Assembly (NCBI GenBank): GCA_023554245.1 | Contig: JAMJQL010000178.1 | Location: 1-64,000, forward strand | Origin: Gemmatimonadota bacterium | GTDB taxonomy: Bacteria > Gemmatimonadota > Gemmatimonadetes > Palauibacterales > Palauibacteraceae | Reading direction: 5' to 3' | DNA length: 64,000 nucleotides | In this document: positions 1-64,000 of the stretch, in pieces | How the letters are laid out: each line of letters opens with the position of its first letter | Numbering within the stretch: the first letter of the stretch is position 1 | Notes under the pieces: model-generated | Told to the model about the DNA's origin: nothing | The model's database searches: none | What the model saw: only the letters and a program-made list of their open reading frames with translations | Position numbers and translations under genes: made by a program

Positions 1-1
1 C

Positions 2-130
2 CTCGTGGTCATGGAGGCGATGAAAATGGAGAACGAGCTGAGTGCCGAGGCGTCGGGAACGGTCCGGGAGATCCATGTCGAGCCCGGTATGACCGTCGAC
101 CGGAACGATTTGCTCGCGGTCATCGAGTAG
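2..130 (+). CDS. Biotin carboxyl carrier domain, C-terminal fragment (5' end outside window)
   Basis: The last 42 codons of a gene that enters from the left edge. The reading frame contains the biotinylation motif EAMKMEN, whose lysine carries biotin in acyl-CoA carboxylases, followed by the usual second half of the barrel domain and a TAG stop. Because the next gene is a methylmalonyl-CoA mutase subunit, it most likely belongs to a propionyl-CoA carboxylase (alpha chain or separate carrier protein) feeding the methylmalonyl pathway. That pairing is inference; the biotin domain itself is clear. Confidence 0.85.
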   Translation, partial: LVVMEAMKMENELSAEASGTVREIHVEPGMTVDRNDLLAVIE

Positions 131-145
131 CGGGAGGCCGATACG

Positions 146-1723
146 ATGGGGAATGCCGGATCGGACCAGGCTTTCACGACGCCGTCGGGAATCGAGGTCA
201 GGGCCGTCTATGACCCGGCGGACGCGGATTTCGATCCGTCCGTCGATCTGGGAGCGCCCGGCGCTTTTCCGTTTACCCGCGGCGTTTACCTGGACATGTA
301 TCGCGGGCGTCGCTGGACGATGCGACAGTACGCCGGATTCGGAACTGCGGAGGAGACGAACTCCCGATTCCGGTACCTGCTCGACCAGGGCCAGACCGGA
401 CTGTCCGTGGCTTTCGATCTTCCCACGCAGATGGGCCTCGATTCGGACGATCCACGAGCGGAGGGGGAGGTGGGTCGGGTGGGCGTGGCAATCGACACCA
501 TCGACGACATGGAAGTCCTGTTCGACCGAATCCCGCTCGGCTCGGTCAGCACCTCGATGACGATAAACGCGACGGCGGCGGTGCTGCTATCGATGTACGT
601 GGCCGTCGCGGATGCGCGCGGAATCCCGAGGAGCGATCTGTCAGGCACGGTTCAGAACGACATTCTCAAGGAATTTGTCGCACGTGGCACCTATATTTAT
701 CCGGTCGAGCCGAGCCTCCGGTTGGTTACCGACATTTTCGAATTCTGTGCAGCTGAGGTACCGCGCTGGAACAGCATATCGATCAGCGGATACCACATGC
801 GCGAAGCGGGCTGCACGGCGGTGCAGGAAATCGCATTCACGCTGGGCAATGCCCGGCAATACGTTCGCGGAGCCCTTGCTCGTGGACTGGACCTCGAGGG
901 GTTCGCTCCGCGCCTGAGCTTCTTCTTCGCAGCGCACAACGACCTGTTCGAAGAGGTAGCGAAATTCAGAGCCGCCCGGCGGCTGTGGGCCCGCATGATG
1001 CGCGATGAATTCGGCGGCTCCGATCGGAGCGCTCGCCTCAGATTCCATACGCAGACGGGGGGGTCGACCCTCACCGCGCAGCAACCGGAGAACAACATCG
1101 TGCGAGTGGCCGTCCAGGCACTGGCCGCCGTGCTGGGGGGAACGCAGTCGCTGCATACGAATGGATACGACGAGGCGCTTTCTCTTCCGACGGAAGCGGC
1201 GGCGAAGCTGGCTTTGCGAACACAGCAGATCGTGGCGGAGGAATCTGGCGCCGCCTCCACCGCGGACCCGCTCGGAGGCTCCTGGTACGTCGAGTCGCTG
1301 ACGGACGAACTCGAGACGAAAGCCCGGCATTACCTCGAGCGTATCGATGAGCTTGGAGACGTCGCGCGGGCGATTCCGTTCATGAGCGAGGAAATTCACC
1401 AGGCCGCGTATCGATGGCAGCTGGAGCTGGAGGGTGGGGAGAGAAGGGTCGTGGGCGTGAACTGCTACGAGGAACCGACGGATCCTCCCCGACTGGAGCA
1501 GCCTGATTTTGCCAGACTCGGTCGAGAGCAGGCTGCGCGGCTGGCGAGGATTCGAGCCGACCGCGACGACGGGGCCGTGACGTCGGCACTCAGGCAGGTC
1601 GACGAGACCGCGGGCACTTCCGAGAACCTGGTTCCCGTCATTGTCGCGGCCGTGAAGGCGAGGGCCACGATCGGAGAGATCAGCGGAGTGCTCAGGGATC
1701 GCTGGGGCACGTTCCAGGCCTGA
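146..1723 (+). CDS. Methylmalonyl-CoA mutase large (catalytic) subunit
   Basis: 525 residues. Interconverts methylmalonyl-CoA and succinyl-CoA with adenosylcobalamin. The whole length matches the TIM-barrel substrate domain: N-terminal PFTRG, then FDLPTQMG, a SMTINATA segment, and the signature [18 protein letters not shown] near residues 300-315. The C-terminal B12-binding domain of single-chain mutases is absent, so a separate small B12 subunit is expected; it is not next door. ATG is preceded by GGGAGG at good spacing. It lies 15 bp after the biotin carrier gene, suggesting a propionate/branched-chain degradation operon. A specialised acyl-CoA mutase (for example ethylmalonyl or isobutyryl) cannot be excluded from sequence alone. 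Confidence 0.9.
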
Positions 1724-1761
1724 GCCCGGGCCGCCACGGAAGCAATGGAAGAGAGACGAGG

Positions 1762-2070
1762 ATGCCTACATACGAGTATGAGTGCGATTCCTGCGGAATA
1801 TCATTCGAGCGACTGCAGCGCATCAGCGACGATCCCATTCGGGAGTGCCCGGAGTGTGGAGGAGAGGTCCGCCGCCTGATCTCTTCGGGGGGCGGGCTGG
1901 TCTTCAAGGGACCCGGGTTCTACGCCACCGATTACGGTGGCGGAGGGGCGTCGGGGTCCGGAGGGCGCTCGAACGGGCAGAATCGCTCCGGCGAGGATGG
2001 CGGATCGAAGAGAGAGTCATCCGCAACCGGTTCCGGGGATTCGTCGGGCGGTGGTGATGACGACTCCTGA
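1762..2070 (+). CDS. FmdB-family zinc-ribbon protein
   Basis: 102 residues. The first 45 form the FmdB putative regulatory zinc ribbon: MPTYEYECDSCG, then CPECGG, giving two CxxC knuckles. The family was named after a formamidase regulator but its biochemical role is unsettled. The C-terminal half is a Gly/Ser-rich, low-complexity acidic tail starting after the conserved FKGPGFYATDY segment, as is usual in this family. It overlaps the start of argS by 14 bp, implying cotranscription. Confidence 0.85.
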   Translation: MPTYEYECDSCGISFERLQRISDDPIRECPECGGEVRRLISSGGGLVFKGPGFYATDYGGGGASGSGGRSNGQNRSGEDGGSKRESSATGSGDSSGGGDDDS

Positions 2071-3814
2071 GTATGAAGTCTCTGCCCCCGACGGACTGCG
2101 ACGGGCGCTGAGGGATGCGGTCGACCAGCTGGGTGCGCCGGACGGCTTCACCCCGCACCTCGAAAGGCCGGGCGACCCGTCACATGGGGACCTGACCACG
2201 AACGCCGCACTCGTCCTCGCGGGTCCGCTTCGACGTCCGCCGCGGGAGATTGCAATGGAACTGGCGGATATGCTCCCGACCGGACAGTCCGGCATCGCTG
2301 CGGTGGAGGTAGCGGGTCCCGGGTTTCTCAACATTCGACTGGATGATGATGTCCTGTGGGAAGGACTGGCCGGCGTTGTCCCGGCAGGATCCGACTGGGG
2401 ACGGTCTGCGGCGGCCTCGTCGGAGCGGGTCAACGTCGAGTTCGTCTCGGCGAATCCCACTGGACCCCTCCACGTCGCGCACGGTCGGGGGGCGGCGATC
2501 GGCGATGCGGTCGCCTCGCTGCTCGAATGGACGGGGCACTCGGTAGAGAGAGAATACTACGTCAACGATGCCGGCAGGCAGATCGAACTCCTCGGGCGCT
2601 CGGTAGACGCGCGAATGCGACAGGCTCGCGGCGAGACTGTGGAGGTCCCGGAGGGGGGGTACCAGGGAGAGTACCTGTCAGCCGTCGCCTCCCGGATCGC
2701 CGCCGAGTCGGGTGAGAATTCCCGGCCCGGCACCGAGTCTCCGGCCGGGAATGCAGCGGAACCCGCAGAATCTCTCGGTGATTCCGGTCGCATCGCGGAC
2801 CTCGCGGCGCGAGCTGCCGCGATACTCCGAGACGAGCAGGCTGACGATCTGGACAGGTTCGGCGTCAGGTTCGACAACTGGTTCGCCGAGAGCCGCCTGT
2901 TCGAGGGCGGTGAGGTTCCCGAGCTGCTGGCGCGACTCGAACTGTCCGGGTCCGCATACCGCGACGACGAGGCGCTCTGGCTCCGCACATCCGACTTCGG
3001 TGATGAGAAGGACCGGGTGCTGGTGAAGCGGGACGGGTCGCATACCTATTTCGTATCCGATATCGCCTATCACATCGACAAGCGGACTCGCCAGTTCGAT
3101 CGCTCGATAGACGTCTGGGGCGCGGATCACCACGGGCACGTGCTGAGGATGCGGGCGGCGCTGGAGGCGGCGGGTGTGGACCCGGAATTCCTCGAGGTCA
3201 TCATCATCCAGCTGGTCACCGTCATGCGCGGTGGCGAAGAGGTGAAGATGAGCAAGCGGGCGGGCACCTTCGTCACCCTGCGAGAGTTGCTGGACGAGAC
3301 GGGTCCGGATGTCGCCCGATACTTCTTCCTGATGCGCAGGGCCGAGGTCCCGATGGCCTTCGACCTGGATCTCGCGCTCGATACCTCGGAGAAGAACCCG
3401 GTCTACAAGGTGCAGTACGCACATGCCCGCATGTGCAGGATCTTCGAACGTGCGGACCTGGACCCGGACCGACACGCCGTCCCGATGCGAGAGTTTGCCG
3501 CGCTGGAGCTGCCATCGGAGCGGGAGGTGGCGAAGGCCGTTCTGCGATTTCCCGAGGTCGTCGCGTCCGCGGCACGGGCGAGGGCGCCATACCAGGTCTG
3601 CCAGTACCTCGAGCAGCTCGCGGGGGCCGTCAATGGCTGGTATCACGAGGGAAACCTGGATCCGGAAAAGAGGGTTCTCGCCGAGGGACCCGCACGGGAG
3701 GCTCGACTCGGTCTGGCCAATGCGGTCAGGGTGACGCTGCGACAGGGACTCAGGCTGCTCGGTCTTTCGGCGCCGGAGAGAATGATCCGCGAGTTGGAGG
3801 AGGAGGGCGCGTGA
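2057..3814 (+). CDS. argS: Arginyl-tRNA synthetase
   Basis: 585 residues, class I aminoacyl-tRNA synthetase charging tRNA-Arg. Visible in order: N-terminal Add1-type domain (residues 1-115), the HIGH-type signature in FVSANPTGPLHVAHGR (about 125-140), KMSKRAG (about 395), and a C-terminal DALR anticodon-binding domain with the DPVYKVQYAHAR-like segment (here NPVYKVQYAHAR). The frame is open upstream, but the conserved N-terminus begins at ATG 2057 (TTPEYE...), which is preceded by two in-frame GTG codons that are alternative starts. An insertion rich in Glu/Pro/Gly around residues 205-240 (ESGENSRPGTESPAG) is less conserved. Confidence 0.95.
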   Translation: MTTPEYEVSAPDGLRRALRDAVDQLGAPDGFTPHLERPGDPSHGDLTTNAALVLAGPLRRPPREIAMELADMLPTGQSGIAAVEVAGPGFLNIRLDDDVLWEGLAGVVPAGSDWGRSAAASSERVNVEFVSANPTGPLHVAHGRGAAIGDAVASLLEWTGHSVEREYYVNDAGRQIELLGRSVDARMRQARGETVEVPEGGYQGEYLSAVASRIAAESGENSRPGTESPAGNAAEPAESLGDSGRIADLAARAAAILRDEQADDLDRFGVRFDNWFAESRLFEGGEVPELLARLELSGSAYRDDEALWLRTSDFGDEKDRVLVKRDGSHTYFVSDIAYHIDKRTRQFDRSIDVWGADHHGHVLRMRAALEAAGVDPEFLEVIIIQLVTVMRGGEEVKMSKRAGTFVTLRELLDETGPDVARYFFLMRRAEVPMAFDLDLALDTSEKNPVYKVQYAHARMCRIFERADLDPDRHAVPMREFAALELPSEREVAKAVLRFPEVVASAARARAPYQVCQYLEQLAGAVNGWYHEGNLDPEKRVLAEGPAREARLGLANAVRVTLRQGLRLLGLSAPERMIRELEEEGA

Positions 3815-4869
3815 ACCCGAATGAGAACGCCCGGTCAGGTGGGGAGCCCATTACGTACCGGGACGCGGGTGTAGATCTGCGCGCAGCCGAAAGCCTGACC
3901 CGGCGACTGGGCGAGCTGGTCGCCAGCACCCGAACCGCTGCCGCCGAGGGCGATTTCGGATCGTTCGGCGGGCGCTTCAGACTGCCGGGTGCCTCGGAAC
4001 TCGTGGCCAGCGCAGACGGTGTGGGAACGAAGGTCCTGGTTGCGGCTCGCGCGGGCGTTCACGATACGGTGGGCGAGGACCTCGTGAACCACTGCGTCAA
4101 CGACATACTCGCGGAAGGCGCAGAACCCCTTTTCTTCCTGGACTATTTTGCCTGCGGGAAGCTGGAGGAGGACGTCGCCTTTCAGGTGATCGAAGGCGTG
4201 GCCCGCGGCTGTCGGCGCAACGGGTGTGCACTGCTCGGGGGTGAGACGGCAGAAATGCCCGGGATGTATGCTCCCGGTGAGTACGATCTCGCCGGGTTCA
4301 TTGTCGGCCGACGCGTGTTCGATGTTCCGGGCAGGAAAGGGGTTCGGGCGGGAGACCGTCTGATAGCCCTTCCTTCGACGGGACTTCACACGAACGGGTA
4401 CAGTCTGGCGCGCAAAGTCGTTTTCGAGCGTCTCGGTCTCGGGGTAAACGACCTGTGGCCGGGACTCGAAGGTGAAATGGTCGGGGAGGCCCTCCTGCGC
4501 GTCCACCGTTCGTACCTCGAGCCGCTCCGGGGTGTGCTCGAGGCCGGTGACGTGAGAGCGCTCGCGCACATCACGGGAGGGGGCATCCCCGGGAACCTCT
4601 CACGCGTTCTACCGGCCGAGTGCGACGCCGTGGTCGACCTCGACAGCTGGTCTCGACCCGCGCTGTTCTCACTCCTGGCCGAGGAGAGCGGACTGTCCGA
4701 CAGCGATCTGTACGAAACACTGAACATGGGCGTCGGCATGATCGTGATCGTACCGGCGGAGCGAAGCGAGTCGGTGCTCGACGATTCCGGAATTCGTTCG
4801 GCAGGCGGATTCGATTGCGGCCGCATCGTCCCGGGTGATGGCACGGTGCGACTCGTACGTTCGGCGTGA
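3811..4869 (+). CDS. purM: Phosphoribosylformylglycinamidine cyclo-ligase (AIR synthetase)
   Basis: 352 residues. Closes the imidazole ring in purine synthesis, making AIR from FGAM with ATP. Family signatures are intact: YRDAGVD at the N-terminus, SADGVGTK, NDILAEGAEPLFFLDYFA, and GGETAEMPGMY, then HTNGYSLAR and a conserved ITGGGIPGN motif. The GTG start overlaps the argS stop as GTGA, so translation is coupled. The open frame continues upstream through argS, but that extension is a shadow. Confidence 0.96.
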   Translation: MNPNENARSGGEPITYRDAGVDLRAAESLTRRLGELVASTRTAAAEGDFGSFGGRFRLPGASELVASADGVGTKVLVAARAGVHDTVGEDLVNHCVNDILAEGAEPLFFLDYFACGKLEEDVAFQVIEGVARGCRRNGCALLGGETAEMPGMYAPGEYDLAGFIVGRRVFDVPGRKGVRAGDRLIALPSTGLHTNGYSLARKVVFERLGLGVNDLWPGLEGEMVGEALLRVHRSYLEPLRGVLEAGDVRALAHITGGGIPGNLSRVLPAECDAVVDLDSWSRPALFSLLAEESGLSDSDLYETLNMGVGMIVIVPAERSESVLDDSGIRSAGGFDCGRIVPGDGTVRLVRSA

Positions 4870-4879
4870 ATCGGGTCGT

Positions 4880-6019
4880 ATGACGAACTTCGAGCCCGGC
4901 GAGGTTCGCCTGATGCGCAGAGCGATCGAGTTGTCGCTTCGCGGGGAGGGACGTGTCGAGCCGAATCCTCGAGTGGGAGCGGTTGTCGTGAGTCGGGACG
5001 GCGAAATCGTGGGCGAAGGGTATCACGAGCGATTCGGAGCTTCGCATGCTGAGGTCGAAGCGCTGGAGCGGGCGGGTGCGGCGGCTGAAGACGCTACGCT
5101 CTACGTCACGCTGGAGCCCTGCACGCACCAGGGAAAGACTCCGCCCTGCACGCGTCGGATCCTCGAGTCCGGAATCCGGCGTGTGGTCGTGGCCAGCCGG
5201 GATCCGAATCCCGCCGCTTCAGGCGGGGTCGACGTGTTACGCAGTGGCGGATTGCAGGTGGATACAGGGTTGCTTGCCGAGGAGGCCGCGACGGCTAACG
5301 CTCCGTTTCTATGGTGGCATTCTACCGGCGAGCCGTTTCTGGCGCTGAAGCTGGCGGTCTCGCTGGATGGTCGGATCGCCGAACGCCCGGGTGCGAGGAT
5401 CGCCCTCAGCGGTCCCGAGGCGAACCACGAGGTAATGCGACTTCGAGCTGCCGCTGATGCGGTTCTGATCGGCTCCGGGACCGCCCGCTCGGACGACCCC
5501 CTCCTGACGGTCAGGAGTCGGCCGGCGCCGGAACGCGTTTCGGCACGGGTAGTGCTCGACAGCCGCGCCAGTCTCTCCGCTACATCGAAGCTGGTTCTCA
5601 GCGTCGACCAGGCACCGCTTATCCTGTTCACTGCAGAGGACGCAGATCCGAGTCAGGTGGCGCGGCTCGAGGCAGCCGGAGTCGTGGTCGAGCGGGTAGG
5701 TGAGGCTGCGGTCGATGGCGCAGGACCCGGGCGGCCGGGACTGGACCTGAACGCAGTGTTCGCGAGACTGGTGGATCGGGGGTTCCGCTCGGTGTTATGC
5801 GAAGGGGGAGCCGTCATGGCCGATTCGCTGATTGCGGCAGGCCGTGTGCAGAGGCTTCACTGGCACCTCGCGCCGAGAGTAATGGGACCCGGTGGAGTAC
5901 CTGCCCTCACGAATCCCGAAATCGGGGAATGGGTACTGGCGAGCAGCAGACCGGCCGGGAACGACGTATTGATCGAATGGAATCACGCGCGGCTGGCAGC
6001 CGTGCTGAAGGGGGCCTGA
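4880..6019 (+). CDS. ribD: Bifunctional riboflavin deaminase/reductase RibD
   Basis: 379 residues. Catalyses the second and third steps of riboflavin synthesis: deamination, then NADPH reduction of the ribose side chain. The N-terminal deaminase domain shows the zinc site HAEVEAL (about residue 55) and PCTHQGKTPPC (about 80). The C-terminal reductase domain (about 150-379) begins with the conserved LKLAVSLDGRIA and has GSGTARSDDPLLTVR and CEGGAVM. ATG 4880 was chosen because the family N-terminus (RLMRRAIELSLRG) starts just after it; it lies 10 bp after purM. First gene of a complete rib cluster. Confidence 0.95.
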   Translation: MTNFEPGEVRLMRRAIELSLRGEGRVEPNPRVGAVVVSRDGEIVGEGYHERFGASHAEVEALERAGAAAEDATLYVTLEPCTHQGKTPPCTRRILESGIRRVVVASRDPNPAASGGVDVLRSGGLQVDTGLLAEEAATANAPFLWWHSTGEPFLALKLAVSLDGRIAERPGARIALSGPEANHEVMRLRAAADAVLIGSGTARSDDPLLTVRSRPAPERVSARVVLDSRASLSATSKLVLSVDQAPLILFTAEDADPSQVARLEAAGVVVERVGEAAVDGAGPGRPGLDLNAVFARLVDRGFRSVLCEGGAVMADSLIAAGRVQRLHWHLAPRVMGPGGVPALTNPEIGEWVLASSRPAGNDVLIEWNHARLAAVLKGA

Positions 6020-6667
6020 GTGTTTACTGGACTGGTTGAGACTGTGGGTCGGATCACCGGGCGAGAGGAATTCGAGAAGGGAATGCGATTCCGTCTTTCG
6101 GCGCCGGGCTTCGCGGACCGACTCGAAGAAGGGGAGAGCGTCGCGATCGACGGCGTCTGCCACACCGTGTTCGGCGTGGACGGCGCAGAGGGGAGTTTCT
6201 CGTTCGAGTCGATACGGACGACCCTGTCTCGCACCACGCTGGGGTCATTCGAGCCGGGTCGGGAAGTGAACCTGGAGAGAGCGATAAGGGCGGGCGACCC
6301 CATGGGCGGACACATCGTTCAGGGTCACGTCGATGGCACCGGCGAGCTCACGGAGGTGGAATCGGCGGGGGAGACGGTATTTCTCCGGGTCAGACTCCCG
6401 GAGGAAGTCCGCAGGCTGACGGTTCTTTACGGCTCGATCGCCATCGATGGAATCAGTCTCACAGTCAATCGACTCGAGGGTGATGTCGCGGAAGTCGCGA
6501 TCATTCCGTATACATTCCAGCATACGAACGTCGGTCGGCTGCGATCGGGCAGTCAGGTGAACATCGAGGCTGACATGATCGGGAAGTACGTAGACCGGCT
6601 CCTCGAGCCGTATCAGGCCATCGCCGCCACGGCCGCAGGTGCCGCGCGGCGCACGCAATCGAAATGA
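6020..6667 (+). CDS. ribE: Riboflavin synthase alpha chain
   Basis: 215 residues. Dismutates two 6,7-dimethyl-8-ribityllumazines to riboflavin. It starts with the invariant MFTGLVE and consists of two lumazine-binding beta-barrel repeats, the second beginning near [11 protein letters not shown] (about residue 97). SLTVNRL and [12 protein letters not shown] near the end are typical. GTG start directly abuts the ribD stop codon, so there is no intergenic base. Called ribE here; some schemes call it ribC. Confidence 0.96.
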
Positions 6668-7905
6668 CATCCGGGAGTGGATTCGTGCAGTCGTCTGCAG
6701 ATATGAAAGTAGTTGAAGCGATTCGACAGATTCGGGAGGGAGGTCTCGTCATCATTGCCGATGACGAAGACCGGGAGAACGAAGGGGACCTCGTCTGCGC
6801 CGCCGAGAAGGTGACGCCCGAGATCATCAACTTCATGGCGACACACGGCCGCGGACTGGTCTGCCTGACTCTCGATCCCGAGATCGCCGACAGACTGGAC
6901 CTGCCGCTGATGTCGGACGGTCGCAATTCCGACCCGAACGGTACGGCGTTCACCGTTTCGATCGATGCCACGATCGAACAGGGTGTGTCGACGGGGATCA
7001 GCGCCGCTGACAGGGCACGAACGATCCAGGTGGCGGTAGATCCGGAGTCGAGTCCGTCTGATCTGATCCGTCCTGGTCATATCTTTCCGCTTCGCGCCAA
7101 GCGTGGCGGCGTGCTCCAGCGAGTCGGGCAGACGGAAGCATCGGTCGATATCGCGCGGCTCGCCGACTGTGCGCCCGCCGGCGTCATCTGCGAGATCCTC
7201 AACGCGGATGGCACCATGGCCCGTCGACCGGAACTCGAGGTGTTCTCGAAGCAGCACGGTCTCCCGTTCGTCACCGTCGCAGACCTGATCTCGTATCGGC
7301 TCGGCCACGAGCGACTCGTGCACCGCGTTGCGGAGGCGAGTCTGCCCACGCCTTTCGGGGAGTTCCGCGTGGTTGGATACAGGAACGACGTGGACTCGCG
7401 CGAGCACATCGCCCTGGTCATGGGAGAGGTCGAGGGCGAGGACGACGTCCTGGTGCGCGTTCATTCCAAGTGCCTCACCGGAGACGTATTCGGCTCGGAG
7501 CGATGCGACTGTCAGTCGCAGCTTCAGTCGGCGATGCGTCAGGTAGCGGCGGAAGGGCGCGGCGTGATCGTGTATCTCGATCAGGAAGGCCGCGGGATCG
7601 GACTCCTGAACAAGCTGAAGGCCTACGAGCTCCAGGATCGCGGACTCGACACGGTCGAGGCGAACGAGCACCTCGGTTTTCCCGCAGATCTGCGGAACTA
7701 CGGCATCGGGGCACAGATCCTCCTGGACCTGGGGCTGCAGCGGATCCGTCTGCTCACCAACAACCCGAAGAAACTCAGCGGGCTCGAGGGATTCGGTCTC
7801 GAGGTCACGGGACGGGTCGCCCTGGAGGCGGATGTGACCGAGTTGAATCACGAGTACCTCAAGGCCAAGCGGGACAAGCTCGGGCACCTGCTCGGCTCGT
7901 CGTGA
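6664..7905 (+). CDS. ribBA: 3,4-DHBP synthase / GTP cyclohydrolase II fusion
   Basis: 413 residues. The N-terminal half makes dihydroxybutanone phosphate from ribulose-5-phosphate: [11 protein letters not shown] and [10 protein letters not shown] form the active site. The C-terminal half (from about 210) is GTP cyclohydrolase II, with the zinc cysteines in [18 protein letters not shown] (about 269-286) and the GTP-site motif DQEGRGIGL. Both sets of catalytic residues look intact, so it should supply both riboflavin precursors. ATG overlaps the ribE stop (ATGA). Confidence 0.96.
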
Positions 7906-8372
7906 ATGCGGCGTTTTCGGGGCCGTCCTCGTCGTCGGCCCGGCTGCGGATCGCGCTCGTAGTCAGCCGATTCAACGAGGCCGTCACGCGGTCGATGCAG
8001 GAAGCGGCGATCCAGACGCTCCTCGGGGCTGGTGTCGAGGAAGAGCGCATCGCCGTCCACCGTGTTCCCGGGGCGTGGGAACTTCCGCTCTGCGTGTCAT
8101 GGCTGTTGCGGCGGGGGAATCTCGATGGCGTGATCGCTCTCGGCTGCGTCATCCGGGGAGAGACGCCGCACTTCGAGTATGTCTCGCTGGGAGCGACCCG
8201 GGGGCTGGAGACACTCTCGCGCGAGTACGGCGTTCCGATCGGATTCGGACTACTGACCACCGATACGGCCGACCAGGCGCGGGCGCGTTCGGGAGGTGTG
8301 AAGGGCAACAAGGGGGAAGAGGCCGCGCAAGCGGTTCTCGACATGTGCCGGCTCGCCGCTGGCCTCGAATGA
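7902..8372 (+). CDS. ribH: 6,7-dimethyl-8-ribityllumazine synthase
   Basis: 156 residues. Condenses DHBP with the pyrimidinedione product of RibD. Motifs: [35 protein letters not shown] (catalytic histidine) and PIGFGLLTT, then GNKGEEAA at the end. The GTG start overlaps the ribBA stop (GTGA), so the long in-frame upstream extension is not coding. It completes riboflavin synthesis in this cluster. Confidence 0.95.
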
Positions 8373-8797
8373 GTGGTTTCAACCCGCGGTCGCGAGCGCG
8401 AAGCTGGGCCCTGCAAATGCTCTATGCGTGGGATGTCTCCGACGGTGAACTGGCTCTGCCGTCCTTCGCGGAGCGGAATTTCGCGTTGCGGAGCATTTCG
8501 CACAGATACCGCCCATATGCGGAATCGCTACTTGCCTCGCTTGCCGAACACCTGCCTGAAGTGGACAGCAGAATTCAGGGGAACCTCGCGAACTGGCGGT
8601 TGGAACGACTGACCGCGATCGACCGGAGCATTCTGCGACTTGCGACGACGGAGTTGCTGACGATCCCGGACGTGCCGACAAGAGTCGCAATTCACGAGGC
8701 AATCAGGCTCGCGGAGCGGTATGGTACGGAGGAGAGTCCACGCTTCGTCAACGGCGTTCTGGACGCCGTCGCCAGAGGCCGGAACCAGAAGCTCTGA
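8369..8797 (+). CDS. nusB: Transcription antitermination factor NusB
   Basis: 142 residues, all-helical. Binds boxA RNA with NusE (S10) and supports rRNA transcription. Family motifs are visible: RSRARSWALQMLYAWD at the N-terminus, ERLTAIDRSILRLATTELL, and PRFVNGVLDAVAR at the C-terminus. The ATG overlaps the ribH stop (ATGA); ribH-nusB linkage is common across bacteria. Confidence 0.94.
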   Translation: MSGFNPRSRARSWALQMLYAWDVSDGELALPSFAERNFALRSISHRYRPYAESLLASLAEHLPEVDSRIQGNLANWRLERLTAIDRSILRLATTELLTIPDVPTRVAIHEAIRLAERYGTEESPRFVNGVLDAVARGRNQKL

Positions 8798-8808
8798 CGA
8801 CACGTCGC

Positions 8809-9915
8809 GTGCGGATTCTCGTGGTGAACTGGCAGGATCGGGAGAACCCGAGGGCGGGTGGAGCGGAGATCCATCTGCACGAGATTTTCGGACGACTCGC
8901 GGCCAGGGGGCACGATGTTACTCTCCTCTGCTCAGGGTGGACGGGTGCTCCGACAGAGACGCGGCTCGACGGAATGCGAGTCGTCCGTGCCGGAACTCGA
9001 TACACCTTCGCGCTTCACGCACTCTCGGCCTTCAAGGACAGGCTCGAAGCAGGACGCGAATTCGACGTGATCGTGGAGGACATCAACAAGTGTCCGTTGT
9101 TCTGCAAGCAGTGGTCGTCACTTCCGGTCGTTGCACTCGTTCCTCACCTGTTCGGGGCGACGGCATTCAGGCAGGAACTGCCACCGGTCGCCGCTGTGGT
9201 GTGGACGGCCGAGAAACTCATGCCTGCAGCCTACGCCGAGATCCCGGTACTGGTGATTTCGGAGAGCACGTCGGACGATCTGGTGGAGCGTGGATTCCAG
9301 CGGGATCGGATCTCGGTGAGCTACCCCGGGATCGACCACGGTTTCTTTTGCCCGGCTCAGTTCTCGGAGCGATTCGCCGAGCCGACGATCGTCTATGCGG
9401 GTCGACTGCAGCGATACAAGAGCGTCGACATCGTCTTGCGAGCGCTGGCCCTGCTTCGAGACCGGGGAACCGTGGTGGATTTCCGGATCGCCGGGCAGGG
9501 GGAAGATCGTCAGCGTCTCGAGACGCTCGTCGATTCCCTGGCGCTGAGAGACCTCGTGACCTTCGCGGGGTACGTTACGGAGGAGGAGAAGCGGGAACTG
9601 ATGCGTCGCGCCTGGGCTCACGTTTATCCTTCGCCGAAAGAGGGGTGGGGCATCAGCAACATAGAAGCGGCTGCGTGCGGGACACCTTCGCTCGCCAGCG
9701 ACGCGCCAGGACTGCGCGAATCGGTCCTGGACGGTGTGTCCGGGTACCTGGTTCCGCACGGCGATGTCGAGAAGTGGGCCGATGCGATCGGCAGGCTGGC
9801 AGCCGACCCGGCGCTTCGGGACCGGCTCGGACATGGCGCGATCGGGCATGCAGCGAGATTCACCTGGGACCAGACAGCCGATGAGACAGAGGCCGTTCTG
9901 CGTAAGGTAGTGTGA
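8809..9915 (+). CDS. Glycosyltransferase, GT4 family
   Basis: 368 residues with the two-Rossmann GT-B layout. The N-terminal domain begins MRILVVNWQDRENPRAGGAE with the AGGAE glycine loop. The C-terminal nucleotide-sugar domain has VYAGRLQRYKSVD, a GQGEDRQRLE stretch and the EX7E region GWGISNIEAAACGTP. Acceptor and sugar donor are unknown; an envelope polysaccharide or glycolipid is likely. The GTG start is 11 bp after nusB with no obvious Shine-Dalgarno. Confidence 0.85.
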   Translation: MRILVVNWQDRENPRAGGAEIHLHEIFGRLAARGHDVTLLCSGWTGAPTETRLDGMRVVRAGTRYTFALHALSAFKDRLEAGREFDVIVEDINKCPLFCKQWSSLPVVALVPHLFGATAFRQELPPVAAVVWTAEKLMPAAYAEIPVLVISESTSDDLVERGFQRDRISVSYPGIDHGFFCPAQFSERFAEPTIVYAGRLQRYKSVDIVLRALALLRDRGTVVDFRIAGQGEDRQRLETLVDSLALRDLVTFAGYVTEEEKRELMRRAWAHVYPSPKEGWGISNIEAAACGTPSLASDAPGLRESVLDGVSGYLVPHGDVEKWADAIGRLAADPALRDRLGHGAIGHAARFTWDQTADETEAVLRKVV

Positions 9916-9933
9916 ACTGGAGGGAGGGACGCG

Positions 9934-10275
9934 ATGCAGATCATCATCTCCGGCCGGAACGTGGACGTCACCGACGCGATCCGAGAGCACATCGACGAGA
10001 GATTCGAGCGCCTGTCGAAGTTCGAGCCGCGTGCTTCACGGATTGAAGTGATTCTGGCGGAGGAGAAGACTCGCAGCATCGCCGAAGCGGTGATGAGCGT
10101 GGATGGCAGCGGACCGGTCGTCGCAAAGGCCGAAGCATCGGAAATACGCACCGCCGTGGATCGACTCTACGACCGACTCTCGAGACGCGCGCGAAAAGAG
10201 CGGGAACGCCGCCGGAATCACAAGGCGCCGCCCGGCTCGAGCCTCACTGCCACCCTGGACGAGCCGGAAGAGTGA
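9934..10275 (+). CDS. hpf: Ribosome hibernation-promoting factor (short HPF/RaiA)
   Basis: 113 residues. Binds the 30S decoding region and inactivates ribosomes in stationary phase. It opens with MQIIISGRNVDVTDAIREHI and contains the conserved ASRIEVIL strand and EIRTAVDRLYDRL helix. It lacks the dimerising C-terminal domain of long HPF and ends in a basic RKERERRR tail plus a disordered segment. Strong GGAGGGAGGG Shine-Dalgarno. Its position directly before hprK recalls the hpf-ptsN-hprK neighbourhoods of other bacteria. Confidence 0.92.
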   Translation: MQIIISGRNVDVTDAIREHIDERFERLSKFEPRASRIEVILAEEKTRSIAEAVMSVDGSGPVVAKAEASEIRTAVDRLYDRLSRRARKERERRRNHKAPPGSSLTATLDEPEE

Positions 10276-11231
10276 CCGCGCTGACCGTAGCGGAATTGCT
10301 GGCTCGGCGGGGCGACCTTCTCCAACTGGAGGTCGTAGCCGGCGAATCAGGACTGGATAGAAAGATCACGGGTGCCGACATCTCGAGCCCGGGTCTCGTC
10401 CTCGCGGGGTTCGCCGAACGCCTGCCAAGGCGCCGATCTCAAGTTCTGGGCGAGACGGAGATCATGTACCTCCATTCGCTGGAGGCGAGTGAGCGGGCTG
10501 AAGTGCTCCGAGCCTTCATGCGGCACGATCGACCGTGCATCATCGTCACCAAGGGACTCGAACTGCCGGACGAACTCGTGGAACTGGCGGAGGAGCATGC
10601 GGTTCCGCTGCTTCGCTCATCACTGAAGACGGGCGAGTTCTTCCAGCGTATCAAGCCTTTTCTGGAAGACGAATTCGCTCCGTCGACCGCGATCCACGGA
10701 TCGCTGGCCGACGTGTACGGCGTCGGTCTTCTGTTCGTAGGTCAGAGCGGGATCGGCAAGAGCGAGTGCGTGCTGGATCTCGTCGAGCGGGGACACCGGC
10801 TGGTTGCCGACGATGTCGTACTGGTTCGCAGACGAGGCGTGGACGTGCTGATCGGCCGAGCGATCGAGCATCAGCAGTTCCACATGGAGATCCGCGGAAT
10901 TGGAATCATCGATGTACGGGCGCTGTTCGGAATAAGATCCGTGCGGCAGCAGAAGCGGATCGAGGTCGTCGTGCAGCTCGAGCACTGGAGCGACGAAGCG
11001 ACGTACGACCGGACGGGACTGGTGCAGGAGACCACGGATATCCTGGGGGTTGAGATCCCGCGGGTGGTCATTCCCCTGAACCCGGGCAAGAACATCACGG
11101 TCATCAGCGAGGTGGTGGCGATGCGACACCTCCTGCGCTACGCCGGGGTCGACTCGGCCAGGCTGTTCGAGCAGAATCTCCGCGCCATGATGCAACCGGT
11201 GCGCGACTACCTGGAGGAGGACTACGAGTGA
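10272..11231 (+). CDS. hprK: HPr kinase/phosphorylase
   Basis: 319 residues. Phosphorylates and dephosphorylates the regulatory serine of HPr. The N-terminal domain (1-130) is the MurF-like half. The C-terminal catalytic domain has the Walker A loop GQSGIGKSE (about 157-165), HRLVADDVV, and the HprK signature IRGIGIIDVRALFG. GTG overlaps the hpf stop (GTGA). The substrate is encoded three kilobases downstream with its serine present. In Gram-negatives HprK usually tunes regulation rather than catabolite repression through CcpA. Confidence 0.95.
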   Translation: MTALTVAELLARRGDLLQLEVVAGESGLDRKITGADISSPGLVLAGFAERLPRRRSQVLGETEIMYLHSLEASERAEVLRAFMRHDRPCIIVTKGLELPDELVELAEEHAVPLLRSSLKTGEFFQRIKPFLEDEFAPSTAIHGSLADVYGVGLLFVGQSGIGKSECVLDLVERGHRLVADDVVLVRRRGVDVLIGRAIEHQQFHMEIRGIGIIDVRALFGIRSVRQQKRIEVVVQLEHWSDEATYDRTGLVQETTDILGVEIPRVVIPLNPGKNITVISEVVAMRHLLRYAGVDSARLFEQNLRAMMQPVRDYLEEDYE

Positions 11232-11626
11232 GTCCGACGACGGGCGTGGTCGTTGCGCATGGACGACTCGCGGCGGCCCTCGTGGAGGCGGCGGAGGGAA
11301 TCGCGGGGATTCATGGCGCGCTGATTCCGATCTCCAACGAGGATTGCGGCCCCGATGAGCTCCGCGACCGGGTCGAGGGACCGACACGCACCGGTCCGGT
11401 GGTGGTGTTCACCGACCTCGCCAGCGGGAGTTGCACCCTCGCCAGCCGTGCGGTCGGACGAAGGCGGGACTCGTTCGCGGTGGTGACGGGCGTCAATCTT
11501 CCAATGCTGCTCGATTTCCTCTTCCACAGGGATATGCCCCCGGCCGAGCTGGCGAACCGAGCGGCAGAGAAGGGACACGACGGAATCCGTGTCCTCTCCG
11601 ATCATGAGTCCAGCGATGGCGCTTGA
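11228..11626 (+). CDS. PTS mannose-family EIIA component
   Basis: 132 residues. EIIA-Man domains accept phosphate from HPr on a histidine near the N-terminus; here VVVAHGRLA places it at His11. FTDLASGSC and GVNLPMLLDF match the family. GTG overlaps the hprK stop. It is a free-standing EIIA rather than the EIIAB fusion of enterobacteria. Sugar specificity cannot be read from sequence. Confidence 0.85.
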   Translation: MSPTTGVVVAHGRLAAALVEAAEGIAGIHGALIPISNEDCGPDELRDRVEGPTRTGPVVVFTDLASGSCTLASRAVGRRRDSFAVVTGVNLPMLLDFLFHRDMPPAELANRAAEKGHDGIRVLSDHESSDGA

Positions 11627-12104
11627 CCTGTTTCGCATCGATGAGCGACTGCTCCACGGCCAGGTGATCGTGGGATGGGGCATGCGACTCGAGCTCGAAT
11701 ACTACGTGATCGTGGACGATGAGGTCGCGGCGAGCGAGTGGGAGAAGGACCTCTACGCCGCCGGACTTCCCGAGGGAGTCGATGCTCTCTTCGTAGGTCT
11801 CGAAGAGGCAATCGAACGATTCGAGGAACTCGACGCCCTCCCGGGTCGGGGTGCACTGCTCACACGCTCGCCGTCGACGATGCGATGCCTGGCGGAGGCC
11901 GGGATCCTGGACGGCCGCCGGGTGAATCTGGGAGGCCTTCATGCGGGGCCAGAGCGGCGTCGAGTCCTGCCATACGTTCATCTGTCGCCCGACGAGATCG
12001 CGGATCTCAGAAAGATCGAGGACCGGTGCAGACACGTGAGCGCCCGAGATCTTCCCTCCGCGCGCGAGGTGCCGTTCGAGGAGCTCGTTCGTGCCGCTGG
12101 CTGA
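11604..12104 (+). CDS. PTS mannose-family EIIB component
   Basis: 166 residues. Carries the phosphohistidine in RIDERLLHGQVIVGWG (histidine about residue 18), then hands phosphate to the incoming sugar. The conserved VNLGGLHAG and RVLPYVHLS segments are present. Start is uncertain: in-frame ATGs at 11604 and 11616 and a GTG at 11589 all overlap the EIIA end; 11604 leaves about ten residues before the RID motif, as is usual. Confidence 0.85.
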   Translation: MSPAMALDLFRIDERLLHGQVIVGWGMRLELEYYVIVDDEVAASEWEKDLYAAGLPEGVDALFVGLEEAIERFEELDALPGRGALLTRSPSTMRCLAEAGILDGRRVNLGGLHAGPERRRVLPYVHLSPDEIADLRKIEDRCRHVSARDLPSAREVPFEELVRAAG

Positions 12105-12795
12105 GATACCGCTGCATACCGCCGGCTGGCTGATTCTCGTCGTTCTCGGCGGAATTCTGGCAATGGACGCGGTCTCGTGGCCACAAGTGATGGTCTCACG
12201 CCCCCTGGTCTCGGGCACACTCGGCGGCTGGTTGCTCGGCGATCCGGCATCCGGGTTCCTGGTGGGAGCCGTCCTCGAATTGATGAGCCTGCGGCACCCG
12301 CCATTCGGGGCTGCCCGGTACCCGGATTCCGGTCCGGCAGGTCTCGTGGCTGGAGCCGCATACGCGGCTGCCGGGGGAGCCTCCCTGGGAGCCCTCGTCG
12401 CAGCCATCCTCGCCGGGTGGGCGGTCGGCTGGATCGGAGCGGTGACGGTTCAGCTGAGGAGGCGCGGGAACGAGCGGCTGATGTCGAATGCCGCTGAGCT
12501 TGCCGCACGACCGGCCCTGCTGGAACGCAGACATCGTCTGGCACTTCGTCTGGACGCCGTGCGAGGGGCTCTCCTGACGGCGGGATTCGTCGCACCGGCG
12601 GTTCTGGCAGCCGCCTGGTCGGTAGGCCAACCTGCATCCGGCAGGGCTACCGCCTGGGGAGCCGCGATGCTGGTCACCGCCATGGCCGCATCGGCGGGAG
12701 CCGGGGGGCGCACGAGTTCGACGGGACTGCGGGGATGGCCGCTGTTGCTCGTCGGTGCGGTTGCAGGGGCCATAGCCGTGGGAATGGCGGGATGA
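12091..12795 (+). CDS. PTS mannose-family EIIC permease
   Basis: 234 residues, polytopic membrane protein; shorter than the roughly 260 residues typical of ManY-type EIIC. Conserved N-terminal pattern GGILAMDAVSWPQVMVSRPL and GWLLGDPASGFLVGAVLEL identify it. Several hydrophobic Ala/Gly-rich helices follow. GTG start has GAGGAG upstream inside the EIIB gene. Forms the sugar channel together with EIID. Confidence 0.85.
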   Translation: MPLAEIPLHTAGWLILVVLGGILAMDAVSWPQVMVSRPLVSGTLGGWLLGDPASGFLVGAVLELMSLRHPPFGAARYPDSGPAGLVAGAAYAAAGGASLGALVAAILAGWAVGWIGAVTVQLRRRGNERLMSNAAELAARPALLERRHRLALRLDAVRGALLTAGFVAPAVLAAAWSVGQPASGRATAWGAAMLVTAMAASAGAGGRTSSTGLRGWPLLLVGAVAGAIAVGMAG

Positions 12796-12799
12796 GGGC

Positions 12800-13558
12800 A
12801 TGAGACCTCTTCGCAAGGACCTGTGGTCGGCCTGGTGGAGGAGCTTCGCCGTGCAGGGGTCGTGGAACTACCGCACCATGATCGGCGGCGGTATGGCCTT
12901 CACGATGCTTCCTCTTCTGCGACGGATACATGCGGGGGATCCCGTTCGCCTCAGCGAATCGGTAGCGAGGCACCAATCGGCCTTCAATTCGCACCCGTAT
13001 CTGGCCGGGTTGGCAGCGGGGGCGCTGGCCCGTGCCGAGTTGGACGGCGAGAGCAGCGCGAGCATCGAGAGGTTCCGGACCGCGCTTCGCGGCCCACTCG
13101 GCACCGTGGGAGATCGCCTGATCTGGGCTGCATGGCGTCCCGTGTGCCTGCTGTCTGCGATTGCCGCATTCGGCCTGGGGGTGGATCCCCTCTGGTCGGT
13201 GGCCCTGTTTCTGCTCACCTTCAACGCCGGTCACATCGCGATCCGCGTCTGGGGCTTTCGGAGCGGCTGGCGGGAAGGTCTGGGCGTGGGCAAGGCGCTC
13301 CACGAGAGCTGGCTCGAATGGGTTCCGCGACGCCTCGCACCCTTGATTCTGTTTCTGCTGGGTCTGGATGCGGTTCTTCTGAGTCGCAGCGTCCTGGATG
13401 TGGTCGAGTGGAACGGTTTCTTTGGCGGTCTGGCCGCCGTCGCTGCGTTCGTAGCGCTTGTGGCATTTCGCTGGCCGCGACGTGCGGGTCGAGTCGCGGC
13501 GGCCCTGGTACTCGCCATTCCAATCGCGTGGCTCGTCGTAGCGACACTGATCGGGTGA
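12800..13558 (+). CDS. PTS mannose-family EIID component
   Basis: 252 residues. EIID-type motifs: N-terminal SFAVQGSWNYRTMIGGGMAF, then FNSHPYLAGLAAGALAR, GPLGTVGDRLIWAAWRP and the conserved N-x-G-H region TFNAGHIAIR. The C-terminal third has several membrane helices. It is somewhat shorter than ManZ (about 280). ATG is 4 bp after EIIC. With EIIA, EIIB and EIIC it makes a complete mannose-family transporter set. Confidence 0.87.
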   Translation: MRPLRKDLWSAWWRSFAVQGSWNYRTMIGGGMAFTMLPLLRRIHAGDPVRLSESVARHQSAFNSHPYLAGLAAGALARAELDGESSASIERFRTALRGPLGTVGDRLIWAAWRPVCLLSAIAAFGLGVDPLWSVALFLLTFNAGHIAIRVWGFRSGWREGLGVGKALHESWLEWVPRRLAPLILFLLGLDAVLLSRSVLDVVEWNGFFGGLAAVAAFVALVAFRWPRRAGRVAAALVLAIPIAWLVVATLIG

Positions 13559-13591
13559 GAGGAGATCCAGAACTTGTCCGAAGGGAACGAG

Positions 13592-13924
13592 ATGAGAGGT
13601 AACGGCGACTCCATTGCCGAGAATACGGTTCGGGTTCCGAACCGGCTCGGGCTCCATGCCCGACCGGCCGCGGAGTTCGTCAAGCTCTCATCGCGGTTCG
13701 CATCGAACATCACGGTCGAGAAGGACGGCCTCGAGGTAAACGGTAAGAGCATCATGGGCGTGATGATGCTGGCAGCCGAGTTCGGTTCCCAGCTTCGGAT
13801 CCGGGCAGAGGGTGTCGACGCGCCCGGCGCGATCCGAGAGCTTTCGCTGCTCGTAGAGTCCGGATTCGGGGAAGGCGAGATCGACTACGGCTCCGCAGTC
13901 GACGAACCGGGGGCTCGATCATGA
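13592..13924 (+). CDS. ptsH: Phosphocarrier protein HPr
   Basis: 110 residues. The phosphohistidine motif NRLGLHARPAAEFV and the regulatory-serine motif NGKSIMGVMML are both intact, so it can be phosphorylated by enzyme I and by HPr kinase. ATG 13592 follows AAGGGA; a TTG at 13574, preceded by AGGAGA, is an alternative start. Either gives a 10-20 residue N-terminal extension relative to ordinary HPr, and the acidic C-terminal tail is also longer. Confidence 0.92.
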   Translation: MRGNGDSIAENTVRVPNRLGLHARPAAEFVKLSSRFASNITVEKDGLEVNGKSIMGVMMLAAEFGSQLRIRAEGVDAPGAIRELSLLVESGFGEGEIDYGSAVDEPGARS

Positions 13925-15684
13925 GTCTGTTGCTCGAAGGCGTGGGCGCCTCTCCCGGTCGTGCGCTGGGCCCGGTCAGGCACATCAGCTGGGAGATCCC
14001 GTCGATCCCGCATACTTCGATCGCCACGGCCGAAGTGGACCGTGAGATCGAGCGTTTCCACAGGGCTCGGGCAGAGGCCCTCTCGCGGCTCGTAGAGCTT
14101 CAGCACGAGACGACGGAGCTACTGGGAGGATTCGAAGGAAAGGTGTTCGAGTCTCAGGCGTGGATGATCGAGGATCCGGACCTGGTGGCGGGTACGGAAG
14201 CGTATATTCGGGAGAACCTGCTCAGCGCGGAGCGCGCATTCGAGATGCAGTTGCTCGAGCAGCGCGTCCAGATGATGGAGTCGGTTCACGCCATGGTGAT
14301 GGATCGGCTGGCCGACCTGCGAGACGTCCGTGGAAACGTGCTCTCCTGCCTGCTCGGCCATCCGGCACCCGGGCTGGAGATGTCGGACGACGAGGAACCG
14401 TCTATCGTCGTGGCTCACGATATCGCTCCCAGCGTGGCGGTTCGCATGCGTCCCGACCGGGTGCTCGGGATGATCACGGCGGCCGGTACTCGAGGCTCAC
14501 ACAGCGTTCTCATTGCACGCTCGCTCGGAATTCCAGCCGTCGTCGACGTGGGGCCGCAGCTCGCCAGGATCGCCGACGGGTGTGAACTGCTCGTCGACGG
14601 CAAGTCGGGGCGATTGATCGTCGATCCGACACCGGCCGAGATCGAGTCGCACAATCGTGCGCTCGCCCAGCTTCAGGTTCGCAGGAAGATCCTGGCCGAG
14701 CTGGCCGCAAAGCCGACCGAGACCGTCGACGGAGTGCACACGGTGGTCCAGGCGAACCTGGATCAGCCGTTCGAGATCGACGAAGCGATTCGTCTGGGCG
14801 CCGAGGGGGTCGGCCTGCTTCGCACCGAATTCCTCGTGATCGGACACCGGGAGATTCCGTCCGAGGAGGAGCAATTCGATGCCTACCGCTCGGTTGTAGA
14901 GGCATTTCCCGGGCGTGAGGTGACAATCCGCACCTTCGACATCGGTGGCGACAAGTACCCGCAATTCATGTCGATGAAACAGGAGGACAACCCGTACCTC
15001 GGCTGGCGTGCGATACGCGTTTGTCTGGACGAGCCGGAGTTGTTCCAGAATCAGCTTCGAGCGGCCGTGCGAGCGGCGGACCATGGCAACGTCCGGCTGC
15101 TCGTCCCGCTCGTGACATCGGCGGACGAACTGATCCGGACCCGAGAGCACCTCGAATCGACGTACGGTGCCCTGGGCAAGGAGCCAGGAAGCGGTGGAGT
15201 CCCGGTCGGTCTGATGGTCGAGACCCCCGCTGCCGTCGAAACACTCGACCTGCTCGCCCCCTACGTTGATTTCGTAAGCCTCGGCACGAACGACCTGACG
15301 CAATACGTGCTCGCAGCCGATCGGGGGAATCCGAAGGTCGCCGAGCTCTACGATCCGCTTCACCCGGCGCTGATCCGTCTCTACGCCCGCGTTGTCGAAG
15401 CATGCGAGCACCACCACCTGGACCTGTCCGTCTGCGGAGAATTGTCGGCCGACCCCATCGGTGTCGCGGTACTCCTCGGCCTCGGGTATCGGAAATTCAG
15501 CGTATCGCTCTCCTCGCTGGCCGAGATCCGGGAGCTGATCCGGCACCTTTCGGTTTCCGATCTCGTAGCGCTCTGTGCGGGGAATGCTCGCTGCGAGAGC
15601 GGCGAGGACGTCCGTGGGATCGTACAGGAATACCTCGACCGAACGGGTGCCCTCAAGGTGGGTGGAACCGTCCTCGAGGGCTGA
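13921..15684 (+). CDS. ptsI: PTS enzyme I (PEP-protein phosphotransferase)
   Basis: 587 residues. Transfers phosphate from PEP to HPr. N-terminal HPr-binding domain, swivelling phosphohistidine domain with [20 protein letters not shown] (His about 194), then the PEP-binding TIM barrel with [30 protein letters not shown] and the catalytic cysteine motif VCGELSADP (about 504). Length is standard. ATG overlaps the ptsH stop (ATGA). Last gene of the PTS operon. Confidence 0.96.
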
Positions 15685-15693
15685 CGATTTCGC

Positions 15694-15722
15694 TTGCCGG
15701 GCCCTCTGCACGCCCGTAGCTT
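15694..15722 (+). promoter_or_regulatory. Candidate housekeeping promoter for metK
   Basis: TTGCCG, exactly 17 bp, then TAGCTT, lying between ptsI and metK. The same -10 hexamer with the same spacing recurs before recO and before the lipoprotein gene at 38696. A start site near 15729 leaves a leader of about 30 nt. Read by eye only. Confidence 0.5.
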
Positions 15723-15757
15723 CGCGCCTCAATCATCAAGGGACAAAGAGAGAGAAC

Positions 15758-16918
15758 GTGTCGCAGAGAAATCACCACATGTTCACGTCGGAGTCGGTCA
15801 CCGAAGGCCACCCCGACAAGATCGCCGACCAGATCTCGGACGCCGTTCTGGACGCCATCCTCACCGAGGATGAAGACGCCCGAGTCGCCTGCGAAACGCT
15901 CGTCTCCACGGGCCTCATCGTCCTGGCAGGGGAGATCACGACCTCGGCCCATCCGGATTTCGGTGCGATCGCGCGCGAAACCGTTCGCGAGATCGGGTAC
16001 GACGACGAGCATTTCGGCTTCAGCCACCGATCCTGCGCGGTCCTCACTTCCATCGGACGCCAGTCGGGCGACATCAGCCGTGGGGTCGGAAGGGGCGGAG
16101 CCGGGGACCAGGGCATGATGTTCGGCTACGCGACGAACGAGACCGAGGGCATGATGCCCGTACCGATCGCGATCGCGCACGCCCTGACGCGTCGCCTGGC
16201 GAAGGTACGACGCGAGGGAACGCTTCCCTGGCTTCGGCCGGACGGGAAGGCTCAGGTAACGGTCGAATACGACGAGGGTACGCCTCTCTGTGTCCGGACC
16301 GTGGTGCTGTCCGCGCAGCACGACCCGTCGGTCGGCAAGGAGGAACTGGAAAGCGCGATCAAGGAGCACGTCATCCACCCGGAAATCCCGGAAGCGCTGA
16401 TGCCGAAGCGGAAGGGCCTCCATTACCACATAAATCCTACAGGCCGATTCGTTACGGGTGGGCCGCACGGAGATGCCGGGGTGACGGGCCGCAAGATCAT
16501 CGTGGACACGTATGGAGGCCTGGGCAGTCACGGAGGGGGAGCGTTCAGCGGCAAGGATCCGACGAAGGTGGATCGTTCGGCCAGTTATGCCGCTCGATGG
16601 GTGGCTAAGAACCTGGTCGCCTCGGGTCTCGCCCGGGAAGTGGAAATCCAGGTGGCCTACGCGATCGGCGTCTCACGTCCTGTGTCCGTGATGGTCAACA
16701 GCTACGGCACGGGGGCGATGCCGGATGAGGATATGGTCCGGGTGGTGCGCAAGGTCTTCGACCTCAGGCCGTCTGCGATCATCGACGCGCTCGGACTGCG
16801 GAGGCCGATCTATCGCCAGACCGCGTCGTACGGGCATTTCGGGCGAAAGCCTCGCAAGGACGGCGCATTCTCGTGGGAGCGTACGGACCGGATCAAGGAC
16901 CTGCTTTCGGCCGTCTGA
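15758..16918 (+). CDS. metK: S-adenosylmethionine synthetase
   Basis: 386 residues. Makes SAM from methionine and ATP. Motifs: [17 protein letters not shown] at the N-terminus, [12 protein letters not shown], and [17 protein letters not shown], plus a YGHFGR segment near the C-terminus. GTG 15758 has a GA-rich Shine-Dalgarno; ATG 15779 is an alternative only seven codons later. The upstream in-frame extension belongs to the ptsI region. Followed by ahcY, so synthesis of SAM and recycling of its product are encoded together. Confidence 0.96.
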
Positions 16919-18310
<1,392 letters not shown>

Positions 18311-18329
18311 GCGTGGAAACCGGGAGCGC

Positions 18330-18920
18330 ATGAGCGAGGGCGGAGGAATGGGATCCGGAGATCTGGTGCGGGTCGAGGTCGCGAGCCTCGGGCTCGACAA
18401 GGCATCCAATACGCCTGTCGTCATTCTCCGGGAGGTGGAAGGAGAGCGTCTGCTGCCGATCTGGATCGGTCCGGCGGAGGCCAGTGCCATCGCCATGGAA
18501 CTGGCGGGCATCAAGTTCAGTCGTCCCCTCACCCACGACCTGGTGAGCACCATCGTAGGCAGTCTCGGCAGCGAGCTCGTGCGCGTGCTCATCACGCGCG
18601 TCGAGGAGAACACCTATTTCGCGTCGCTGGTGTTTCGTCGGAACGGAGAGATGATCTCGATCGATTCCCGCCCCAGCGACAGTGTCGCCCTGGCTCTCAG
18701 GGCTGCGGCTCCGATCTTCGCGTCGGCGGGACTTCTCGGCCGTACCCAACTCGAAATCGATCAGCCGGACGAGGACGATCCCGTCCCGCCCTGGATGCCT
18801 CCGGAAGGCGAGTCCGAACCTGCTGGGGCGAGTGAGGGAGAAGCACGGCCGACGGGCGAGAGTCTGCGGGAATACCTGAAGGGCCTCGACCCCGAGGACT
18901 TCGGGAAATTCGTACCTTGA
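18330..18920 (+). CDS. Bifunctional nuclease (DUF151) family protein
   Basis: 196 residues. The DUF151/BFN domain covers residues 8-140: VVILREVEGERLLPIWIGPAEA, then RPLTHDLVSTIV and DSRPSDSVALALR, all typical. Members have been reported with RNase/DNase activity in plants and as a structural fold in Thermotoga; the bacterial role is unclear. The C-terminal 50 residues are acidic, Pro/Glu-rich and probably disordered. ATG 18330 is preceded by GGGAG; ATG 18297 (overlapping ahcY) and 18348 are alternatives. Confidence 0.85.
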   Translation: MSEGGGMGSGDLVRVEVASLGLDKASNTPVVILREVEGERLLPIWIGPAEASAIAMELAGIKFSRPLTHDLVSTIVGSLGSELVRVLITRVEENTYFASLVFRRNGEMISIDSRPSDSVALALRAAAPIFASAGLLGRTQLEIDQPDEDDPVPPWMPPEGESEPAGASEGEARPTGESLREYLKGLDPEDFGKFVP

Positions 18921-19903
18921 TCGGGACCCGGATTGTTGTTCCTGGTCGCAAAGGCAGCGGTCACGCCCTTGTCCCGTTGCTGCTCGTCATGCTCGCCGCT
19001 TCGGCCGCGGCGCTCCCTGCGCAGGAGATCCGCGGTACCGTCTACTCGGCCGCCGATTCCACGGCCGTGTCAGGGGCCGTGGTGCTGCTTCACCGCATCA
19101 CCTCGGTCTCCGGCGAGGTCGTAGATTCCACGACGGCTGACGCCTCCGGGCGGTTTCGTCTGACGATCGAGGAAGCGGAGAATCCGGAGATTCTCTATGC
19201 TGCCGCTTCCGTGCGCGGTGGAGTCAGCTACTTCGGTCCGATACTGCACGCCGGAGTGGAGGCGCCCGACCCCTACGCCATCTACGTGCACGAGGTCGAG
19301 TCCATCGAGGCGCCCGTTACGAATAACCCCGTGCTGCTGCGGCACGTGGTGGTGAGCCCGACGGCGCACGGCCTCCTTCAGGTCGGCGAAATCGTCGACG
19401 TAGCCGGCACCCCCGGACGCGCACTGCGGACAACGGATGCCTCGATTCCGATCTGGTCGATGCTCCTGCCGCGTGGCTATCAGTCCTGGGCCCCCATAGA
19501 GGGGGGTAACTCGCCCGGATCGATTACCGAGTCGGATGGAAGGGTCGAAGCCAGGGCCACGCTGCCGCCAAACGGAATGCGCCTCTCCTACGGATACTTC
19601 ATCGAGGGAACGGAGCTGGACTTTCCGATCGAGTACCCGACCGAGCGGTTCGAGCTCATCCTGGTGGGTGTCGGGGAGGACGGCCTGCGCGGGTTGAGGC
19701 CCGGCGAACTCGGCGAACTGCCGCCGGGATCGGAAGCACGGCGATTCGTGGCCTCCGACCTCGAGCCGGGAGAGTCGGTCGGCTTGACGATCGAGTCCGA
19801 GCCCGTCGCCTGGGGCCCCGTGCTGATCGCGGGCCTGATCGGAGTTGCGTTGCTGGGGGCAGCCGCCATTTCTTACCGGCTGGCGAGACCTCCTTCGACT
19901 TGA
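18917..19903 (+). CDS. Exported membrane-anchored protein with carboxypeptidase-regulatory-like domain
   Basis: 328 residues, function not recognised. A signal-peptide-like helix (LVPLLLVMLAASAAALPAQ) is followed by a beta-sandwich of the carboxypeptidase-regulatory type: IRGTVYSAADSTAVSGAVVLLHR and later DASGRFRLTI. A C-terminal transmembrane helix (VLIAGLIGVALLGAAAISY) with a short basic tail anchors it, so most of it faces the periplasm. TTG start overlaps the preceding stop (TTGA). Such proteins often coat or scaffold envelope machines; that is inference. Confidence 0.7.
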   Translation: MIGTRIVVPGRKGSGHALVPLLLVMLAASAAALPAQEIRGTVYSAADSTAVSGAVVLLHRITSVSGEVVDSTTADASGRFRLTIEEAENPEILYAAASVRGGVSYFGPILHAGVEAPDPYAIYVHEVESIEAPVTNNPVLLRHVVVSPTAHGLLQVGEIVDVAGTPGRALRTTDASIPIWSMLLPRGYQSWAPIEGGNSPGSITESDGRVEARATLPPNGMRLSYGYFIEGTELDFPIEYPTERFELILVGVGEDGLRGLRPGELGELPPGSEARRFVASDLEPGESVGLTIESEPVAWGPVLIAGLIGVALLGAAAISYRLARPPST

Positions 19904-19938
19904 TCGCAAGGATGGCAGAACGCACCCGGTCAGGGCTC

Positions 19939-19968
19939 TTGCGGATTCCCGAAATCTCTCGCTAAACT
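19939..19968 (+). promoter_or_regulatory. Candidate promoter of the cobalamin-uptake operon
   Basis: TTGCGG, 18 bp, TAAACT, placing the transcription start near 19975, just before the riboswitch aptamer. Both hexamers are imperfect, but the placement fits. Confidence 0.45.
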
Positions 19969-19975
19969 CAGCCTT

Positions 19976-20135
19976 CGTGCATCAGGGATCGGGCCCACGG
20001 AAGTCGGTGAGAATCCGACGCGGCCCCGCCACTGTGAGAGGGAGCCCGGCACCGGCCGGTTCTCTCGAGCCAGGAGACGAGCCCCTCCCTGCCCACTGAC
20101 GCTCTTCGCGGGAAGGGTGTGGGCGAGGCAGGCAA
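19976..20135 (+). promoter_or_regulatory. Cobalamin (adenosylcobalamin-type) riboswitch aptamer
   Basis: Core elements in order: GGAAGTCGGTGAGAATCCGAC (hairpin), GGCCCCGCCACTGTGA, GGGAGCCCGGC, the B12-box-like AGCCAGGAGAC, and the distal GCCCACTGACGC...CGCGGGAAGG stem. This order and wording match the cobalamin riboswitch class. It is followed by an intrinsic terminator (20156-20188) and by B12-transport-like genes, so ligand binding should switch off the operon. Confidence 0.93.
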
Positions 20136-20155
20136 TCTTTGCTGGCTCGGTCATG

Positions 20156-20188
20156 CCCGGCCTTTCTGAAGAAAGGACGGGTTTTTTT
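20156..20188 (+). terminator. Riboswitch expression platform: intrinsic terminator covering the btuF ribosome site
   Basis: Stem CCCG-G-CCTTTC / GAAAGG-A-CGGG with loop TGAA, followed by seven T. The 3' arm contains the AAGGA Shine-Dalgarno of the next gene, and the T run overlaps its TTG start at 20187. The hairpin could therefore block both elongation and initiation. Confidence 0.85.
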
Positions 20189-21089
20189 GGCGTACCGCTT
20201 TGCGGAGCGATCGACGATCGCGCTGTTGGGCGTCATCCTGCTGTTGCATGCGCTGGCGCCATCGATCGCCGCTCAGGTCCGCTTGACCGACGACCTGGGC
20301 AGGGACATTAGCCTGCCCGATGCGCCGACGCGTATCGTATCCCTCGTTCCGGCCATCACCGAAGTGCTCTACGCGCTCGGGGCCGGGGGTAGCGTTGCCG
20401 GTCGCTCGACCTGGGATGATCAACCGCCGGAGGTGAGGTCCGTCCCCAGCGTCGGGGACGCGCTTCGCCCGGATGCCGAGAGCGTGATCGCACGGAATCC
20501 GGACCTCGTGATCCTCTATGCGGGCTCCGACAACGCTCGGTCCGTGGACCAATTCGAGCGGCTCGATATCGCCGTCCTGGCAATCCGGATCGATGACCTC
20601 GACGATCTGCAGCGCAACGTTCTGCGGTTGGGGGACCTGCTCGGACGCAAGAGCACCGCGGAGTCGTTGTGGGCCTCGATCGAGTTCGATCTCGCGGAAG
20701 TGGCTCGCGCGACTCGTGACCTGCCCCGAACTCGCGTCTATTACGACGTAGCCTGGCCACCTGCGATAACTGTGGGCGCGGGCAGCTATCTGGACACTCT
20801 CGTGTCGATAGCAGGTGGTGAAAACGTCTTCGGGGACCTGGCGGCGCCGTCACCGCAGGTCTCGTTGGAGGCCATCGTAGTCCGGTCACCGCAGCTGATC
20901 CTCGTTCCGATCATGCCCGACGGAATGCCTGCCGACCCTGCAACACGCCCGGGCTGGGCGGTCATACCTTCGGTGCGAGACGGGCGGGTCCGGTCGGTGG
21001 ATGCGGGACTGCTGCACCGACTCGGTCCGAGAATCGGGAAAGCGGCCCGGGCGCTGGCCGAGGTTCTCCACCCGGAGCTGCAGTGGTGA
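20187..21089 (+). CDS. btuF: Cobalamin ABC transporter substrate-binding protein (BtuF-like)
   Basis: 300 residues, periplasmic helical-backbone binding protein. Signal peptide at residues 5-30 ending around PSIAAQ, then PTRIVSLVPAITEVLYALGAG and the NPDLVILYA motif of the BtuF/FepB clan. The TTG start at 20187 is favoured because its Shine-Dalgarno (AAGGA) is well spaced and the signal peptide follows directly; the longer frame from 20139 would lie within riboswitch RNA. Substrate assignment rests on the riboswitch. Confidence 0.85.
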   Translation: MAYRFAERSTIALLGVILLLHALAPSIAAQVRLTDDLGRDISLPDAPTRIVSLVPAITEVLYALGAGGSVAGRSTWDDQPPEVRSVPSVGDALRPDAESVIARNPDLVILYAGSDNARSVDQFERLDIAVLAIRIDDLDDLQRNVLRLGDLLGRKSTAESLWASIEFDLAEVARATRDLPRTRVYYDVAWPPAITVGAGSYLDTLVSIAGGENVFGDLAAPSPQVSLEAIVVRSPQLILVPIMPDGMPADPATRPGWAVIPSVRDGRVRSVDAGLLHRLGPRIGKAARALAEVLHPELQW

Positions 21090-22075
21090 ACTCGGGAGCC
21101 CGCTACCTGGTTCTCCTGGCTCTACTGTTCGGGAGCGCTGCCGTCGGCACGATGGTCGGTCCGGCGGGTCTCTCTCCGGGCGAGGTAGTCGGCGCCTTCG
21201 GAAGCGGCGGAGACCAGATCGCGCGCCGGATCGTAATCGACTTGCGGTTGCCACGAGTATTCGGGGCCGTGCTCGTCGGGGCGTCGCTCGCCGTTTCGGG
21301 GGCCGTCTTCCAGGCGCTACTCCGGAATCCCCTGGCCGAGCCCTACCTGCTCGGCGTTTCCTCCGGTGCGGCGCTCGCCGCGGTCGGAGCGCTGGCTCTC
21401 GGCCTGGGCAGGCTCGGGGGCTTTCTGCTTCCCGTCGCGGCACTGATCGGCGGACTGCTGGCCATCGCCATCGTGTTCGCCGTCGCCCGCGTATCCGACC
21501 GACTCGACACGCGGGTCCTCATCCTGGCCGGGGTCGTCGTCAGCGCTTTCTTCGGGGCGTGCATCACTCTCATTCTGGTCTTCTCGCCTGCCGAGACACT
21601 GCGGTCAGCTTTCTTCTGGACCCTCGGCAGCCTGTCTGGATTTTCCTGGCGGATGGTGGCGGTCCTCGCCGCCTGGGCAATTCCGGCATCCGCCGCCGCG
21701 TGGGGACTCGGACGACACCTCGATGCCCTTGCGCTCGGCGAAGAAACGGCAGCCGCGATCGGGACCGAGGTCGAGCGGATCAAGCGGATCGCGTTCTTCC
21801 TCGCATCGCTGCTGGCCGCTGTCACCGTGAGCGTCGCGGGCGTCATCGGATTCGTGGGACTGGTCGTTCCACATGCCGTGCGGATGGTCTGGGGCAGTGC
21901 ACATCGCGGACTGATCCCCACGTGCTTCCTCGCCGGCGGAGCCGCGCTCCTGGTCGTGGATACGGCCGCGAGGGTCATTGGAGGACCTGTCGAGATCCCG
22001 ATCGGTGTGGTCACGGCGTTTCTCGGCGTTCCCTTCTTCCTCGTCCTGCTTCGCACCCGGGGTGGATCGACTTGA
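21083..22075 (+). CDS. btuC: Cobalamin ABC transporter permease (FecCD/BtuC family)
   Basis: 330 residues, about ten membrane helices. Family motifs: DLRLPRVFGAVLVGASLAVSG near residue 50, FQALLRNPLAEPYLLGVSSGA, and the cytoplasmic coupling segment GFVGLVVPHAVRM. GTG 21083 (or GTG 21086) overlaps the btuF stop. The same family also moves ferric siderophores and heme; the riboswitch favours cobalamin. Confidence 0.88.
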   Translation: MVNSGARYLVLLALLFGSAAVGTMVGPAGLSPGEVVGAFGSGGDQIARRIVIDLRLPRVFGAVLVGASLAVSGAVFQALLRNPLAEPYLLGVSSGAALAAVGALALGLGRLGGFLLPVAALIGGLLAIAIVFAVARVSDRLDTRVLILAGVVVSAFFGACITLILVFSPAETLRSAFFWTLGSLSGFSWRMVAVLAAWAIPASAAAWGLGRHLDALALGEETAAAIGTEVERIKRIAFFLASLLAAVTVSVAGVIGFVGLVVPHAVRMVWGSAHRGLIPTCFLAGGAALLVVDTAARVIGGPVEIPIGVVTAFLGVPFFLVLLRTRGGST

Positions 22076-22884
22076 GCTTCCAGGTGGAGAACCTGACCGT
22101 CCGCTACGGCGAAGCGGGAGAGCCGGCGCTTCGCGATGTCAGCCTGGTCTTCGAACCGGGCGTACATACCTCGGTGCTCGGGCCCAATGGAGCAGGGAAG
22201 AGCACGTTGCTGCGCGCCCTGCTCGGAATCCTCCGCCCCGACTCCGGACAGGCGCGCTTCGAGGGGCGGCCCAGCATGGAATGGCCGCGGCGGGAGCTGG
22301 CGCGGCGCGTGGCGCTCGTATCGGCGACGGAGGAATTCGCCTTTCCGCTGAAAGTGCGCGAGCTCGTAGCCATGGGGCGGCATCCTCATCTGGGGTCCTG
22401 GCGTCCCGCCGGTGACTCCGACCGGGACATCGTGGCGACATCCCTCCGGGAAGTCGGGCTCGATGAGTTCTCCGAGCGCTATCTGTTCACCCTGTCGGCG
22501 GGCGAGCTGCAGCGGGCACGATTGGCTCGGGCCCTGGCGCAGCAGGCTGACACGCTGCTGCTGGACGAGCCGGTCGCGCACCTCGACCTCGCCCACGAGT
22601 ACAACACCTTTCGTCAGATTGCCCAACTGACGAGGGAAAAGTCGCTTACGACGATTACTGTCACGCATCACTTGAACCTCGCCAGCCGGTTTTCGGATCG
22701 GGTCGTGCTGTTGTCGGATGGACGTGTGGCCGCCACAGGCACGCCGCAGGAAGTGTTCACGGCAGAGCGGCTGGGTGCGGCATTCGGCTGCGCGGTGGAC
22801 GTGCGGGACCTCGGCGAGCTGGGGCGGCTCGCCATTCCCGTAGCGCCGGATGGGGACTCGAATGCTGGTGGGCGACCGAGATGA
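22072..22884 (+). CDS. btuD: Cobalamin ABC transporter ATP-binding protein
   Basis: 270 residues. Walker A GPNGAGKST (about 40-48), the Q-loop area VSATEEFAFPLKVRE, signature LSAGELQRARLARAL, Walker B TLLLDEPVAHLDL and the switch histidine in TVTHHL. LSAGE replaces the standard LSGGE by one residue, which is tolerated in this clan. TTG start overlaps the permease stop (TTGA); the long frame upstream of it is a shadow of the permease gene. Confidence 0.9.
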   Translation: MSFQVENLTVRYGEAGEPALRDVSLVFEPGVHTSVLGPNGAGKSTLLRALLGILRPDSGQARFEGRPSMEWPRRELARRVALVSATEEFAFPLKVRELVAMGRHPHLGSWRPAGDSDRDIVATSLREVGLDEFSERYLFTLSAGELQRARLARALAQQADTLLLDEPVAHLDLAHEYNTFRQIAQLTREKSLTTITVTHHLNLASRFSDRVVLLSDGRVAATGTPQEVFTAERLGAAFGCAVDVRDLGELGRLAIPVAPDGDSNAGGRPR

Positions 22885-24758
22885 GGCGGCGGCCGTTCCG
22901 CTCTCTCACCGGGTGTATTGCCCTGGTCATCGCGATTCCTGGGAGCGGTCTGACGCAAGAGGAGGATCGACCTGCCGATCCCCTGGTGCTCCCCGCCATC
23001 GAAGCGACCGTTCGCTGGCGGCCTGGGGATGAGTCTCTCACTCGGTCCGTGTCGGAGGTGCAGTTCGACGGTGCACCGGTCCCGTGGCGCGATCTCGGCG
23101 AGTGGCTGTCGAGCGTTTCCGGATCCTCCACGAGAGGCTCGGCGCTGGCGGGAGGGGAGTTCATCAGCGTTCGGGGCAGTCGCCCGGAGGGCGTTCTCGT
23201 CCTGCTCGACGGACATCCGCTGAACGATCCGATGACCGGGCGGGCGGATCTGTCGACGGTCCCTATCGGGACGCTCAGTTCGGCGACGCTCGTTCGCGGC
23301 GCCTCTTCCGCACGCTACGGTACCGGAGCGATGGCAGGCGTATTGCTCCTCAGCTCCCGAGAAGCGCGCGCGTCCGAGGCGACAGGCGCACTCCGGGTGT
23401 CGTCGTTCGGGGGCCTCGGAGGCGAGGTTCAGGTCGCCGGATCGGGAACCGCTGGCAGGGCCTCACTCTCGATCTCGGCGGACCACGCCGAGAACGACTT
23501 TTCCTTCAAGAATCGCCTGGTTCCGGGTTCTCCCGTCGAAACACGCACGAATACCGACGGCTCGCGCTTCTCGATCGCGTCCTCCGCTTCGCGCGGGCGA
23601 ACCCGCCTCGGGTTCCGGTACGATGCCGTCGAGCGAGGGAGCCCGGGTCCCATGGGGAACCGACTGTTCGACAGGGCGCGGTGGAAGGAGGGAAGAGCGG
23701 TCGCCTCGCTGGGGTGGGAGGGAAGCCGGATCGGGATATCCGGACGGTTCGGTTGGTCCACCTCCGACTGGGATATGGGGACAGGCGGTGGGCAGACCAC
23801 CACTCGGGACGCGCGGATTCTCGGTGCCGGAGTCGAGACGAGGACCGGAGGCCCGGAGAGGCTGGAACTGGCCGGCCGCTTTTCGCTGGAGAGCCTCGAG
23901 GGCGATGACCTCTCCGGAGAGGTCCGGCGGCTGATGATCGGCGGGTCGGCGGCCCGCTCCTTCTCTGTCGAGACATTTCTCGTGCGTCCTGCCATTTCGA
24001 TCGACGGCACGGCCGACGGGGCGGCGGTGAGCCCGGAGATCGGGCTGCGCGTCCCCGTCGGCTCACGCATCGCCCTGCGTGCCAGGGCAGGACAGGCATT
24101 TCGCATGCCGACCCTCGCAGATCTGAATTTCTCGCCGGGATTGCGTGTTCGCTCGAATCCGGATCTCGAGCCCGAGCGTGTCATTCTCGACGCAGAGATG
24201 GGCCTGGAGGGAAGCAGTGACGCGGGCGGATACGAACTGTCCGGAGGAATCTCCGGCTGGTACCGGCAGACCGAAGATCCGATCGTGTGGCTGGCGAGCG
24301 CGGCGGCCCTGTGGACGCCTCGCAACCTGGACAGGCTGGTCAGCTACGGGGTCGAAGGCTCGGTCGAGGTTTCTACGCAGCGAACCCGCTCGGCCGGCTG
24401 GGGATTGAGCGCAGCCGCCACCCTGGATCACAGCCGACTCGGATTCGGGTCGAATCAGAATCCCGTGCCGTATCGCCCCGGCACCGCGGCGACGCTCGGT
24501 CTCCAGCGGTGGTCGACGCGTCTCTCGATCCGGGCCTGGGTCCGCTGGACAGGATCGCGAACCACGACGGTCGCCGGCACCCGGTCGCTACCGGGATTCG
24601 CGACCGCGGATTTCGCCATCGCCTGGAGACCCCCGCTCGGGGTTGCCGGCTTCGAGGTGGAGGGCAGGGTCGACAACCTGCTCGATCGTTACTACGAACT
24701 CGTGGAGCTGCACCCCGAGCCTGGACGTCGCCTCTCGCTCACGGTCAGATATCGCTGA
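22881..24758 (+). CDS. TonB-dependent outer-membrane receptor (BtuB-like)
   Basis: 625 residues. Signal sequence (1-25), plug domain with LGEWLSSVSG, FISVRGSRPEGVLVLLDG and SSARYGTGAMAGVLLL (about 60-160), then a 22-strand-type beta barrel rich in alternating Arg/Gly/Ser. The C-terminus DNLLDRYYELV...LTVRYR is a typical final strand. Starts by ATGA overlap with the ATPase gene and lies under the cobalamin riboswitch, so cobalamin or a corrinoid is the likely cargo. No TonB-box could be assigned with certainty. Confidence 0.87.
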   Translation: MRRRPFRSLTGCIALVIAIPGSGLTQEEDRPADPLVLPAIEATVRWRPGDESLTRSVSEVQFDGAPVPWRDLGEWLSSVSGSSTRGSALAGGEFISVRGSRPEGVLVLLDGHPLNDPMTGRADLSTVPIGTLSSATLVRGASSARYGTGAMAGVLLLSSREARASEATGALRVSSFGGLGGEVQVAGSGTAGRASLSISADHAENDFSFKNRLVPGSPVETRTNTDGSRFSIASSASRGRTRLGFRYDAVERGSPGPMGNRLFDRARWKEGRAVASLGWEGSRIGISGRFGWSTSDWDMGTGGGQTTTRDARILGAGVETRTGGPERLELAGRFSLESLEGDDLSGEVRRLMIGGSAARSFSVETFLVRPAISIDGTADGAAVSPEIGLRVPVGSRIALRARAGQAFRMPTLADLNFSPGLRVRSNPDLEPERVILDAEMGLEGSSDAGGYELSGGISGWYRQTEDPIVWLASAAALWTPRNLDRLVSYGVEGSVEVSTQRTRSAGWGLSAAATLDHSRLGFGSNQNPVPYRPGTAATLGLQRWSTRLSIRAWVRWTGSRTTTVAGTRSLPGFATADFAIAWRPPLGVAGFEVEGRVDNLLDRYYELVELHPEPGRRLSLTVRYR

Positions 24759-24814
24759 TGCCATCCACTTCGCTGTTACGGGGTTCGACGATCGGCCCGG
24801 GAAAGGACAGCCAC

Positions 24815-25978
24815 ATGTCGGACGCTCCTAGAGCTGCAGGGTCTCATTTCCGTCTCGTCCGGTGGCTCGCCCGCGCCCGATTCGCGGTTGTTTCGATTCT
24901 CCTGCTCGCTGCAGTCCCCGCCGGGTGCGGCGACGACGAACCCACCGGTCCGACTCCCGGTGTCGAAGCAGACCTCCTGGCTCTGAATTCGACCGGGCAG
25001 ACCCTCGCTCCGTTTCGGGTCAGCGGCAATTCCGTCGTTCCGGCCGGGTCTCCGGTAGATCTCGGCGCCGGTTTCGACGGGGTGGGAGTGGCACTCCACG
25101 GTTCGATCGCTGCGAGCACCGTAAGCAGTTTCGGCGGCAGTCGCGTGGTGCTCGTCGATCTGTCCGATGGCTTGGTCGCGGAAGCGGTGTTTCCCGGACC
25201 CGAGCCGGCCCTGGTGAATCCCTCGCGGGCGGGATTCGATCCGGAAGGCGTTCTGTGGGTGGGCGGACGGGGCAGCGACGCCGTGTACAGGCTATCCCCG
25301 GGCGCCGGCGTGGCCACGACCGTCGCGACCGATGTGGGGACCTTCGTCGAACGCGTCGTGCCCGCTGGAGACGAGCTCTTCGCGATCGATGCGAACCTCG
25401 ACGACGATGGCGGAACCTACGAGCCGCTCGGCAGGGGGCGCGTCGTCGTTCTGAGCCGGGCGGGCGCGCCTCTGGCCGTGATCGAGCTTCCCGCCGACGC
25501 GCCGAACCCGGCGGACGCGCTGCTCGCAGGGAACCGTCTGATCGTCCTGGCCGGCGGAACCTTCGATCCGACCACCTTCGCCCCGAATTCCGACGGGGCG
25601 CTGGTCACCATAGATCCCGACTCGCGTCAGGTCATATCGAGCCGAACGCTCGATGCGAATGGCGTGAACCTGGCGCTCGGAGCCGACGGAAAGGTCTATG
25701 TCACGACGACCGAGGATTACCTGTCACTGGCTCTGCTGCGGTTCGATCCGCAGAGCGGCAGCTTCGATCGTGGGCCCTCGAATCCAGTCGAGACCCGAGA
25801 CGGATCCGATGCTCGGGTCGATTGTTGGACCGCAACGGCGCTGCCCGACGGGCGGATCGTATGTTCCACGTTCCGTACCGACGCCCCGGGCAGGATGCTG
25901 CTGCTCAATCCCGACGGCACGGCGATCTCGGAGACCGGTTCGGGATTCGGAACGACGGACATCGGAGTTCGGGACTGA
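24815..25978 (+). CDS. Lipoprotein with YncE-like beta-propeller (possible BtuG-type B12 capture protein)
   Basis: 387 residues. Lipoprotein signal with lipobox AAVPAGC (Cys38), then an acidic-Pro linker (DDEPTGPTPG). The remainder is made of repeating propeller-like strands: NPSRAGFDPEGVLWVGG, then LVTIDPDSRQVI, LGADGKVYVTT and SETGSGFGTTDIGVRD. Position directly after the BtuB-like receptor mirrors the Bacteroides BtuB-BtuG pair, where BtuG is a surface beta-propeller lipoprotein that captures B12. That function is inference here. ATG 24815 has AAAGGA; ATG 24758 overlapping the receptor stop would put 19 residues before it. Confidence 0.72.
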   Translation: MSDAPRAAGSHFRLVRWLARARFAVVSILLLAAVPAGCGDDEPTGPTPGVEADLLALNSTGQTLAPFRVSGNSVVPAGSPVDLGAGFDGVGVALHGSIAASTVSSFGGSRVVLVDLSDGLVAEAVFPGPEPALVNPSRAGFDPEGVLWVGGRGSDAVYRLSPGAGVATTVATDVGTFVERVVPAGDELFAIDANLDDDGGTYEPLGRGRVVVLSRAGAPLAVIELPADAPNPADALLAGNRLIVLAGGTFDPTTFAPNSDGALVTIDPDSRQVISSRTLDANGVNLALGADGKVYVTTTEDYLSLALLRFDPQSGSFDRGPSNPVETRDGSDARVDCWTATALPDGRIVCSTFRTDAPGRMLLLNPDGTAISETGSGFGTTDIGVRD

Positions 25979-25996
25979 GCTTCGTCCCGGTCGTAA

Positions 25997-26025
25997 TTGC
26001 CGCCCCGGCATCCGGTTCTTAGCTT
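25997..26025 (+). promoter_or_regulatory. Candidate promoter giving a leaderless recO mRNA
   Basis: TTGCCG, 17 bp, TAGCTT. The -10 ends at 26025 and the recO GTG is at 26032, the distance where transcription should begin, so the mRNA would have essentially no leader. No Shine-Dalgarno precedes this GTG. Confidence 0.5.
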
Positions 26026-26031
26026 TGCGCC

Positions 26032-26769
26032 GTGCCCATCGTCACGACGTCCTGCCTGGTTCTGCAGACCTACCGGTTCGGCGACACCAGCAAGATTCTC
26101 CGCCTGCTGACGTTCGACCACGGTCCGCTTTCTGCCCTCGCGCGCGGTGCGCTCCGGCCGAAGAGCCGCATGAGCGGTGTGCTGGAGCCGTTCGTGGAAG
26201 GGAAGGCGACCCTGTATCTGAAGCCGAACCGGGATCTTCACACGCTGTCCGGCTTCGATCTCGTGCGATCCCGCCAGTCTCTCGGCTCCGACATGGAACG
26301 TTTCGCCGGAGCTTCCGTGCTGGCCGAGCTCGTGCTGCGGCTGGCCCCCGCCGAGAGGGACGAACGTGTGTTCTCGGCTCTCCGGCGCGGGCTCGATGAC
26401 CTGGTTCAGGCGCCGCCCCGGACCGTCACTGCAGTGTCGGTCGCGAGAATCTGGGAGCTCGTTCGCGTCCTCGGATTCGAGCCGGCCCTGAATCGCTGCC
26501 TCTCGTGCGGCCGGGAGGTCGATGACTCCGAGCGTGCGCGATTCGACACGCGGGAGGGGGGCGTTCTCTGTACCGACTGCTCAGCTTCAGGTGACCTGCT
26601 CGAGCCGGCGGAGCTCGCGGTGTTCAGGAAGCTCGCCGTCGACGGTGACATCGCTGTGCCCGGGATCTCGGCCCGGCATGTCCGATTGCTGAAGGAATTC
26701 ATCCGAATCCACGTCGCCGAAGATCTGCAGATCCGGTCGCTGGAGTTTCTGGGTCCGGCAGATGCCTGA
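26032..26769 (+). CDS. recO: DNA repair protein RecO
   Basis: 245 residues. Loads RecA in the RecFOR pathway and anneals SSB-coated strands. N-terminal OB-fold: LVLQTYRFGDTSKILRLLTFDHG and KGR-like ARGALRPKSRMSG. The central zinc finger is present: CLSCGRE followed by CTDCSA. GTG start as discussed for the promoter. The 3' end overlaps selB by 8 bp. Confidence 0.92.
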   Translation: MPIVTTSCLVLQTYRFGDTSKILRLLTFDHGPLSALARGALRPKSRMSGVLEPFVEGKATLYLKPNRDLHTLSGFDLVRSRQSLGSDMERFAGASVLAELVLRLAPAERDERVFSALRRGLDDLVQAPPRTVTAVSVARIWELVRVLGFEPALNRCLSCGREVDDSERARFDTREGGVLCTDCSASGDLLEPAELAVFRKLAVDGDIAVPGISARHVRLLKEFIRIHVAEDLQIRSLEFLGPADA

Positions 26770-28660
26770 CTCCGGTTCAGGCTCCGTGATCGTCGGCACG
26801 GCCGGGCACGTAGACCATGGAAAGAGCTCCCTCGTGAGAGCTCTCACAGGTATCGATCCCGACCGACTCGTCGAGGAAAAGCGTCGGGGACTGACCATCG
26901 AGCTGGGCTTCGCTCCCGTCTCGGTAGATCGGGGGCCACGGATCGAGCTCGTCGACGTCCCGGGCCACGAGGACTTCATGCGAACGATGCTGGCCGGCGC
27001 CTCGGGCATCGACCGTCTGCTTCTCGTCGTCGCGGCCGATGAGGGGCCGATGCCCCAGACCCTTGAACATCTGGACGTCGCCGAACTCCTGGGAATTCGC
27101 CGCGGTGTCGTCGCGCTGTCGAAGATCGACCGCGTCGATGCCGATTGGCAGGGCCTCGTTCTGGACGCCGTACGGGAGGAACTCCAGCGGTTCGGTTCGG
27201 ACTCCGACTGGCCGATACTGCCGATCTCGGTCCTGACCGGAGAGGGCCTCGAGGCGTTGCGTGAGGCCCTGATCGAGACAGCCTCCGAGGTCGTCGAGCG
27301 ACCGAAGACCGATCTCTTCCGGCTTCCGATCGACAGGTCGTTCACGATTCCCGGGGCCGGCACCGTGGTCACCGGATCCGTCTGGAGTGGCTCGGTGGCG
27401 CGAGGCGAAGCCGTGCAGCTGCTGCCGTCGGGGGGCCGGGCCCGAGTGCGAGGAATCCAGCGATTCGGGACAGACGTGGAAACGGTCGGACCTGCCTCCC
27501 GCTGCGCGCTGTCGCTGGCCGGCCTCCCGCTGGAGCGCGTTGAATCGGGTGACATGGTTGTCTCAGACTCCGGCTGGCGGGCGGTTCGGAGGTTCGGCGC
27601 TCGGATTCGCCTGCTGCCCGCGGCCGTCGAAGGGCTGGATCACGCGGACCGCGTGAGGCTTTACCACGGAACCAGTGAGACGTTGGCCCGCGTACTACTC
27701 CAGGACGGTGGGACACTCGCGCCAGGAGAGTCCGCAGCGGCGGTTCTCGTGACACGGGATCCGATCCCATTGCGGGTCCGTGATCGATTCGTCCTTCGGC
27801 GCGTCTCTCCGATGCGGACGATCGGCGGCGGCCGGGTCGCCGAGTTGGCTCCGACCCGTCGCTGGCGAGCGTCTGCCACGAGCTGGATGCGACTGCTCGA
27901 CGCGAAGCCCGACGAGGCGACTGAAATCGCAGTTCGCCTCGCGGCCGGTCAGGGGATCGACCGGTCAGCGCTGGCGCTGCACACCGGGTTTCCAGTCAAT
28001 CCGGATGAAGGCCCCGGGAACGCGGTGGTGCTGTCCGACAGGCTCTTCGCCACGGATATCGTGGACGAGGCGCGTGAAGCGGTGCTCGAGTCAATTCGGA
28101 ATGCTCATGCGGGGTCGCCCCGGCAGCCTGGTGTCCCACTCGAAAGCGTGCGCTCGATGGGTGCGGACCGGTACGCGAGTCCGCTGCTGGAAGAGGTCCT
28201 GAGGGTCCTCGAGTCGGAAGGACGGGTCGTTCGGGAAGGTCCCCTGGTCCGAATCCCGGATCATCGCCCGAGACTGACAGATGCTGAGGAAGAGGCGAAG
28301 ATCGCAGTCTACGGGGCGCTGGCAGGCGGTGGTCTGGCACCACCCTCGCCCGCAAGGATCGAGGAAGCGCACGGCCTGGACCGGGCGCTGCTGCACGACC
28401 TGCTCCGGCTGCTCGAGCGCGAGGGAAGGGTCGTGTCCCTTACGCCGCAACTCTTCCTGACAACTGAGCAAGTGGAGTGCTTGCGGGAGGGAGCGATGCG
28501 GGTGCTGGCGGACTCGGTGCCGGCCTCACCGGCCGCCTTCGGTTCGGAATTCAACCTGTCGCGGCGCGAGGTGATTCCCCTTCTCGAGTACCTCGATCGC
28601 ACCGGTGTGACGCGTCGGACGGGTTCCGGCCGGGTGGCGTCCGATCAGCCGCAGGAGTAG
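26762..28660 (+). CDS. selB: Selenocysteine-specific elongation factor SelB
   Basis: 632 residues. Delivers Sec-tRNA to UGA codons at SECIS hairpins. G domain: GHVDHGKSS (G1, about 14-22), RGLTIELGFA, DVPGHEDFM (G3) and SKID (G4). EF-Tu-like domains 2-3 follow; a C-terminal set of winged helices (about 430-630) contains the expected repeats such as LLRLLEREGRVV. Together with the tRNA-Sec gene at 36.7 kb it shows that the genome can make selenoproteins. Overlaps recO, so probably cotranscribed. Confidence 0.94.
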   Translation: MPDSGSGSVIVGTAGHVDHGKSSLVRALTGIDPDRLVEEKRRGLTIELGFAPVSVDRGPRIELVDVPGHEDFMRTMLAGASGIDRLLLVVAADEGPMPQTLEHLDVAELLGIRRGVVALSKIDRVDADWQGLVLDAVREELQRFGSDSDWPILPISVLTGEGLEALREALIETASEVVERPKTDLFRLPIDRSFTIPGAGTVVTGSVWSGSVARGEAVQLLPSGGRARVRGIQRFGTDVETVGPASRCALSLAGLPLERVESGDMVVSDSGWRAVRRFGARIRLLPAAVEGLDHADRVRLYHGTSETLARVLLQDGGTLAPGESAAAVLVTRDPIPLRVRDRFVLRRVSPMRTIGGGRVAELAPTRRWRASATSWMRLLDAKPDEATEIAVRLAAGQGIDRSALALHTGFPVNPDEGPGNAVVLSDRLFATDIVDEAREAVLESIRNAHAGSPRQPGVPLESVRSMGADRYASPLLEEVLRVLESEGRVVREGPLVRIPDHRPRLTDAEEEAKIAVYGALAGGGLAPPSPARIEEAHGLDRALLHDLLRLLEREGRVVSLTPQLFLTTEQVECLREGAMRVLADSVPASPAAFGSEFNLSRREVIPLLEYLDRTGVTRRTGSGRVASDQPQE

Positions 28661-28667
28661 AGGACTC

Positions 28668-29024
28668 TCAATCCACGTAGTAGAGAAACCTGCCGCAGTG
28701 ATCACATACGTTGATCCGATCATTCCGGCCGACCTCGGAGGACCACGCAGTCGGGATCGCCACGAAACAGCCGTAGCAGATCCCGTTCAACACGGGTGCC
28801 ACCGCCCGGCCCAGCGACTGTGACACTTCCGAAAACCGGGCACGGACCGGTGCCTCCAGACGCCCTGCCAGTTCCTCGATCTTTCCATCCAGAATCTCGA
28901 GTGCCTCGGAGGGGCGCAATTCGAACACAGCCGACTCGACCTCCGAGAGTCCGTCCTCGGCGAGCGACCTCCGCTGGGTCTTCAGATCCTGGAGCTCCAG
29001 GAGAAGCTCGAGCTGCGGGTGCAT
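28668..29024 (-). CDS. Small C4 zinc-ribbon protein
   Basis: 118 residues. N-terminal half is helical and charged, coiled-coil-like (ELLLELQDLKTQRRSL...); C-terminal half is a four-cysteine zinc ribbon, GICYGCFVAIPT and VCDHCGRFLYYVD. This resembles a shortened COG1579 zinc-ribbon protein of unknown, probably nucleic-acid-related function. AAGGAG Shine-Dalgarno; sits 4 bp after ptsN in the same operon and ends 7 bp from the convergent selB stop. Confidence 0.75.
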   Translation of the reverse strand: MHPQLELLLELQDLKTQRRSLAEDGLSEVESAVFELRPSEALEILDGKIEELAGRLEAPVRARFSEVSQSLGRAVAPVLNGICYGCFVAIPTAWSSEVGRNDRINVCDHCGRFLYYVD

Positions 29025-29028
29025 GGAT

Positions 29029-29490
29029 TCAGACTCCTTTTTCCTCCAGCAGAGCGAGGAACTCCTCCGGTGTCTCGATCGCCGCGAGGCGCTCCGGAAT
29101 GTCGGACTCCTTGCCGAACTGAGCGATCTTGCCCAGAACCGGCAGGTACTGGTTGGACACCTCGAGCGGCGGGGCTACGATCAGGAAAATGTTCTGAACG
29201 GGTTTCTTGTCGATCGCATCGAAATCGAGACCGCCCGGCTTGCGGCCGAAAGCTACTCTGAGGCGATTTACGACCAGTGACCGGCAATGGGGAATCGCAA
29301 TCCGGCGGCCGATTCCCGTCGATCCCAGGTTCTCCCGGCGCTTCAGCATCTTGAACAGGATCGCCTGAGACTTCTCGTCCAGACCGAGAAGACCCACCAG
29401 TTCCTTCAGTGCCTCATCCTTGGTCTCGGCTTCGAGATCCAGCTTGATCGCGTCTTCCGAAAAGAAGTCGCGGAGTTGCATCTGCTGCAT
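29029..29490 (-). CDS. ptsN: PTS IIA-like nitrogen-regulatory protein (PtsN/EIIA-Fru type)
   Basis: 153 residues. EIIA fructose/Ntr fold with the phosphohistidine motif GIGRRIAIPHCRS (His about 69) and IFLIVAPPLEVSNQYLPVLGKIA. No EIIB/EIIC follows, so it is more likely a regulator than a transporter part. ATG 29490 has GGGAG at good spacing; the frame is open for 31 codons upstream without conserved sequence. It may receive phosphate from the enzyme I/HPr pair encoded at 13.6-15.7 kb, or from a nitrogen-type pair elsewhere. Confidence 0.85.
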   Translation of the reverse strand: MQQMQLRDFFSEDAIKLDLEAETKDEALKELVGLLGLDEKSQAILFKMLKRRENLGSTGIGRRIAIPHCRSLVVNRLRVAFGRKPGGLDFDAIDKKPVQNIFLIVAPPLEVSNQYLPVLGKIAQFGKESDIPERLAAIETPEEFLALLEEKGV

Positions 29491-29567
29491 GTATCGGCTC
29501 CCTGGCACGAAAGGGCGCAAGACCCTCGAATCGTTTGAATCCCCACCGACGGTGGAGTGCAACCTGC

Positions 29568-29597
29568 AACATACCGGAGACACGAAACGACTGTCAA
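29568..29597 (-). promoter_or_regulatory. Promoter of ptsN operon
   Basis: On the minus strand: TTGACA (perfect -35), 18 bp, TATGTT. The start would be near 29561, giving a 5' leader of about 70 nt before ptsN. Confidence 0.6.
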
Positions 29598-29642
29598 AAG
29601 ACGGGATGCCGCCTGCCTCGACATCTCGATCCCCGGGTCGAA

Positions 29643-29671
29643 TTGACGGAACAAAGCGCGCAGACTAGTGT
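29643..29671 (+). promoter_or_regulatory. Possible promoter upstream of tmRNA
   Basis: TTGACG, 17 bp, TAGTGT. It is the best visible promoter before tmRNA, but a terminator-like hairpin lies between it and the tmRNA 5' end. Back-to-back with the ptsN promoter. Confidence 0.35.
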
Positions 29672-29680
29672 TTGGAGCAG

Positions 29681-29710
29681 AAGCGGACCCTTTATTGCGG
29701 TCCGCTTTTT
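29681..29710 (+). terminator. Terminator-like hairpin before tmRNA
   Basis: Nine-base-pair stem AAGCGGACC/GGTCCGCTT, nine-base loop, five T at 29706-29710. It has the form of a good intrinsic terminator on the plus strand, yet no plus-strand gene lies upstream for more than a kilobase. Confidence 0.65.
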
Positions 29711-29730
29711 ATCGCTGTTTGAGAATTCGT

Positions 29731-30088
29731 GGGGGTGATTCAGATTCGACGTGTTTACTGGAATCCGAGGAAGCGTGCCGAGGTTCTCGGGCCTCGTAAA
29801 ACACCGGGAAAATTTTCAGGTGCCAATGACAACATGGCGCTGGCCGCGTAACTAACGCGTCCCGTCCCAGGATTCGCCCGGCCCGAGGCGGTCCCAGGGA
29901 CGTCGCAAATCGGGCTGGCCGGAGGCGGACGCCGCGACCGCAGCCGGTGAGATGGCGAAAGCCGTAGTGGCTGGCTGAAGGCGGGCCGTTGGGGAGCCCT
30001 GCCTGACGCGAGACGAGATCCCCGAATACGCACGTAGATGCCGAGGAAGAAGGATTCGCGGACCCGGGTGCAAGTCCCGGCACCTCCA
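29731..30088 (+). ncRNA. ssrA: Transfer-messenger RNA
   Basis: About 358 nt. The 5' end GGGGGTGATTCAGATTCGACG and the 3' T-arm/acceptor GGGTGCAAGTCCCGGCACCTCC form the tRNA-like domain (GGGGGTG pairs with CACCTCC). The tag reading frame at 29822-29851 is GCC AAT GAC AAC ATG GCG CTG GCC GCG TAA, giving ANDNMALAA, a standard degradation tag ending in ALAA. GC-rich pseudoknot regions follow. CCA is not encoded. Rescues stalled ribosomes with SmpB. Confidence 0.95.
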
Positions 30089-30101
30089 TCAGACATTCGA
30101 A

Positions 30102-30136
30102 CCGCGGGGCGCCCTGGATGCGTCCCGCGGCGTTTT
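30102..30136 (+). terminator. Intrinsic terminator of tmRNA
   Basis: Perfect stem CCGCGGG (30102-30108) with CCCGCGG (30124-30130), followed by CG and four T. It lies 14 nt beyond the tmRNA 3' end and just ahead of greA. Confidence 0.7.
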
Positions 30137-30149
30137 CATTACGGGGAGC

Positions 30150-30668
30150 GTGGGTCGCTCCGACCAGGAACTGAACGGACGAACGGTGCTTGACGAACTG
30201 ATCGACAAACTGAACGGTGAAGCGGAGGCGCTTCTTCACGAGCTGAACGTCACTCTGCCCGGAGAGATCGAGAAGGCGGTGGCGCTCGGCGACCTGCGGG
30301 AAAACTCCGAGTATGCGGCTGCGCTCGAGCGGCAGCAGCTCGTGCGCGCCCGGCTCGATTACATCTCACGCCGGTTGTCGGAGATCTCGGAGATCGATCT
30401 CGACGAGATCCCTCAGGACCGGGTCGGCTTCGGATCGAAGGTCGAGGTTCTGGATCTCGACGATGAGGTGACCGAGACCTACACCCTCGCATTCGGGGAT
30501 GTGATCAACCTCGAGAATTCCGAGATCTCGATGGCGTCGCCAATCGGCAAAGCACTGCTTGGAAAATCGGGTGGAGAAGAGGCCGAGATCACCCTGCCGG
30601 GCGGACGTGTCCGATATCGAATTCTCAGCCTTGCGACCATCCACGATCTGGCACGACACGAAGACTGA
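30150..30668 (+). CDS. greA: Transcription elongation factor GreA-family
   Basis: 172 residues. Stimulates transcript cleavage by backtracked RNA polymerase. N-terminal coiled coil with the tip motif LGDLRENSEYAAALERQ and the C-terminal FKBP-like domain (VGFGSKVEVLD... SPIGKALLGKSGGEEAEI). The acidic tip residues needed for cleavage (the D and E in GDLRENSEY) are present. GTG start with GGGGAG upstream. Confidence 0.92.
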   Translation: MGRSDQELNGRTVLDELIDKLNGEAEALLHELNVTLPGEIEKAVALGDLRENSEYAAALERQQLVRARLDYISRRLSEISEIDLDEIPQDRVGFGSKVEVLDLDDEVTETYTLAFGDVINLENSEISMASPIGKALLGKSGGEEAEITLPGGRVRYRILSLATIHDLARHED

Positions 30669-30719
30669 GCGGCGTCCTCAGAACGGGGCCGGCCCGAACC
30701 TCGGCCTCGAACAGACCGG

Positions 30720-31700
30720 TCAGAAGATCGAGACGGGCGGGACATAACGCTCGGGATCGTCGCGGATGGCGGCGAGCAGCGCATTCAGGTCGGTCACCGT
30801 CTTCAGAAGCTCTTCGTACAGCGCATCGTCGGTGAGCAGCTGACCCGCGGATCCCTGGCCGGCCGCGAGCCGCGTCAGCAGTGAATCGGTCGTGCGGACG
30901 GACCCGATCAGCGCCGCATACAGCGAATCGGACCCGATCAGACGTCCAAGCGTTCCTTCACCGTCGGCGACCGAGCCGATGATCTCCTCCATTGCATCCG
31001 CAGCCGCTCGAACCGACGCGTAAAGGGAATCATCGGTCAGCATCTGCATGAGCGGAGCCTCGGGTGACGCTGCCACCGAGAGAACGGAATCGAGGTTCGC
31101 CGCCAGCGAGACGACTCGAAGGTACAGAGCATCGTCGGTAATCAGCCGGCCGAGAGATCCTTCTCCCTCCAGAAGCCCGCTGGTCAACTCGGACAGGTCT
31201 TCCGTGATCTCGAGAAGCTCTCCGACGGCTCCCGCGCCTTCTGCGATCAGGGCGTCGTAATCGACGGAAGTGGATGATGGGATCGTGTCCCCATCCACGA
31301 GCACCCGAGCCGCTGCCGAACCGGGCTCGATATCGATCAGCTTGTCTCCGAGCAGACCCTGTGTACGGACCTGTGCTCGCGAATCGGTGCGAATCTGCTC
31401 CCTGACGTCCTCGTCGATCGCCATCCAGATTTCGACTGCGTTCCCATCGTCGGTTCGCAGGTCGGGCGGAATCAACTCGATCCGGTCTACCTGCCCGACA
31501 GTCTGTCCGGCCAGCTGGACGGATGCCCCGGGAACCAGCCCGGCGGCCGAGCGCACCAGCGTCGCGAGTTGATAGCGACTCCCGAAGACGTTTCCCGTAT
31601 TGCCGACGAGAAACACGGCGGCGGACAGGATGCCGAGGGCCAGAAGGATCAGCAGACCCACACGCACCTGTTCCCAGGTGATCGGAGAACCGCGCTTCAT
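30720..31700 (-). CDS. mlaD: MlaD-family lipid-binding protein (MCE domain)
   Basis: 326 residues. One N-terminal membrane helix (VRVGLLILLALGILSAAVFLVG), then an MCE domain (about 38-120) with ATLVRSAAGLVPGASVQLAGQTVGQV and the GLLGDKLIDIEPG motif. The C-terminal half carries repeated units of the form G-x-G-x-x-G-x-L-(I/L)-x-(S/D)-D-(A/S)-L-Y, seen around residues 178, 252 and 287, partly helical. Periplasmic subunit of the Mla phospholipid ABC transporter; last gene of mlaEFD. Confidence 0.88.
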   Translation of the reverse strand: MKRGSPITWEQVRVGLLILLALGILSAAVFLVGNTGNVFGSRYQLATLVRSAAGLVPGASVQLAGQTVGQVDRIELIPPDLRTDDGNAVEIWMAIDEDVREQIRTDSRAQVRTQGLLGDKLIDIEPGSAAARVLVDGDTIPSSTSVDYDALIAEGAGAVGELLEITEDLSELTSGLLEGEGSLGRLITDDALYLRVVSLAANLDSVLSVAASPEAPLMQMLTDDSLYASVRAAADAMEEIIGSVADGEGTLGRLIGSDSLYAALIGSVRTTDSLLTRLAAGQGSAGQLLTDDALYEELLKTVTDLNALLAAIRDDPERYVPPVSIF

Positions 31701-31703
31701 TGC

Positions 31704-32543
31704 TCAGTGCAGGAATTCACGTACATACCCATCGCCGGACTCCATCATCTCTTCCGGAGTTCCCTGGAAGACGATCTCGCCGCCGAACAATAGAGCCACA
31801 CGGTTGCCGATCCGGAAGGCCGAGCGGATGTCGTGCGTCACCACGACGCTCGTTACCCCGAGTTCACGCTGCAGCTTGAGCACCAGGTCGTCGATCGTTC
31901 GGGTCGTGATCGGGTCGAGTCCACTGGTCGGCTCGTCGTAGAGCAGGATCGACGGCTGGTGAATCAGGGCGCGAGCGATCCCGACCCGCTTCTTCATGCC
32001 TCCACTGAGCTCGGCCGGCAGCAAGTCTTCGACCTGTTCCGGGTCGAGATCCACCATGCGGAGTGACTCGTCCACGCGGCGCGCGACCTCCTCCTCCGGC
32101 AGATCCTCGTGCTCGTGCAGATAGAAGGCCACGTTGTCGTAGACGGTGAGCGAGTCGAACAGCGCGGCCTCCTGGAATACCATCCCCATGTCCTTGCGGA
32201 GCTCGAGCAATTCCTCGCGCGAGGCGGTCGCAACATCCCGGCCTCTGACGAGAATCTGTCCACCGTTTGGCTTGATCAACCCGAGAATCAGCCTCAGGAT
32301 GGTCGACTTCCCCGCTCCCGATCCTCCGAGGATGCACACCGTCTCGCCTGACCAGACGTCCAGCGAGATCCCATCGAGGACGACATGATCGCCGAATCGA
32401 AGATCGAGATCCTTCAGCGAGATCAGGGGGTCGTCCGAGGACTGCGGGCTGGGCGCGCCGCCTTCCTCCATCAGGCGTCGTGCCTCCTCCCGCTCGAGTC
32501 GCAGGTGTCCCGAGTCCCAGAGAAGGTCCCGCGTGCCGCTCAT
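31704..32543 (-). CDS. mlaF: Mla phospholipid ABC transporter ATPase
   Basis: 279 residues. Walker A GGSGAGKST, Q-loop VFQEAALFDSLTVYDNV, signature LSGGMKKRVGIARAL, Walker B ILLYDEPTSGLDP and VTHD. These are the MlaF/Ttg2A subfamily forms. ATG 32543 overlaps the mlaE stop (ATGA); the additional frame upstream is an mlaE shadow. About 40 residues precede the ABC core, an unusually long N-terminus. Confidence 0.93.
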   Translation of the reverse strand: MSGTRDLLWDSGHLRLEREEARRLMEEGGAPSPQSSDDPLISLKDLDLRFGDHVVLDGISLDVWSGETVCILGGSGAGKSTILRLILGLIKPNGGQILVRGRDVATASREELLELRKDMGMVFQEAALFDSLTVYDNVAFYLHEHEDLPEEEVARRVDESLRMVDLDPEQVEDLLPAELSGGMKKRVGIARALIHQPSILLYDEPTSGLDPITTRTIDDLVLKLQRELGVTSVVVTHDIRSAFRIGNRVALLFGGEIVFQGTPEEMMESGDGYVREFLH

Positions 32544-33370
32544 TCGATGAACAACCCGATGATCAGCTGCGTGAGGAAGTAGTCCGTCGCGAGGATGAAG
32601 ATCGACGAAGTGACGACCGCTCCTGTCGCCGCTCGTCCCACGCCCTCCGTGCCGCCGCGAGTCGAGAGCCCGTAATAACACGAGGTGATCGCGATGATCG
32701 CACCGAAGAAGAGCGGCTTGCTGAGACCGGACACGAAGTCGATCGGGATGTAGCGCAGCAGAAAGCCGTTCTGGGCCAGCGTGGAGTAGACCGAGCGCAT
32801 GTACAGGTCGAAGGTCAAGTCGAGCTTGACCACCGCGATCAGCAGGCCTCCGAAGATCGCCACCAGGTCAGTTATGATCGTCAGCAGGGGCAGAGCGATC
32901 AGACATGCCACGAACCGCGGCACCACGAGTTTGCGGACCGGGTCCACTCCCATCGTGTTCAGAGCGTCGATCTGTTCCGTGACCCGCATCGCCCCGAGCT
33001 CTGCAGCGATCCCGGAACCTGCTCGGCCTGTGACCATGAGGGCGGTGAGGACAGGCCCGAGCTCACGGACCGTACTGGCGCCCACCAGGCGACCGATGTA
33101 AATGGTCGCTCCGAACTGACGCATCTCGACCGCCGACTGGAGTGCGAGCACCATTCCCGTGAACAGACCCGTCAGAATCACGATTCCGATCGATCCGACA
33201 CCAATCGAGTCCAGCTGCACGGCGAGGTCTTTCCCGTAGAACGGACGTGTGACCGTACCGTGGATGGATCGCCAGAGGAGGGTGAAGTAGCGCTGCGTGT
33301 GCCAGGCGAGCTCCCGCAAGGAACTGCCCGCATAGCGCACCGGGGTGAGGGCGGCTTTCCGAACGATCAT
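32540..33370 (-). CDS. mlaE: Mla phospholipid ABC transporter permease
   Basis: 276 residues, five to six helices. MlaE/YrbE features: GLFTGMVLALQSAVEMRQFGA, RELGPVLTALMVTGRAGSGIAAELGAM and the EQIDALNTMGVDPVRKLVVPR coupling segment. First gene of the minus-strand mla operon. Divergent from hldA; the 170-bp gap holds the hldA promoter. Confidence 0.93.
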   Translation of the reverse strand: MIVRKAALTPVRYAGSSLRELAWHTQRYFTLLWRSIHGTVTRPFYGKDLAVQLDSIGVGSIGIVILTGLFTGMVLALQSAVEMRQFGATIYIGRLVGASTVRELGPVLTALMVTGRAGSGIAAELGAMRVTEQIDALNTMGVDPVRKLVVPRFVACLIALPLLTIITDLVAIFGGLLIAVVKLDLTFDLYMRSVYSTLAQNGFLLRYIPIDFVSGLSKPLFFGAIIAITSCYYGLSTRGGTEGVGRAATGAVVTSSIFILATDYFLTQLIIGLFIE

Positions 33371-33398
33371 GCGGTTGGACTCGAGGTGCGCTCCGGCT

Positions 33399-33427
33399 TT
33401 GACTCTCCCCCGCGTGCCCGCTAACTT
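33399..33427 (+). promoter_or_regulatory. Candidate promoter for hldA
   Basis: TTGACT, 17 bp, TAACTT. The hldA GTG lies about 115 bp downstream, so the leader would be about 108 nt. Nothing recognisable is encoded in that leader. Confidence 0.45.
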
Positions 33428-33541
33428 CGCGGCCGAAAGTCCGGTTCGAACCTCCCGAGCGCGTTGCCCGGCAAGGTGTTACGATCCTGCCGACGGGTGG
33501 CCGCAGATTACCGGAGATCCCGACCCTTCGCAAGGCGGACC

Positions 33542-34543
33542 GTGACGGATTACGAGGCTCGACTCGGAAGCACCCGGGCGCGTTCTTTGCTCGATGCCGC
33601 GACTGGCGGCACGGTGCTGGTCGTGGGCGACGCGATGCTGGATCGCTACCTCGAGGGCAGCGTCGATCGCATCTCTCCCGAGGCTCCGGTGCCCGTGGTG
33701 CACGTCGCCAATGAACGCGAGGCGCTCGGTGGAGCTGCGAACGTGGCGGCGGGCGTCGTCGCCCTCGGGGCCCAATGCCGAATCGTCGCGACGGTCGGTG
33801 ATGATCGATCGGGCCAGGCTGTTCGGCAGCTGCTGACAGCGCACGGCGTCCCCGTCGCGGACCTCGTCACCGACACGACCCGCCCGACGACCGAAAAGAC
33901 CCGCATCCTGGCACGCCACCAGCAGATCCTCCGTATCGACCGGGAGTCGGCGGCACCGGTCGATTCTGAGGTGGCGTCGGAGCTGGAGGCGAAGTCGCTG
34001 GCAGCGCTCGAGGCTGCGGATGTTCTCGTTCTCGAGGACTACGACAAGGGCGTACTGTCTCCGGAATTGTCCGGAGTTCTGCTGCGGGAAGCGCGTCGCC
34101 TGGGGATTCCGTCAGTCGTCGATCCGAAGCTGCGCCATTTTTTCGACTTCCAGGGGGCCTGGCTGTTCAAACCGAACGTCCGGGAACTGGCTGCGGCTCT
34201 CGGGCTCGAGCAGGCACCGCGCGCCGAGCGCGACCTGCGACCACTCCTCGATCGTCTGGGCTGCGAGAATCTACTGCTGACGCTGGGCGAGGAAGGCATG
34301 GTTCTGCTCTCGCATGATCGCCCCGGGCAATGCAGGATACCGTCCAGAGCGCGAGAAGTGTTTGATGTCACCGGCGCAGGTGACACCGTGATCGCGACCA
34401 TCGCCACCTCGTTGATAGGTGCGGCAGAGCTGCCCGAGGCGGCTGCGTTGGCCAACGTGGCCGCCGGGATCGAAGTCGGACGCATCGGCGCGGTGCCGGT
34501 CACCAGGGAAGAGTTGCTGGAAGAGCTCGCCCGCCGGGACTGA
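33542..34543 (+). CDS. hldA: D-glycero-beta-D-manno-heptose-7-phosphate kinase (HldA/RfaE domain I)
   Basis: 333 residues, PfkB-family kinase. Motifs: VVGDAMLDRYLEGSVDRISPEAPVP, GGAANVA, LEDYDKGVL, and the ATP/catalytic-base motif DVTGAGDT (about 277). Makes heptose-1,7-bisphosphate for LPS inner core. The nucleotidyltransferase half of the enterobacterial HldE fusion is a separate gene at 41.4 kb. GTG 33542 chosen; the frame is open for 26 codons before it. Confidence 0.92.
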   Translation: MTDYEARLGSTRARSLLDAATGGTVLVVGDAMLDRYLEGSVDRISPEAPVPVVHVANEREALGGAANVAAGVVALGAQCRIVATVGDDRSGQAVRQLLTAHGVPVADLVTDTTRPTTEKTRILARHQQILRIDRESAAPVDSEVASELEAKSLAALEAADVLVLEDYDKGVLSPELSGVLLREARRLGIPSVVDPKLRHFFDFQGAWLFKPNVRELAAALGLEQAPRAERDLRPLLDRLGCENLLLTLGEEGMVLLSHDRPGQCRIPSRAREVFDVTGAGDTVIATIATSLIGAAELPEAAALANVAAGIEVGRIGAVPVTREELLEELARRD

Positions 34544-34571
34544 ATCCCGGACCAACCGAAAGGAAATCGAG

Positions 34572-36224
34572 ATGCCCTCAGATATCGAGATTGCCCAGAA
34601 GGCAGTTCTGCGTCCGATCCGGGATGTGGCCGCCGAGATCGATCTCTCCGACGACGATTTGCGCCCGTATGGTCACTACGTGGCCAAGATCGACCCGCGG
34701 GCGCTCGAGGGGCGGGAGAGAAGCGGCAAGGTGGTGCTGGTGACCGGTATGACGCCGACGCCGGCGGGTGAGGGCAAGTCGACGGTCGCAGTCGGCCTGG
34801 CGCAGGCGCTGCGTCGACTCGAGAAGAAGACCATGCTCTGCCTGCGGGAGCCTTCCCTCGGACCCGTCTTCGGTATCAAGGGGGGAGCTGCGGGTGGCGG
34901 GTATTCCCAGGTCCTTCCCATGGATGAGATCAACCTGCACTTCACCGGGGATTTTCACGCGATCACCTCGGCGCACTCCCTTCTCTCGGCCGTGATGGAC
35001 AACAACCTGTTCCGCGGCAACTCACTGGATCTCGACGTCCGACGCATCAACTGGAAGCGCGCGATAGACATGAACGATCGCGCTCTGCGCAGCGCCGTCA
35101 TCGGACTCGGCGGGGTGAATGGAGGCATCCCGCGTGAGGAGGGCTGGTCGATCACGGCGGCATCCGAGATCATGGCGATCTTCTGTCTGGCGTCCGATCT
35201 GGCGGACTTCGAGACGCGTGTCGCCAATATCGTCCTCGGGGCCCGGCGCGACGGTACCCTGGTTCGAGCCGGGGATCTTAACGTGGCCGGGGCGCAGGGA
35301 CTGCTGATGAAGGAGGCCCTGTGGCCGAATCTCGTGCAGACCATCGAGGGTGGCCCGGCGCTCGTGCACGGCGGCCCGTTCGCCAACATTGCGCATGGAT
35401 GCAACTCGGTGATCGCGACACATGCCGGGATGACGCTCGGAGACATCGTGGTCACCGAGGCCGGTTTCGGATCCGACCTCGGCGCCGAGAAGTTCTTCGA
35501 CATCAAGTGCCGCATGGGCGAGATACGGCCCGAGGCAACGGTTCTGGTGGCCACGATACGGGCGATGAAGCACCACGCCGAGAAGGCGGGTGGCGGCGGA
35601 CCGGCTGGACTCGGGGCCGGGCTCGACAACCTCGGGGCGCACATCGACAACCTGGTGCAGTTCGGAGTACCTGTCGTCGTCGCGGTCAATCGGTTCTCGA
35701 GTGACACCGACGAGGAGGTTCAGGCGGTCGTCTCGTTCTGCGAGGAGCGAGGGGTGAGGGCCGCAGACTGCGACATATGGGCGCGCGGAGGCGAAGGCGG
35801 GATCGAGCTGGCCGAAAAGGTGCTCGGCGTCCTCGACGAGGGAGAGGCCGATTTCCGGCCTCTGTACGATCTCGACACGACCCTGCGCGAGAAGATCGAA
35901 TCGGTGGCCCGAAATGTCTATGGAGCCGACGGGGTCAACCTCCTGCCGTCGGCCGAGAAGGAGGCCCAGCGAATCGTGGACAACGGTCTGGGCAACCTCC
36001 CGGTCTGTATCGCCAAGACGCAGTATTCTCTCAGCGACGATCCGACCCTGCAGGGCAGGCCCAGCGGATTCGATATCACTGTCCGCGAGTTTCGGATCTC
36101 CGCTGGTGCCGGGTTCATCGTAGCCCTGACGGGAGACGTAATGGTGATGCCTGGACTGTCTGCAAAGCCCGCTGCAGAGGCGATGCAGGTGCATCCGGAC
36201 GGGACGATCGAAGGACTATTCTGA
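34572..36224 (+). CDS. fhs: Formate-tetrahydrofolate ligase
   Basis: 550 residues. ATP-dependent formylation of tetrahydrofolate. Residues 60-72 hold the P-loop-like TPTPAGEGKSTVAVGL; REPSLGPVFGIKGGAAGGGYSQV and FTGDFHAI are signatures; GFGSDLGAEKFFDIKCR is also characteristic. AGGAAA Shine-Dalgarno before ATG 34572. Links formate to C1 metabolism; no other folate gene is adjacent. Confidence 0.95.
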   Translation: MPSDIEIAQKAVLRPIRDVAAEIDLSDDDLRPYGHYVAKIDPRALEGRERSGKVVLVTGMTPTPAGEGKSTVAVGLAQALRRLEKKTMLCLREPSLGPVFGIKGGAAGGGYSQVLPMDEINLHFTGDFHAITSAHSLLSAVMDNNLFRGNSLDLDVRRINWKRAIDMNDRALRSAVIGLGGVNGGIPREEGWSITAASEIMAIFCLASDLADFETRVANIVLGARRDGTLVRAGDLNVAGAQGLLMKEALWPNLVQTIEGGPALVHGGPFANIAHGCNSVIATHAGMTLGDIVVTEAGFGSDLGAEKFFDIKCRMGEIRPEATVLVATIRAMKHHAEKAGGGGPAGLGAGLDNLGAHIDNLVQFGVPVVVAVNRFSSDTDEEVQAVVSFCEERGVRAADCDIWARGGEGGIELAEKVLGVLDEGEADFRPLYDLDTTLREKIESVARNVYGADGVNLLPSAEKEAQRIVDNGLGNLPVCIAKTQYSLSDDPTLQGRPSGFDITVREFRISAGAGFIVALTGDVMVMPGLSAKPAAEAMQVHPDGTIEGLF

Positions 36225-36243
36225 ACCGGCGGGAGGAGAGAAG

Positions 36244-36630
36244 ATGCATCACGTCGAAGCGCTGCACACCGATGGTGCGCCGGCGGCCATCGGCCCGTAT
36301 TCGCAGGCTTGCGTGGCCGGGGGATTTCTTTTCTCGGCGGGTCAGATCGGACTCGATCCGTCGACCGGCCAGCTCGTGGCACCCGGACTCCGGGAGCAGG
36401 CATACCGGGTGTTCGAGAACCTGGCGGCGGTCCTGGCCGCGGCCGGGGCCGGCTTCGGGGACGTCGTGAAGACCACGGTCTACGTGGCCGACATGGCGGA
36501 CTTCGCCGAACTCAACGAGATCTATGCCGAGCACTTCACAGAACCCTATCCGGCTCGCTCGACCATCGAAGCGGGAGCCTTGCCTGCCGGGGCGCGTGTC
36601 GAGATCGACGTCGTCGCCCGGCTGCCCTGA
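36244..36630 (+). CDS. ridA: RidA-family enamine/imine deaminase
   Basis: 128 residues. YjgF/RidA fold: IGPYSQACVAGGFLFSAGQIGLDP, QAYRVFENLAAVLAAAG, VVKTTVYVADM, and PARSTIEAGALPAGARVEIDVVA. The conserved arginine that binds the substrate carboxylate (in PARSTIEA) is present, placing it in the active RidA subgroup. Strong GGGAGGAG Shine-Dalgarno. 20 bp after fhs. Confidence 0.92.
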   Translation: MHHVEALHTDGAPAAIGPYSQACVAGGFLFSAGQIGLDPSTGQLVAPGLREQAYRVFENLAAVLAAAGAGFGDVVKTTVYVADMADFAELNEIYAEHFTEPYPARSTIEAGALPAGARVEIDVVARLP

Positions 36631-36670
36631 CGGCCCCGGGGTCGAGGAGGAGCGATTCGGCTGAGCGCAG

Positions 36671-36764
36671 GGGGGCGGATGGCGGCTGGTGTCGCCAGCG
36701 GTCTTCAAAACCGTTTCGGGGTGCGAACAGCGTCCCGGGTGGGTTCGATTCCCACGCGCTCCCG
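36671..36764 (+). tRNA. selC: tRNA-Sec (anticodon TCA)
   Basis: 94 nt. Anticodon loop CTTCAAA with TCA at 36705-36707, six-base-pair D stem (GGCGGC/GTCGCC), long variable arm of about eight pairs, five-pair T stem (GTGGG/CCCAC) and an eight-position acceptor (GGGGGCGG with GCGCTCCC) giving the 8+5 bacterial arrangement. The eighth acceptor position is a G-G mismatch. Discriminator G; CCA not encoded. Serves with SelB at 26.8 kb. Confidence 0.92.
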
Positions 36765-37374
36765 TAGGGAGAGCGCGGCCTGCGAGCCGGCAGGGAGGCA
36801 GCTCGCCCGATGCAGGCGGTCGGTCGGTTTTCTCGCTTTCCTTCTGGTCGCCTTTCCGACGGGATCACTACGTGGTCAGGAAACCGATCCGCCCGGCCGC
36901 GCCGATTCCCTCGCCGCTTCCGAAGCTCCTCTCGAGGCGTCGGCCGCCGAGCAACTCACGTCGCCCGTCCGGCAGGAGGCCCCGGCCGACAGCGCAGGTC
37001 CCACCCCGCCGGTCAGCCCGACGGGAGCCTTCTTTCGATCGCTGATTCTGCCGGGCTGGGGCCAGATCTCGGTAGACCAGCCGGGACGCGGCGCGTTCTA
37101 CTTCGCGATGGAGGCAGGCAGTCTATGGATGCTCCTGAAGACGAATGCGAAGCTGAACGCGGCGAAACGATCGAACCCCCTCGACGAGGACTTGATTGCC
37201 GCGAGGGAAGCCCAGTTCGAAGACTGGGCGACCCTGGCCGTCTTCTGGGCTCTGTTCGCTGGAGTCGATGCCTGGGTGTCGGCGCAACTCTGGGATTTCA
37301 CGGGTGAAGTCGTCCCGCCTCCCGATGGCTCACCCGGAGCCGCCTTCCAATACAGCATTCCGGTCGGGCCCTGA
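36739..37374 (+). CDS. DUF5683-like membrane protein, start codon unresolved
   Basis: About 211 residues from GTG 36739. Residues 30-50 look like a signal peptide (SVGFLAFLLVAFPTGSLRGQ), followed by a Pro/Ala-rich linker and then a DUF5683-type membrane domain: SLILPGWGQISVDQPGRGAFYFAME and later WATLAVFWALFAGVDAWV. No ATG, GTG or TTG occurs in frame between the tRNA-Sec 3' end and the signal peptide, so the only standard starts lie inside the tRNA gene. The function of the family is unknown. Its 3' end overlaps convergent lpxH by 45 bp. Confidence 0.6.
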   Translation: MGSIPTRSRRESAACEPAGRQLARCRRSVGFLAFLLVAFPTGSLRGQETDPPGRADSLAASEAPLEASAAEQLTSPVRQEAPADSAGPTPPVSPTGAFFRSLILPGWGQISVDQPGRGAFYFAMEAGSLWMLLKTNAKLNAAKRSNPLDEDLIAAREAQFEDWATLAVFWALFAGVDAWVSAQLWDFTGEVVPPPDGSPGAAFQYSIPVGP

Positions 37375-38157
37375 CGGGTAGACCACCTCATACAGCACCT
37401 CGGTCGCGTCATCCGAACCGGAGCCGGCGAGCCCCAGCACGCGCACCCCGTCGGGACTGAATTCGGCCCAGCTGCAATGCTGAACCCAGTCTCCGGAGTT
37501 GACGTAGAACCGCCCGGGCAGGATTTCGCGGATCTCGGGAACGTGGCAGTGAGCGAGGGCCACGACCTGCAGGTCCGGATCTTCCGCGAGACGATCGGCC
37601 GCCCACTCGTGAAGCCGGCCCGCCCTGCCCAGCGATTCTGCATCCGGCGTCCGCCCATGCCGACTCTCAGTGCGGCTGACCAGCCGGATGATCCCGGCCG
37701 CGAGGTCAGGATGCAGCCAACGAAATGCGCTGCGAGCCGGGCGTCCACGGATCACCCGCTTCAGGGCCTTGTATCCGAGGTCGCCGCTGCCGAGACCATC
37801 GCCGTGGGCCAGGAGGGCCGGACGTCCCCCGATCTCGGTTCGAACCGGCCCTTCGACGAGCTCCAGGCCGATCTGATCGGTGAGGAACGAGCCTCCCCAG
37901 AAATCGTGATTGCCGGCCACGAGTCGAACGCGGACGCCCGACTGCACCACGGACCGGAGGATCTTGAGGACCGGAAAATGCCGCCGTTGAATGACCGTTC
38001 CGTATTCGAACCAGAAATCGAACAGGTCGCCGTTGATCACAAGGTCACGGGTGCGGTCGACCACGCTTTCGAGAAAGCGAAGGAAGGCCGCCTCGTGGTC
38101 GGCGGGGGCGGCGCCGAGGTGGGCGTCCGAGACGATCAGCGTGCCATTCGGGTCCAT
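37330..38157 (-). CDS. lpxH: UDP-2,3-diacylglucosamine diphosphatase-like metallophosphoesterase
   Basis: 275 residues. Calcineurin-type dimetal site: SDAHLG, NGDLFDFWFEYG, GNHDFWGG, LLAHGDGL, and HCHVPEI. Arrangement and length fit the LpxH hydrolase of lipid A synthesis, which makes lipid X from UDP-diacylglucosamine. ATG 38157 begins the family N-terminus (TLIVSDAHLG); the long frame upstream is a shadow of the thioesterase gene. Divergent from the thioesterase at 38221. Confidence 0.85.
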   Translation of the reverse strand: MDPNGTLIVSDAHLGAAPADHEAAFLRFLESVVDRTRDLVINGDLFDFWFEYGTVIQRRHFPVLKILRSVVQSGVRVRLVAGNHDFWGGSFLTDQIGLELVEGPVRTEIGGRPALLAHGDGLGSGDLGYKALKRVIRGRPARSAFRWLHPDLAAGIIRLVSRTESRHGRTPDAESLGRAGRLHEWAADRLAEDPDLQVVALAHCHVPEIREILPGRFYVNSGDWVQHCSWAEFSPDGVRVLGLAGSGSDDATEVLYEVVYPSGPDRNAVLEGGSG

Positions 38158-38220
38158 CTGCGACAGTATAGAGGCGGTTCGAGAATCAGGCGACAGGTGT
38201 GGAGAGGAGTGCCGCGCGCG

Positions 38221-38655
38221 ATGGAAGATCAGGAGATCCCGGGCAGCCGGACCGAAATCCGGGTCAGGTATGCCGAGACCGACCAGATGGGCCACGCCCA
38301 CCACATGAACTACCTGGCATGGTTCGAACTGGGCCGAACGGAGTTGATGCGCATGAACGGCCTCTCGTATGCCGAGCTGGAGAGGAGTGGGATTCTGCTC
38401 CCCGTCGCTCGCGCCGAACTCAGCTACCGAAAAGGCGCCGGCTACGACGAGCGTGTCGAGATCCTCACGCGCGTGGTGGAGGTGCGCAGCCGGTCGGTAA
38501 CCTTCGGGTACGAGGCGATAAGAGCCGATGACGGCGTGCGCCTCGCCAGCGGATCGACCACACTGGTTTGCACCGACGCCGGTCTCCGTCCTCGCCGCAT
38601 GCCGGACTCTGCCATGCGGATCCTCGCAGATCTCTGCGCGGATCCGATTTCTTGA
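38221..38655 (+). CDS. Acyl-CoA thioesterase, 4-hydroxybenzoyl-CoA/YbgC type
   Basis: 144 residues, hotdog fold. RVRYAETDQMGHAHHMNYLAWFELGRTELM contains the catalytic aspartate and the histidine-asparagine pocket (D21 region). LPVARAELSYRKGAGYDERVEI is also typical. ATG 38221 has GGAGAGGAG upstream. Substrate unknown; YbgC-type enzymes act on short or long acyl-CoA and associate with the envelope Tol-Pal system. Confidence 0.88.
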   Translation: MEDQEIPGSRTEIRVRYAETDQMGHAHHMNYLAWFELGRTELMRMNGLSYAELERSGILLPVARAELSYRKGAGYDERVEILTRVVEVRSRSVTFGYEAIRADDGVRLASGSTTLVCTDAGLRPRRMPDSAMRILADLCADPIS

Positions 38656-38680
38656 CCCGGTTTTGTGGCGCCGGTAGCTT
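38652..38680 (+). promoter_or_regulatory. Candidate promoter of the lipoprotein-lptE operon
   Basis: TTGACC, 17 bp, TAGCTT, beginning inside the thioesterase stop region. The -10 ends 15 bp before ATG 38696, so the leader would be under ten nucleotides. Confidence 0.55.
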
Positions 38681-38695
38681 GGCCGCACGTTGAAC

Positions 38696-39376
38696 ATGAG
38701 ATCGCTGCGCCGACTCGGAGTGCTCGCCTCGACGCCATTGGTCGTGGCCTGTGCCACGTCCGTTGAGAGCGGGATCCCGCTCGACGATCCGGCAGCGATC
38801 GCTGCTCGCCTCGTCTCGGAACCAGGTGTGGAGGCGCCGGCGAATCTCCGATTCGCGTGGCGCTACGGTGATCGTCGTGGGGATGTCGAAGGCGAGGGTG
38901 TGGGGCGCTTCAATCCTCCCGACAGCCTGAGAATCGACCTGTTCACATCCGGCGACGTGGCGATGGCGATCGCCAGCGCCGCCGGCCGTCTGACGTCGCG
39001 GGGCCAGATCGAAGACGTGGACGTGCCCCCGCGACCGTTCATCTTTGCGATGGCAGGCATGTTCCGACCGGACTCCGGTCCAGCGCCACGGGCCTTCGTG
39101 AACGGCGCGGACTCGGTCCTCGTCTATGGACCCGTCGGCGATCGGACATTCGTGTATCACCTGGAGGGAGGAAGGCTCGGATCGGTGGAGGAACGGCGGC
39201 GCGACAGGGTGCTTCGACGTGTTCGGGTGGAATGGTCGGAAACGGGTACCTGGCCAGTCCAGGCCGAGTATCGTGATTTCGAGCGCCCCAGCCGGGTGCG
39301 ATGGGAGATCGAGGAGGTACAGAGTCCGGTGGCCCGACATCCCGGTGAAATTTATGCGCTTCCGTACACGCAATAG
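38696..39376 (+). CDS. Outer-membrane-type lipoprotein, LolA/LolB-like (tentative)
   Basis: 226 residues. Lipobox LVVACA after a basic N-terminus; the mature part has alternating strands (RFAWRYGDRRGDVEGEGVGRF, RIDLFTSGDVAMAIA) like the LolA/LolB half-barrel or DUF4292 proteins. No family signature is decisive. A TTG at 38690 is a possible start two codons earlier. Followed by lptE with a 23-bp overlap, so an envelope-assembly role is plausible. Confidence 0.6.
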   Translation: MRSLRRLGVLASTPLVVACATSVESGIPLDDPAAIAARLVSEPGVEAPANLRFAWRYGDRRGDVEGEGVGRFNPPDSLRIDLFTSGDVAMAIASAAGRLTSRGQIEDVDVPPRPFIFAMAGMFRPDSGPAPRAFVNGADSVLVYGPVGDRTFVYHLEGGRLGSVEERRRDRVLRRVRVEWSETGTWPVQAEYRDFERPSRVRWEIEEVQSPVARHPGEIYALPYTQ

Positions 39377-39872
39377 AATCGGCGCGAGTGGGTTGCTGGC
39401 GCTGGCGGCGCTGAGCGGCTGCAATTACACGTTCTCCGGTGGCGGAGGCCTGCCTTCGCACGTGGAGACGATCTACGTGGCACCGGTCGACAACCAGACG
39501 ACCCAGTTCGCGCTGACCGAGCAGGTTACGCAGGAGCTGCTGGATGCGGCCACCGGACGCCTCGGGGCCCAGCTCGGACCAGAGGAGTCAGCGGATGCGA
39601 CGGTGCTCACGACCCTGTCACGGTACGACGACACGGCGGTGAACTTCGCCAGTCAGGAAGAGGTCGGCGCGGAGGTGTTTCAGCGTCGGATCCGGCTGTC
39701 GGCGAGGGTCGAGATCATCGACAACACGCGAAACGAGATCATCTGGAGCGGGGGATCTGTGACAGGTATCGGAGAATACACACCCGAGACCGAGCTCGAA
39801 ACGCGAGGTCAGGAGCTGGCGATCAGAGACCTGGTTCAGAAGATCGTCGACGGAGCGCAGTCCCAGTGGTAG
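39354..39872 (+). CDS. lptE: LPS-assembly lipoprotein LptE-like
   Basis: 172 residues. Lipobox LAALSGC, then GCNYTFSGGGGLPSHVETIYVAPVDN, the LptE/secretin-pilotin-like opening, and the strands SRYDDTAVNF and RLSARVEIIDNTRNEIIW. LptE plugs and matures the LptD translocon. ATG 39354 sits inside the end of the previous gene. Assignment by pattern; sequence conservation in this family is low. Confidence 0.75.
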   Translation: MRFRTRNRIGASGLLALAALSGCNYTFSGGGGLPSHVETIYVAPVDNQTTQFALTEQVTQELLDAATGRLGAQLGPEESADATVLTTLSRYDDTAVNFASQEEVGAEVFQRRIRLSARVEIIDNTRNEIIWSGGSVTGIGEYTPETELETRGQELAIRDLVQKIVDGAQSQW

Positions 39873-41398
39873 GCCGCAGAGGATCCGGCCGGGTGGGGTC
39901 GAACGGCCGGTCGGTACCCCGACCTTTCAGGCTGATGCTTCTGTTGCTCGGGCTTGCCGTGCTAGTCGGTGGCCCCGGCTCCGGACTGCTCCGCTCGGCT
40001 CCCGATTCGACCCCGATCGAGCAATCCACGCCTGCAGCCGAGGTCCAGGAGCACGCGACTCCTCAAGCGACCGACCAGGACCATTCCGAAGCTGGAGAGC
40101 CGGCGCACGCGGAGGGCGAGAATGGTCACGGTCCCCGCATCCGGGACGTGTTCTTCGTTCTGATCGCGATTCTGGTCAGTGCCAAGGTTCTCGGGGAACT
40201 GGCCGAGCGCCGTGGACAACCCGCTGTCCTCGGCGAACTGGTGGCGGGCGTGATCCTCGGCGCGAGCGTGCTGGGCGTGATTCCGGCGCAGGGCGATCTG
40301 TATGAAATCGTTCACGTCCTCGCCGAGATCGGTGTCGTGCTGCTGTTGTTCGAGATCGGCCTCGAGACCGACCTGAAGGAAATGTTCCGGGTCGGACCGA
40401 CGGCGGTACGGGTCGCTCTTATCGGGGTCTTCTTACCGTTCCTGCTCGGGTTCCTCTACTGGTACTATGCCAACCCTTCGATCGGTGTCCACCCTGAGGG
40501 CGTGACCTTCACGGTCGTCGCCATCTTCGTCGGTGCGACACTCACGGCCACCTCGGTGGGCATAACCGCACGGGTGCTTTCCGACCTGAATCGGATGCAC
40601 ACGCCGGAAGCGCGAATCATCATTGGCGCAGCGGTGATCGACGACGTACTCGGCATCGTGATTCTCGCAGTGGTGTCCGGAATGGTCGGAGGGGCCGCCC
40701 TGGGCGTCCTCTCGGTGGGCAAAATCTTCCTGTTCGCGGTCGGATTCCTCGTGCTCGCCGTAGTGCTCGGGACCAGATTCGCTCCGGCGATTTTCGACTT
40801 CGTCGACCGGATGCGCACGCGTGGCGTCCTGCTCGTCGCGGCCTTCTGCTTCGCGCTGGCCATAGCGGCGCTCGCCGACCTGGCCGGATCAGCGATGATC
40901 ATCGGAGCTTTCGCGGCTGGTCTCGTGCTCTCTTCGACCAACCAGTTCGATGCGGTCGTTGAGCGGATCGAGCCGGTAGCGGACATCTTCACGCCGATCT
41001 TCTTCGTGGCGGTAGGGGCGCCGGTGAACGTGCGCCTGTTCATACCGGGCAGCGAGGACTTCGATCTCGGGGTGCTGTTCGTCGGACTGATCCTCACGGT
41101 GGTCGCGATCATCGGCAAGCTGGTGTCGGGCTTCGGAGTCACCCGCTCGGATACCTCGAAGCTGCTCGTGGGCGTGGGCATGGTTCCGCGAGGCGAGGTG
41201 GGGTTGATCTTCGCCTCGATCGGACTCACGGCCGGCATCCTCTCTTCGTCGGTGTACAGCGCGATCCTGATCATGGTGATTCTCTCCACCTTCATCGTGC
41301 CGCCGGCATTGAAGGTCCTGTTTGCGCGCAAACCGCCTTCGTCACCCTCGGAGGCGACGAGCGCACTCGGTGGAGACATGAACGAGACCCTGTTTTGA
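39866..41398 (+). CDS. CPA2-family Na+(K+)/H+ antiporter
   Basis: 510 residues. After a signal-like helix and a 70-residue His/Glu-rich extracytoplasmic stretch (HATPQATDQDHSEAGEPAHA) come 12-13 helices of the Nha/Kef fold: LGELVAGVILGASVLG, LFEIGLETDL, the ion-site region GAAVIDDVLGIVIL (D-D pair) and GMVPRGEVGLIFA. No RCK/TrkA-N domain follows, so it is not a full Kef channel. GTG start overlaps the lptE stop. Confidence 0.88.
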   Translation: MVGRRGSGRVGSNGRSVPRPFRLMLLLLGLAVLVGGPGSGLLRSAPDSTPIEQSTPAAEVQEHATPQATDQDHSEAGEPAHAEGENGHGPRIRDVFFVLIAILVSAKVLGELAERRGQPAVLGELVAGVILGASVLGVIPAQGDLYEIVHVLAEIGVVLLLFEIGLETDLKEMFRVGPTAVRVALIGVFLPFLLGFLYWYYANPSIGVHPEGVTFTVVAIFVGATLTATSVGITARVLSDLNRMHTPEARIIIGAAVIDDVLGIVILAVVSGMVGGAALGVLSVGKIFLFAVGFLVLAVVLGTRFAPAIFDFVDRMRTRGVLLVAAFCFALAIAALADLAGSAMIIGAFAAGLVLSSTNQFDAVVERIEPVADIFTPIFFVAVGAPVNVRLFIPGSEDFDLGVLFVGLILTVVAIIGKLVSGFGVTRSDTSKLLVGVGMVPRGEVGLIFASIGLTAGILSSSVYSAILIMVILSTFIVPPALKVLFARKPPSSPSEATSALGGDMNETLF

Positions 41399-41919
41399 CC
41401 GGGGATTCGGACCGGTACGAGAACTCCTCGTCCCGGGTGCTCTCCAATGAGGAGCTCATCGGCAGGTACGGGAGGCCGCGCGGTTACCGGCTGGTCTTCA
41501 GCAACGGGGTGTTCGATCTGCTTCACAGCGGGCACGTGACGTCGTTGGAAGCGGCGCGTGGTTGTGGCGACCGACTCGTCGTGGCCGTCAATTCCGACCA
41601 ATCCACGAATCGGCTCAAGGGACCGGGACGACCGGTTCAGACGGCGGAGGACAGGGCACGGATCCTGGCGGCGCTGCGTTGCGTGGATGCCGTAACGATC
41701 TTCGAGGACGACACGCCCGCGGCGTTGATCGAACGGTTGCTTCCCGACGTGCTGGTGAAGGGCGCGGACTACCGGATCGAGGAAATCGCCGGCGCGCGGG
41801 CGGTACTGGAGGCCGGGGGAGAGGTCCGACTCATCGACCTCGAACAGGGTCGATCGACCAGCGATCTGATCGGGAGAGTTCGCGGCGCCGCGTTGCGTGA
41901 GCCGGGCACGAACGAGTAA
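41395..41919 (+). CDS. hldC: D-glycero-beta-D-manno-heptose 1-phosphate adenylyltransferase (HldC/RfaE domain II)
   Basis: 174 residues, cytidylyltransferase-like fold. FSNGVFDLLHSGHVTSLEAAR holds the nucleotidyl-transfer HxGH motif (HSGH), with VAVNSDQSTNRLKGPGRPV and ILAALRCVDAV following. Completes ADP-heptose synthesis with the kinase at 33.5 kb. TTG start overlaps the antiporter stop (TTGA). Confidence 0.92.
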   Translation: MTGDSDRYENSSSRVLSNEELIGRYGRPRGYRLVFSNGVFDLLHSGHVTSLEAARGCGDRLVVAVNSDQSTNRLKGPGRPVQTAEDRARILAALRCVDAVTIFEDDTPAALIERLLPDVLVKGADYRIEEIAGARAVLEAGGEVRLIDLEQGRSTSDLIGRVRGAALREPGTNE

Positions 41920-41961
41920 ATACGGACGCGCGTCAGGCTGTCCCCAACGAAGGTCGGGAAG

Positions 41962-42957
41962 ATGTTGAAGCAGACGGACCAGGAAGAACGGATACGCGAA
42001 GCGACCTCCGGGAGTCTCGCGGGCTCCGGCGCGGCACTCAATCGGCCTGCAGATCTGTTGCAGCTCACGAAACCCCGAATCACCACCATGGTTCTCGTTT
42101 CGAGCGCCGCGGGATTCGTGATCGCGAGCGGCGGGCATCCCGATCCCGGCCTGCTCCTGCTGACGATGGTGGGCATTGGCCTCGTGGCCGGTGGCACCAG
42201 TGCACTGAACCAGCTCATCGAACGCGACGTGGATGCCCGGATGGAGCGAACTCGCAACCGGCCGCTTCCCACGGGCCGTGTGACTCCCCGCGCCGCCGGA
42301 TTCTTCTCGGCAGCGATCTCGCTGGCGGGGATCGGACTGCTCGCCGTCGCCGTGAACACGCTCACGGCTCTCCTCGCCTCGATTGCGCTCCTGAGTTACG
42401 TGCTTGTCTACACGCCGCTGAAGCGGGTCTCGTCTCTCTCGACCCTCGTGGGGGCGATACCGGGAGCGCTTCCGATCATGGGAGGCTGGACCGCGGCGCG
42501 TGGTGAGCTGGGGCCCGGGGCCTGGGCTCTGTTCGGGATCATGTTCTTCTGGCAGCTTCCGCACTTCCTCGCCCTCGCGTGGATGTTCCGCGAGGACTAC
42601 CAGCGGGGTGGACTGCGAATGCTCGGAGTCACCGATCCATCGGGGGAGCAGACTCGAACCCAGGCGGTCCTCTACGCGCTGGCCCTGATTCCTGCCAGCC
42701 TGCTTCCGGCGATTCTCGGTCTCTCCGGTGCCCTGTACGGGCTCCTGGCGATCGGGCTCGGAGTGGCCTATCTGGTCGCTGCCCTGCGATTCTGGTCCCA
42801 GGCCGATTCCCCGTCTGCACAGCGACTGTTCCGAACCTCTCTGGTTTATCTTCCGGTGCTGCTGCTTGTGCTGAGCTTCGATCCCGGTGCCGGGTCGGAT
42901 CCCTCGGGCGAGGCTGCGACAGCCAGCCGTCCCGTAGCGACCGTGGGGAGTTCCTGA
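41962..42957 (+). CDS. ctaB: Protoheme IX farnesyltransferase
   Basis: 331 residues, UbiA family, about eight helices. Converts heme B to heme O for heme-copper oxidases. First Asp-rich motif NQLIERDVDARMERTRNRPLP, second conserved region YVLVYTPLKRVSSLSTLVGAIPGALPIMGG, and LPHFLALAWMFREDY. GGGAAG Shine-Dalgarno. Suggests aerobic respiration. No oxidase genes adjoin. Confidence 0.93.
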   Translation: MLKQTDQEERIREATSGSLAGSGAALNRPADLLQLTKPRITTMVLVSSAAGFVIASGGHPDPGLLLLTMVGIGLVAGGTSALNQLIERDVDARMERTRNRPLPTGRVTPRAAGFFSAAISLAGIGLLAVAVNTLTALLASIALLSYVLVYTPLKRVSSLSTLVGAIPGALPIMGGWTAARGELGPGAWALFGIMFFWQLPHFLALAWMFREDYQRGGLRMLGVTDPSGEQTRTQAVLYALALIPASLLPAILGLSGALYGLLAIGLGVAYLVAALRFWSQADSPSAQRLFRTSLVYLPVLLLVLSFDPGAGSDPSGEAATASRPVATVGSS

Positions 42958-42978
42958 GCCCCGCCCGGCGCCACCTCG

Positions 42979-43590
42979 ATGTCGAATACGCTTCTCGTCG
43001 CCACCAGAAACGCCCACAAGCTCGATGAAATCCGTGACCTGCTGCACGATACTGCCGCGACTGTCGTTTCACTCGATGACGTCGGCGTCGAGCCGCACCC
43101 GGCAGAGGAATCCGTCGAGATCCATGACACGTTTCACGGTAATGCACTCGCGAAGGCGCGCTACTACCGAAAGCTGACGGGACTGGCGACGGTGGCCGAC
43201 GACTCCGGACTCTGTGTGGACGCGCTGGACGGCGCTCCGGGGGTGTATTCCCGCAGGTTCGCCCCACCGGAGTTTCGCGGGAGTCGGACCGAGGATGCGG
43301 CAAACAACGCGTGGCTGCTCGAGCGGCTGTCGCGCATCCGGGCCGAGGGCCGTAGTGCGCACTACCGCTGTGTACTGGCGCTGGTGGACGATCGACGTTC
43401 GCTCCTCGTCCGGGGAGCCGTACATGGCCGAATCTCCGAGCGGGAATCGGGCACGAACGGATTCGGATACGACCCTCTCTTCCTGCCCGACGGTGAGGCG
43501 CAGACTTTCGGGCAGCTCCCGCCCGAGGTAAAGGCTGCTCGCAGCCATCGGGCAGACGCGATTCGACGCCTCCGTCCCTGGCTGTCATGA
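42979..43590 (+). CDS. rdgB: XTP/dITP diphosphatase
   Basis: 203 residues. Removes non-canonical purine triphosphates. LVATRNAHKLDEI at the N-terminus, TFHGNALAKARYY, DDSGLCVDALDGAPGVYSRRFA, and GTNGFGYDPLF, then the SHRADAIRRL end. All are family hallmarks. No Shine-Dalgarno visible before ATG 42979. Confidence 0.94.
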   Translation: MSNTLLVATRNAHKLDEIRDLLHDTAATVVSLDDVGVEPHPAEESVEIHDTFHGNALAKARYYRKLTGLATVADDSGLCVDALDGAPGVYSRRFAPPEFRGSRTEDAANNAWLLERLSRIRAEGRSAHYRCVLALVDDRRSLLVRGAVHGRISERESGTNGFGYDPLFLPDGEAQTFGQLPPEVKAARSHRADAIRRLRPWLS

Positions 43591-43690
43591 GTACTGCTGA
43601 CACGAAGCTCGGGCTGCCGTCCGGCTCCCGTTCAGGCCTTGTTGTGCAGGATCGGGCATCCCGGGCGTCATCAGGGTCGAGAGACGCCAG

Positions 43691-44203
43691 TTGAGCGAGC
43701 CATGGGCGAGCCTGTATCGCGAGGTCTGGGGAGATCTCGTCCGTTACATCGACCGCCGGATCTGGGACCCGGAGCGGGCGCAGGAACTGGCGCAGGAGGT
43801 ATTCATCAGGGCACTCGGAGAGGAGCGGACTCCCGATTCGCCGCGAGCCTGGCTGTTCACGGTCGCTGCCAATCTCACTCGCGATGAGGCTCGGCGCGCG
43901 ATTCGTGGCAGAGAGAAGCTCCGCCTGGTCGCGGCGGACGCAGGAGGCGGCGCTCCTTCCCCCGATGAGATTCTGACGATTCAGCAGACTCGTGATCGGG
44001 TGCGAGAAGCTCTCGGTTCACTGAATGAGCGCGAGCGGGAATCCCTGCTGATGGTCGAGGCAGGGTTCAGCTACGCCGAAATCGCCGAGGCGACAGGTCT
44101 GTCACCCGGGGCCGTAGGGACGACGCTGTCCCGGGCTCGACGAAAATTGGCCGTCGCCTACGCGGAGCTGGAGGGAGGCGAGGATGTCCATGCAGCACAT
44201 TGA
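43691..44203 (+). CDS. ECF-family RNA polymerase sigma factor
   Basis: 170 residues. Sigma-2 region with YIDRRIWDPERAQELAQEVFIRAL and PRAWLFTVAANLTRDEAR (about 20-75); sigma-4 helix-turn-helix with LNERERESLLMVEAGFSYAEIAEATGL and VGTTLSRARRKL (about 105-155). TTG start at 43691. Overlaps its anti-sigma gene by 20 bp. No ECF-type -35/-10 pair that would indicate autoregulation was recognised upstream. Confidence 0.9.
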   Translation: MSEPWASLYREVWGDLVRYIDRRIWDPERAQELAQEVFIRALGEERTPDSPRAWLFTVAANLTRDEARRAIRGREKLRLVAADAGGGAPSPDEILTIQQTRDRVREALGSLNERERESLLMVEAGFSYAEIAEATGLSPGAVGTTLSRARRKLAVAYAELEGGEDVHAAH

Positions 44204-45125
44204 GGATGGCGTGCTGCACGCCTGGCTCGACGACGCTCTCGATGCAGACGTCGGGATGGATGGTGAGGCCGTGGCGCAGCACCTGGCAGAGTGCGATCAA
44301 TGCCGGCGCCGCCTGGAGGAAGCCAGGGCTTCGAAGGCTGCGGTTTCCGCGATGTTCCTCGCCAGCGATGCGCCCCTCCCGCCGCCGCCTGCCTTCCAGG
44401 TGCTCGAATCGGCCGCCAGGTCCGGGGGTGACGCACCTGTTCGCCCGGCGGGCGGGCGATCGAAGCGTCGCTCCGGCTGGACTCGTGGGCCCCGGGTGAG
44501 ACTCGCCTGGGCCGCCACGATCGCGGTGGCGGTGAGCGCTGGGGTCCTGGCGCGTGAACTGTCGGATCGGCGTGGCATCGATCTGCCGGCGACGCTCGAG
44601 TACGAGAGGGAAGCGGTGCATGCCGAGCCGGATGAGGAAGCGCCACGACAGGCGGCGGAGCGGCAGAAGGCGGAATCGGCCGACCTCAGGCAGGCTCCGA
44701 CCGAACCGGCTCGAGTCGACGCTGACGAGCAGGTCGGCCGAGAACGACTCGAGGCAAACCCGGCGCCGGCCCTGATCGCGTCTGCGCCACGCGTAGCCGG
44801 GTGCTGGCGCTCTGCGACGGACTCGCCGGGCGGCGTTACGGCCTGGTTCCGACTGGAGGCGAAACCCGATCCGTTTGTCGCCGAAGACTCACGCACATTC
44901 GAATCCGATGCCGAGGCAGGCGTCATGTCCCCTTCAACGGCCTCGTGGAGGCCACTGGGGGCAGACAGCATCATCGTGGCATTCCCAGGGCTGGAAATTC
45001 GACTCCGGGTGGAAGAGGATCGACTCGCAGGGGTATACCGGGGCTCGATGAATCGGGACGCGGAGGACGCCGCGTACTCCGTCTCGGAGTTGTCGTTCGA
45101 GAGAGTACCGTGTCCGAATCGATGA
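44184..45125 (+). CDS. Zinc-finger anti-sigma factor, membrane-anchored
   Basis: 313 residues. N-terminal zf-HC2 module: the HLAECDQCRRRLEEA segment (about 33-47) has the H-x3-C-x2-C pattern. A single membrane helix (VRLAWAATIAVAVSAGVLA, about 113-131) is followed by a Glu/Ala/Arg-rich coil and an extracytoplasmic domain of about 120 residues (GCWRSATDSPGG... LEIRLRVEEDRL) that I do not recognise. Strong Shine-Dalgarno. Expected to bind and hold the preceding sigma factor. Confidence 0.85.
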   Translation: MSMQHIEDGVLHAWLDDALDADVGMDGEAVAQHLAECDQCRRRLEEARASKAAVSAMFLASDAPLPPPPAFQVLESAARSGGDAPVRPAGGRSKRRSGWTRGPRVRLAWAATIAVAVSAGVLARELSDRRGIDLPATLEYEREAVHAEPDEEAPRQAAERQKAESADLRQAPTEPARVDADEQVGRERLEANPAPALIASAPRVAGCWRSATDSPGGVTAWFRLEAKPDPFVAEDSRTFESDAEAGVMSPSTASWRPLGADSIIVAFPGLEIRLRVEEDRLAGVYRGSMNRDAEDAAYSVSELSFERVPCPNR

Positions 45126-45472
45126 GGGGCACGACCGGCGGAGAGTCCGGGGATCACCGTCGGACGGAAGACGCGGACCGCGTCGCGGCGGACAGGGCCG
45201 CGGTGTGGGCGACGATCCGTCTCAGACTCCGTGCCGCCCGCGACATATACGAAGGTGTCTACGTCGCGCCTTACCGCAGGGAAATCCACCGGGAGTATCT
45301 GCGCCAGCGCGACCTGTTCCTCATTCTCGGTATGTCCGACATGCTCGGGATTCCGAGCCCGGTCTCCTTCTACACGCTCGAACTGTTGCCCGACACGATC
45401 GAGAGCTTCCACGAGTGGCACATGCGGCTCGGCATGGAGCAGGCTCCGGAGGGTGGGTTCCGATGCTGTTGA
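45122..45472 (+). CDS. Small CC-terminal protein (resembles the 'cory-CC-star' family)
   Basis: 116 residues. The conserved core is RLRAARDIYEGVYVAPYRREIH, then REYLRQRDLFLILGMSDMLGIP and SFYTLELLPDTIESFHEWHMRLG, ending in -FRCC with two terminal cysteines. I recall this pattern as the family NCBI names cory-CC-star, found next to ArsA-like ATPases; function unknown. The terminal Cys-Cys could bind metal or be a recognition tail. ATG 45122 overlaps the anti-sigma stop (ATGA); GTG 45110 is an alternative. Confidence 0.75.
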   Translation: MRGTTGGESGDHRRTEDADRVAADRAAVWATIRLRLRAARDIYEGVYVAPYRREIHREYLRQRDLFLILGMSDMLGIPSPVSFYTLELLPDTIESFHEWHMRLGMEQAPEGGFRCC

Positions 45473-46440
45473 ACCGGCCGGTCACTTTCTTCGGCGGCAA
45501 GGGGGGTGTGGGCAAGACCACGATCGCCTCCGCCGCCTCTCTCGCAGCGGCTGACGACGGTCGGCGCACCTTGCTCGTCTCGACCGATCCGGCGCACTCG
45601 ACGAGCGACATTCTCGAGCTCGAGCTGGGCAACGAACCGCGAAGCGTAGCCGAGGGGCTCGACGCCATGGAGCTCGATCCCGCAGTGGAGGCAGAGCGCT
45701 ACATCGAGGAAGTGAAGCGTCGCACCGAGGATGTGGTGCCTCCCCGGCTGGTGGCGGAAGTGGAGCGGCAAATCGATGTGGCCCGCCTCTCGCCCGGTGC
45801 GGAGGAAGCAGCCCTGTTCGAGCGCTTCGCGAGAGTGCTGGAGGCATCGGCGGACTACGCGCACATCGTGTTCGATACGGCTCCGACGGGTCACACCCTG
45901 AGGCTGCTCGGACTCCCCGAATTGATGACCGCCTGGATGTCGGGCATGATTCAGCGGAGGCGGAAGGTCGGTGCCCTCGGCCGCATGTGGCGGAACGTGG
46001 CCGGCGCGGCGGCCGCCAGCGATCGGTCGGTGCGGGGTTCCTCCGGCACGGGATCACTGGAAGAGTCAAAGGATCCTGTCCTCGAGGCACTGCTGGATCG
46101 ACGCGAGCGCTTCTCGCGCGCTCGGGAAATCCTCACGGATCACGCGCACACTTCCTTCATCTTCGTCCTCACTCCCCAGCGGCTGCCGATTCTCGAGACC
46201 CGAAGGGCGATCGAGACTTTACGCCAATACGAGATTCCGATCGGAGGGCTGGTCATCAACCGGGCCGACGACGCTTTCGCAGCCGTTCCGACAGAACTGT
46301 CCGCGCTCATGCACATGGACCTGTCGAGCTGGGAGGTCCCTTCGGCCTCCGAGGAGGTCGTCGGCCTCGAGGCTCTGCGGGAACTGGGGCGAAGCATCAG
46401 ATCGACTCGAGATCCGGCGGCGGGAGGAATGGTCGGATGA
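45463..46440 (+). CDS. ArsA/Get3-family ATPase
   Basis: 325 residues, single-domain member. Deviant Walker A GGKGGVGKTT (about 11-20), switch I VSTDPAHSTSDIL, switch II region FDTAPTGHTLRLLGLP, and FVLTPQRLPILETRRAIETL. Bacterial members with one domain resemble Get3, which handles tail-anchored proteins, rather than the duplicated arsenite pump ArsA; no arsB or arsR is nearby. Overlaps the small CC protein gene by 10 bp. The cysteine pairs of ArsA metal sites are absent. Confidence 0.87.
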   Translation: MLLNRPVTFFGGKGGVGKTTIASAASLAAADDGRRTLLVSTDPAHSTSDILELELGNEPRSVAEGLDAMELDPAVEAERYIEEVKRRTEDVVPPRLVAEVERQIDVARLSPGAEEAALFERFARVLEASADYAHIVFDTAPTGHTLRLLGLPELMTAWMSGMIQRRRKVGALGRMWRNVAGAAAASDRSVRGSSGTGSLEESKDPVLEALLDRRERFSRAREILTDHAHTSFIFVLTPQRLPILETRRAIETLRQYEIPIGGLVINRADDAFAAVPTELSALMHMDLSSWEVPSASEEVVGLEALRELGRSIRSTRDPAAGGMVG

Positions 46441-48179
46441 GCGCCATCGCGCTCCTCGTTACCGGCTTCTCGGCGTTCATCACGGGTTACCTGGTCTATT
46501 CGCGCTATATCGCGAAGCGGATCTACCGACTCGACCCGGACTTCGTCACCCCCGCCCATCAATTCGAGGACGGAGTCGACTTCGTGCCGACGAACCGTCA
46601 CGTGCTGTTCGGGCACCATTTCACCTCCGTCGCGGGCGCGGCTCCCATCGTCGGACCGGCGATCGGGGTGATCTGGGGCTGGTTGCCGGCATTCCTCTGG
46701 GTGGTGCTGGGGACGATCTTCGCGGGAGCCGTGCACGACTTCGGAACCCTGTGGCTCTCCGTCCGGCATCGGGGAAACAGTATCGGGACGCTGACGGAGG
46801 AGATCGTCGGGCCGAGGGCCCGGGTGCTCTTCCTGCTGCTGATCTTCTTCCTGCTCCTGATGGTGAACGCCGTGTTCGCGGTGATCATCGCGAACCTGTT
46901 TCTCGCCAATCCCGGAGCCGTGCTCCCGGTCTGGGGTTCTCTCGTCGTGGCGCTCGTGGTGGGCCTGCTGATCTACCGCACGGGTGCCGGTATCCTGGCC
47001 CCGTCGATCGGGGCGCTGCTGGTCCTGTACGGCCTGATCTGGCTCGGTCAGTACGTGCCCTTCACCCTGCCGGACTTCTTCGGTCTCGCACCGACCGGCG
47101 CGCAGATCTCGGCGGCCTCGGGCGACCCTGCTGCCGCGGCGCAAGCCGCGGCGAACGACGGCCGGCGGATCAGCTGGATCCTCATCCTGTTCGCGTACAC
47201 CTTCGTCGCCAGTGTACTTCCCGTATGGCTCCTCCTGCAGCCGCGCGACTACGTGAACGGGCACCAGCTGTTCGTCGCGCTGGGGATCATCTCCCTCGGG
47301 GTGCTGGTGACGAATCCACCCGTGCTGGCTCCCGCGGTGAATCTCGCGCTGCCGTCCGACGCACCGTCCTGGTTCCCCCTGCTGTTCATCACGATCGCGT
47401 GCGGGGCGATCAGCGGATTCCACGGTCTCGTGGCCTCGGGGACCTCCTCCAAACAGCTCGACAGGGAGACGGATGCTCGTTACGTCGGCTATGGAGGTGC
47501 GCTCGGAGAAGGGGCGCTCGCCCTGACATCGATTCTCGCCACCACCGCGGGATTCGCGCTCTACGTCGGAGCAGAAGGTTGGCAGGAGCATTACGCGAGC
47601 TGGTCGAGCGCCTCGACGGGAGCGACGACGGCATTCGTGAACGGCGTCGGAGTGCTGGCTGAAGGCATCGGCATTCCCCATGCCGTCGCCACGATCTTCG
47701 CGGCCGTAGTCGTGATCAGCTTCGCCGCCACTACCCTGGACACGAGCGTCCGTCTTCAGCGCTATATCATCGCGGAGCTGGGTGCGGAGTACGGCATCAA
47801 GATGATCCAGAATCGCTGGCTGGCCACCTTCATCGCGGTCACCAGTTGCGGCCTTCTGGCGCTCGGACTGGATCGGGGGGCGGGTGGCATGCGTCTCTGG
47901 CCTCTGTTCGGCACAACGAACCAACTGCTGGCCGGGCTCAGTCTGCTTATCCTCACGCTATTCCTCCTCAGGCTCCGCCGGCCAATCTGGATCACCGTCG
48001 TGCCTATGGGGTTCCTGCTGTTCATGACGACCTGGGCGATGGTGCTCAACCTTCTGCGGTTCGTTCGTGAGAGTCAGACGATGCTTCTGGTCGTCGGGGG
48101 AGGGATCTTCGCACTCGAACTATGGCTACTGTTCGAGGGCGCCGCGGCCGTCCGCCGGGTGCGGTCGGCGCGAACGTGA
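46437..48179 (+). CDS. cstA: Carbon starvation protein A (CstA) family transporter
   Basis: 580 residues, about 16 helices; shorter than the roughly 700-residue E. coli CstA. Conserved opening: GYLVYSRYIAKRIY, FVPTNRHVLFGHHFTSVAGAAPIVGPAIG, then GAVHDFGTLWLSVRHRG, FHGLVASGTSSKQL and GTTNQLLAGL. CstA and relatives take up pyruvate or peptides. ATG overlaps the ATPase stop (ATGA), which makes it part of the sigma-factor operon. Confidence 0.92.
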   Translation: MSAIALLVTGFSAFITGYLVYSRYIAKRIYRLDPDFVTPAHQFEDGVDFVPTNRHVLFGHHFTSVAGAAPIVGPAIGVIWGWLPAFLWVVLGTIFAGAVHDFGTLWLSVRHRGNSIGTLTEEIVGPRARVLFLLLIFFLLLMVNAVFAVIIANLFLANPGAVLPVWGSLVVALVVGLLIYRTGAGILAPSIGALLVLYGLIWLGQYVPFTLPDFFGLAPTGAQISAASGDPAAAAQAAANDGRRISWILILFAYTFVASVLPVWLLLQPRDYVNGHQLFVALGIISLGVLVTNPPVLAPAVNLALPSDAPSWFPLLFITIACGAISGFHGLVASGTSSKQLDRETDARYVGYGGALGEGALALTSILATTAGFALYVGAEGWQEHYASWSSASTGATTAFVNGVGVLAEGIGIPHAVATIFAAVVVISFAATTLDTSVRLQRYIIAELGAEYGIKMIQNRWLATFIAVTSCGLLALGLDRGAGGMRLWPLFGTTNQLLAGLSLLILTLFLLRLRRPIWITVVPMGFLLFMTTWAMVLNLLRFVRESQTMLLVVGGGIFALELWLLFEGAAAVRRVRSART

Positions 48180-48258
48180 ATTCGGGTGTCGGGCTGGCGT
48201 GCGGATTCGAGCTGCGCCAGTTTCGGGGCGCCCAGGAAGACCACCAGTGGAGGATGAG

Positions 48259-48330
48259 TTGACGGAAGTACTGTCAGTCGTGGCGATTGGTGTCGTACTC
48301 TGGCTGTGGACCCGTTCAGGCCACGGCTGA
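48259..48330 (+). CDS. Putative 23-residue membrane peptide
   Basis: TTG start with GGAGG five bases upstream, then a hydrophobic segment VLSVVAIGVVLWLWTR and a TGA stop. It lies 80 bp after cstA. A GTG at 48247 would add four residues. CstA-type genes are often followed by a small YbdD-type gene, but this product is far shorter and does not look like it. Real translation is unproven. Confidence 0.4.
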   Translation: MTEVLSVVAIGVVLWLWTRSGHG

Positions 48331-48341
48331 AGCAGCAAGTA

Positions 48342-48358
48342 GCCCGCCGGCGGCGGGC
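48342..48358 (+). terminator. Hairpin after the cstA operon
   Basis: GCCCGCC, loop GGC, GGCGGGC: a perfect seven-pair stem without a T run. It may help end the operon or protect the 3' end. Confidence 0.35.
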
Positions 48359-48404
48359 CAGGCGAACAGGGGTCCCGTCAGGGGATCGATGAACAGCACA
48401 TCAT

Positions 48405-48478
48405 CGGGGCGTGGCGCAGTCCGGTAGCGCACCTGCTTTGGGAGCAGGGGGTCGCCGGTTCGAATCCGGCCGCCCCGA
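48405..48478 (+). tRNA. tRNA-Pro (anticodon TGG)
   Basis: 74 nt. Acceptor CGGGGCG/CGCCCCG, D arm GCGC...GCGC, anticodon stem CCTGC/GCAGG with loop TTTGGGA (anticodon TGG), T arm GCCGG-TTCGAAT-CCGGC, discriminator A. CCA is not encoded. Reads CCN proline codons. Confidence 0.95.
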
Positions 48479-48515
48479 TTTCTTCGACATCGACGTCATC
48501 TCGAACTGAGCGGCC

Positions 48516-48589
48516 GGTCGCCGGTAGTTCGCACGCTGTGCGTGCTCAATGTCGCGGCGGGGCCGCGACGCCGAATCCGGCCGCCCCGA
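48516..48589 (+). repeat. Duplicated tRNA-Pro 3' half interrupted by two hairpins
   Basis: GGTCGCCGGT (48516-48525) and CGAATCCGGCCGCCCCGA (48572-48589) repeat the tRNA 3' half exactly (the long piece matches 48461-48478). Between them, at the T-loop position, are 46 bp containing two perfect hairpins: GCACGC-TGT-GCGTGC and GTCGCGGC-GGG-GCCGCGAC. It ends two bases before the phoU-like stop codon. Confidence 0.8.
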
Positions 48590-48591
48590 CT

Positions 48592-49311
48592 CTAATCGTC
48601 CTCGTCGTCAGCCGTTCCCTCGAGGTCGGCGAATTCCGGCGGAAGCTCCTTCTCGTCGTAATAATCCAGCTTGTGCAGAGGCATCACTACGCTCGACAGA
48701 ATGTTCAGGACGTGCGCGGCGATCCGCTTGTAGAACCGGGCGCCCATGACGACCGCCGTCGCGTCGCGGGCTCCGTAGTCACTCGCTGCGACCCTTGCCA
48801 CGAGCATGTCGCACCGGTGTGTCAGACTTCGGCCCTCCCGGATCAGGTCCAGCGCCCGTTCCCGATCCGACGCCACGAACACCTCTCTGCTCTGGACGAA
48901 CGACTGTTCGACGCCCTCACGGATGGCCTGCAACTCAGCCACGAACTCGTCGTCGGGCAGCGGAAGCGGATGATACTGCCTGACTTCGGCGAGGTTCTTC
49001 GCATAGTCGCCGATCCGCTCCACATCCTTGACGAGGCTGACCAGCAGAAGGCAGTAGGGGAGAGAGGGAGTTGAGCCGGAGAGCGAAAGGTGCGCGATCA
49101 CCTGTTTGCGGATTCTGCGCTCCAGCTTGTTCACCTGGATATCGCGCTGGTACAGGCTGTTGCTGTCCGAGGGCGATACCACTCCACCGAAGAAGATCTC
49201 GCCAGCCTGTATCGTCATCTCGTACGTCAGGTTCAACATCGCCGCGAAGTTCTTTCCCATCTCCTGCAGCGGCTGGTCGGATCGAAACAGCGAGATCAGT
49301 TCCTTCAGCAT
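48592..49311 (-). CDS. PhoU-domain protein
   Basis: 239 residues, all helical. Two PhoU-type three-helix bundles: LYQRDIQVNKLERRIRKQV, then LVSLVKDVERIGDYAKNLAEV (the E/D-x3-D metal-binding motif ERIGDYAKN). The downstream position after a Na/phosphate cotransporter gene (13 bp gap) suggests it modulates phosphate uptake by that transporter. The acidic C-terminus (GTADDEDD) is probably disordered. Confidence 0.85.
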   Translation of the reverse strand: MLKELISLFRSDQPLQEMGKNFAAMLNLTYEMTIQAGEIFFGGVVSPSDSNSLYQRDIQVNKLERRIRKQVIAHLSLSGSTPSLPYCLLLVSLVKDVERIGDYAKNLAEVRQYHPLPLPDDEFVAELQAIREGVEQSFVQSREVFVASDRERALDLIREGRSLTHRCDMLVARVAASDYGARDATAVVMGARFYKRIAAHVLNILSSVVMPLHKLDYYDEKELPPEFADLEGTADDEDD

Positions 49312-49324
49312 GCTGTCCCCGGCT

Positions 49325-50497
49325 TCAGTTGAGTAGGTGATTGAGCCCCGCGAACAGCAGCGGCACTCCGTAGAACAATGCGAGCACGTAAATCAGCGCC
49401 CACCTGCGCGATTCCACCGCAATGGACGCCAGCTTCCTCGCGGCGTTCAGCGGGATCTCCCGGATCCTCGGAATCGGGTAAATAAAGAGAGTCGCCGAGA
49501 GGTTGAACAGGAAGTGAACGAGGGCGATCGTGATCCCCCACCGCGCGTTCGGGCCGGTCGCCGCAAGTGCCGCGAGAGCGGCCGTGATGGTCGTACCGAT
49601 GTTGGCGCCAATGGTGATCGGGAAGGCCTGCTCGAGGGTGATCAGGCCGGCTCCAGCGAGGGGCACGAGGAGCGACGTCGTGATCGAGCTCGACTGCACC
49701 ATGACGGTGACCACGATCCCGACGACGATCGCGAAGGCCGGCGCCTTGTACAGGCCACGGGACACGATCGTCTCTACCCGGGCCTGCATGAAGCTGCGCA
49801 TGGTCTTCACGAGCAGCATCAGGGCCAGGTAAATCAGGAGGCCGGAGACCAGAATCAGCGCCACGGCCGCCAGGCGATCGGTCGGCAGGATGGCCTGAAG
49901 CACATCCTTGATGGGTGCGACGGTAGCCTTCAGAGCTCCCTTCAGCGGACTGTCGTATTCGACGCCCCCGATGCCCGTCAGCTTTCCGGACAGCCAGGTC
50001 GCGGACTTCTGCAGGTAGCCGGTCGCCATCTCCAGCGGAAGAAAGATCGCTACCGCCAGGAAGTTGAAGAAGTCGTGGCACGTGGCCACGGCGAATGCCC
50101 GTTCGAATTCCTGACGGCGTCCCATGTGAGCCATCGAGACGAGCGTGTTCGTCACGGTCGTCCCGATGTTGGCGCCCATGACCATCGGGATTGCGTTGGC
50201 CAGCGGGAGAGGATTCGCCGGGGCCGCCACGAGGCCAACGATCAGGGAAGTCGATACAGAGGAGCTCTGCACCAGGGTCGTTGCGAGAACTCCGACCATC
50301 AGCCCCATGAAGGGATTCTCGGTGGCACGGAAGAAGGAGTCGAGCAGCCCGGCTCCCAGCGACTTGAATCCGTCTCCGAGACCGTTGACTCCGACGAGAA
50401 AGACGTAGAGCAACAGAAGTACCAGGGCCGCCCGAACCAGGGGATGGTCCAGGGGGCCACGTTCACGCGGCTCCGGTATGGTCGTCGTCTCAGTCAA
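49325..50497 (-). CDS. Na+/phosphate cotransporter (NptA/YjbB family)
   Basis: 390 residues from TTG 50497. Two inverted Na_Pi_cotrans repeats carry the diagnostic QSSS motifs: TTLVQSSSVSTSLIVG with PMVMGANIGTTVTN, and TVMVQSSSITTSLLVPLAGAG with TIGANIGTTITA. Start is uncertain; an ATG at 50614 adds 39 residues that look non-native. Operon with the PhoU-domain gene. Confidence 0.87.
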   Translation of the reverse strand: MTETTTIPEPRERGPLDHPLVRAALVLLLLYVFLVGVNGLGDGFKSLGAGLLDSFFRATENPFMGLMVGVLATTLVQSSSVSTSLIVGLVAAPANPLPLANAIPMVMGANIGTTVTNTLVSMAHMGRRQEFERAFAVATCHDFFNFLAVAIFLPLEMATGYLQKSATWLSGKLTGIGGVEYDSPLKGALKATVAPIKDVLQAILPTDRLAAVALILVSGLLIYLALMLLVKTMRSFMQARVETIVSRGLYKAPAFAIVVGIVVTVMVQSSSITTSLLVPLAGAGLITLEQAFPITIGANIGTTITAALAALAATGPNARWGITIALVHFLFNLSATLFIYPIPRIREIPLNAARKLASIAVESRRWALIYVLALFYGVPLLFAGLNHLLN

Positions 50498-50674
50498 CCC
50501 GTGTAACCGGATAGAAGGAAGTCCGGCTTGCCTCCGAGTCGTGTCGGCCGAAAGTGCGCCTTGCCGGCAGCAACGCGCAATGGTCCTCAGATAGAGGGGA
50601 TGGCAGCCATGCATGTGGCGGTTTCGGTTCCCCGGACATGTCGCCCGGCCTGCCTGTCAGGTGTCGGAATCCTC

Positions 50675-50702
50675 CACATACGGCTGGTGAAGTATCCCAC
50701 AA
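50675..50702 (-). promoter_or_regulatory. Weak candidate promoter for the phosphate-transport operon
   Basis: Minus strand TTGTGG, 16 bp, TATGTG. The leader to TTG 50497 would be about 170 nt; to the alternative ATG 50614 about 55 nt. Confidence 0.3.
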
Positions 50703-50877
50703 CTGGGCGTGGCTGAATTCAAGGGCTTCGTGGCGAGTTTGAACGGATTGCGGCAACCCGGCTGTAGGATAATTCGACAGAGCCTGTTGACGTCCTCGCC
50801 CATCGCGCCCGATCTCGAGCATTGTAAAGATCCAACAGTAGGTGACTTACCAGCTCTCACCGCATACTCGGTCCGTG

Positions 50878-50893
50878 CGGCCCCCCTCTTGCC
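50878..50893 (+). promoter_or_regulatory. Candidate sigma-54 promoter of the GcvH-like/NrfD operon
   Basis: CGGCCC-CCCTC-TTGCC against the consensus TGGCAC-N5-TTGCW: the invariant GG and GC dinucleotides are ten bases apart and the TTGC is perfect. About 93 bp before the first gene. An NtrC-type activator is encoded in the same locus. Confidence 0.4.
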
Positions 50894-50985
50894 ACTCACC
50901 TCCGCAACTGTCGGATCTGTTGACCGCGCGACCAAACGACGAAGAGCGCGGTGACCGGCGGAATTGAATCAGAGGGGAGGAGACC

Positions 50986-51666
50986 ATGCTTGCGGCAGCC
51001 TTTCTTATGACCGTGGTCGTCGCGCTGGGAGGGTATCACCTCCTCATCGAGCGACCTCGCCGCGCTCGGCTGGAGGTGCAATCCGGCGGCGCTCGTGTGG
51101 GACCGGCTCCGCTCACGGATTGGGTGGGATCGGTACCGGAGGGAATATTCCTCCAGAATGGCTTCACCTGGAGTCGCGTCGTTCCCGATGGAACGGTCGA
51201 AGTCGGCGTACACCCGATGCTCCAGGGCCTCGTCGGGGAGCAGACCCGGTACTCGCTCGCGGAGCCGGGCCAGCACTTCGATCGCGGCGATCCGATCCTC
51301 GAAATAGGGACGGGCGACAAGTCAGCTCGGGTCCGGGCACCTCTCAGCGGTAAGATCACCGCACGCAATCGATTTGCGTCGGGGAGCCTGACCGACCATG
51401 AGGCCGATTCGCTCGATCGTGCCTGGTTGTACCGCGTGCAGCCGGATGACCTCGCGCTTGATGTGCCCTCATGGATGATCGGAACGCCTGCGACGGAGTG
51501 GGCAGGCGACCGCTACGGGAGAATCAGGGAATACCTGCAGCGAGCCGTGGCCGACGGGGAGGTGGGCCTGGCCCTCGCTGACGGAGGCGAGGTACCGGTT
51601 GGCGCTCTGGCGGAACTCGATGCCGACGCCTGGTCCGAATTCGAGGCCCGCTTTCTCCACACCTGA
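50986..51666 (+). CDS. Membrane-anchored GcvH-like (lipoyl-fold) protein, paralog 1
   Basis: 226 residues. N-terminal helix (LAAAFLMTVVVALGGYHLLI) followed by basic residues, so the domain should face the cytoplasm. Residues 50-145 follow the glycine-cleavage H-protein plan: FTWSRVVPDGTVEVGVHPML, GDPILEIGTGDKSARVRAP and LSGKITARN. Lys112 sits near the usual lipoyl-lysine place, though the spacing to the PLSG turn is one residue shorter than in GcvH. The C-terminus has the ALADGGEVPVG motif shared with two paralogs downstream. GGGGAGGAG Shine-Dalgarno. Confidence 0.72.
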   Translation: MLAAAFLMTVVVALGGYHLLIERPRRARLEVQSGGARVGPAPLTDWVGSVPEGIFLQNGFTWSRVVPDGTVEVGVHPMLQGLVGEQTRYSLAEPGQHFDRGDPILEIGTGDKSARVRAPLSGKITARNRFASGSLTDHEADSLDRAWLYRVQPDDLALDVPSWMIGTPATEWAGDRYGRIREYLQRAVADGEVGLALADGGEVPVGALAELDADAWSEFEARFLHT

Positions 51667-51671
51667 CCTTC

Positions 51672-51715
51672 GGATGCGGGCGGAATCCGGGACGCTCCTC
51701 CTGATTCCGGCATCC
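51672..51715 (+). other. mRNA hairpin between paralog 1 and the ferredoxin gene
   Basis: GGATG...GGAATC pairs with GATTCC...CATCC around a 15-base loop, with a small internal loop. No T run follows, so it is more likely an mRNA processing or stability element than a terminator. Confidence 0.45.
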
Positions 51716-51755
51716 GCCCTCGATCCGCTACGCCCTGATCGATAAGGGGGCTGTG

Positions 51756-52649
51756 ATGAAGAGACGAGATGTCGTTCGGTCGTTGTGTGTCCTGGGCGGA
51801 TCAGTGGCCGTCGGCCGCGATCTGCGAGGGCACTCGAAGGTCGCACGAGCGGCCACATCTCTACCGGAGGCGACGACCGACCCGGCAGCCGAGCCCATGG
51901 CGGTGCTCGTGGACACGACCAAGTGCATGGGTTGCCGCATGTGCGAGCTCGCCTGCGCGAATCAGAACGATCTGCCGGAACCTGAGCCGAAGGTGGACTT
52001 CTCCGTACGGCGACGGACGGATGACACGCGCTTCACCGTCGTGAACCAGTACGAAACCTCGAAGGGGACAGTCAGCGTCAAGACACAGTGCTTCCACTGC
52101 CTGACACCGGCCTGTGCCTCGGCCTGCCTGACTCAGGCCATGCACAAGACCTCTGAGGGTCCTGTGGTCTGGCGAGCGGACAAGTGCATGGGGTGCCGGT
52201 ACTGCATGGTCTCCTGTCCCTTCGACGTGCCGAAGTTCGAGTACTTCAGCGCGAATCCCAGGATCAGGAAGTGTCAGATGTGCTTCGCGCGTCTGGACGA
52301 GGGCGAAGTCCCCGCCTGCGTGGAGGGCTGTCCGGCCGGGGCGACACAATTCGGAACCCGGGCGGAGATGCTCGAGGAAGGCCACAAGAGAATATGGTCG
52401 GAGCCCGACAAGTACGTCCATCGAGTCTGGGGTGAGCACGAAGTCGGTGGAACGAGCTGGCTCTACCTCTCCGCGGTTCCCTTCGAGGAGATCGGACTGC
52501 GATCGGACGTCGGCGTGGAGCCGGTCCCGGCGCTCACCAAAGAATTCCTCTACGCGGTTCCCTTCGTGATCACCCTCGTACCGCCTCTCCTTCTGGGGAT
52601 CAGCGAGGCGACACGGCGTTCGGGCGACGACACGCGAGAGGAGGTGTAG
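51756..52649 (+). CDS. Four-cluster ferredoxin subunit (HybA/PsrB/NrfC-like), Tat-exported
   Basis: 297 residues. N-terminal KRRDVVRSLCVLGG resembles a Tat signal. Cysteine motifs for four [4Fe-4S] clusters: CMGCRMCELAC, CFHCLTPACASAC, CMGCRYCMVSC, and CQMC...CVEGC. A C-terminal membrane helix (VPFVITLVPPLLLGI) is as in HybA. It carries electrons between a membrane NrfD partner and a catalytic subunit, but no molybdopterin or hydrogenase subunit is encoded here. ATG 51756 has AAGGGGG; GTG 51753 is an alternative. Confidence 0.88.
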   Translation: MKRRDVVRSLCVLGGSVAVGRDLRGHSKVARAATSLPEATTDPAAEPMAVLVDTTKCMGCRMCELACANQNDLPEPEPKVDFSVRRRTDDTRFTVVNQYETSKGTVSVKTQCFHCLTPACASACLTQAMHKTSEGPVVWRADKCMGCRYCMVSCPFDVPKFEYFSANPRIRKCQMCFARLDEGEVPACVEGCPAGATQFGTRAEMLEEGHKRIWSEPDKYVHRVWGEHEVGGTSWLYLSAVPFEEIGLRSDVGVEPVPALTKEFLYAVPFVITLVPPLLLGISEATRRSGDDTREEV

Positions 52650-52650
52650 C

Positions 52651-53910
52651 GTGGCGACGATTACTTCGCTCCAGACACGACCTTCCGGCGGACTCCGTGG
52701 ATTCGGTCGCTTCCTGCTCGGTGAGCTCAAGCCCAGGGGGCCGGTGCTGACCCCGTTCAACATCGTGACGGGAGCCCTGATCCTGGTGACGATCGTGCTC
52801 CTGACGATCCGGTTCGCGGGAGGACTGGGCACGATAACGAATCTGTCTCAGGATGTTCCGTGGGGGCTGTGGATCGGATTCGACGTGGTTACAGGGGTCG
52901 CTCTCGCGGGCGGCGCCTATGTCATCACCTTCATGGTCTACATTCTGCGCCTCGAGAAATACGAGCCGATCGTTCGGGTGACCGTTCTCAACGGCTTCCT
53001 CGCGTACGTCTTCTACGCCGGAGCCCTTCTCCTGGACCTGGGTCGTCCATGGAACGTGATCAACCCGATCATCGGCAATTCCTTCGGGGTGAGCTCGGTT
53101 CTATTCCTGGTCGCATGGCATTTCCTCCTCTACATGACGGCGGAGCTGGTGGAGTTCTCACCGGTGATCGCCGAATGGGCCGGTTGGCCGAAGCTTCGAA
53201 AGCGCCTTCACGCTCTGACCCTGGGTGCGGTGGTGCTGGGTATCACGCTTTCGACCCTGCACCAGTCGGGGCTCGGGGCGCTCTACCTGATGGCCGAGAC
53301 GAAGATTCACCCCCTCTGGTACTCGGAGTTCATCCCGATTCTCTTCCTGGTCTCCAGCATCTTCGCCGGACTCTCCATGGTGATCTTCGAGGGAACGATC
53401 ACCCACAAGGTGTTTCGGGATCGGCTGGGCCAGCCGTTGCGCGAGGGGCACGATGGAATCCTGATCGGACTCTCACGCATCTGTGCCGGGACGATGTTCG
53501 CGTATCTCGGCGTCCAGGTGATCACTTTCGTGCACCAGGGCAGGGCCGCATGGATGGGCACGGGCTGGGGCGCCTGGTACCTCCTCGAAATCGTCGGGCT
53601 CGTCGCGTTGCCGGCGGTGCTCTTCTTGGTCGGCGCTCGTCGCAGGGACACGAGGTGGATCAAATCGGCCGCGGTTCTCACGCTGGTCGGGATCATCATC
53701 AATCGACTGAACGTCACGGTCATCGGGTTCCAGTGGAATGCGCCTGTCCGATACGTACCGTCGTGGCAGGAGATCGTAGTTACGCTGGGTGTGATATCCG
53801 CCGAGATCTGGGTGTTCCGATGGGTCATCAACCGGATGCCGGTGCTGGACTTCCACGTTCGGCCGCAGGAAGGACGACCCGCGGACGCCTCTGCCGCCAC
53901 GGCGGCGTGA
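52651..53910 (+). CDS. NrfD/HybB-family membrane quinone-interacting subunit
   Basis: 419 residues, about ten helices. Typical opening: GPVLTPFNIVTGALILVTIVLLTIRFAGGLG and DVPWGLWIGFDVVTGVALAGGAYVI. Like HybB it lacks heme-binding sequence motifs and should exchange electrons with the quinone pool. Excellent Shine-Dalgarno AGGAGGT. Forms a module with the preceding ferredoxin subunit; direction of electron flow is not evident. Confidence 0.88.
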   Translation: MATITSLQTRPSGGLRGFGRFLLGELKPRGPVLTPFNIVTGALILVTIVLLTIRFAGGLGTITNLSQDVPWGLWIGFDVVTGVALAGGAYVITFMVYILRLEKYEPIVRVTVLNGFLAYVFYAGALLLDLGRPWNVINPIIGNSFGVSSVLFLVAWHFLLYMTAELVEFSPVIAEWAGWPKLRKRLHALTLGAVVLGITLSTLHQSGLGALYLMAETKIHPLWYSEFIPILFLVSSIFAGLSMVIFEGTITHKVFRDRLGQPLREGHDGILIGLSRICAGTMFAYLGVQVITFVHQGRAAWMGTGWGAWYLLEIVGLVALPAVLFLVGARRRDTRWIKSAAVLTLVGIIINRLNVTVIGFQWNAPVRYVPSWQEIVVTLGVISAEIWVFRWVINRMPVLDFHVRPQEGRPADASAATAA

Positions 53911-53929
53911 ACGGAAAGGACGCTTCGCC

Positions 53930-54685
53930 ATGTACGCCATGGTTCAGCCCGAGCTGTTCGGAACGAAGGGCATCGAATACATCGTCGTCATCAGTTTCCT
54001 GCTGCTCCTCACGGTCGCCTGGCAACTCATTCGGGCGCCGAAAGTTGCGGTGTCCGAGTCACATCGGGAGAGGGAGGCGGACTGGAGAAGCCTTCTCCGT
54101 GGGGTCGCTCTTCCGGGCAACGGTGTGTTCTTTCACCCGGGGCACTCCTGGGCCCGCATGGCAGGAAGCGACGGAGAGGTCGTGATCGGCTGGGACGATT
54201 TTGCGCGCCGTCTGATCGGCCCGCCCGACCGGATTCAGCTACCGCCCGAAGGCACACGGCTGAGTGCGGGCGGACCGGCATGGACGATTACCGCCGGGGG
54301 GCGGGAACTGCCGATGGTCTCGCCGGTCGACGGGGAGGTGGTTCAGCTCAATGATCGGGTGATCGACGAGCCCTCGACGGCGAGTCGAGACCCGTATGGC
54401 GATGGCTGGTTGATGAGGGTGCGTGTTCCTTCCATCGAGCCTGTGCGTCGAAACCTCCTCACCGGCAGCCTGGCTCGCTCGTGGGCGGAAATGGCGGAGC
54501 GGTCGCTCCAGGGGCTCGCAGTCAGCGCGCCGGAAAGCGCGCTCGGGGCCGTACTGGCCGACGGAGGAGAGCCCCGATTTGGACTGGCACGAACTCTCGC
54601 CCCCGAGGACTGGGAGGAGATCGTGCGCAGCTTCCTGCTCGTCTCCCCGATGGATGTCGCGGAAGACGAGAACGTAAAGGCTTGA
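53930..54685 (+). CDS. Membrane-anchored GcvH-like protein, paralog 2
   Basis: 251 residues. N-terminal membrane helix (EYIVVISFLLLLTVAWQLI) followed by RAPK, giving a cytoplasmic domain. The H-protein-like domain has FFHPGHSWARMAGSDGEVVIGWDDFA, which is close to real GcvH, then MVSPVDGEVVQLN. Arg125 occupies the place of the lipoyl lysine, so lipoylation is not expected. Shared paralog motifs: GWLMRV and VLADGGEPRFG. Directly follows the NrfD gene. Confidence 0.78.
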   Translation: MYAMVQPELFGTKGIEYIVVISFLLLLTVAWQLIRAPKVAVSESHREREADWRSLLRGVALPGNGVFFHPGHSWARMAGSDGEVVIGWDDFARRLIGPPDRIQLPPEGTRLSAGGPAWTITAGGRELPMVSPVDGEVVQLNDRVIDEPSTASRDPYGDGWLMRVRVPSIEPVRRNLLTGSLARSWAEMAERSLQGLAVSAPESALGAVLADGGEPRFGLARTLAPEDWEEIVRSFLLVSPMDVAEDENVKA

Positions 54686-54736
54686 GAAGCGCACCGGCTG
54701 AGTCGTCCGATCGTCCCAGCAGGCGAGGGGGGACCG

Positions 54737-55522
54737 ATGAATCGAAGCGAATCTGCGAATCCGAATTCGGAGCTCCCGTGCGTGTGGTCACTGGCGGGGG
54801 TGCTCGGTATGCATCCGTGCGACCGGGAATACGATTGTGACAGCTGTGAGCTCTATCACGCCCTCTCCGGAGGTCACGCAATCGACGATGAGTCGGCGGT
54901 GCGGTGTCCGAATCTGTCCCAGACTCAGCGGCGTCTGGAGGCCGAAGTGGGCCAGTTTGTCTCGCAACTCCTGGCCGGCTGTCGCCTGGACCTCGGTCGT
55001 TGGTACGGAGGAGACGGTGTGTGGGCTCGTCCAGCAGGCGATTCCAACGAGCTCGAAGTCGGCCTGGTCGGCTGCGTCTGGAGGATACTGGAGCCCGTCG
55101 AGGAAATCGTCGCACCTCGCACCGGAGTCAGCTTCGAAGAGGGCGAGACGTGCGGCTGGCTGCTTCGGTCGGAGCGGGCGATCCCCATTCGTCTTCCGGT
55201 AGGAGGCACCGTTACGGAGGTCAACGAACCGCTGGTGGACGAGATCGGAGGGTCGGGACACGTGGATGGACGCGACAATTGGCTGTTTCGCGTCCGAGCG
55301 GCGGTTCGGCCTTCCGAGGTGCCGAGACTGTTCCGGGGAGAAGATGCGCTGATCTGGCACCTGCGCAGGCTTCGAATCCTGAAGAGTCACATCCGCGGCG
55401 CGCTCGATTCGGATCGCCTCCAGCTGGGTGCCGTCATGGCCGATGGAGGGGAGCCACAGCTGGATCTCGAGAGAGTACTCGGACCGGACCGCTTCGCCGC
55501 CATGATCGACGCCCTGTTCTGA
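54737..55522 (+). CDS. Soluble GcvH-like protein with N-terminal cysteine cluster, paralog 3
   Basis: 261 residues, no membrane helix. The first 40 residues hold Cys15 and then CDREYDCDSCELYH (C-x5-C-x2-C), a possible metal or iron-sulfur site. The GcvH-like part (about 85-185) has VWARPAGDSNELEVGLVG, LLRSERAIPIRLPVGGTVTEVNEPL; Arg147 replaces the lipoyl lysine. Paralog motifs NWLFRV and VMADGGEPQLD are present. Strong Shine-Dalgarno. Unknown function. Confidence 0.72.
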   Translation: MNRSESANPNSELPCVWSLAGVLGMHPCDREYDCDSCELYHALSGGHAIDDESAVRCPNLSQTQRRLEAEVGQFVSQLLAGCRLDLGRWYGGDGVWARPAGDSNELEVGLVGCVWRILEPVEEIVAPRTGVSFEEGETCGWLLRSERAIPIRLPVGGTVTEVNEPLVDEIGGSGHVDGRDNWLFRVRAAVRPSEVPRLFRGEDALIWHLRRLRILKSHIRGALDSDRLQLGAVMADGGEPQLDLERVLGPDRFAAMIDALF

Positions 55523-55573
55523 GCTCGAGGGAAACGCAGGCACCTTCCCGCGTCAGTCCCGTCCGCTGGACTT

Positions 55574-55589
55574 CGGCACGTATTCTGCT
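55574..55589 (+). promoter_or_regulatory. Candidate sigma-54 promoter for the sensor-regulator genes
   Basis: CGGCAC-GTATT-CTGCT against TGGCAC-N5-TTGCW: GG and GC ten bases apart, two mismatches. It lies about 84 bp before the kinase gene. Confidence 0.4.
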
Positions 55590-55672
55590 GCGCTGAGCGG
55601 TCGTCGGAGGGCCCCGCTCCGCGCCAACCGGACCCGGGTGCGGCAGGCCCCTACGAAACACAGAGGACTCAC

Positions 55673-57361
55673 ATGGCCTCCTCGTCCTGGCCCACGAGAA
55701 TCCGCTCGTCCCTGAGCGCTCGCCTCTTCGTCGTGCTCCTCGGCGCCGTACTGCTGATTCTGCTCGGCAATCACCAGATCGCCAACTGGATTCGGACGCG
55801 AGTGGTGCAGGAGGAGGTGCTCTCCGGAGCGGAGCGGGCGAGCACCTTCCTCGAGGGAAGCCTCCTCACCGAGATGGCCGAGAACAACCGGCAGCACATC
55901 GACGACGCGATTCGCAGCCTCGGTGAGGGGCCGGACGTCGTCGGAGTCCGGATCTACAACAAGCGAGGAGAAGTCGCGTTCTCCTCAGACTCGGCTGAGC
56001 TCGGTACCCGCGTCGACATGCAGGCGGAGGCGTGTTTCGCCTGCCATGAGACGGAGCTCCCACTTTCGTCACCCAGCATCGAGGATCTCTCCCAGATCCA
56101 CGTGCACGAAGCCGGCTTTCGAGTACTGCGACTGATTACGCCGATCCGGAACCGTCAGGGATGTGCCGATGCCTGCCACGTGCATGACCAGGATGACACG
56201 GTGCTCGGCGTACTGGATGTCCAGATGTCCCTCGCCAAGACGGATGCGGCGATGCTCCGTGCGGAGCGATCCAGTCTCGCGATCGGAGTGGCAATCGCCC
56301 TGCTGCTAGGAGCCGCCCTGGCCTTCATCGTACACCGTGGTGTGCACCAGCCCACTCGCCAGTTGATCAGGGGTACGGAGGCGCTGGCGGCCGGCGACCT
56401 CGACATCCGTATTCCCGAGGAACGAACCGACGAGCTCGGACAGCTGGCGGACTCCTTCAATCGAATGGCCGGCAGTCTGAAGCAGGCGAACGACGAACTC
56501 AGGCACTGGTCCGACACTCTCGCCGAGAGGGTACGAGACAAGACGCAGGAACTGGCTGCGATACACAAACAGATGGTGCAGGTGGAAAAGACCTCTTCAC
56601 TGGGCAAGATGGCGGCGACCGTCGCCCACGAGCTGAACAATCCGCTCTCCGGGATCCTTACCTGTTCGCGGCTGGTGGCTCGCAAGGTGGAGCGGGAGAT
56701 GCCGCCGGGTGAGGCCCGCGAGAGAACGCTCGAGAACCTCGAGCTGATCCGTTCGGAGTCGGTCCGCTGCGGCAACATCGTGCGCGACCTGCTCACGTAC
56801 GCGCGGGAGGGCACGCACGAGCTGGCCCCGGAGCACCTTCATTCCCTGGTCGATCATGCGATCAGCCTGATGGGCCATCACATGCAGCTCAGCGAGGTGG
56901 AGCTCCAGACGGACCTGGCCCTCGAGGACGACGAAGTCGTCTGCGACGGCGAACAGATCGTCCAGTCTCTGCTGGCGCTGATGATCAACGCGATCGAGGC
57001 GATGCCGGAGGGGGGAAGTCTCACTCTGACCACGGGTTCCGATCCGACCGACGACCGCTTCGTGCGACTCGGCGTAGCGGATATCGGCTCCGGCATTCCA
57101 CCCGAAGTCAGGGACCGCATCTTCGATCCCTTCTTCAGCACGAAGAACGAAACCAAGGGTGTCGGGCTCGGTCTGGCCGTCGTATTCGGAATCGTTCGCC
57201 GGCATGGGGGAGAGATTCTGGTCGATTCGGCACCCGGCAAGGGGACCACCTTCACGCTGCGGCTGCCCAGGCAGCCCACCCGGCCCTACCGGCCGGAATT
57301 CGAATCGGTCGCTGTCGCAGCCGGCAGCGGTACGGCCGCGAGGAGATCTGATGAGTCATAG
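55673..57361 (+). CDS. Sensor histidine kinase with two c-type heme motifs in its periplasmic domain
   Basis: 562 residues. Membrane helix 1 (VVLLGAVLLILLG), periplasmic sensor (about 45-200) with CFACH at 121-125 and CADACH at 164-169, helix 2 (AIGVAIALLLGAALAFIVH), HAMP domain, phosphoacceptor VAHELNNPL (His319) and ATPase boxes NAIEA, DIGSGIPPE, FSTKNETKGVGLGLAV. The CxxCH and CxxxCH motifs suggest covalent heme, so redox or gas sensing is likely. Overlaps its response regulator by 11 bp, which argues they are partners. Confidence 0.9.
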   Translation: MASSSWPTRIRSSLSARLFVVLLGAVLLILLGNHQIANWIRTRVVQEEVLSGAERASTFLEGSLLTEMAENNRQHIDDAIRSLGEGPDVVGVRIYNKRGEVAFSSDSAELGTRVDMQAEACFACHETELPLSSPSIEDLSQIHVHEAGFRVLRLITPIRNRQGCADACHVHDQDDTVLGVLDVQMSLAKTDAAMLRAERSSLAIGVAIALLLGAALAFIVHRGVHQPTRQLIRGTEALAAGDLDIRIPEERTDELGQLADSFNRMAGSLKQANDELRHWSDTLAERVRDKTQELAAIHKQMVQVEKTSSLGKMAATVAHELNNPLSGILTCSRLVARKVEREMPPGEARERTLENLELIRSESVRCGNIVRDLLTYAREGTHELAPEHLHSLVDHAISLMGHHMQLSEVELQTDLALEDDEVVCDGEQIVQSLLALMINAIEAMPEGGSLTLTTGSDPTDDRFVRLGVADIGSGIPPEVRDRIFDPFFSTKNETKGVGLGLAVVFGIVRRHGGEILVDSAPGKGTTFTLRLPRQPTRPYRPEFESVAVAAGSGTAARRSDES

Positions 57362-58697
57362 AAAGCCACGAATCATGATCGTGGACGATGAACGTTCCGT
57401 GAGGGAATCGCTCAGAGAGTGGTTCCTCGAGGACGGATTCGAAGTCGTCACGGCGGAAGACGGTCTGGACGCCTTGAAGAAGCTCGATTCGGACCCCTTC
57501 GACCTCCTGGTCGTGGATCTCAAGATGCCCCGAATGGACGGAATCAGCCTTCAACGCAGACTGCGCGAGACCCATCCCGACTTGACGATCATCATTCTGA
57601 CGGCTTTCGCCTCGGTCGAGACCGCCGTCGAGGCGCTCAAGCTCGGGGCTTTCGACTATGTGACGAAACCGGTGGATCCGGACGAGCTCAGCCATACGGT
57701 CAGGCGGGCTCTGGAGCGGAAGCAGCTCACCGATGAAAACGCACGGTTGCGTGACAAGGTCACCCAGCTGGCGACGGCGGCTCCCATCGTGGGAAGCAGT
57801 CGTGGCATGGAGCGAGTGATGGAACTGGTGGGAACGGTCGCGGAGACGGATGCGAGCGTCGTGATCCGCGGAGAGAGCGGCACCGGCAAGGAGCTGATTG
57901 CCCGCGCGATCCACGGAGCCAGCCCGAGACGGTTCTTTCCGATCGTGGCGGTCAACTGCGGAGCGATTCCGGAGACGCTGCTCGAAAGCGAGCTCTTTGG
58001 CCACGAAAAAGGCGCGTTTACCGGGGCGCACTATCGAAGGAAGGGGAAGCTGGAGCTCGCGAATGGAGGAACCCTGTTCCTGGATGAAATCGGTGAGATC
58101 CCGGCGAAGATGCAGGTCGATCTCCTGCGGGTCCTGGAATCTCATCGATTCAACCGGCTGGGAGGTGCGCAGGAGATCGAATCGGATTTCCGGCTGGTAT
58201 GTGCGACAAACCGTGATCTCGAGGCACTCGTCAAAGAGGGCCGATTCCGGGAAGACCTGTACTACCGGATTCACGTGTTCTCCATAGAGATCCCTCCGCT
58301 CCGCGAGCGCCGGGAAGACATACCGCTGCTCGTGGAGCACTTCGTGGAGAAGCTCTCCCGGTCGATGGGCAAGCCCTCGAAGCAGTTGAGCGAAGAGTCG
58401 GAAGAGCTGCTGCAGGCCTACGACTGGCCTGGCAACGTTCGGGAACTGGAGAACGCGATCGAAAGGGCAATGGTCATCGGAACGACGGACTCGATCCGCC
58501 CGCAGGATCTGCCACTCCAGGTCGAACAGGAAGGGGGCACGCCGCGCGACCGTTCCCTCGAATCACTCGAATCGGAGCACATAGCTCGCGTGCTGCGAGA
58601 GGAATCGGGCAATGTGTCGCAGGCTGCCCGCGTACTGGGGATCGATCGCGGAACTCTCTACAACAAGATCAAGAAATACGGGATCCGATCCGGGTGA
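57351..58697 (+). CDS. NtrC-family sigma-54-dependent response regulator
   Basis: 448 residues. Receiver domain with Asp12/Asp13 and phosphoacceptor Asp56 ([11 protein letters not shown]) and KPVDPDE; AAA+ domain with GESGTGKEL (about 170), the sigma-54-contacting GAFTGA loop (about 222) and LFLDEIGE; C-terminal Fis-type helix-turn-helix [19 protein letters not shown]. Fully equipped to activate sigma-54 promoters. ATG 57351 lies inside the kinase end. Confidence 0.95.
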
Positions 58698-59245
58698 AGC
58701 CGGAGATCCTGCTGGCGCACCTGGGGAGCTTCCGGCCGACGTGGTCGGAAGAACTGCGCCGTCGGGTGGCCGCGGCGACAGACCATTTCGTTCGTGCCGA
58801 GCCCCTCGGTATTGATCTCGCGCCCTTCTATGCCCCCGAACGGCAGCAATATCACGCCACGCTCCTGCTCGCGGAGCTGCTTCGCCATCTGCCCGCCTCG
58901 GGCGGCAGGATCGTCGGAATCACGGCGGAGGATCTGTTCATTCCCGTGCTCACCTTCGTGTTCGGGCAGGCCCAACTGGGAGGTCCGGCCGCCGTCGTGT
59001 CTGTGATGCGTCTGCACACCGAGTTCTATGGTCTGCCCACCGACGAACGACTCCTGGTCGATCGAGCGGTCAAGGAAGTCGTACATGAGCTCGGACATGG
59101 CTTCGGGCTGGTCCATTGCCCGGACAGATCCTGCGTGATGTCGTCCTCCACCTATGTCGAAGACGTCGACCTGAAGAGCGAGCGATTCTGCACGGAATGC
59201 TCGTCCCTGCTGGTTGCCGGGTCCGCGACCACGCCGCATACCTGA
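58694..59245 (+). CDS. amzA: Archaemetzincin-family zinc protease
   Basis: 183 residues. The diagnostic motif HELGHGFGLVHCPDRSCVM (about 132-150) gives the catalytic zinc site plus the first two structural cysteines; CTEC follows for the second zinc. RIVGITAEDLFIPVLTFVFG is the family's central strand. Biological role of bacterial archaemetzincins is unknown. GTG start overlaps the response-regulator stop (GTGA), so its synthesis is coupled to that regulator. Confidence 0.92.
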   Translation: MKPEILLAHLGSFRPTWSEELRRRVAAATDHFVRAEPLGIDLAPFYAPERQQYHATLLLAELLRHLPASGGRIVGITAEDLFIPVLTFVFGQAQLGGPAAVVSVMRLHTEFYGLPTDERLLVDRAVKEVVHELGHGFGLVHCPDRSCVMSSSTYVEDVDLKSERFCTECSSLLVAGSATTPHT

Positions 59246-59253
59246 GTTTGTCG

Positions 59254-59271
59254 AGCCTCAACCGAGGCTTT
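59254..59271 (+). terminator. Short terminator-like hairpin after amzA
   Basis: AGCCTC-AACC-GAGGCT followed by TT. Weak, but it separates the locus from the EVE gene and its promoter. Confidence 0.4.
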
Positions 59272-59308
59272 GACGCACGGGAATGACCGGACAGTCCCGG
59301 CACCGAGG

Positions 59309-59336
59309 TTGCGCCGCGGCGGCCTTCCCGTATCCT
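59309..59336 (+). promoter_or_regulatory. Candidate promoter of the EVE-peptidase operon
   Basis: TTGCGC, 16 bp, TATCCT, ending 77 bp before ATG 59413. Confidence 0.35.
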
Positions 59337-59412
59337 GATCGCGGCCCGATTCCGGCGCCGCCTCGCGGTCGCCGAGGGTTCGGTGGGACGTGACCTCCAA
59401 GGGAGCGCTTCA

Positions 59413-59877
59413 ATGTCGAATTGCTGGCTGATGAAATCAGAGCCGGGCGCCTACTCCATAGACGATCTGGAACGGGACGGATCCACATGCTGGGATGGCG
59501 TGCGTAACTACCAGGCGCGCAACCTGATGCGCGAGATGCAGCAGGACGATGCGGTCCTGTTCTACCATTCCAACGCGAACCCTCCTTCCGTCGTCGGGAT
59601 TGCGCGGGTGTGCAGGGAGGCTTACCCGGACCACACCTCGTGGGACCCGGAAAGCCGCTACTTCGACCCGAAGTCGAGTCCCGAGGAGCCCCGATGGTGG
59701 ATGGTCGACATCGCCTTCGTCGAAGAGCTTCCTCGCCCCGTGCCGCTTTCAGAGTTGAAGGCCGAGCCGGCGCTCGAAGGGATGCTGGTGACCGGGAAGA
59801 GCAGGCTGTCCGTCCAACCGGTGGACAGGCGACACTTCGACCGGGTCGTCGAACTGGCACGCGGAGAGGCGTCGTGA
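59413..59877 (+). CDS. EVE-domain protein (thymocyte nuclear protein 1 type)
   Basis: 154 residues, PUA-like fold. NCWLMKSEPGAYSIDDL, WDGVRNYQARNLMREM, DDAVLFYHSN and VVGIARV are the family signature. EVE domains bind modified cytosine or other modified bases in nucleic acid; bacterial roles include restriction of modified DNA and RNA binding. ATG 59413 with AAGGGAG upstream; the frame starting at 59383 adds only unconserved residues. Confidence 0.92.
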   Translation: MSNCWLMKSEPGAYSIDDLERDGSTCWDGVRNYQARNLMREMQQDDAVLFYHSNANPPSVVGIARVCREAYPDHTSWDPESRYFDPKSSPEEPRWWMVDIAFVEELPRPVPLSELKAEPALEGMLVTGKSRLSVQPVDRRHFDRVVELARGEAS

Positions 59878-61652
59878 GTGTCGATCGCTGGCGGCTCGAG
59901 GACATCTATCCGGATCGGTCGGACTGGGAGGCGGACCTCGCGGAACTGGCCAAGCTGCCGGAACGGATTTCGGCCTTCCGGGGGCGGCTGGCCGAGGGCC
60001 CCGGCGTCCTCGTCGAATGTCTGGATTCGTACTACGACGGCCTGAAGCGACTCTACCGCGCTTCCTCGTACGCCTCGATGCGGTATCACGAGGACACGCG
60101 AGTGGGAGAGACGGCGGAGATGGAGCAGCGGGCGCGACTGGTGGGAACCGCGCTGTCGGAAGCAGCGAGCTTCGTCGACCCCGAGATACTGGAAATCGGT
60201 GAGGCGACGGTTCGATCCTGGCTCGAGGAATTCGCTCCGCTGAAGGTTTACGCCCACGGACTGGATGACCTCCTCAGGCGAGCAGCTCACACGCTTTCGC
60301 CGGCTGAAGAGGAGATCGTGGCGACGGCCGGCCTGATTACGGATTCACCCTACTCCGTGTACGGAATGCTGGCCAACGCCGACATGCCGTGGCCTACGGT
60401 CGTGCTGTCAGACGGTTCGGAAGAACGGCTGGACCAGTCGGCCTACGCCCGGCTGCGAGCCTCGCCGATCCGGGAAGACCGGGAAATCGTGTTCGAGGCC
60501 TTCTGGACCAGGTGGCAGGAGTACGCCCGCACCTTTGGCGCGACGCTGTACGGTCAGGTCAAGCGCGACCTGTTCCGGGCGCGCGTCCGCAAGTACCCGA
60601 GCTCGCTGGCCGCAGCCCTGAATTCCGACCATATCCCGGAGCGGGTGTACCGCACGCTGATCGAGGAAGCGAATGCGGGTCTCCCGGTCCTCCATCGCTA
60701 CTTCCGTCTCAGGGCCCGACTGCTGGGCATCGATCAGCTGGCCTATTTCGACATCTACCCGCCGCTGGTGAAGACCGATCGGAGATTCGATATCGACGAG
60801 GCCCGGACGATCGTTCTCGAGGCTGTCGAACCCCTCGGTCCGGAAGCGATCGAGATCATTCAGCAGGGGTTCGACGGCGGGTGGATGGACGTCTACCCCC
60901 GTCCCGGCAAACGGCCGGGGGCGTACATGAACGGTCATGTCTACGATGTCCACCCCTACGTACTGATGAATTTCACGGACGACTATCGCTCCGTCTCGAC
61001 CCTGGCCCACGAATGGGGACACGCGCTGCATTCGAGCCTGGCGAACCGTTCGCAGGATTTCGTCAATGCCGGCTACTCGATCTTCACGGCTGAGGTCGCC
61101 TCCACTTTCATCGAGGCACTCCTGCTGGATCGGTTGCTGAAGCGATCGGAGACCGACGATGAGAGGATCTTCTTCCTCGGTCATGCTCTGGAGGGCCTTC
61201 GCGGGACCTTTTTCCGGCAGACGATGTTCGCAGAATACGAACTTGCGATTCACGAAGTCGTCGAGGGGGGAGAGGCGCTGTCGGGCGACCGCCTGACGGC
61301 CATGTACGGCGAACTCGTGCGACGGTATCACGGGCATGACGCGGGCGTCGTGGACATAGACGACGCCTACGCCGTGGAATGGGCCTATATCCCGCATTTC
61401 TACTACAACTTCTATGTATACCAGTATGCTACTTCCGTAGCCGCATCCGCCCTGATGGCGGAGCAATTGCTCGCCGGGGACAGCGGAGCAGGGGGGCGAT
61501 TCCTCGACCTGCTGCGAGCCGGAGGGTCGGACTACCCGTACGAGCTGATGGTCCGGGCCGGCGTGGACCTCGGCAACCCGGAGCCGTATCGGGCGCTTCT
61601 CCGGCGCATGGAGATGATCATGGACGAGATCGAAGCCCTTCTGGGCGGTTGA
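59874..61652 (+). CDS. M3-family oligoendopeptidase F (PepF-like)
   Basis: 592 residues, cytoplasmic zinc metallopeptidase. Zinc motif LAHEWGHALHS with the third ligand in FTAEVASTFIEALL; N-terminal LEDIYPDRSDWEADL and the conserved GAYMNGHVYDVHPYVLMNF. Typical length for PepF. GTG start overlaps the EVE stop (GTGA). Degrades peptides of about 7-20 residues. Confidence 0.93.
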   Translation: MSVDRWRLEDIYPDRSDWEADLAELAKLPERISAFRGRLAEGPGVLVECLDSYYDGLKRLYRASSYASMRYHEDTRVGETAEMEQRARLVGTALSEAASFVDPEILEIGEATVRSWLEEFAPLKVYAHGLDDLLRRAAHTLSPAEEEIVATAGLITDSPYSVYGMLANADMPWPTVVLSDGSEERLDQSAYARLRASPIREDREIVFEAFWTRWQEYARTFGATLYGQVKRDLFRARVRKYPSSLAAALNSDHIPERVYRTLIEEANAGLPVLHRYFRLRARLLGIDQLAYFDIYPPLVKTDRRFDIDEARTIVLEAVEPLGPEAIEIIQQGFDGGWMDVYPRPGKRPGAYMNGHVYDVHPYVLMNFTDDYRSVSTLAHEWGHALHSSLANRSQDFVNAGYSIFTAEVASTFIEALLLDRLLKRSETDDERIFFLGHALEGLRGTFFRQTMFAEYELAIHEVVEGGEALSGDRLTAMYGELVRRYHGHDAGVVDIDDAYAVEWAYIPHFYYNFYVYQYATSVAASALMAEQLLAGDSGAGGRFLDLLRAGGSDYPYELMVRAGVDLGNPEPYRALLRRMEMIMDEIEALLGG

Positions 61653-61653
61653 T

Positions 61654-62187
61654 TCAGGTCCCGTCCTCGGACTCCGGCAGCGGGGCGGGGATCGCGTACA
61701 GAGATGCCTGTTCGGCCCAGTACTCCCAGCCGATGCCGACGAGCGTGCCGTCTCGCAGCACGACCGGGGTGAGCTCGTCGTCGGTCACCCGTCCGTCGTC
61801 GGCGGAGACGCGCGTGTAGTAGAACAGGACCTCCCAGTCGGATCCATCCGCCTCGTAGACCTCGTTGCGGTGAGGGTTCTGCAGCACCGGCCTCGGTCCA
61901 CCGATCGGGACCTGAAGGCTGTTCACCCCCAGCGTATCCTCCGCGATTCCCACCGGTCCCGCCGATTCGGTGCCGGCCGCGCTCACGCTCTCGGTTCCCA
62001 TTACGTCGAAAACCTGATCCCGCGTCATGCCGGTTCTCAAGCGGTCCAGGTTGTCGAGGTTCGTCTCGCGGAATCCTCCGGCGGAGGCGCAGGCGGCGAC
62101 CGCCAGTCCAATGAGTAGAATGCCGATCGAACCTGCGCCTGCGGCGCGATCTGGGCCGGACCCGGAGCATTCGTTGAAGCTGAGCAT
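61654..62187 (-). CDS. Lipoprotein with BamE/DUF3192-like domain
   Basis: 177 residues. Lipobox VAACAS after a long hydrophobic stretch. NLDNLDRLRTGMTRDQVFDVMG is the SmpA/OmlA (BamE-like) helix pattern; DWEVLFYYTRV and TDDELTPVVLRDGTLVGIGW resemble DUF3192. Convergent with the peptidase gene, whose stop is 1 bp away. An outer-membrane role is inferred from the signal only. Confidence 0.7.
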   Translation of the reverse strand: MLSFNECSGSGPDRAAGAGSIGILLIGLAVAACASAGGFRETNLDNLDRLRTGMTRDQVFDVMGTESVSAAGTESAGPVGIAEDTLGVNSLQVPIGGPRPVLQNPHRNEVYEADGSDWEVLFYYTRVSADDGRVTDDELTPVVLRDGTLVGIGWEYWAEQASLYAIPAPLPESEDGT

Positions 62188-62412
62188 GCCTGGTCTCCCT
62201 GGGAAATGCGAATTCCGGTCGGCCGAAGCTCGCGCCCGATCAATCTAACGTGAATCGGGGTTCGCGAGGAACGGCCCGGTGACGATCCTCCGGGCTGGAT
62301 GCCGCGGGGCATGTGCCGCTATCTTGTTCAGCCCCGGGAAGCTACCGGTCCGTCGCCTCGCTGGCGCGGCGGCGTTCCCTCTCAGCCGACTCAGAGGTCG
62401 GAAGGAGTGACG

Positions 62413-62619
62413 ATGGAACTGCAGGTACTGGTGCAGGGGCCCGATACGGTTCACCCGATCATGGTGGATGCGCCGGACAGCGAGAATCCCAAGCGGATCT
62501 ATGCGGAAGCTCTTGCCCAGGGCGCACCGGTGGTCTGCTTCGGGAAGAGCTGCTTCCGGGTCGATCGGATCCTCGGGATCGTGATCCGCACCACCTTCGT
62601 CGACAAGGACAAGTGGTAG
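62413..62619 (+). CDS. Small protein of unknown function
   Basis: 68 residues, soluble, one domain: a beta-rich N-terminus (LQVLVQGPDTVHPIMVDAPD), a helix (NPKRIYAEALAQG), and VVCFGKSCFRVDRILGI with two cysteines five residues apart. GAAGGAG Shine-Dalgarno and a possible -10 (TATCTT, 62320-62325) upstream support it as a real monocistronic gene. I do not recognise the family. Confidence 0.65.
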   Translation: MELQVLVQGPDTVHPIMVDAPDSENPKRIYAEALAQGAPVVCFGKSCFRVDRILGIVIRTTFVDKDKW

Positions 62620-62662
62620 CCGATCGCTCACCCGCAGCGCAGAGGGCAGCCCGCGAGCCGAT

Positions 62663-64000
62663 TCAGCCCGCGTAGAGATCGATGATTCTCTGGATCGCCC
62701 GCCGGCATACGTGACAGAAGAACTCGGCCCGGGTGAACATGATGCAGTCGATCTCGGACCGGTACAGCCCTCGCGCCTCGTACATCGCCCCTTCGAATGC
62801 GCCCACCCGATTCGCGAACTGCATCGCCGAGAGCAGCTCCCTCTCGATCTCGCGCTGCCGGGCGAACAGGTCGTCGAATTCCGACTCGGGGGCCGTGCGC
62901 TCAACCAGTGCCCTCCGCTGGGCCCGAATCCGGTTGGAATGCTCCTCGTATGCTGCTTTTCCCCACGGAGTGGGAATCGGGGTGCTAGGCGTGACCAGGT
63001 CTCCCCACTTGAGCCCCTCGGGATCATGCAGGGCGGTCACGTTGGGCTCCCATGGCTCCGGGTGCGTTTCACCCCCCGTTTCGTAAGACACGTCCGAGGT
63101 GTAGTACTCGTCGGCGAGCCCGGCGAAATGGTGTCCGAATTCGTGGACGAACACGTAATCGGCGAACTCGGAATCGACGGCCACCGTTGACTGGAAATTG
63201 AAGATCCCGCCTCCGCCGTATTGCTTCTCGTTCACGAGAATCTCGACGAACTCGTAGGGCACGCCGGACAGGGCTTCCCTGAGGGCTCGATTGTCGAGCG
63301 TGAGCAGATACCGCTCCGAATCGAAAATGTTGAACTCGGTCGACAGGGGGGTGCGCCGGAACTCTCCGACATGCGGTCTGTTCACGCCCGGGCGCTCGGC
63401 GGGCACGAATACGGCCAGTACGTTGAAGTCACTCTTGCGGGCGCGAAACGGTTCGGTCTCGAACAGCGCTTCGCTCAGGCGTCGGGCATCTGCCAGGAAC
63501 TTCGATTCCTGCTCGGGCGTGTATCCCTCGCCGACGAGCACGAGATCCACCTTCTCGGAAGGCGGACCGCTCTGAAAGAGCGTGTGCACCGGACCGCCCG
63601 GGCCTCTGTCGGCGGCGTTGATGAACCTCGACCCGGGATCGACGACGGTCTCCCAGATCTGAGCGAACGCGCGCGGTCCGGTCCGCCTGTGCAGGATCAC
63701 CCTGATCGGTCTCAGGGGCCACGGGAAGCGCAACGACTCGTGAAACGTCCTCTGCAGCTGCGCCGCTTCGGCCGTAGTCTCCCACTCGCCGTAGATCGAT
63801 GCGAAGCCACGCGAGTACAGCAGAGCACCGCTGTCGGCGTCCCGGACCTCGAAGCGGAACTTGCCCATGTTCGACTCGTCGACGAGCCGGTCGCGGGGTC
63901 CTGCCCACGGACCGTCGGAGACCACACGGTCGAGGCTGATCACCTCCAGCTCCGCTGATCCCGTGTGGAAGTAATCGACGCGCATCGTTCGATCGGCGAA
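62663..64000 (-). CDS. M64-family metallopeptidase, N-terminus outside window
   Basis: At least 445 residues are in the window; the frame is still open at 64000 and the sequence just before Met at 63985 (FADRT) matches the conserved run into RVDYFHTG of this family, so the true start and signal peptide lie upstream. Zinc motif VHEFGHHFAGLADEYY with the distal Glu-Tyr; FQSGPPSEKVDLVLVGEGYT is also conserved. M64 includes the IgA-cleaving enzyme of Thomasclavelia, but environmental members are general secreted peptidases. C-terminus has FFCHVCRRAI with two cysteines. Confidence 0.9.
   Translation of the reverse strand, partial: FADRTMRVDYFHTGSAELEVISLDRVVSDGPWAGPRDRLVDESNMGKFRFEVRDADSGALLYSRGFASIYGEWETTAEAAQLQRTFHESLRFPWPLRPIRVILHRRTGPRAFAQIWETVVDPGSRFINAADRGPGGPVHTLFQSGPPSEKVDLVLVGEGYTPEQESKFLADARRLSEALFETEPFRARKSDFNVLAVFVPAERPGVNRPHVGEFRRTPLSTEFNIFDSERYLLTLDNRALREALSGVPYEFVEILVNEKQYGGGGIFNFQSTVAVDSEFADYVFVHEFGHHFAGLADEYYTSDVSYETGGETHPEPWEPNVTALHDPEGLKWGDLVTPSTPIPTPWGKAAYEEHSNRIRAQRRALVERTAPESEFDDLFARQREIERELLSAMQFANRVGAFEGAMYEARGLYRSEIDCIMFTRAEFFCHVCRRAIQRIIDLYAG

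Follow-up and report, generated by a model that had tools for sequence, protein, structure and literature searches.

The Hmc complex of Desulfovibrio (HmcABCDEF), the HybA/HybB pair of E. coli hydrogenase-2 and the Qrc complex (QrcABCD) are the described systems closest to the locus analysed here. Hmc contains, beside HmcB, HmcC and HmcD, the 16-heme HmcA, the cytochrome b HmcE and HmcF. In hydrogenase-2, HybA, a tail-anchored, Tat-type 16-Cys ferredoxin, and the NrfD-type subunit HybB, whose quinone and proton residues have roles assigned in PMC8076601, serve HybOC. Tail-anchored Fe-S/HybB-like pairs have also been described in combination with octaheme cytochromes, Hmc or FeFe hydrogenase (PMC10924467); these modules share the FeS/quinol-oxidase pair with our locus but none contains a GcvH protein, a kinase or an archaemetzincin. 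The GcvH fold itself is common to the glycine cleavage H protein, to LbpA of sHdr sulfur oxidation and to the locus.

We class the locus with the NrfD complexes of the Hmc, Hyb and Qrc kind, as a variant in which some subunits derive from GcvH and a dedicated set of control genes is added. An initial sequence-only reading had called it undescribed and its parts not usually described together. We found no publication in the open-access literature that describes the whole gene set, which upholds this in part; the core nevertheless parallels HmcB-C-D, and related sets also accompany Qrc complexes and c3/c7 cytochromes.

Gene layout and the FeS-NrfD core

Within the 64,000-nt window (the whole stretch of DNA analysed, from a genome of 2.93 Mb) we confirmed eight tightly packed ORFs on the + strand at 50986–59245, and the short gaps and overlaps and the domains are as first read. 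Domains were assigned with Pfam/NCBIfam models, and all three GcvH-like proteins exceed the GCV_H cut-off of 22.2 bits. The genes are:

50986..51666, +, GcvH1: N-terminal membrane anchor, predicted cytoplasmic GcvH-like domain and C-terminal 'ADGG...W..F' tail (PF01597, 35.1 bits)
51753..52649, +, HybA/HmcB-type ferredoxin (FeS): twin-arginine-like N-terminus, four 4Fe-4S Cys sets and C-terminal tail anchor (NF045715 HmcB, 316.8 bits)
52651..53910, +, HybB/HmcC-type NrfD quinone/proton membrane subunit (PF03916, 56.9 bits; NF045714 HmcC, 398 bits)
53930..54685, +, GcvH2: HmcD-like membrane segment (F.TKG.EY) fused to a predicted cytoplasmic GcvH-like domain (PF01597, 61 bits)
54737..55522, +, GcvH3: soluble GcvH-like protein with a four-Cys N-terminal motif, C-x-W...C-D-R-x-Y-x-C-x-x-C (PF01597, 22.6 bits)
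55673..57361, +, sensor histidine kinase: two TM segments, periplasmic domain with CFACH and CADACH, HAMP, HisKA and HATPase (Pfam/NCBIfam domains, motifs)
57351..58697, +, NtrC-type response regulator: receiver, sigma-54 activator AAA+ and Fis HTH (Pfam/NCBIfam)
58694..59245, +, archaemetzincin with full HExGHxxxLxHCx4CxMx16CxxC zinc motifs (NF033823, 157.1 bits)

The intergenic distances are, in order, 86, 1, 19, 51, 150, −11 and −4 bases, and most starts are preceded by purine-rich, RBS-like stretches. The ferredoxin starts at GTG 51753 or ATG 51756, and the regulator probably at 57351 rather than at the longer GTG at 57159. The start of the archaemetzincin overlaps the regulator stop by 4 bases, in agreement with the earlier description of an NtrC-type regulator and a coupled zinc protease. 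The source genome encodes a single archaemetzincin and, outside the locus, one ordinary GcvH. Elsewhere in the window lie an ArsA-type ATPase (45205–46440, +), a Peptidase M64 family protein including its N-terminal domain (62663–63985, −) and, divergent from the module, a PhoU-domain protein with a Na/Pi cotransporter (48592–50614, −). We rejected a phosphate link through this last pair, which does not recur beside related loci, yet Bacteroidota GcvH1 proteins carry a PstS-like domain.

The best NCBIfam matches of the FeS and NrfD proteins are HmcB and HmcC, with scores under the respective equivalog cut-offs of 420 and 550 bits. The order and types of FeS, NrfD and GcvH2 parallel HmcB-HmcC-HmcD, and GcvH2 directly follows NrfD as hmcD follows hmcC. 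In contrast to Hmc, the locus lacks HmcA, HmcE and HmcF, none of which is conserved around homologs, its HmcD-like protein bears a GcvH domain, and it adds two more GcvH-like proteins and the kinase-regulator-archaemetzincin block. Compared with HybA/HybB, the pair shows 26–39% identity, HybO and HybC are not nearby, and GcvH proteins and control genes are added. The window NrfD is also distinct from QrcD (78 bits against a cut-off of 570), and QrcA and QrcB are missing.

All 16 cluster Cys residues of E. coli HybA are invariant in the FeS proteins, and residues 264–284 of the window protein form the hydrophobic C-terminal tail. Ten diverse NrfD sequences keep without exception Asp109 and Ser129 of the HybB quinone site, Arg89, Tyr99, Tyr141, Glu148, Glu155, His184 and Ser186 of the N-side channel, and Lys198, Glu291 and Arg329 of the P side. 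Glu133 of the quinone site is not conserved in the module proteins. At the level of sequence, this conservation is in line with the quinone-linked redox module that had been proposed. The FeS and NrfD domains were found and no catalytic ORF is present in the locus, as first described for a HybA/HybB-like pair without a catalytic subunit.

GcvH-like proteins

A single hydrophobic segment lies at the N-terminus of both GcvH1 and GcvH2. Positive charges flank it on the C-terminal side only, and the GcvH-like domains of the two proteins are therefore predicted to be cytoplasmic; GcvH3 has no hydrophobic membrane segment. Together with the Pfam hits, these topology signals agree with the three paralogs, two of them anchored and predicted cytoplasmic, of the initial reading. 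All three proteins score under the gcvH equivalog cut-off of 115.85 bits. The lipoyl-Lys position is occupied by Asp in GcvH1 and Gly in GcvH2 in the alignment, and by Glu in GcvH3 as read from the sequence. Since every GcvH paralog of the window lacks the lipoyl Lys, lipoyl carriage is unlikely. The site lacks Lys in all 26 GcvH2 orthologs taken from across phyla and in all 12 Bacteroidota GcvH1 proteins, and Gly stands there in 104 of 182 GcvH domains from the module. The proposal had been that these proteins act as scaffolds or carriers; the missing Lys in GcvH1–3 and in the GcvH2 orthologs favors the former and argues against the latter. Compared with the glycine cleavage H protein and LbpA, the module proteins are thus without the lipoyl Lys and have membrane anchors and a C-terminal tail, and the locus contains no sHdr genes.

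A F-x-T-K-x-x-E-Y motif precedes the GcvH2 membrane segment, and its T, K, E and Y are invariant in 26 sequences. The segments of 20/26 GcvH2 orthologs match the HmcD model NF045712 in register (best E 1.2e-5), and that of one Desulfobacterota-type relative reaches 33.1 bits (cut-off 34). Because the membrane segment matches HmcD in most orthologs, we read GcvH2 as an HmcD-like anchor fused to a GcvH domain. The window's own GcvH2 segment alone gave no score against HmcD, which counts against the Hmc-like reading. The predicted GcvH2 structure has a pLDDT of 83, and its first PDB matches are GcvH structures.

The Bacteroidota counterparts of GcvH1 consist of a signal peptide, a periplasmic PstS-like domain, a TM segment and GcvH, an architecture that supports a cytoplasmic location of the GcvH domain. 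Receiver-GcvH proteins, TM-bearing and soluble, are found in L092, L132, L152, L156 and L228. Both kinds of fusion, receiver or PstS-TM, take the place of GcvH1 or adjoin that place. The four-Cys motif of GcvH3 is common to 18 proteins in the loci examined. A separate group of ~390-aa open frames with GcvH-like matches occurs elsewhere in the phylum, mostly in one genus (G197, G094, G312, G142, G289, G247, G222 and G065; L064–L071). The module itself points to a probable role outside glycine metabolism for a large set of proteins with matches to glycine cleavage H models.

Recurrence of the gene set and its control block

A scan with an NrfD alignment, using one genome per species, confirmed at least 577 relatives, of which we read the best 80. 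These come from Gemmatimonadota, Bacteroidota (the majority), Ignavibacteria/Chlorobiota, Acidobacteriota, Planctomycetota, Lentisphaerae, Krumholzibacteriia and Deltaproteobacteria. Genes were counted in the 38 of these 80 loci with at least 3.5 kb of upstream and at least 6 kb of downstream flank. FeS is present in 37/38, an upstream GcvH in 33/38, a downstream GcvH in 35/38, the kinase in 34/38, and the regulator and the archaemetzincin in 33/38 each. The plain order GcvH-FeS-NrfD-GcvH-kinase-regulator-archaemetzincin occurs in 28/38 loci, and in the source genome's own family the order GcvH1-FeS-NrfD-GcvH2-GcvH3-kinase-regulator-archaemetzincin is exact in every sufficiently long contig. 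The kinase-regulator-archaemetzincin block is divergent in two loci and upstream in two; as it stays together there, its linkage survives rearrangement. The initial reading had named absence of co-location in other genomes as its refutation; co-location was found instead, the archaemetzincin being present in 33 loci and the order exact in 28. The cluster is far beyond chance, as its order recurs across phyla and the archaemetzincin co-occurs. Clustering of all neighbour ORFs around homologs gave no further family in more than five loci. The module is known from several phyla mostly through metagenome-assembled genomes, and it is also present in cultured Maribellus strains; its function is therefore testable.

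Several related loci differ in their redox parts. Two consist of a Qrc complex with a GcvH-like gene directly downstream and with kinase, archaemetzincin and regulator genes, in that order, on the flank; their QrcD proteins score 569.9 and 589.5 bits (cut-off 570). Qrc-type and Hmc-like versions lie side by side in L232 (2386–14828), each with a kinase, a regulator and an archaemetzincin. Small c7- or c3-type cytochromes adjoin FeS-NrfD in L152, L155, L156, L228, L294 and L296. A cytochrome with 13 heme motifs and a cytochrome-b-like gene are divergent to the module in L294 (5040–7734) and L296 (9112–11881), both from Desulfobacterota-type genomes. Divergent NrfD subfamilies have the same neighbours in L225–L227, L230 and L231.

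The locus contains a two-component pair with heme-type motifs, in keeping with the control by a sensor system that had been suggested. The periplasmic domain of the kinase carries the CxxCH motif that marks c-type heme sensor kinases, and from this motif heme binding is predicted. Of the two c-type heme motifs first reported, one is canonical (CFACH); the second, CADACH, is CxxxCH, and a second motif of the CxxxCH or CxxxxCH type is kept in 56/61 homologs. The sigma-54 gene (rpoN) is present in the source genome alongside the NtrC-type regulator of the locus. In related loci most intervals were not enriched in sigma-54 promoters over shuffles, and sites upstream of the first gene showed a slight excess (4/54 vs 0.26). 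We set sigma-54 promoters aside as evidence of autoregulation, since this enrichment is not convincing.

The archaemetzincin (M54) exceeds the curated NF033823 cut-off of 145. Inspection of the window protein identified the zinc sites HExxHxxGxxH and CxxxxCxM...CxxC, and the zinc motif is kept in 47/48 homologs from related loci. PF07998 archaemetzincins are present in 30/394 genomes of a phylum sample, in 15/16 genomes with a strong GcvH2 match versus 15/378 others (Fisher p ~5e-18, not corrected for kinship). G220, which has a short GcvH2 match and no adjoining NrfD, was left out of this count; with it the figure is 16/17. The regulator directly adjoins 25 of 30 archaemetzincin loci examined in a Bacteroidota sample and more than half of the archaemetzincins read in Acidobacteriota. 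The best-scoring archaemetzincins of the Deltaproteobacteria-type phylum are mostly solitary. As such genomes hold many archaemetzincins without an adjoining regulator, we rejected the protease as a universal marker of the module; the solitary proteins (L234–L255) apparently form a different clade. We found no function for bacterial archaemetzincins in the open-access literature, and the module gives them a recurrent genomic context.

Proposed electron transfer, sensing and gating

We consider it an even prospect that the module is an Hmc-like oxidoreductase between menaquinone and a periplasmic carrier, in which domains derived from GcvH serve for docking or gating in the cytoplasm and a heme-sensing, sigma-54-based system provides dedicated control. 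By homology, the periplasmic, tail-anchored four-cluster ferredoxin likely moves electrons between a soluble periplasmic carrier and NrfD-bound menaquinone, and protons likely pass through NrfD. The carrier would be a c-type cytochrome in several relatives and is here presumably encoded outside the locus. The GcvH-like domains would carry no lipoate and may instead bind to the cytoplasmic face of NrfD, as a docking element, a cap or a gate. The heme-type kinase would sense whether the pool of the periplasmic carrier is oxidized or reduced and drive the NtrC-type regulator, which would switch sigma-54 genes, and the archaemetzincin may act in the cytoplasm as the pathway's dedicated protease, turning over or activating one of its components. 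No cytochrome or catalytic subunit is found among the genes of the locus, which counts against this explanation, as do the HmcB and HmcC scores under the curated cut-offs and the unconvincing sigma-54 promoter enrichment. The cytochromes and Qrc complexes of related versions support electron transfer from periplasmic cytochromes to menaquinone as a general theme.

The same cytochromes and Qrc complexes, which fit respiratory electron flow, weigh against a different function, that of a redox sensor formed by all the genes together. In this reading the kinase heme domain would receive electrons from the quinol pool through NrfD-FeS, and the GcvH-like proteins would be adaptors in signalling. A pure sensor would also have no need of the HybB proton-channel residues, which are conserved. 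This function remains a credible minority reading, as the locus lacks a catalytic subunit, conservation of the control genes (kinase, regulator, protease) in the locus is close to that of the redox core, and the fusions of GcvH to receiver or PstS-TM parts are built like sensors.

Such fusions also bear on the oxidoreductase reading, since the receiver-GcvH proteins suggest that docking or gating by GcvH could in some lineages be under direct phosphorylation control. It is conceivable, though unlikely, that lipoate-less GcvH domains were recruited as signal-controlled gates of NrfD subunits, controlled by phosphorylation or by a PstS ligand and with the archaemetzincin as a dedicated protease. 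If GcvH domains do gate NrfD subunits, respiratory energy conversion would fall under direct phospho-control.

A catalytic subunit is neither encoded in the locus nor conserved beside homologs in the 80 related loci, so that the HybA/HybB-type pair might serve a periplasmic dehydrogenase or reductase encoded in trans, as HybAB serves HybOC, with the GcvH-like proteins assembling or recruiting the partner. We regard this as improbable, since no constant partner was found at any of the ~80 loci and the partners of E. coli HybAB are encoded next to HybAB. It is very improbable that the GcvH-like proteins act as genuine carriers through a covalent site (lipoyl or other) that is shifted or of another kind, given that the site lacks Lys in each of the GcvH2 and Bacteroidota GcvH1 proteins counted above, although the window GcvH1 has a Lys one residue off the canonical position and Lys is aligned in 10 of the 182 module domains.

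In L299 (9339–15944) and L298, a regulator-archaemetzincin-GcvH block adjoins a 1471-aa HdrA-like flavoprotein, and the upstream genes read like corrinoid/CODH genes. These two loci are possibly a cytoplasmic, electron-bifurcating version of the module set.

Follow-up and report, generated by a model that had tools for sequence, protein, structure and literature searches.

Three GcvH-fold proteins without the lipoyl lysine in a conserved redox and two-component gene set of a Gemmatimonadota bacterium

We wanted to understand what three proteins resembling GcvH, the H-protein of the glycine cleavage system, might do in an operon that otherwise encodes membrane redox and signalling components. 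The window, by which we mean the whole stretch of DNA analysed, comprises 64,000 nucleotides of contig JAMJQL010000178.1 from a Gemmatimonadota bacterium (assembly GCA_023554245.1). The three open reading frames, called P1, P2 and P3, are real at the coordinates given here, and each has a good ribosome-binding site. The features of the operon are as follows.

50986-51666, plus strand: P1, with an N-terminal membrane anchor, a GcvH-fold domain and a C-terminal DGG extension (Pfam GCV_H 35.1 bits; orthologs)
51756-52649, plus strand: periplasmic iron-sulfur (FeS) subunit with a Tat-like signal, HmcB/HybA-like (NCBIfam HmcB and HybA; Pfam Fer4_11)
52651-53910, plus strand: NrfD-type integral membrane subunit, HmcC/HybB-like (Pfam NrfD 56.9 bits; NCBIfam HmcC 398.1 bits, cut-off 550)
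53930-54685, plus strand: P2, with an N-terminal membrane anchor (GTKGIEY...), a GcvH-fold domain and a DGG extension (Pfam GCV_H 61.2 bits; AlphaFold; Foldseek)
54737-55522, plus strand: P3, soluble, with an N-terminal cysteine motif, a GcvH-fold domain and a DGG extension (Pfam GCV_H 22.6 bits; AlphaFold)
55574-55589, plus strand: possible, weak sigma54 -24/-12 promoter (CGGCACGTATTCTGCT) in the P3-kinase intergenic gap (consensus scan)
55673-57361, plus strand: membrane histidine kinase with a diheme-type periplasmic sensor (CFACH, CADACH), HAMP, HisKA and HATPase (Pfam; haem motifs)
57351-58697, plus strand: NtrC-type response regulator with REC, sigma54 AAA+ and Fis HTH domains (Pfam; NCBIfam)
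58694-59245, plus strand: M54 archaemetzincin-like peptidase (Pfam Peptidase_M54 92.2 bits), overlapping the regulator stop by 4 bases

The gene order is thus P1, Tat FeS subunit, NrfD, P2, P3, diheme kinase, sigma54 regulator and M54 peptidase. Gaps between the genes do not exceed about 150 bases and the last two junctions overlap, the likely ATG start of the regulator lying within the end of the kinase gene. On the minus strand, divergent from the operon, the window carries PhoU-like and Na/Pi-cotransporter-like genes (48592-50614).

All three proteins exceeded the Pfam GCV_H cut-off of 22.2 bits, P3 barely. They scored far under the cut-off of 115.85 bits of TIGR00527, the NCBI GcvH equivalog (P1 23.4, P2 47.9 and P3 15.2 bits). 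To locate the lipoyl site we used two alignments. In a phmmer alignment lipoyl K64 of the E. coli H-protein stood opposite D111 of P1, with the hairpin ungapped. The family alignment was built with an iterated profile from 201 GcvH-domain sequences, taken from the relative loci and the window and including the genome's own true GcvH, and it placed the lipoyl column at D111 in P1, G124 in P2 and E146 in P3. An earlier note had recognised three GcvH-like proteins without the lipoyl lysine, and Pfam GCV_H, the alignment and the lipoyl column all confirm this. The residues that it had set at the lipoyl position (Lys112 of P1, Arg125 of P2 and Arg147 of P3) are each one residue beyond it.

Among 186 distinct non-canonical relatives from about ten phyla, 19 carried a lysine in the lipoyl column, and none of the 186 had the lipoylation context ExVK(A/S/T), with Glu at -3 and Ala, Ser or Thr at +1. 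In the control alignment EAVKA was present in 13/13 recognised canonical GcvH sequences, while the other 9 rows are divergent proteins, receiver-GcvH among them. This genome also encodes a true GcvH (EAVKAVSD) on a different contig, and a gene of the lipoate-ligase family lies approximately 4 kb from that gcvH.

We then inspected AlphaFold models of P2 and P3, built from alignments of loci-derived relatives. The P2 model (pLDDT 84.4) had strands at 116-122 and 125-130 with G124 in the turn. The P3 model (pLDDT 77.8) had strands at 138-144 and 147-152 with the turn at 145-146, and its N-terminus was of low confidence. Thus in both models the lipoyl-equivalent residue, checked by structure prediction as the note had proposed, sits in the hairpin turn and is not a lysine. 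In Foldseek comparisons of the P2 model with solved H-proteins, TM scores normalised to target length were 0.81-0.90 for most and rmsd values mostly 1.6-2.5 Å; the best match reached TM 0.90 at about 1.6 Å.

We considered whether lipoylation might take place after all, at a lysine shifted by one residue. K112 of P1 adjoins the site, and a lysine does stand in the lipoyl column of those 19 relatives. However, neither P2 nor P3 has a lysine at or beside the site, the lipoylation context occurs in no relative, and the ligase-family gene is located near the true gcvH. In P1 relatives K112 is replaced by other residues in most cases, mostly R or H, and therefore a shifted site there is unlikely; we regard this explanation as very improbable. 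That P1-P3 are decaying gcvH duplicates is hardly credible: the loss of the catalytic lysine is the only point in favour of decay, while the frames are open, the gene order is kept and residues are strongly conserved across phyla. As the lysine is absent from P1-P3 and from the large majority of the 186 relatives, and the 19 that bear one have no lipoylation context, the sequences give good support to the view that P1, P2 and P3 use the GcvH fold without lipoate.

The position following the lipoyl site was often basic. It was R, K or H in 36/38 P1-type sequences and R or K in 80/118 of the P2 type. A basic residue was not common there in P3-type domains, and the idea of an arginine-tipped hairpin fails to cover P3, because R147 is not conserved. 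What P3 does conserve is an N-terminal C-x12-C-x5-C-x2-C motif (C15, C28, C34 and C37), invariant in 28/28 aligned P3 sequences.

The note had also read shared motifs as a sign of duplication. The three proteins do share a C-terminal DGG motif and are paralogous, but the tree and the conserved operon indicate ancient families that extend across phyla and not a local duplication. In the GcvH-domain tree, where several deep branches were weakly supported, 23/27 P3-type sequences formed one clade (support 0.85), the P1 of the window grouped with P1-type and nine receiver-GcvH sequences (support 0.93), and the P2 type was the largest group. From this tree and the shared gene order, the P1, P2 and P3 paralogs appear older than the phylum.

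We assessed how widely the operon is conserved. A scan of named genomes gave at least 565 confirmed relatives. A search of viral contigs yielded none. The best 79 loci came from Desulfobacterota/Syntrophus, Acidobacteriota, Rokubacteria, Ignavibacteria/Bacteroidetes, Nitrospinae, Nitrospirae, Krumholzibacteria and others; nearly all of them derive from metagenome-assembled genomes, so individual organism names may be incorrect. The operon itself was conserved in Gemmatimonadota, Desulfobacterota, Acidobacteriota, Rokubacteria, Ignavibacteria and others. About 30/149 sampled genomes from the phylum of an acidobacterial locus had a strong match, and about ten of 298 Gemmatimonadota genomes had the module. 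M54 genes above the cut-off were present in 10/10 of these module genomes vs 11 or 12 of the other 288 genomes of the phylum. The M54 archaemetzincin-like gene accompanies the module across genomes (the window, loci L035-L044 and others), overlapping the regulator gene.

In 42 well-covered loci, that is, with 5 kb either side of the GcvH genes, we detected the FeS subunit in 36, NrfD in 35, the haem kinase in 28 and M54 in 23; none of the four was found near true gcvH in 14 control loci. These neighbours were not selected for, because the loci were retrieved with P2 alone. Two haem motifs were present in 53/56 relative kinases. NrfD was undetected nearby, despite GcvH genes, in L080, L100, L107, L113, L118, L120 and L133. 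Apparent NrfD-GcvH fusions (L072, L079, L101 and similar) turned out to be open frames that overlap the NrfD gene out of frame; they were left out of the count, and no genuine fusion was found in the relative loci. In L098 (8971-10242) a single open reading frame encodes two tandem GcvH domains, both without the lipoyl lysine.

The redox part of the operon resembles known modules. The FeS subunit scored 316.8 bits against HmcB (cut-off 420) and 203.8 bits against HybA, and its 16 cysteines, spaced as for four clusters, are expected to bind four [4Fe-4S]; its C-terminal tail is hydrophobic. Its clusters would face the periplasm, because it is exported. The NrfD-type protein gave no phmmer match to solved structures. 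An HmcA-like multihaem cytochrome is absent, the kinase being the only open reading frame of the window with at least two haem motifs, and when BLAST clusters of unannotated frames from the loci were read by eye, no catalytic subunit such as a molybdopterin enzyme or HdrD was recognised as recurring. In some Gemmatimonadota (L036, L057, L059 and L073) frames for multihaem cytochromes, with as many as 21 CxxCH, border the module, and three of these loci have cytochrome b-like and Rieske-like frames nearby.

Given this neighbourhood, P1-P3 might serve solely in the structure or assembly of an Hmc/Hyb-like quinone:cytochrome redox complex, with the kinase and regulator controlling only transcription of the operon. 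The constant FeS and NrfD neighbours and the membrane anchors of P1 and P2 agree with this, and so do the sigma54-like sites before GcvH genes, which exceeded background (28/192 vs about 7.5 expected). In this genome rpoN is present; the consensus scan found no sigma54 site upstream of P1 in the window, and sites similar to the one between P3 and the kinase gene precede the kinase in three other Gemmatimonadota loci. A purely structural role leaves the conserved cysteine motif of P3 unexplained, and it is opposed by fusions that tie the GcvH domain to phosphorylation. We consider it rather unlikely, if worth keeping in mind.

These receiver-GcvH fusions, with phospho-acceptor motifs, occur in L045-L052, L064 and L070, several of which are laid out as FeS subunit, NrfD, 13-haem cytochrome, haem kinase and two REC-GcvH genes. 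The P1-like fusion consists of a membrane anchor, REC (Asp and Lys motifs; TDLKMP, KPF-type), GcvH and a tail. Given this architecture, the GcvH domain is probably cytoplasmic and tied to phosphorylation. In haem kinases of this second layout (L045:7245-9122, L046:11561-13438 and relatives) the ATPase domain is interrupted by a cysteine-rich insertion resembling a zinc ribbon.

P3 could instead be an electron carrier, with a four-Cys Fe-S cluster shuttling electrons between the cytoplasm and the quinone module in the membrane, and the GcvH folds serving as docking partners. The invariant cysteine motif would suit such a role, as would a similar small cysteine-rich frame in eight loci of other lineages. 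On the other hand, the cysteine region is of low confidence in the AlphaFold model, the cysteines could equally form a zinc site, and the FeS subunit has its clusters on the periplasmic side. We judge this improbable. The small frame (CPYLKEVVMLYC..., at L083:2985-3299 and in seven other loci) lies near the module, mostly in loci of Acidobacteria type, and resembles the P3 cysteine motif.

We lean, by a little, towards P1-P3 being cofactor-free cytoplasmic docking or regulatory subunits of a membrane redox complex, coupled to the haem-sensing two-component system. The membrane anchors of P1 and P2 would hold them next to the NrfD subunit, and their GcvH domains would lie on the cytoplasmic side. 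The former lipoate hairpin, now often arginine-tipped, may have become a protein-docking surface, and the four cysteines of P3 may bind a metal or Fe-S centre. Together the subunits could form a cytoplasmic cap linking the two-component system to the membrane complex's redox or occupancy state, and in the receiver-GcvH lineages this link would become phosphorylation-dependent. The note's suggestion of a structural or sensory subunit is consistent with the operon context and the receiver-GcvH fusions, and we retain it as an inference. A more specific proposal, which we put forward tentatively, is that the cofactor-free GcvH domains act as regulatory effectors docking on the NrfD-type quinone complex under the haem-sensing kinase, and that some lineages switch docking by receiver phosphorylation. 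If true, this would be a new kind of respiratory signalling complex, in which electron flow is sensed and tuned after translation.

The operon unites a quinone/iron-sulfur module, a cofactor-less carrier fold, a haem-sensing sigma54 two-component system and an M54 peptidase. As its relatives occur in hundreds of genome stretches from several phyla, it may be a means, so far unrecognised, by which bacteria sense or control respiratory electron flow. A review of NrfD-like subunits makes no mention of GcvH or glycine cleavage (PMC8076601), and we found no paper in the openly searchable literature that treats GcvH together with NrfD or describes this gene set. The gene set is widespread in bacteria and, provisionally, appears to be undescribed.

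LbpA of sHdr sulfur oxidation, encoded beside hdr genes, has a strictly conserved lipoyl lysine and two cysteines (PMC6067878). Like P1-P3 it is a GcvH-derived protein within a redox gene cluster; unlike LbpA, P1-P3 are missing the lysine. Neither the window operon (Pfam/NCBIfam) nor the recurring unannotated frames of the loci (BLAST clusters) yielded a recognisable hdr-like gene. The FeS and NrfD-type genes best resemble the HmcB/HmcC and HybA/HybB modules. The operon differs from Hmc in scoring below the HmcB/HmcC equivalog cut-offs and in having no recognised catalytic subunit, with GcvH-fold and two-component genes instead. The barrel-sandwich domains of NqrA and RnfC have a lipoyl-like fold that carries no modification, and they lie on the cytoplasmic side of a redox complex in the membrane. 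Profile matches of our proteins to NqrA were weak (E 0.63-0.92), and NqrA/RnfC belong to another family, GcvH being much closer. With GcvH P1-P3 share the fold (TM up to 0.90 for P2) and pass the Pfam cut-off, but they have no lipoyl lysine, carry an extra anchor or Cys motif and a DGG tail, and keep other neighbours. Pfam counts their relatives as GcvH despite the missing lysine, so genomes may be wrongly credited with extra H-proteins. In summary, an ancient carrier of an enzyme cofactor has apparently been recruited, without that cofactor, into a redox or signalling complex.
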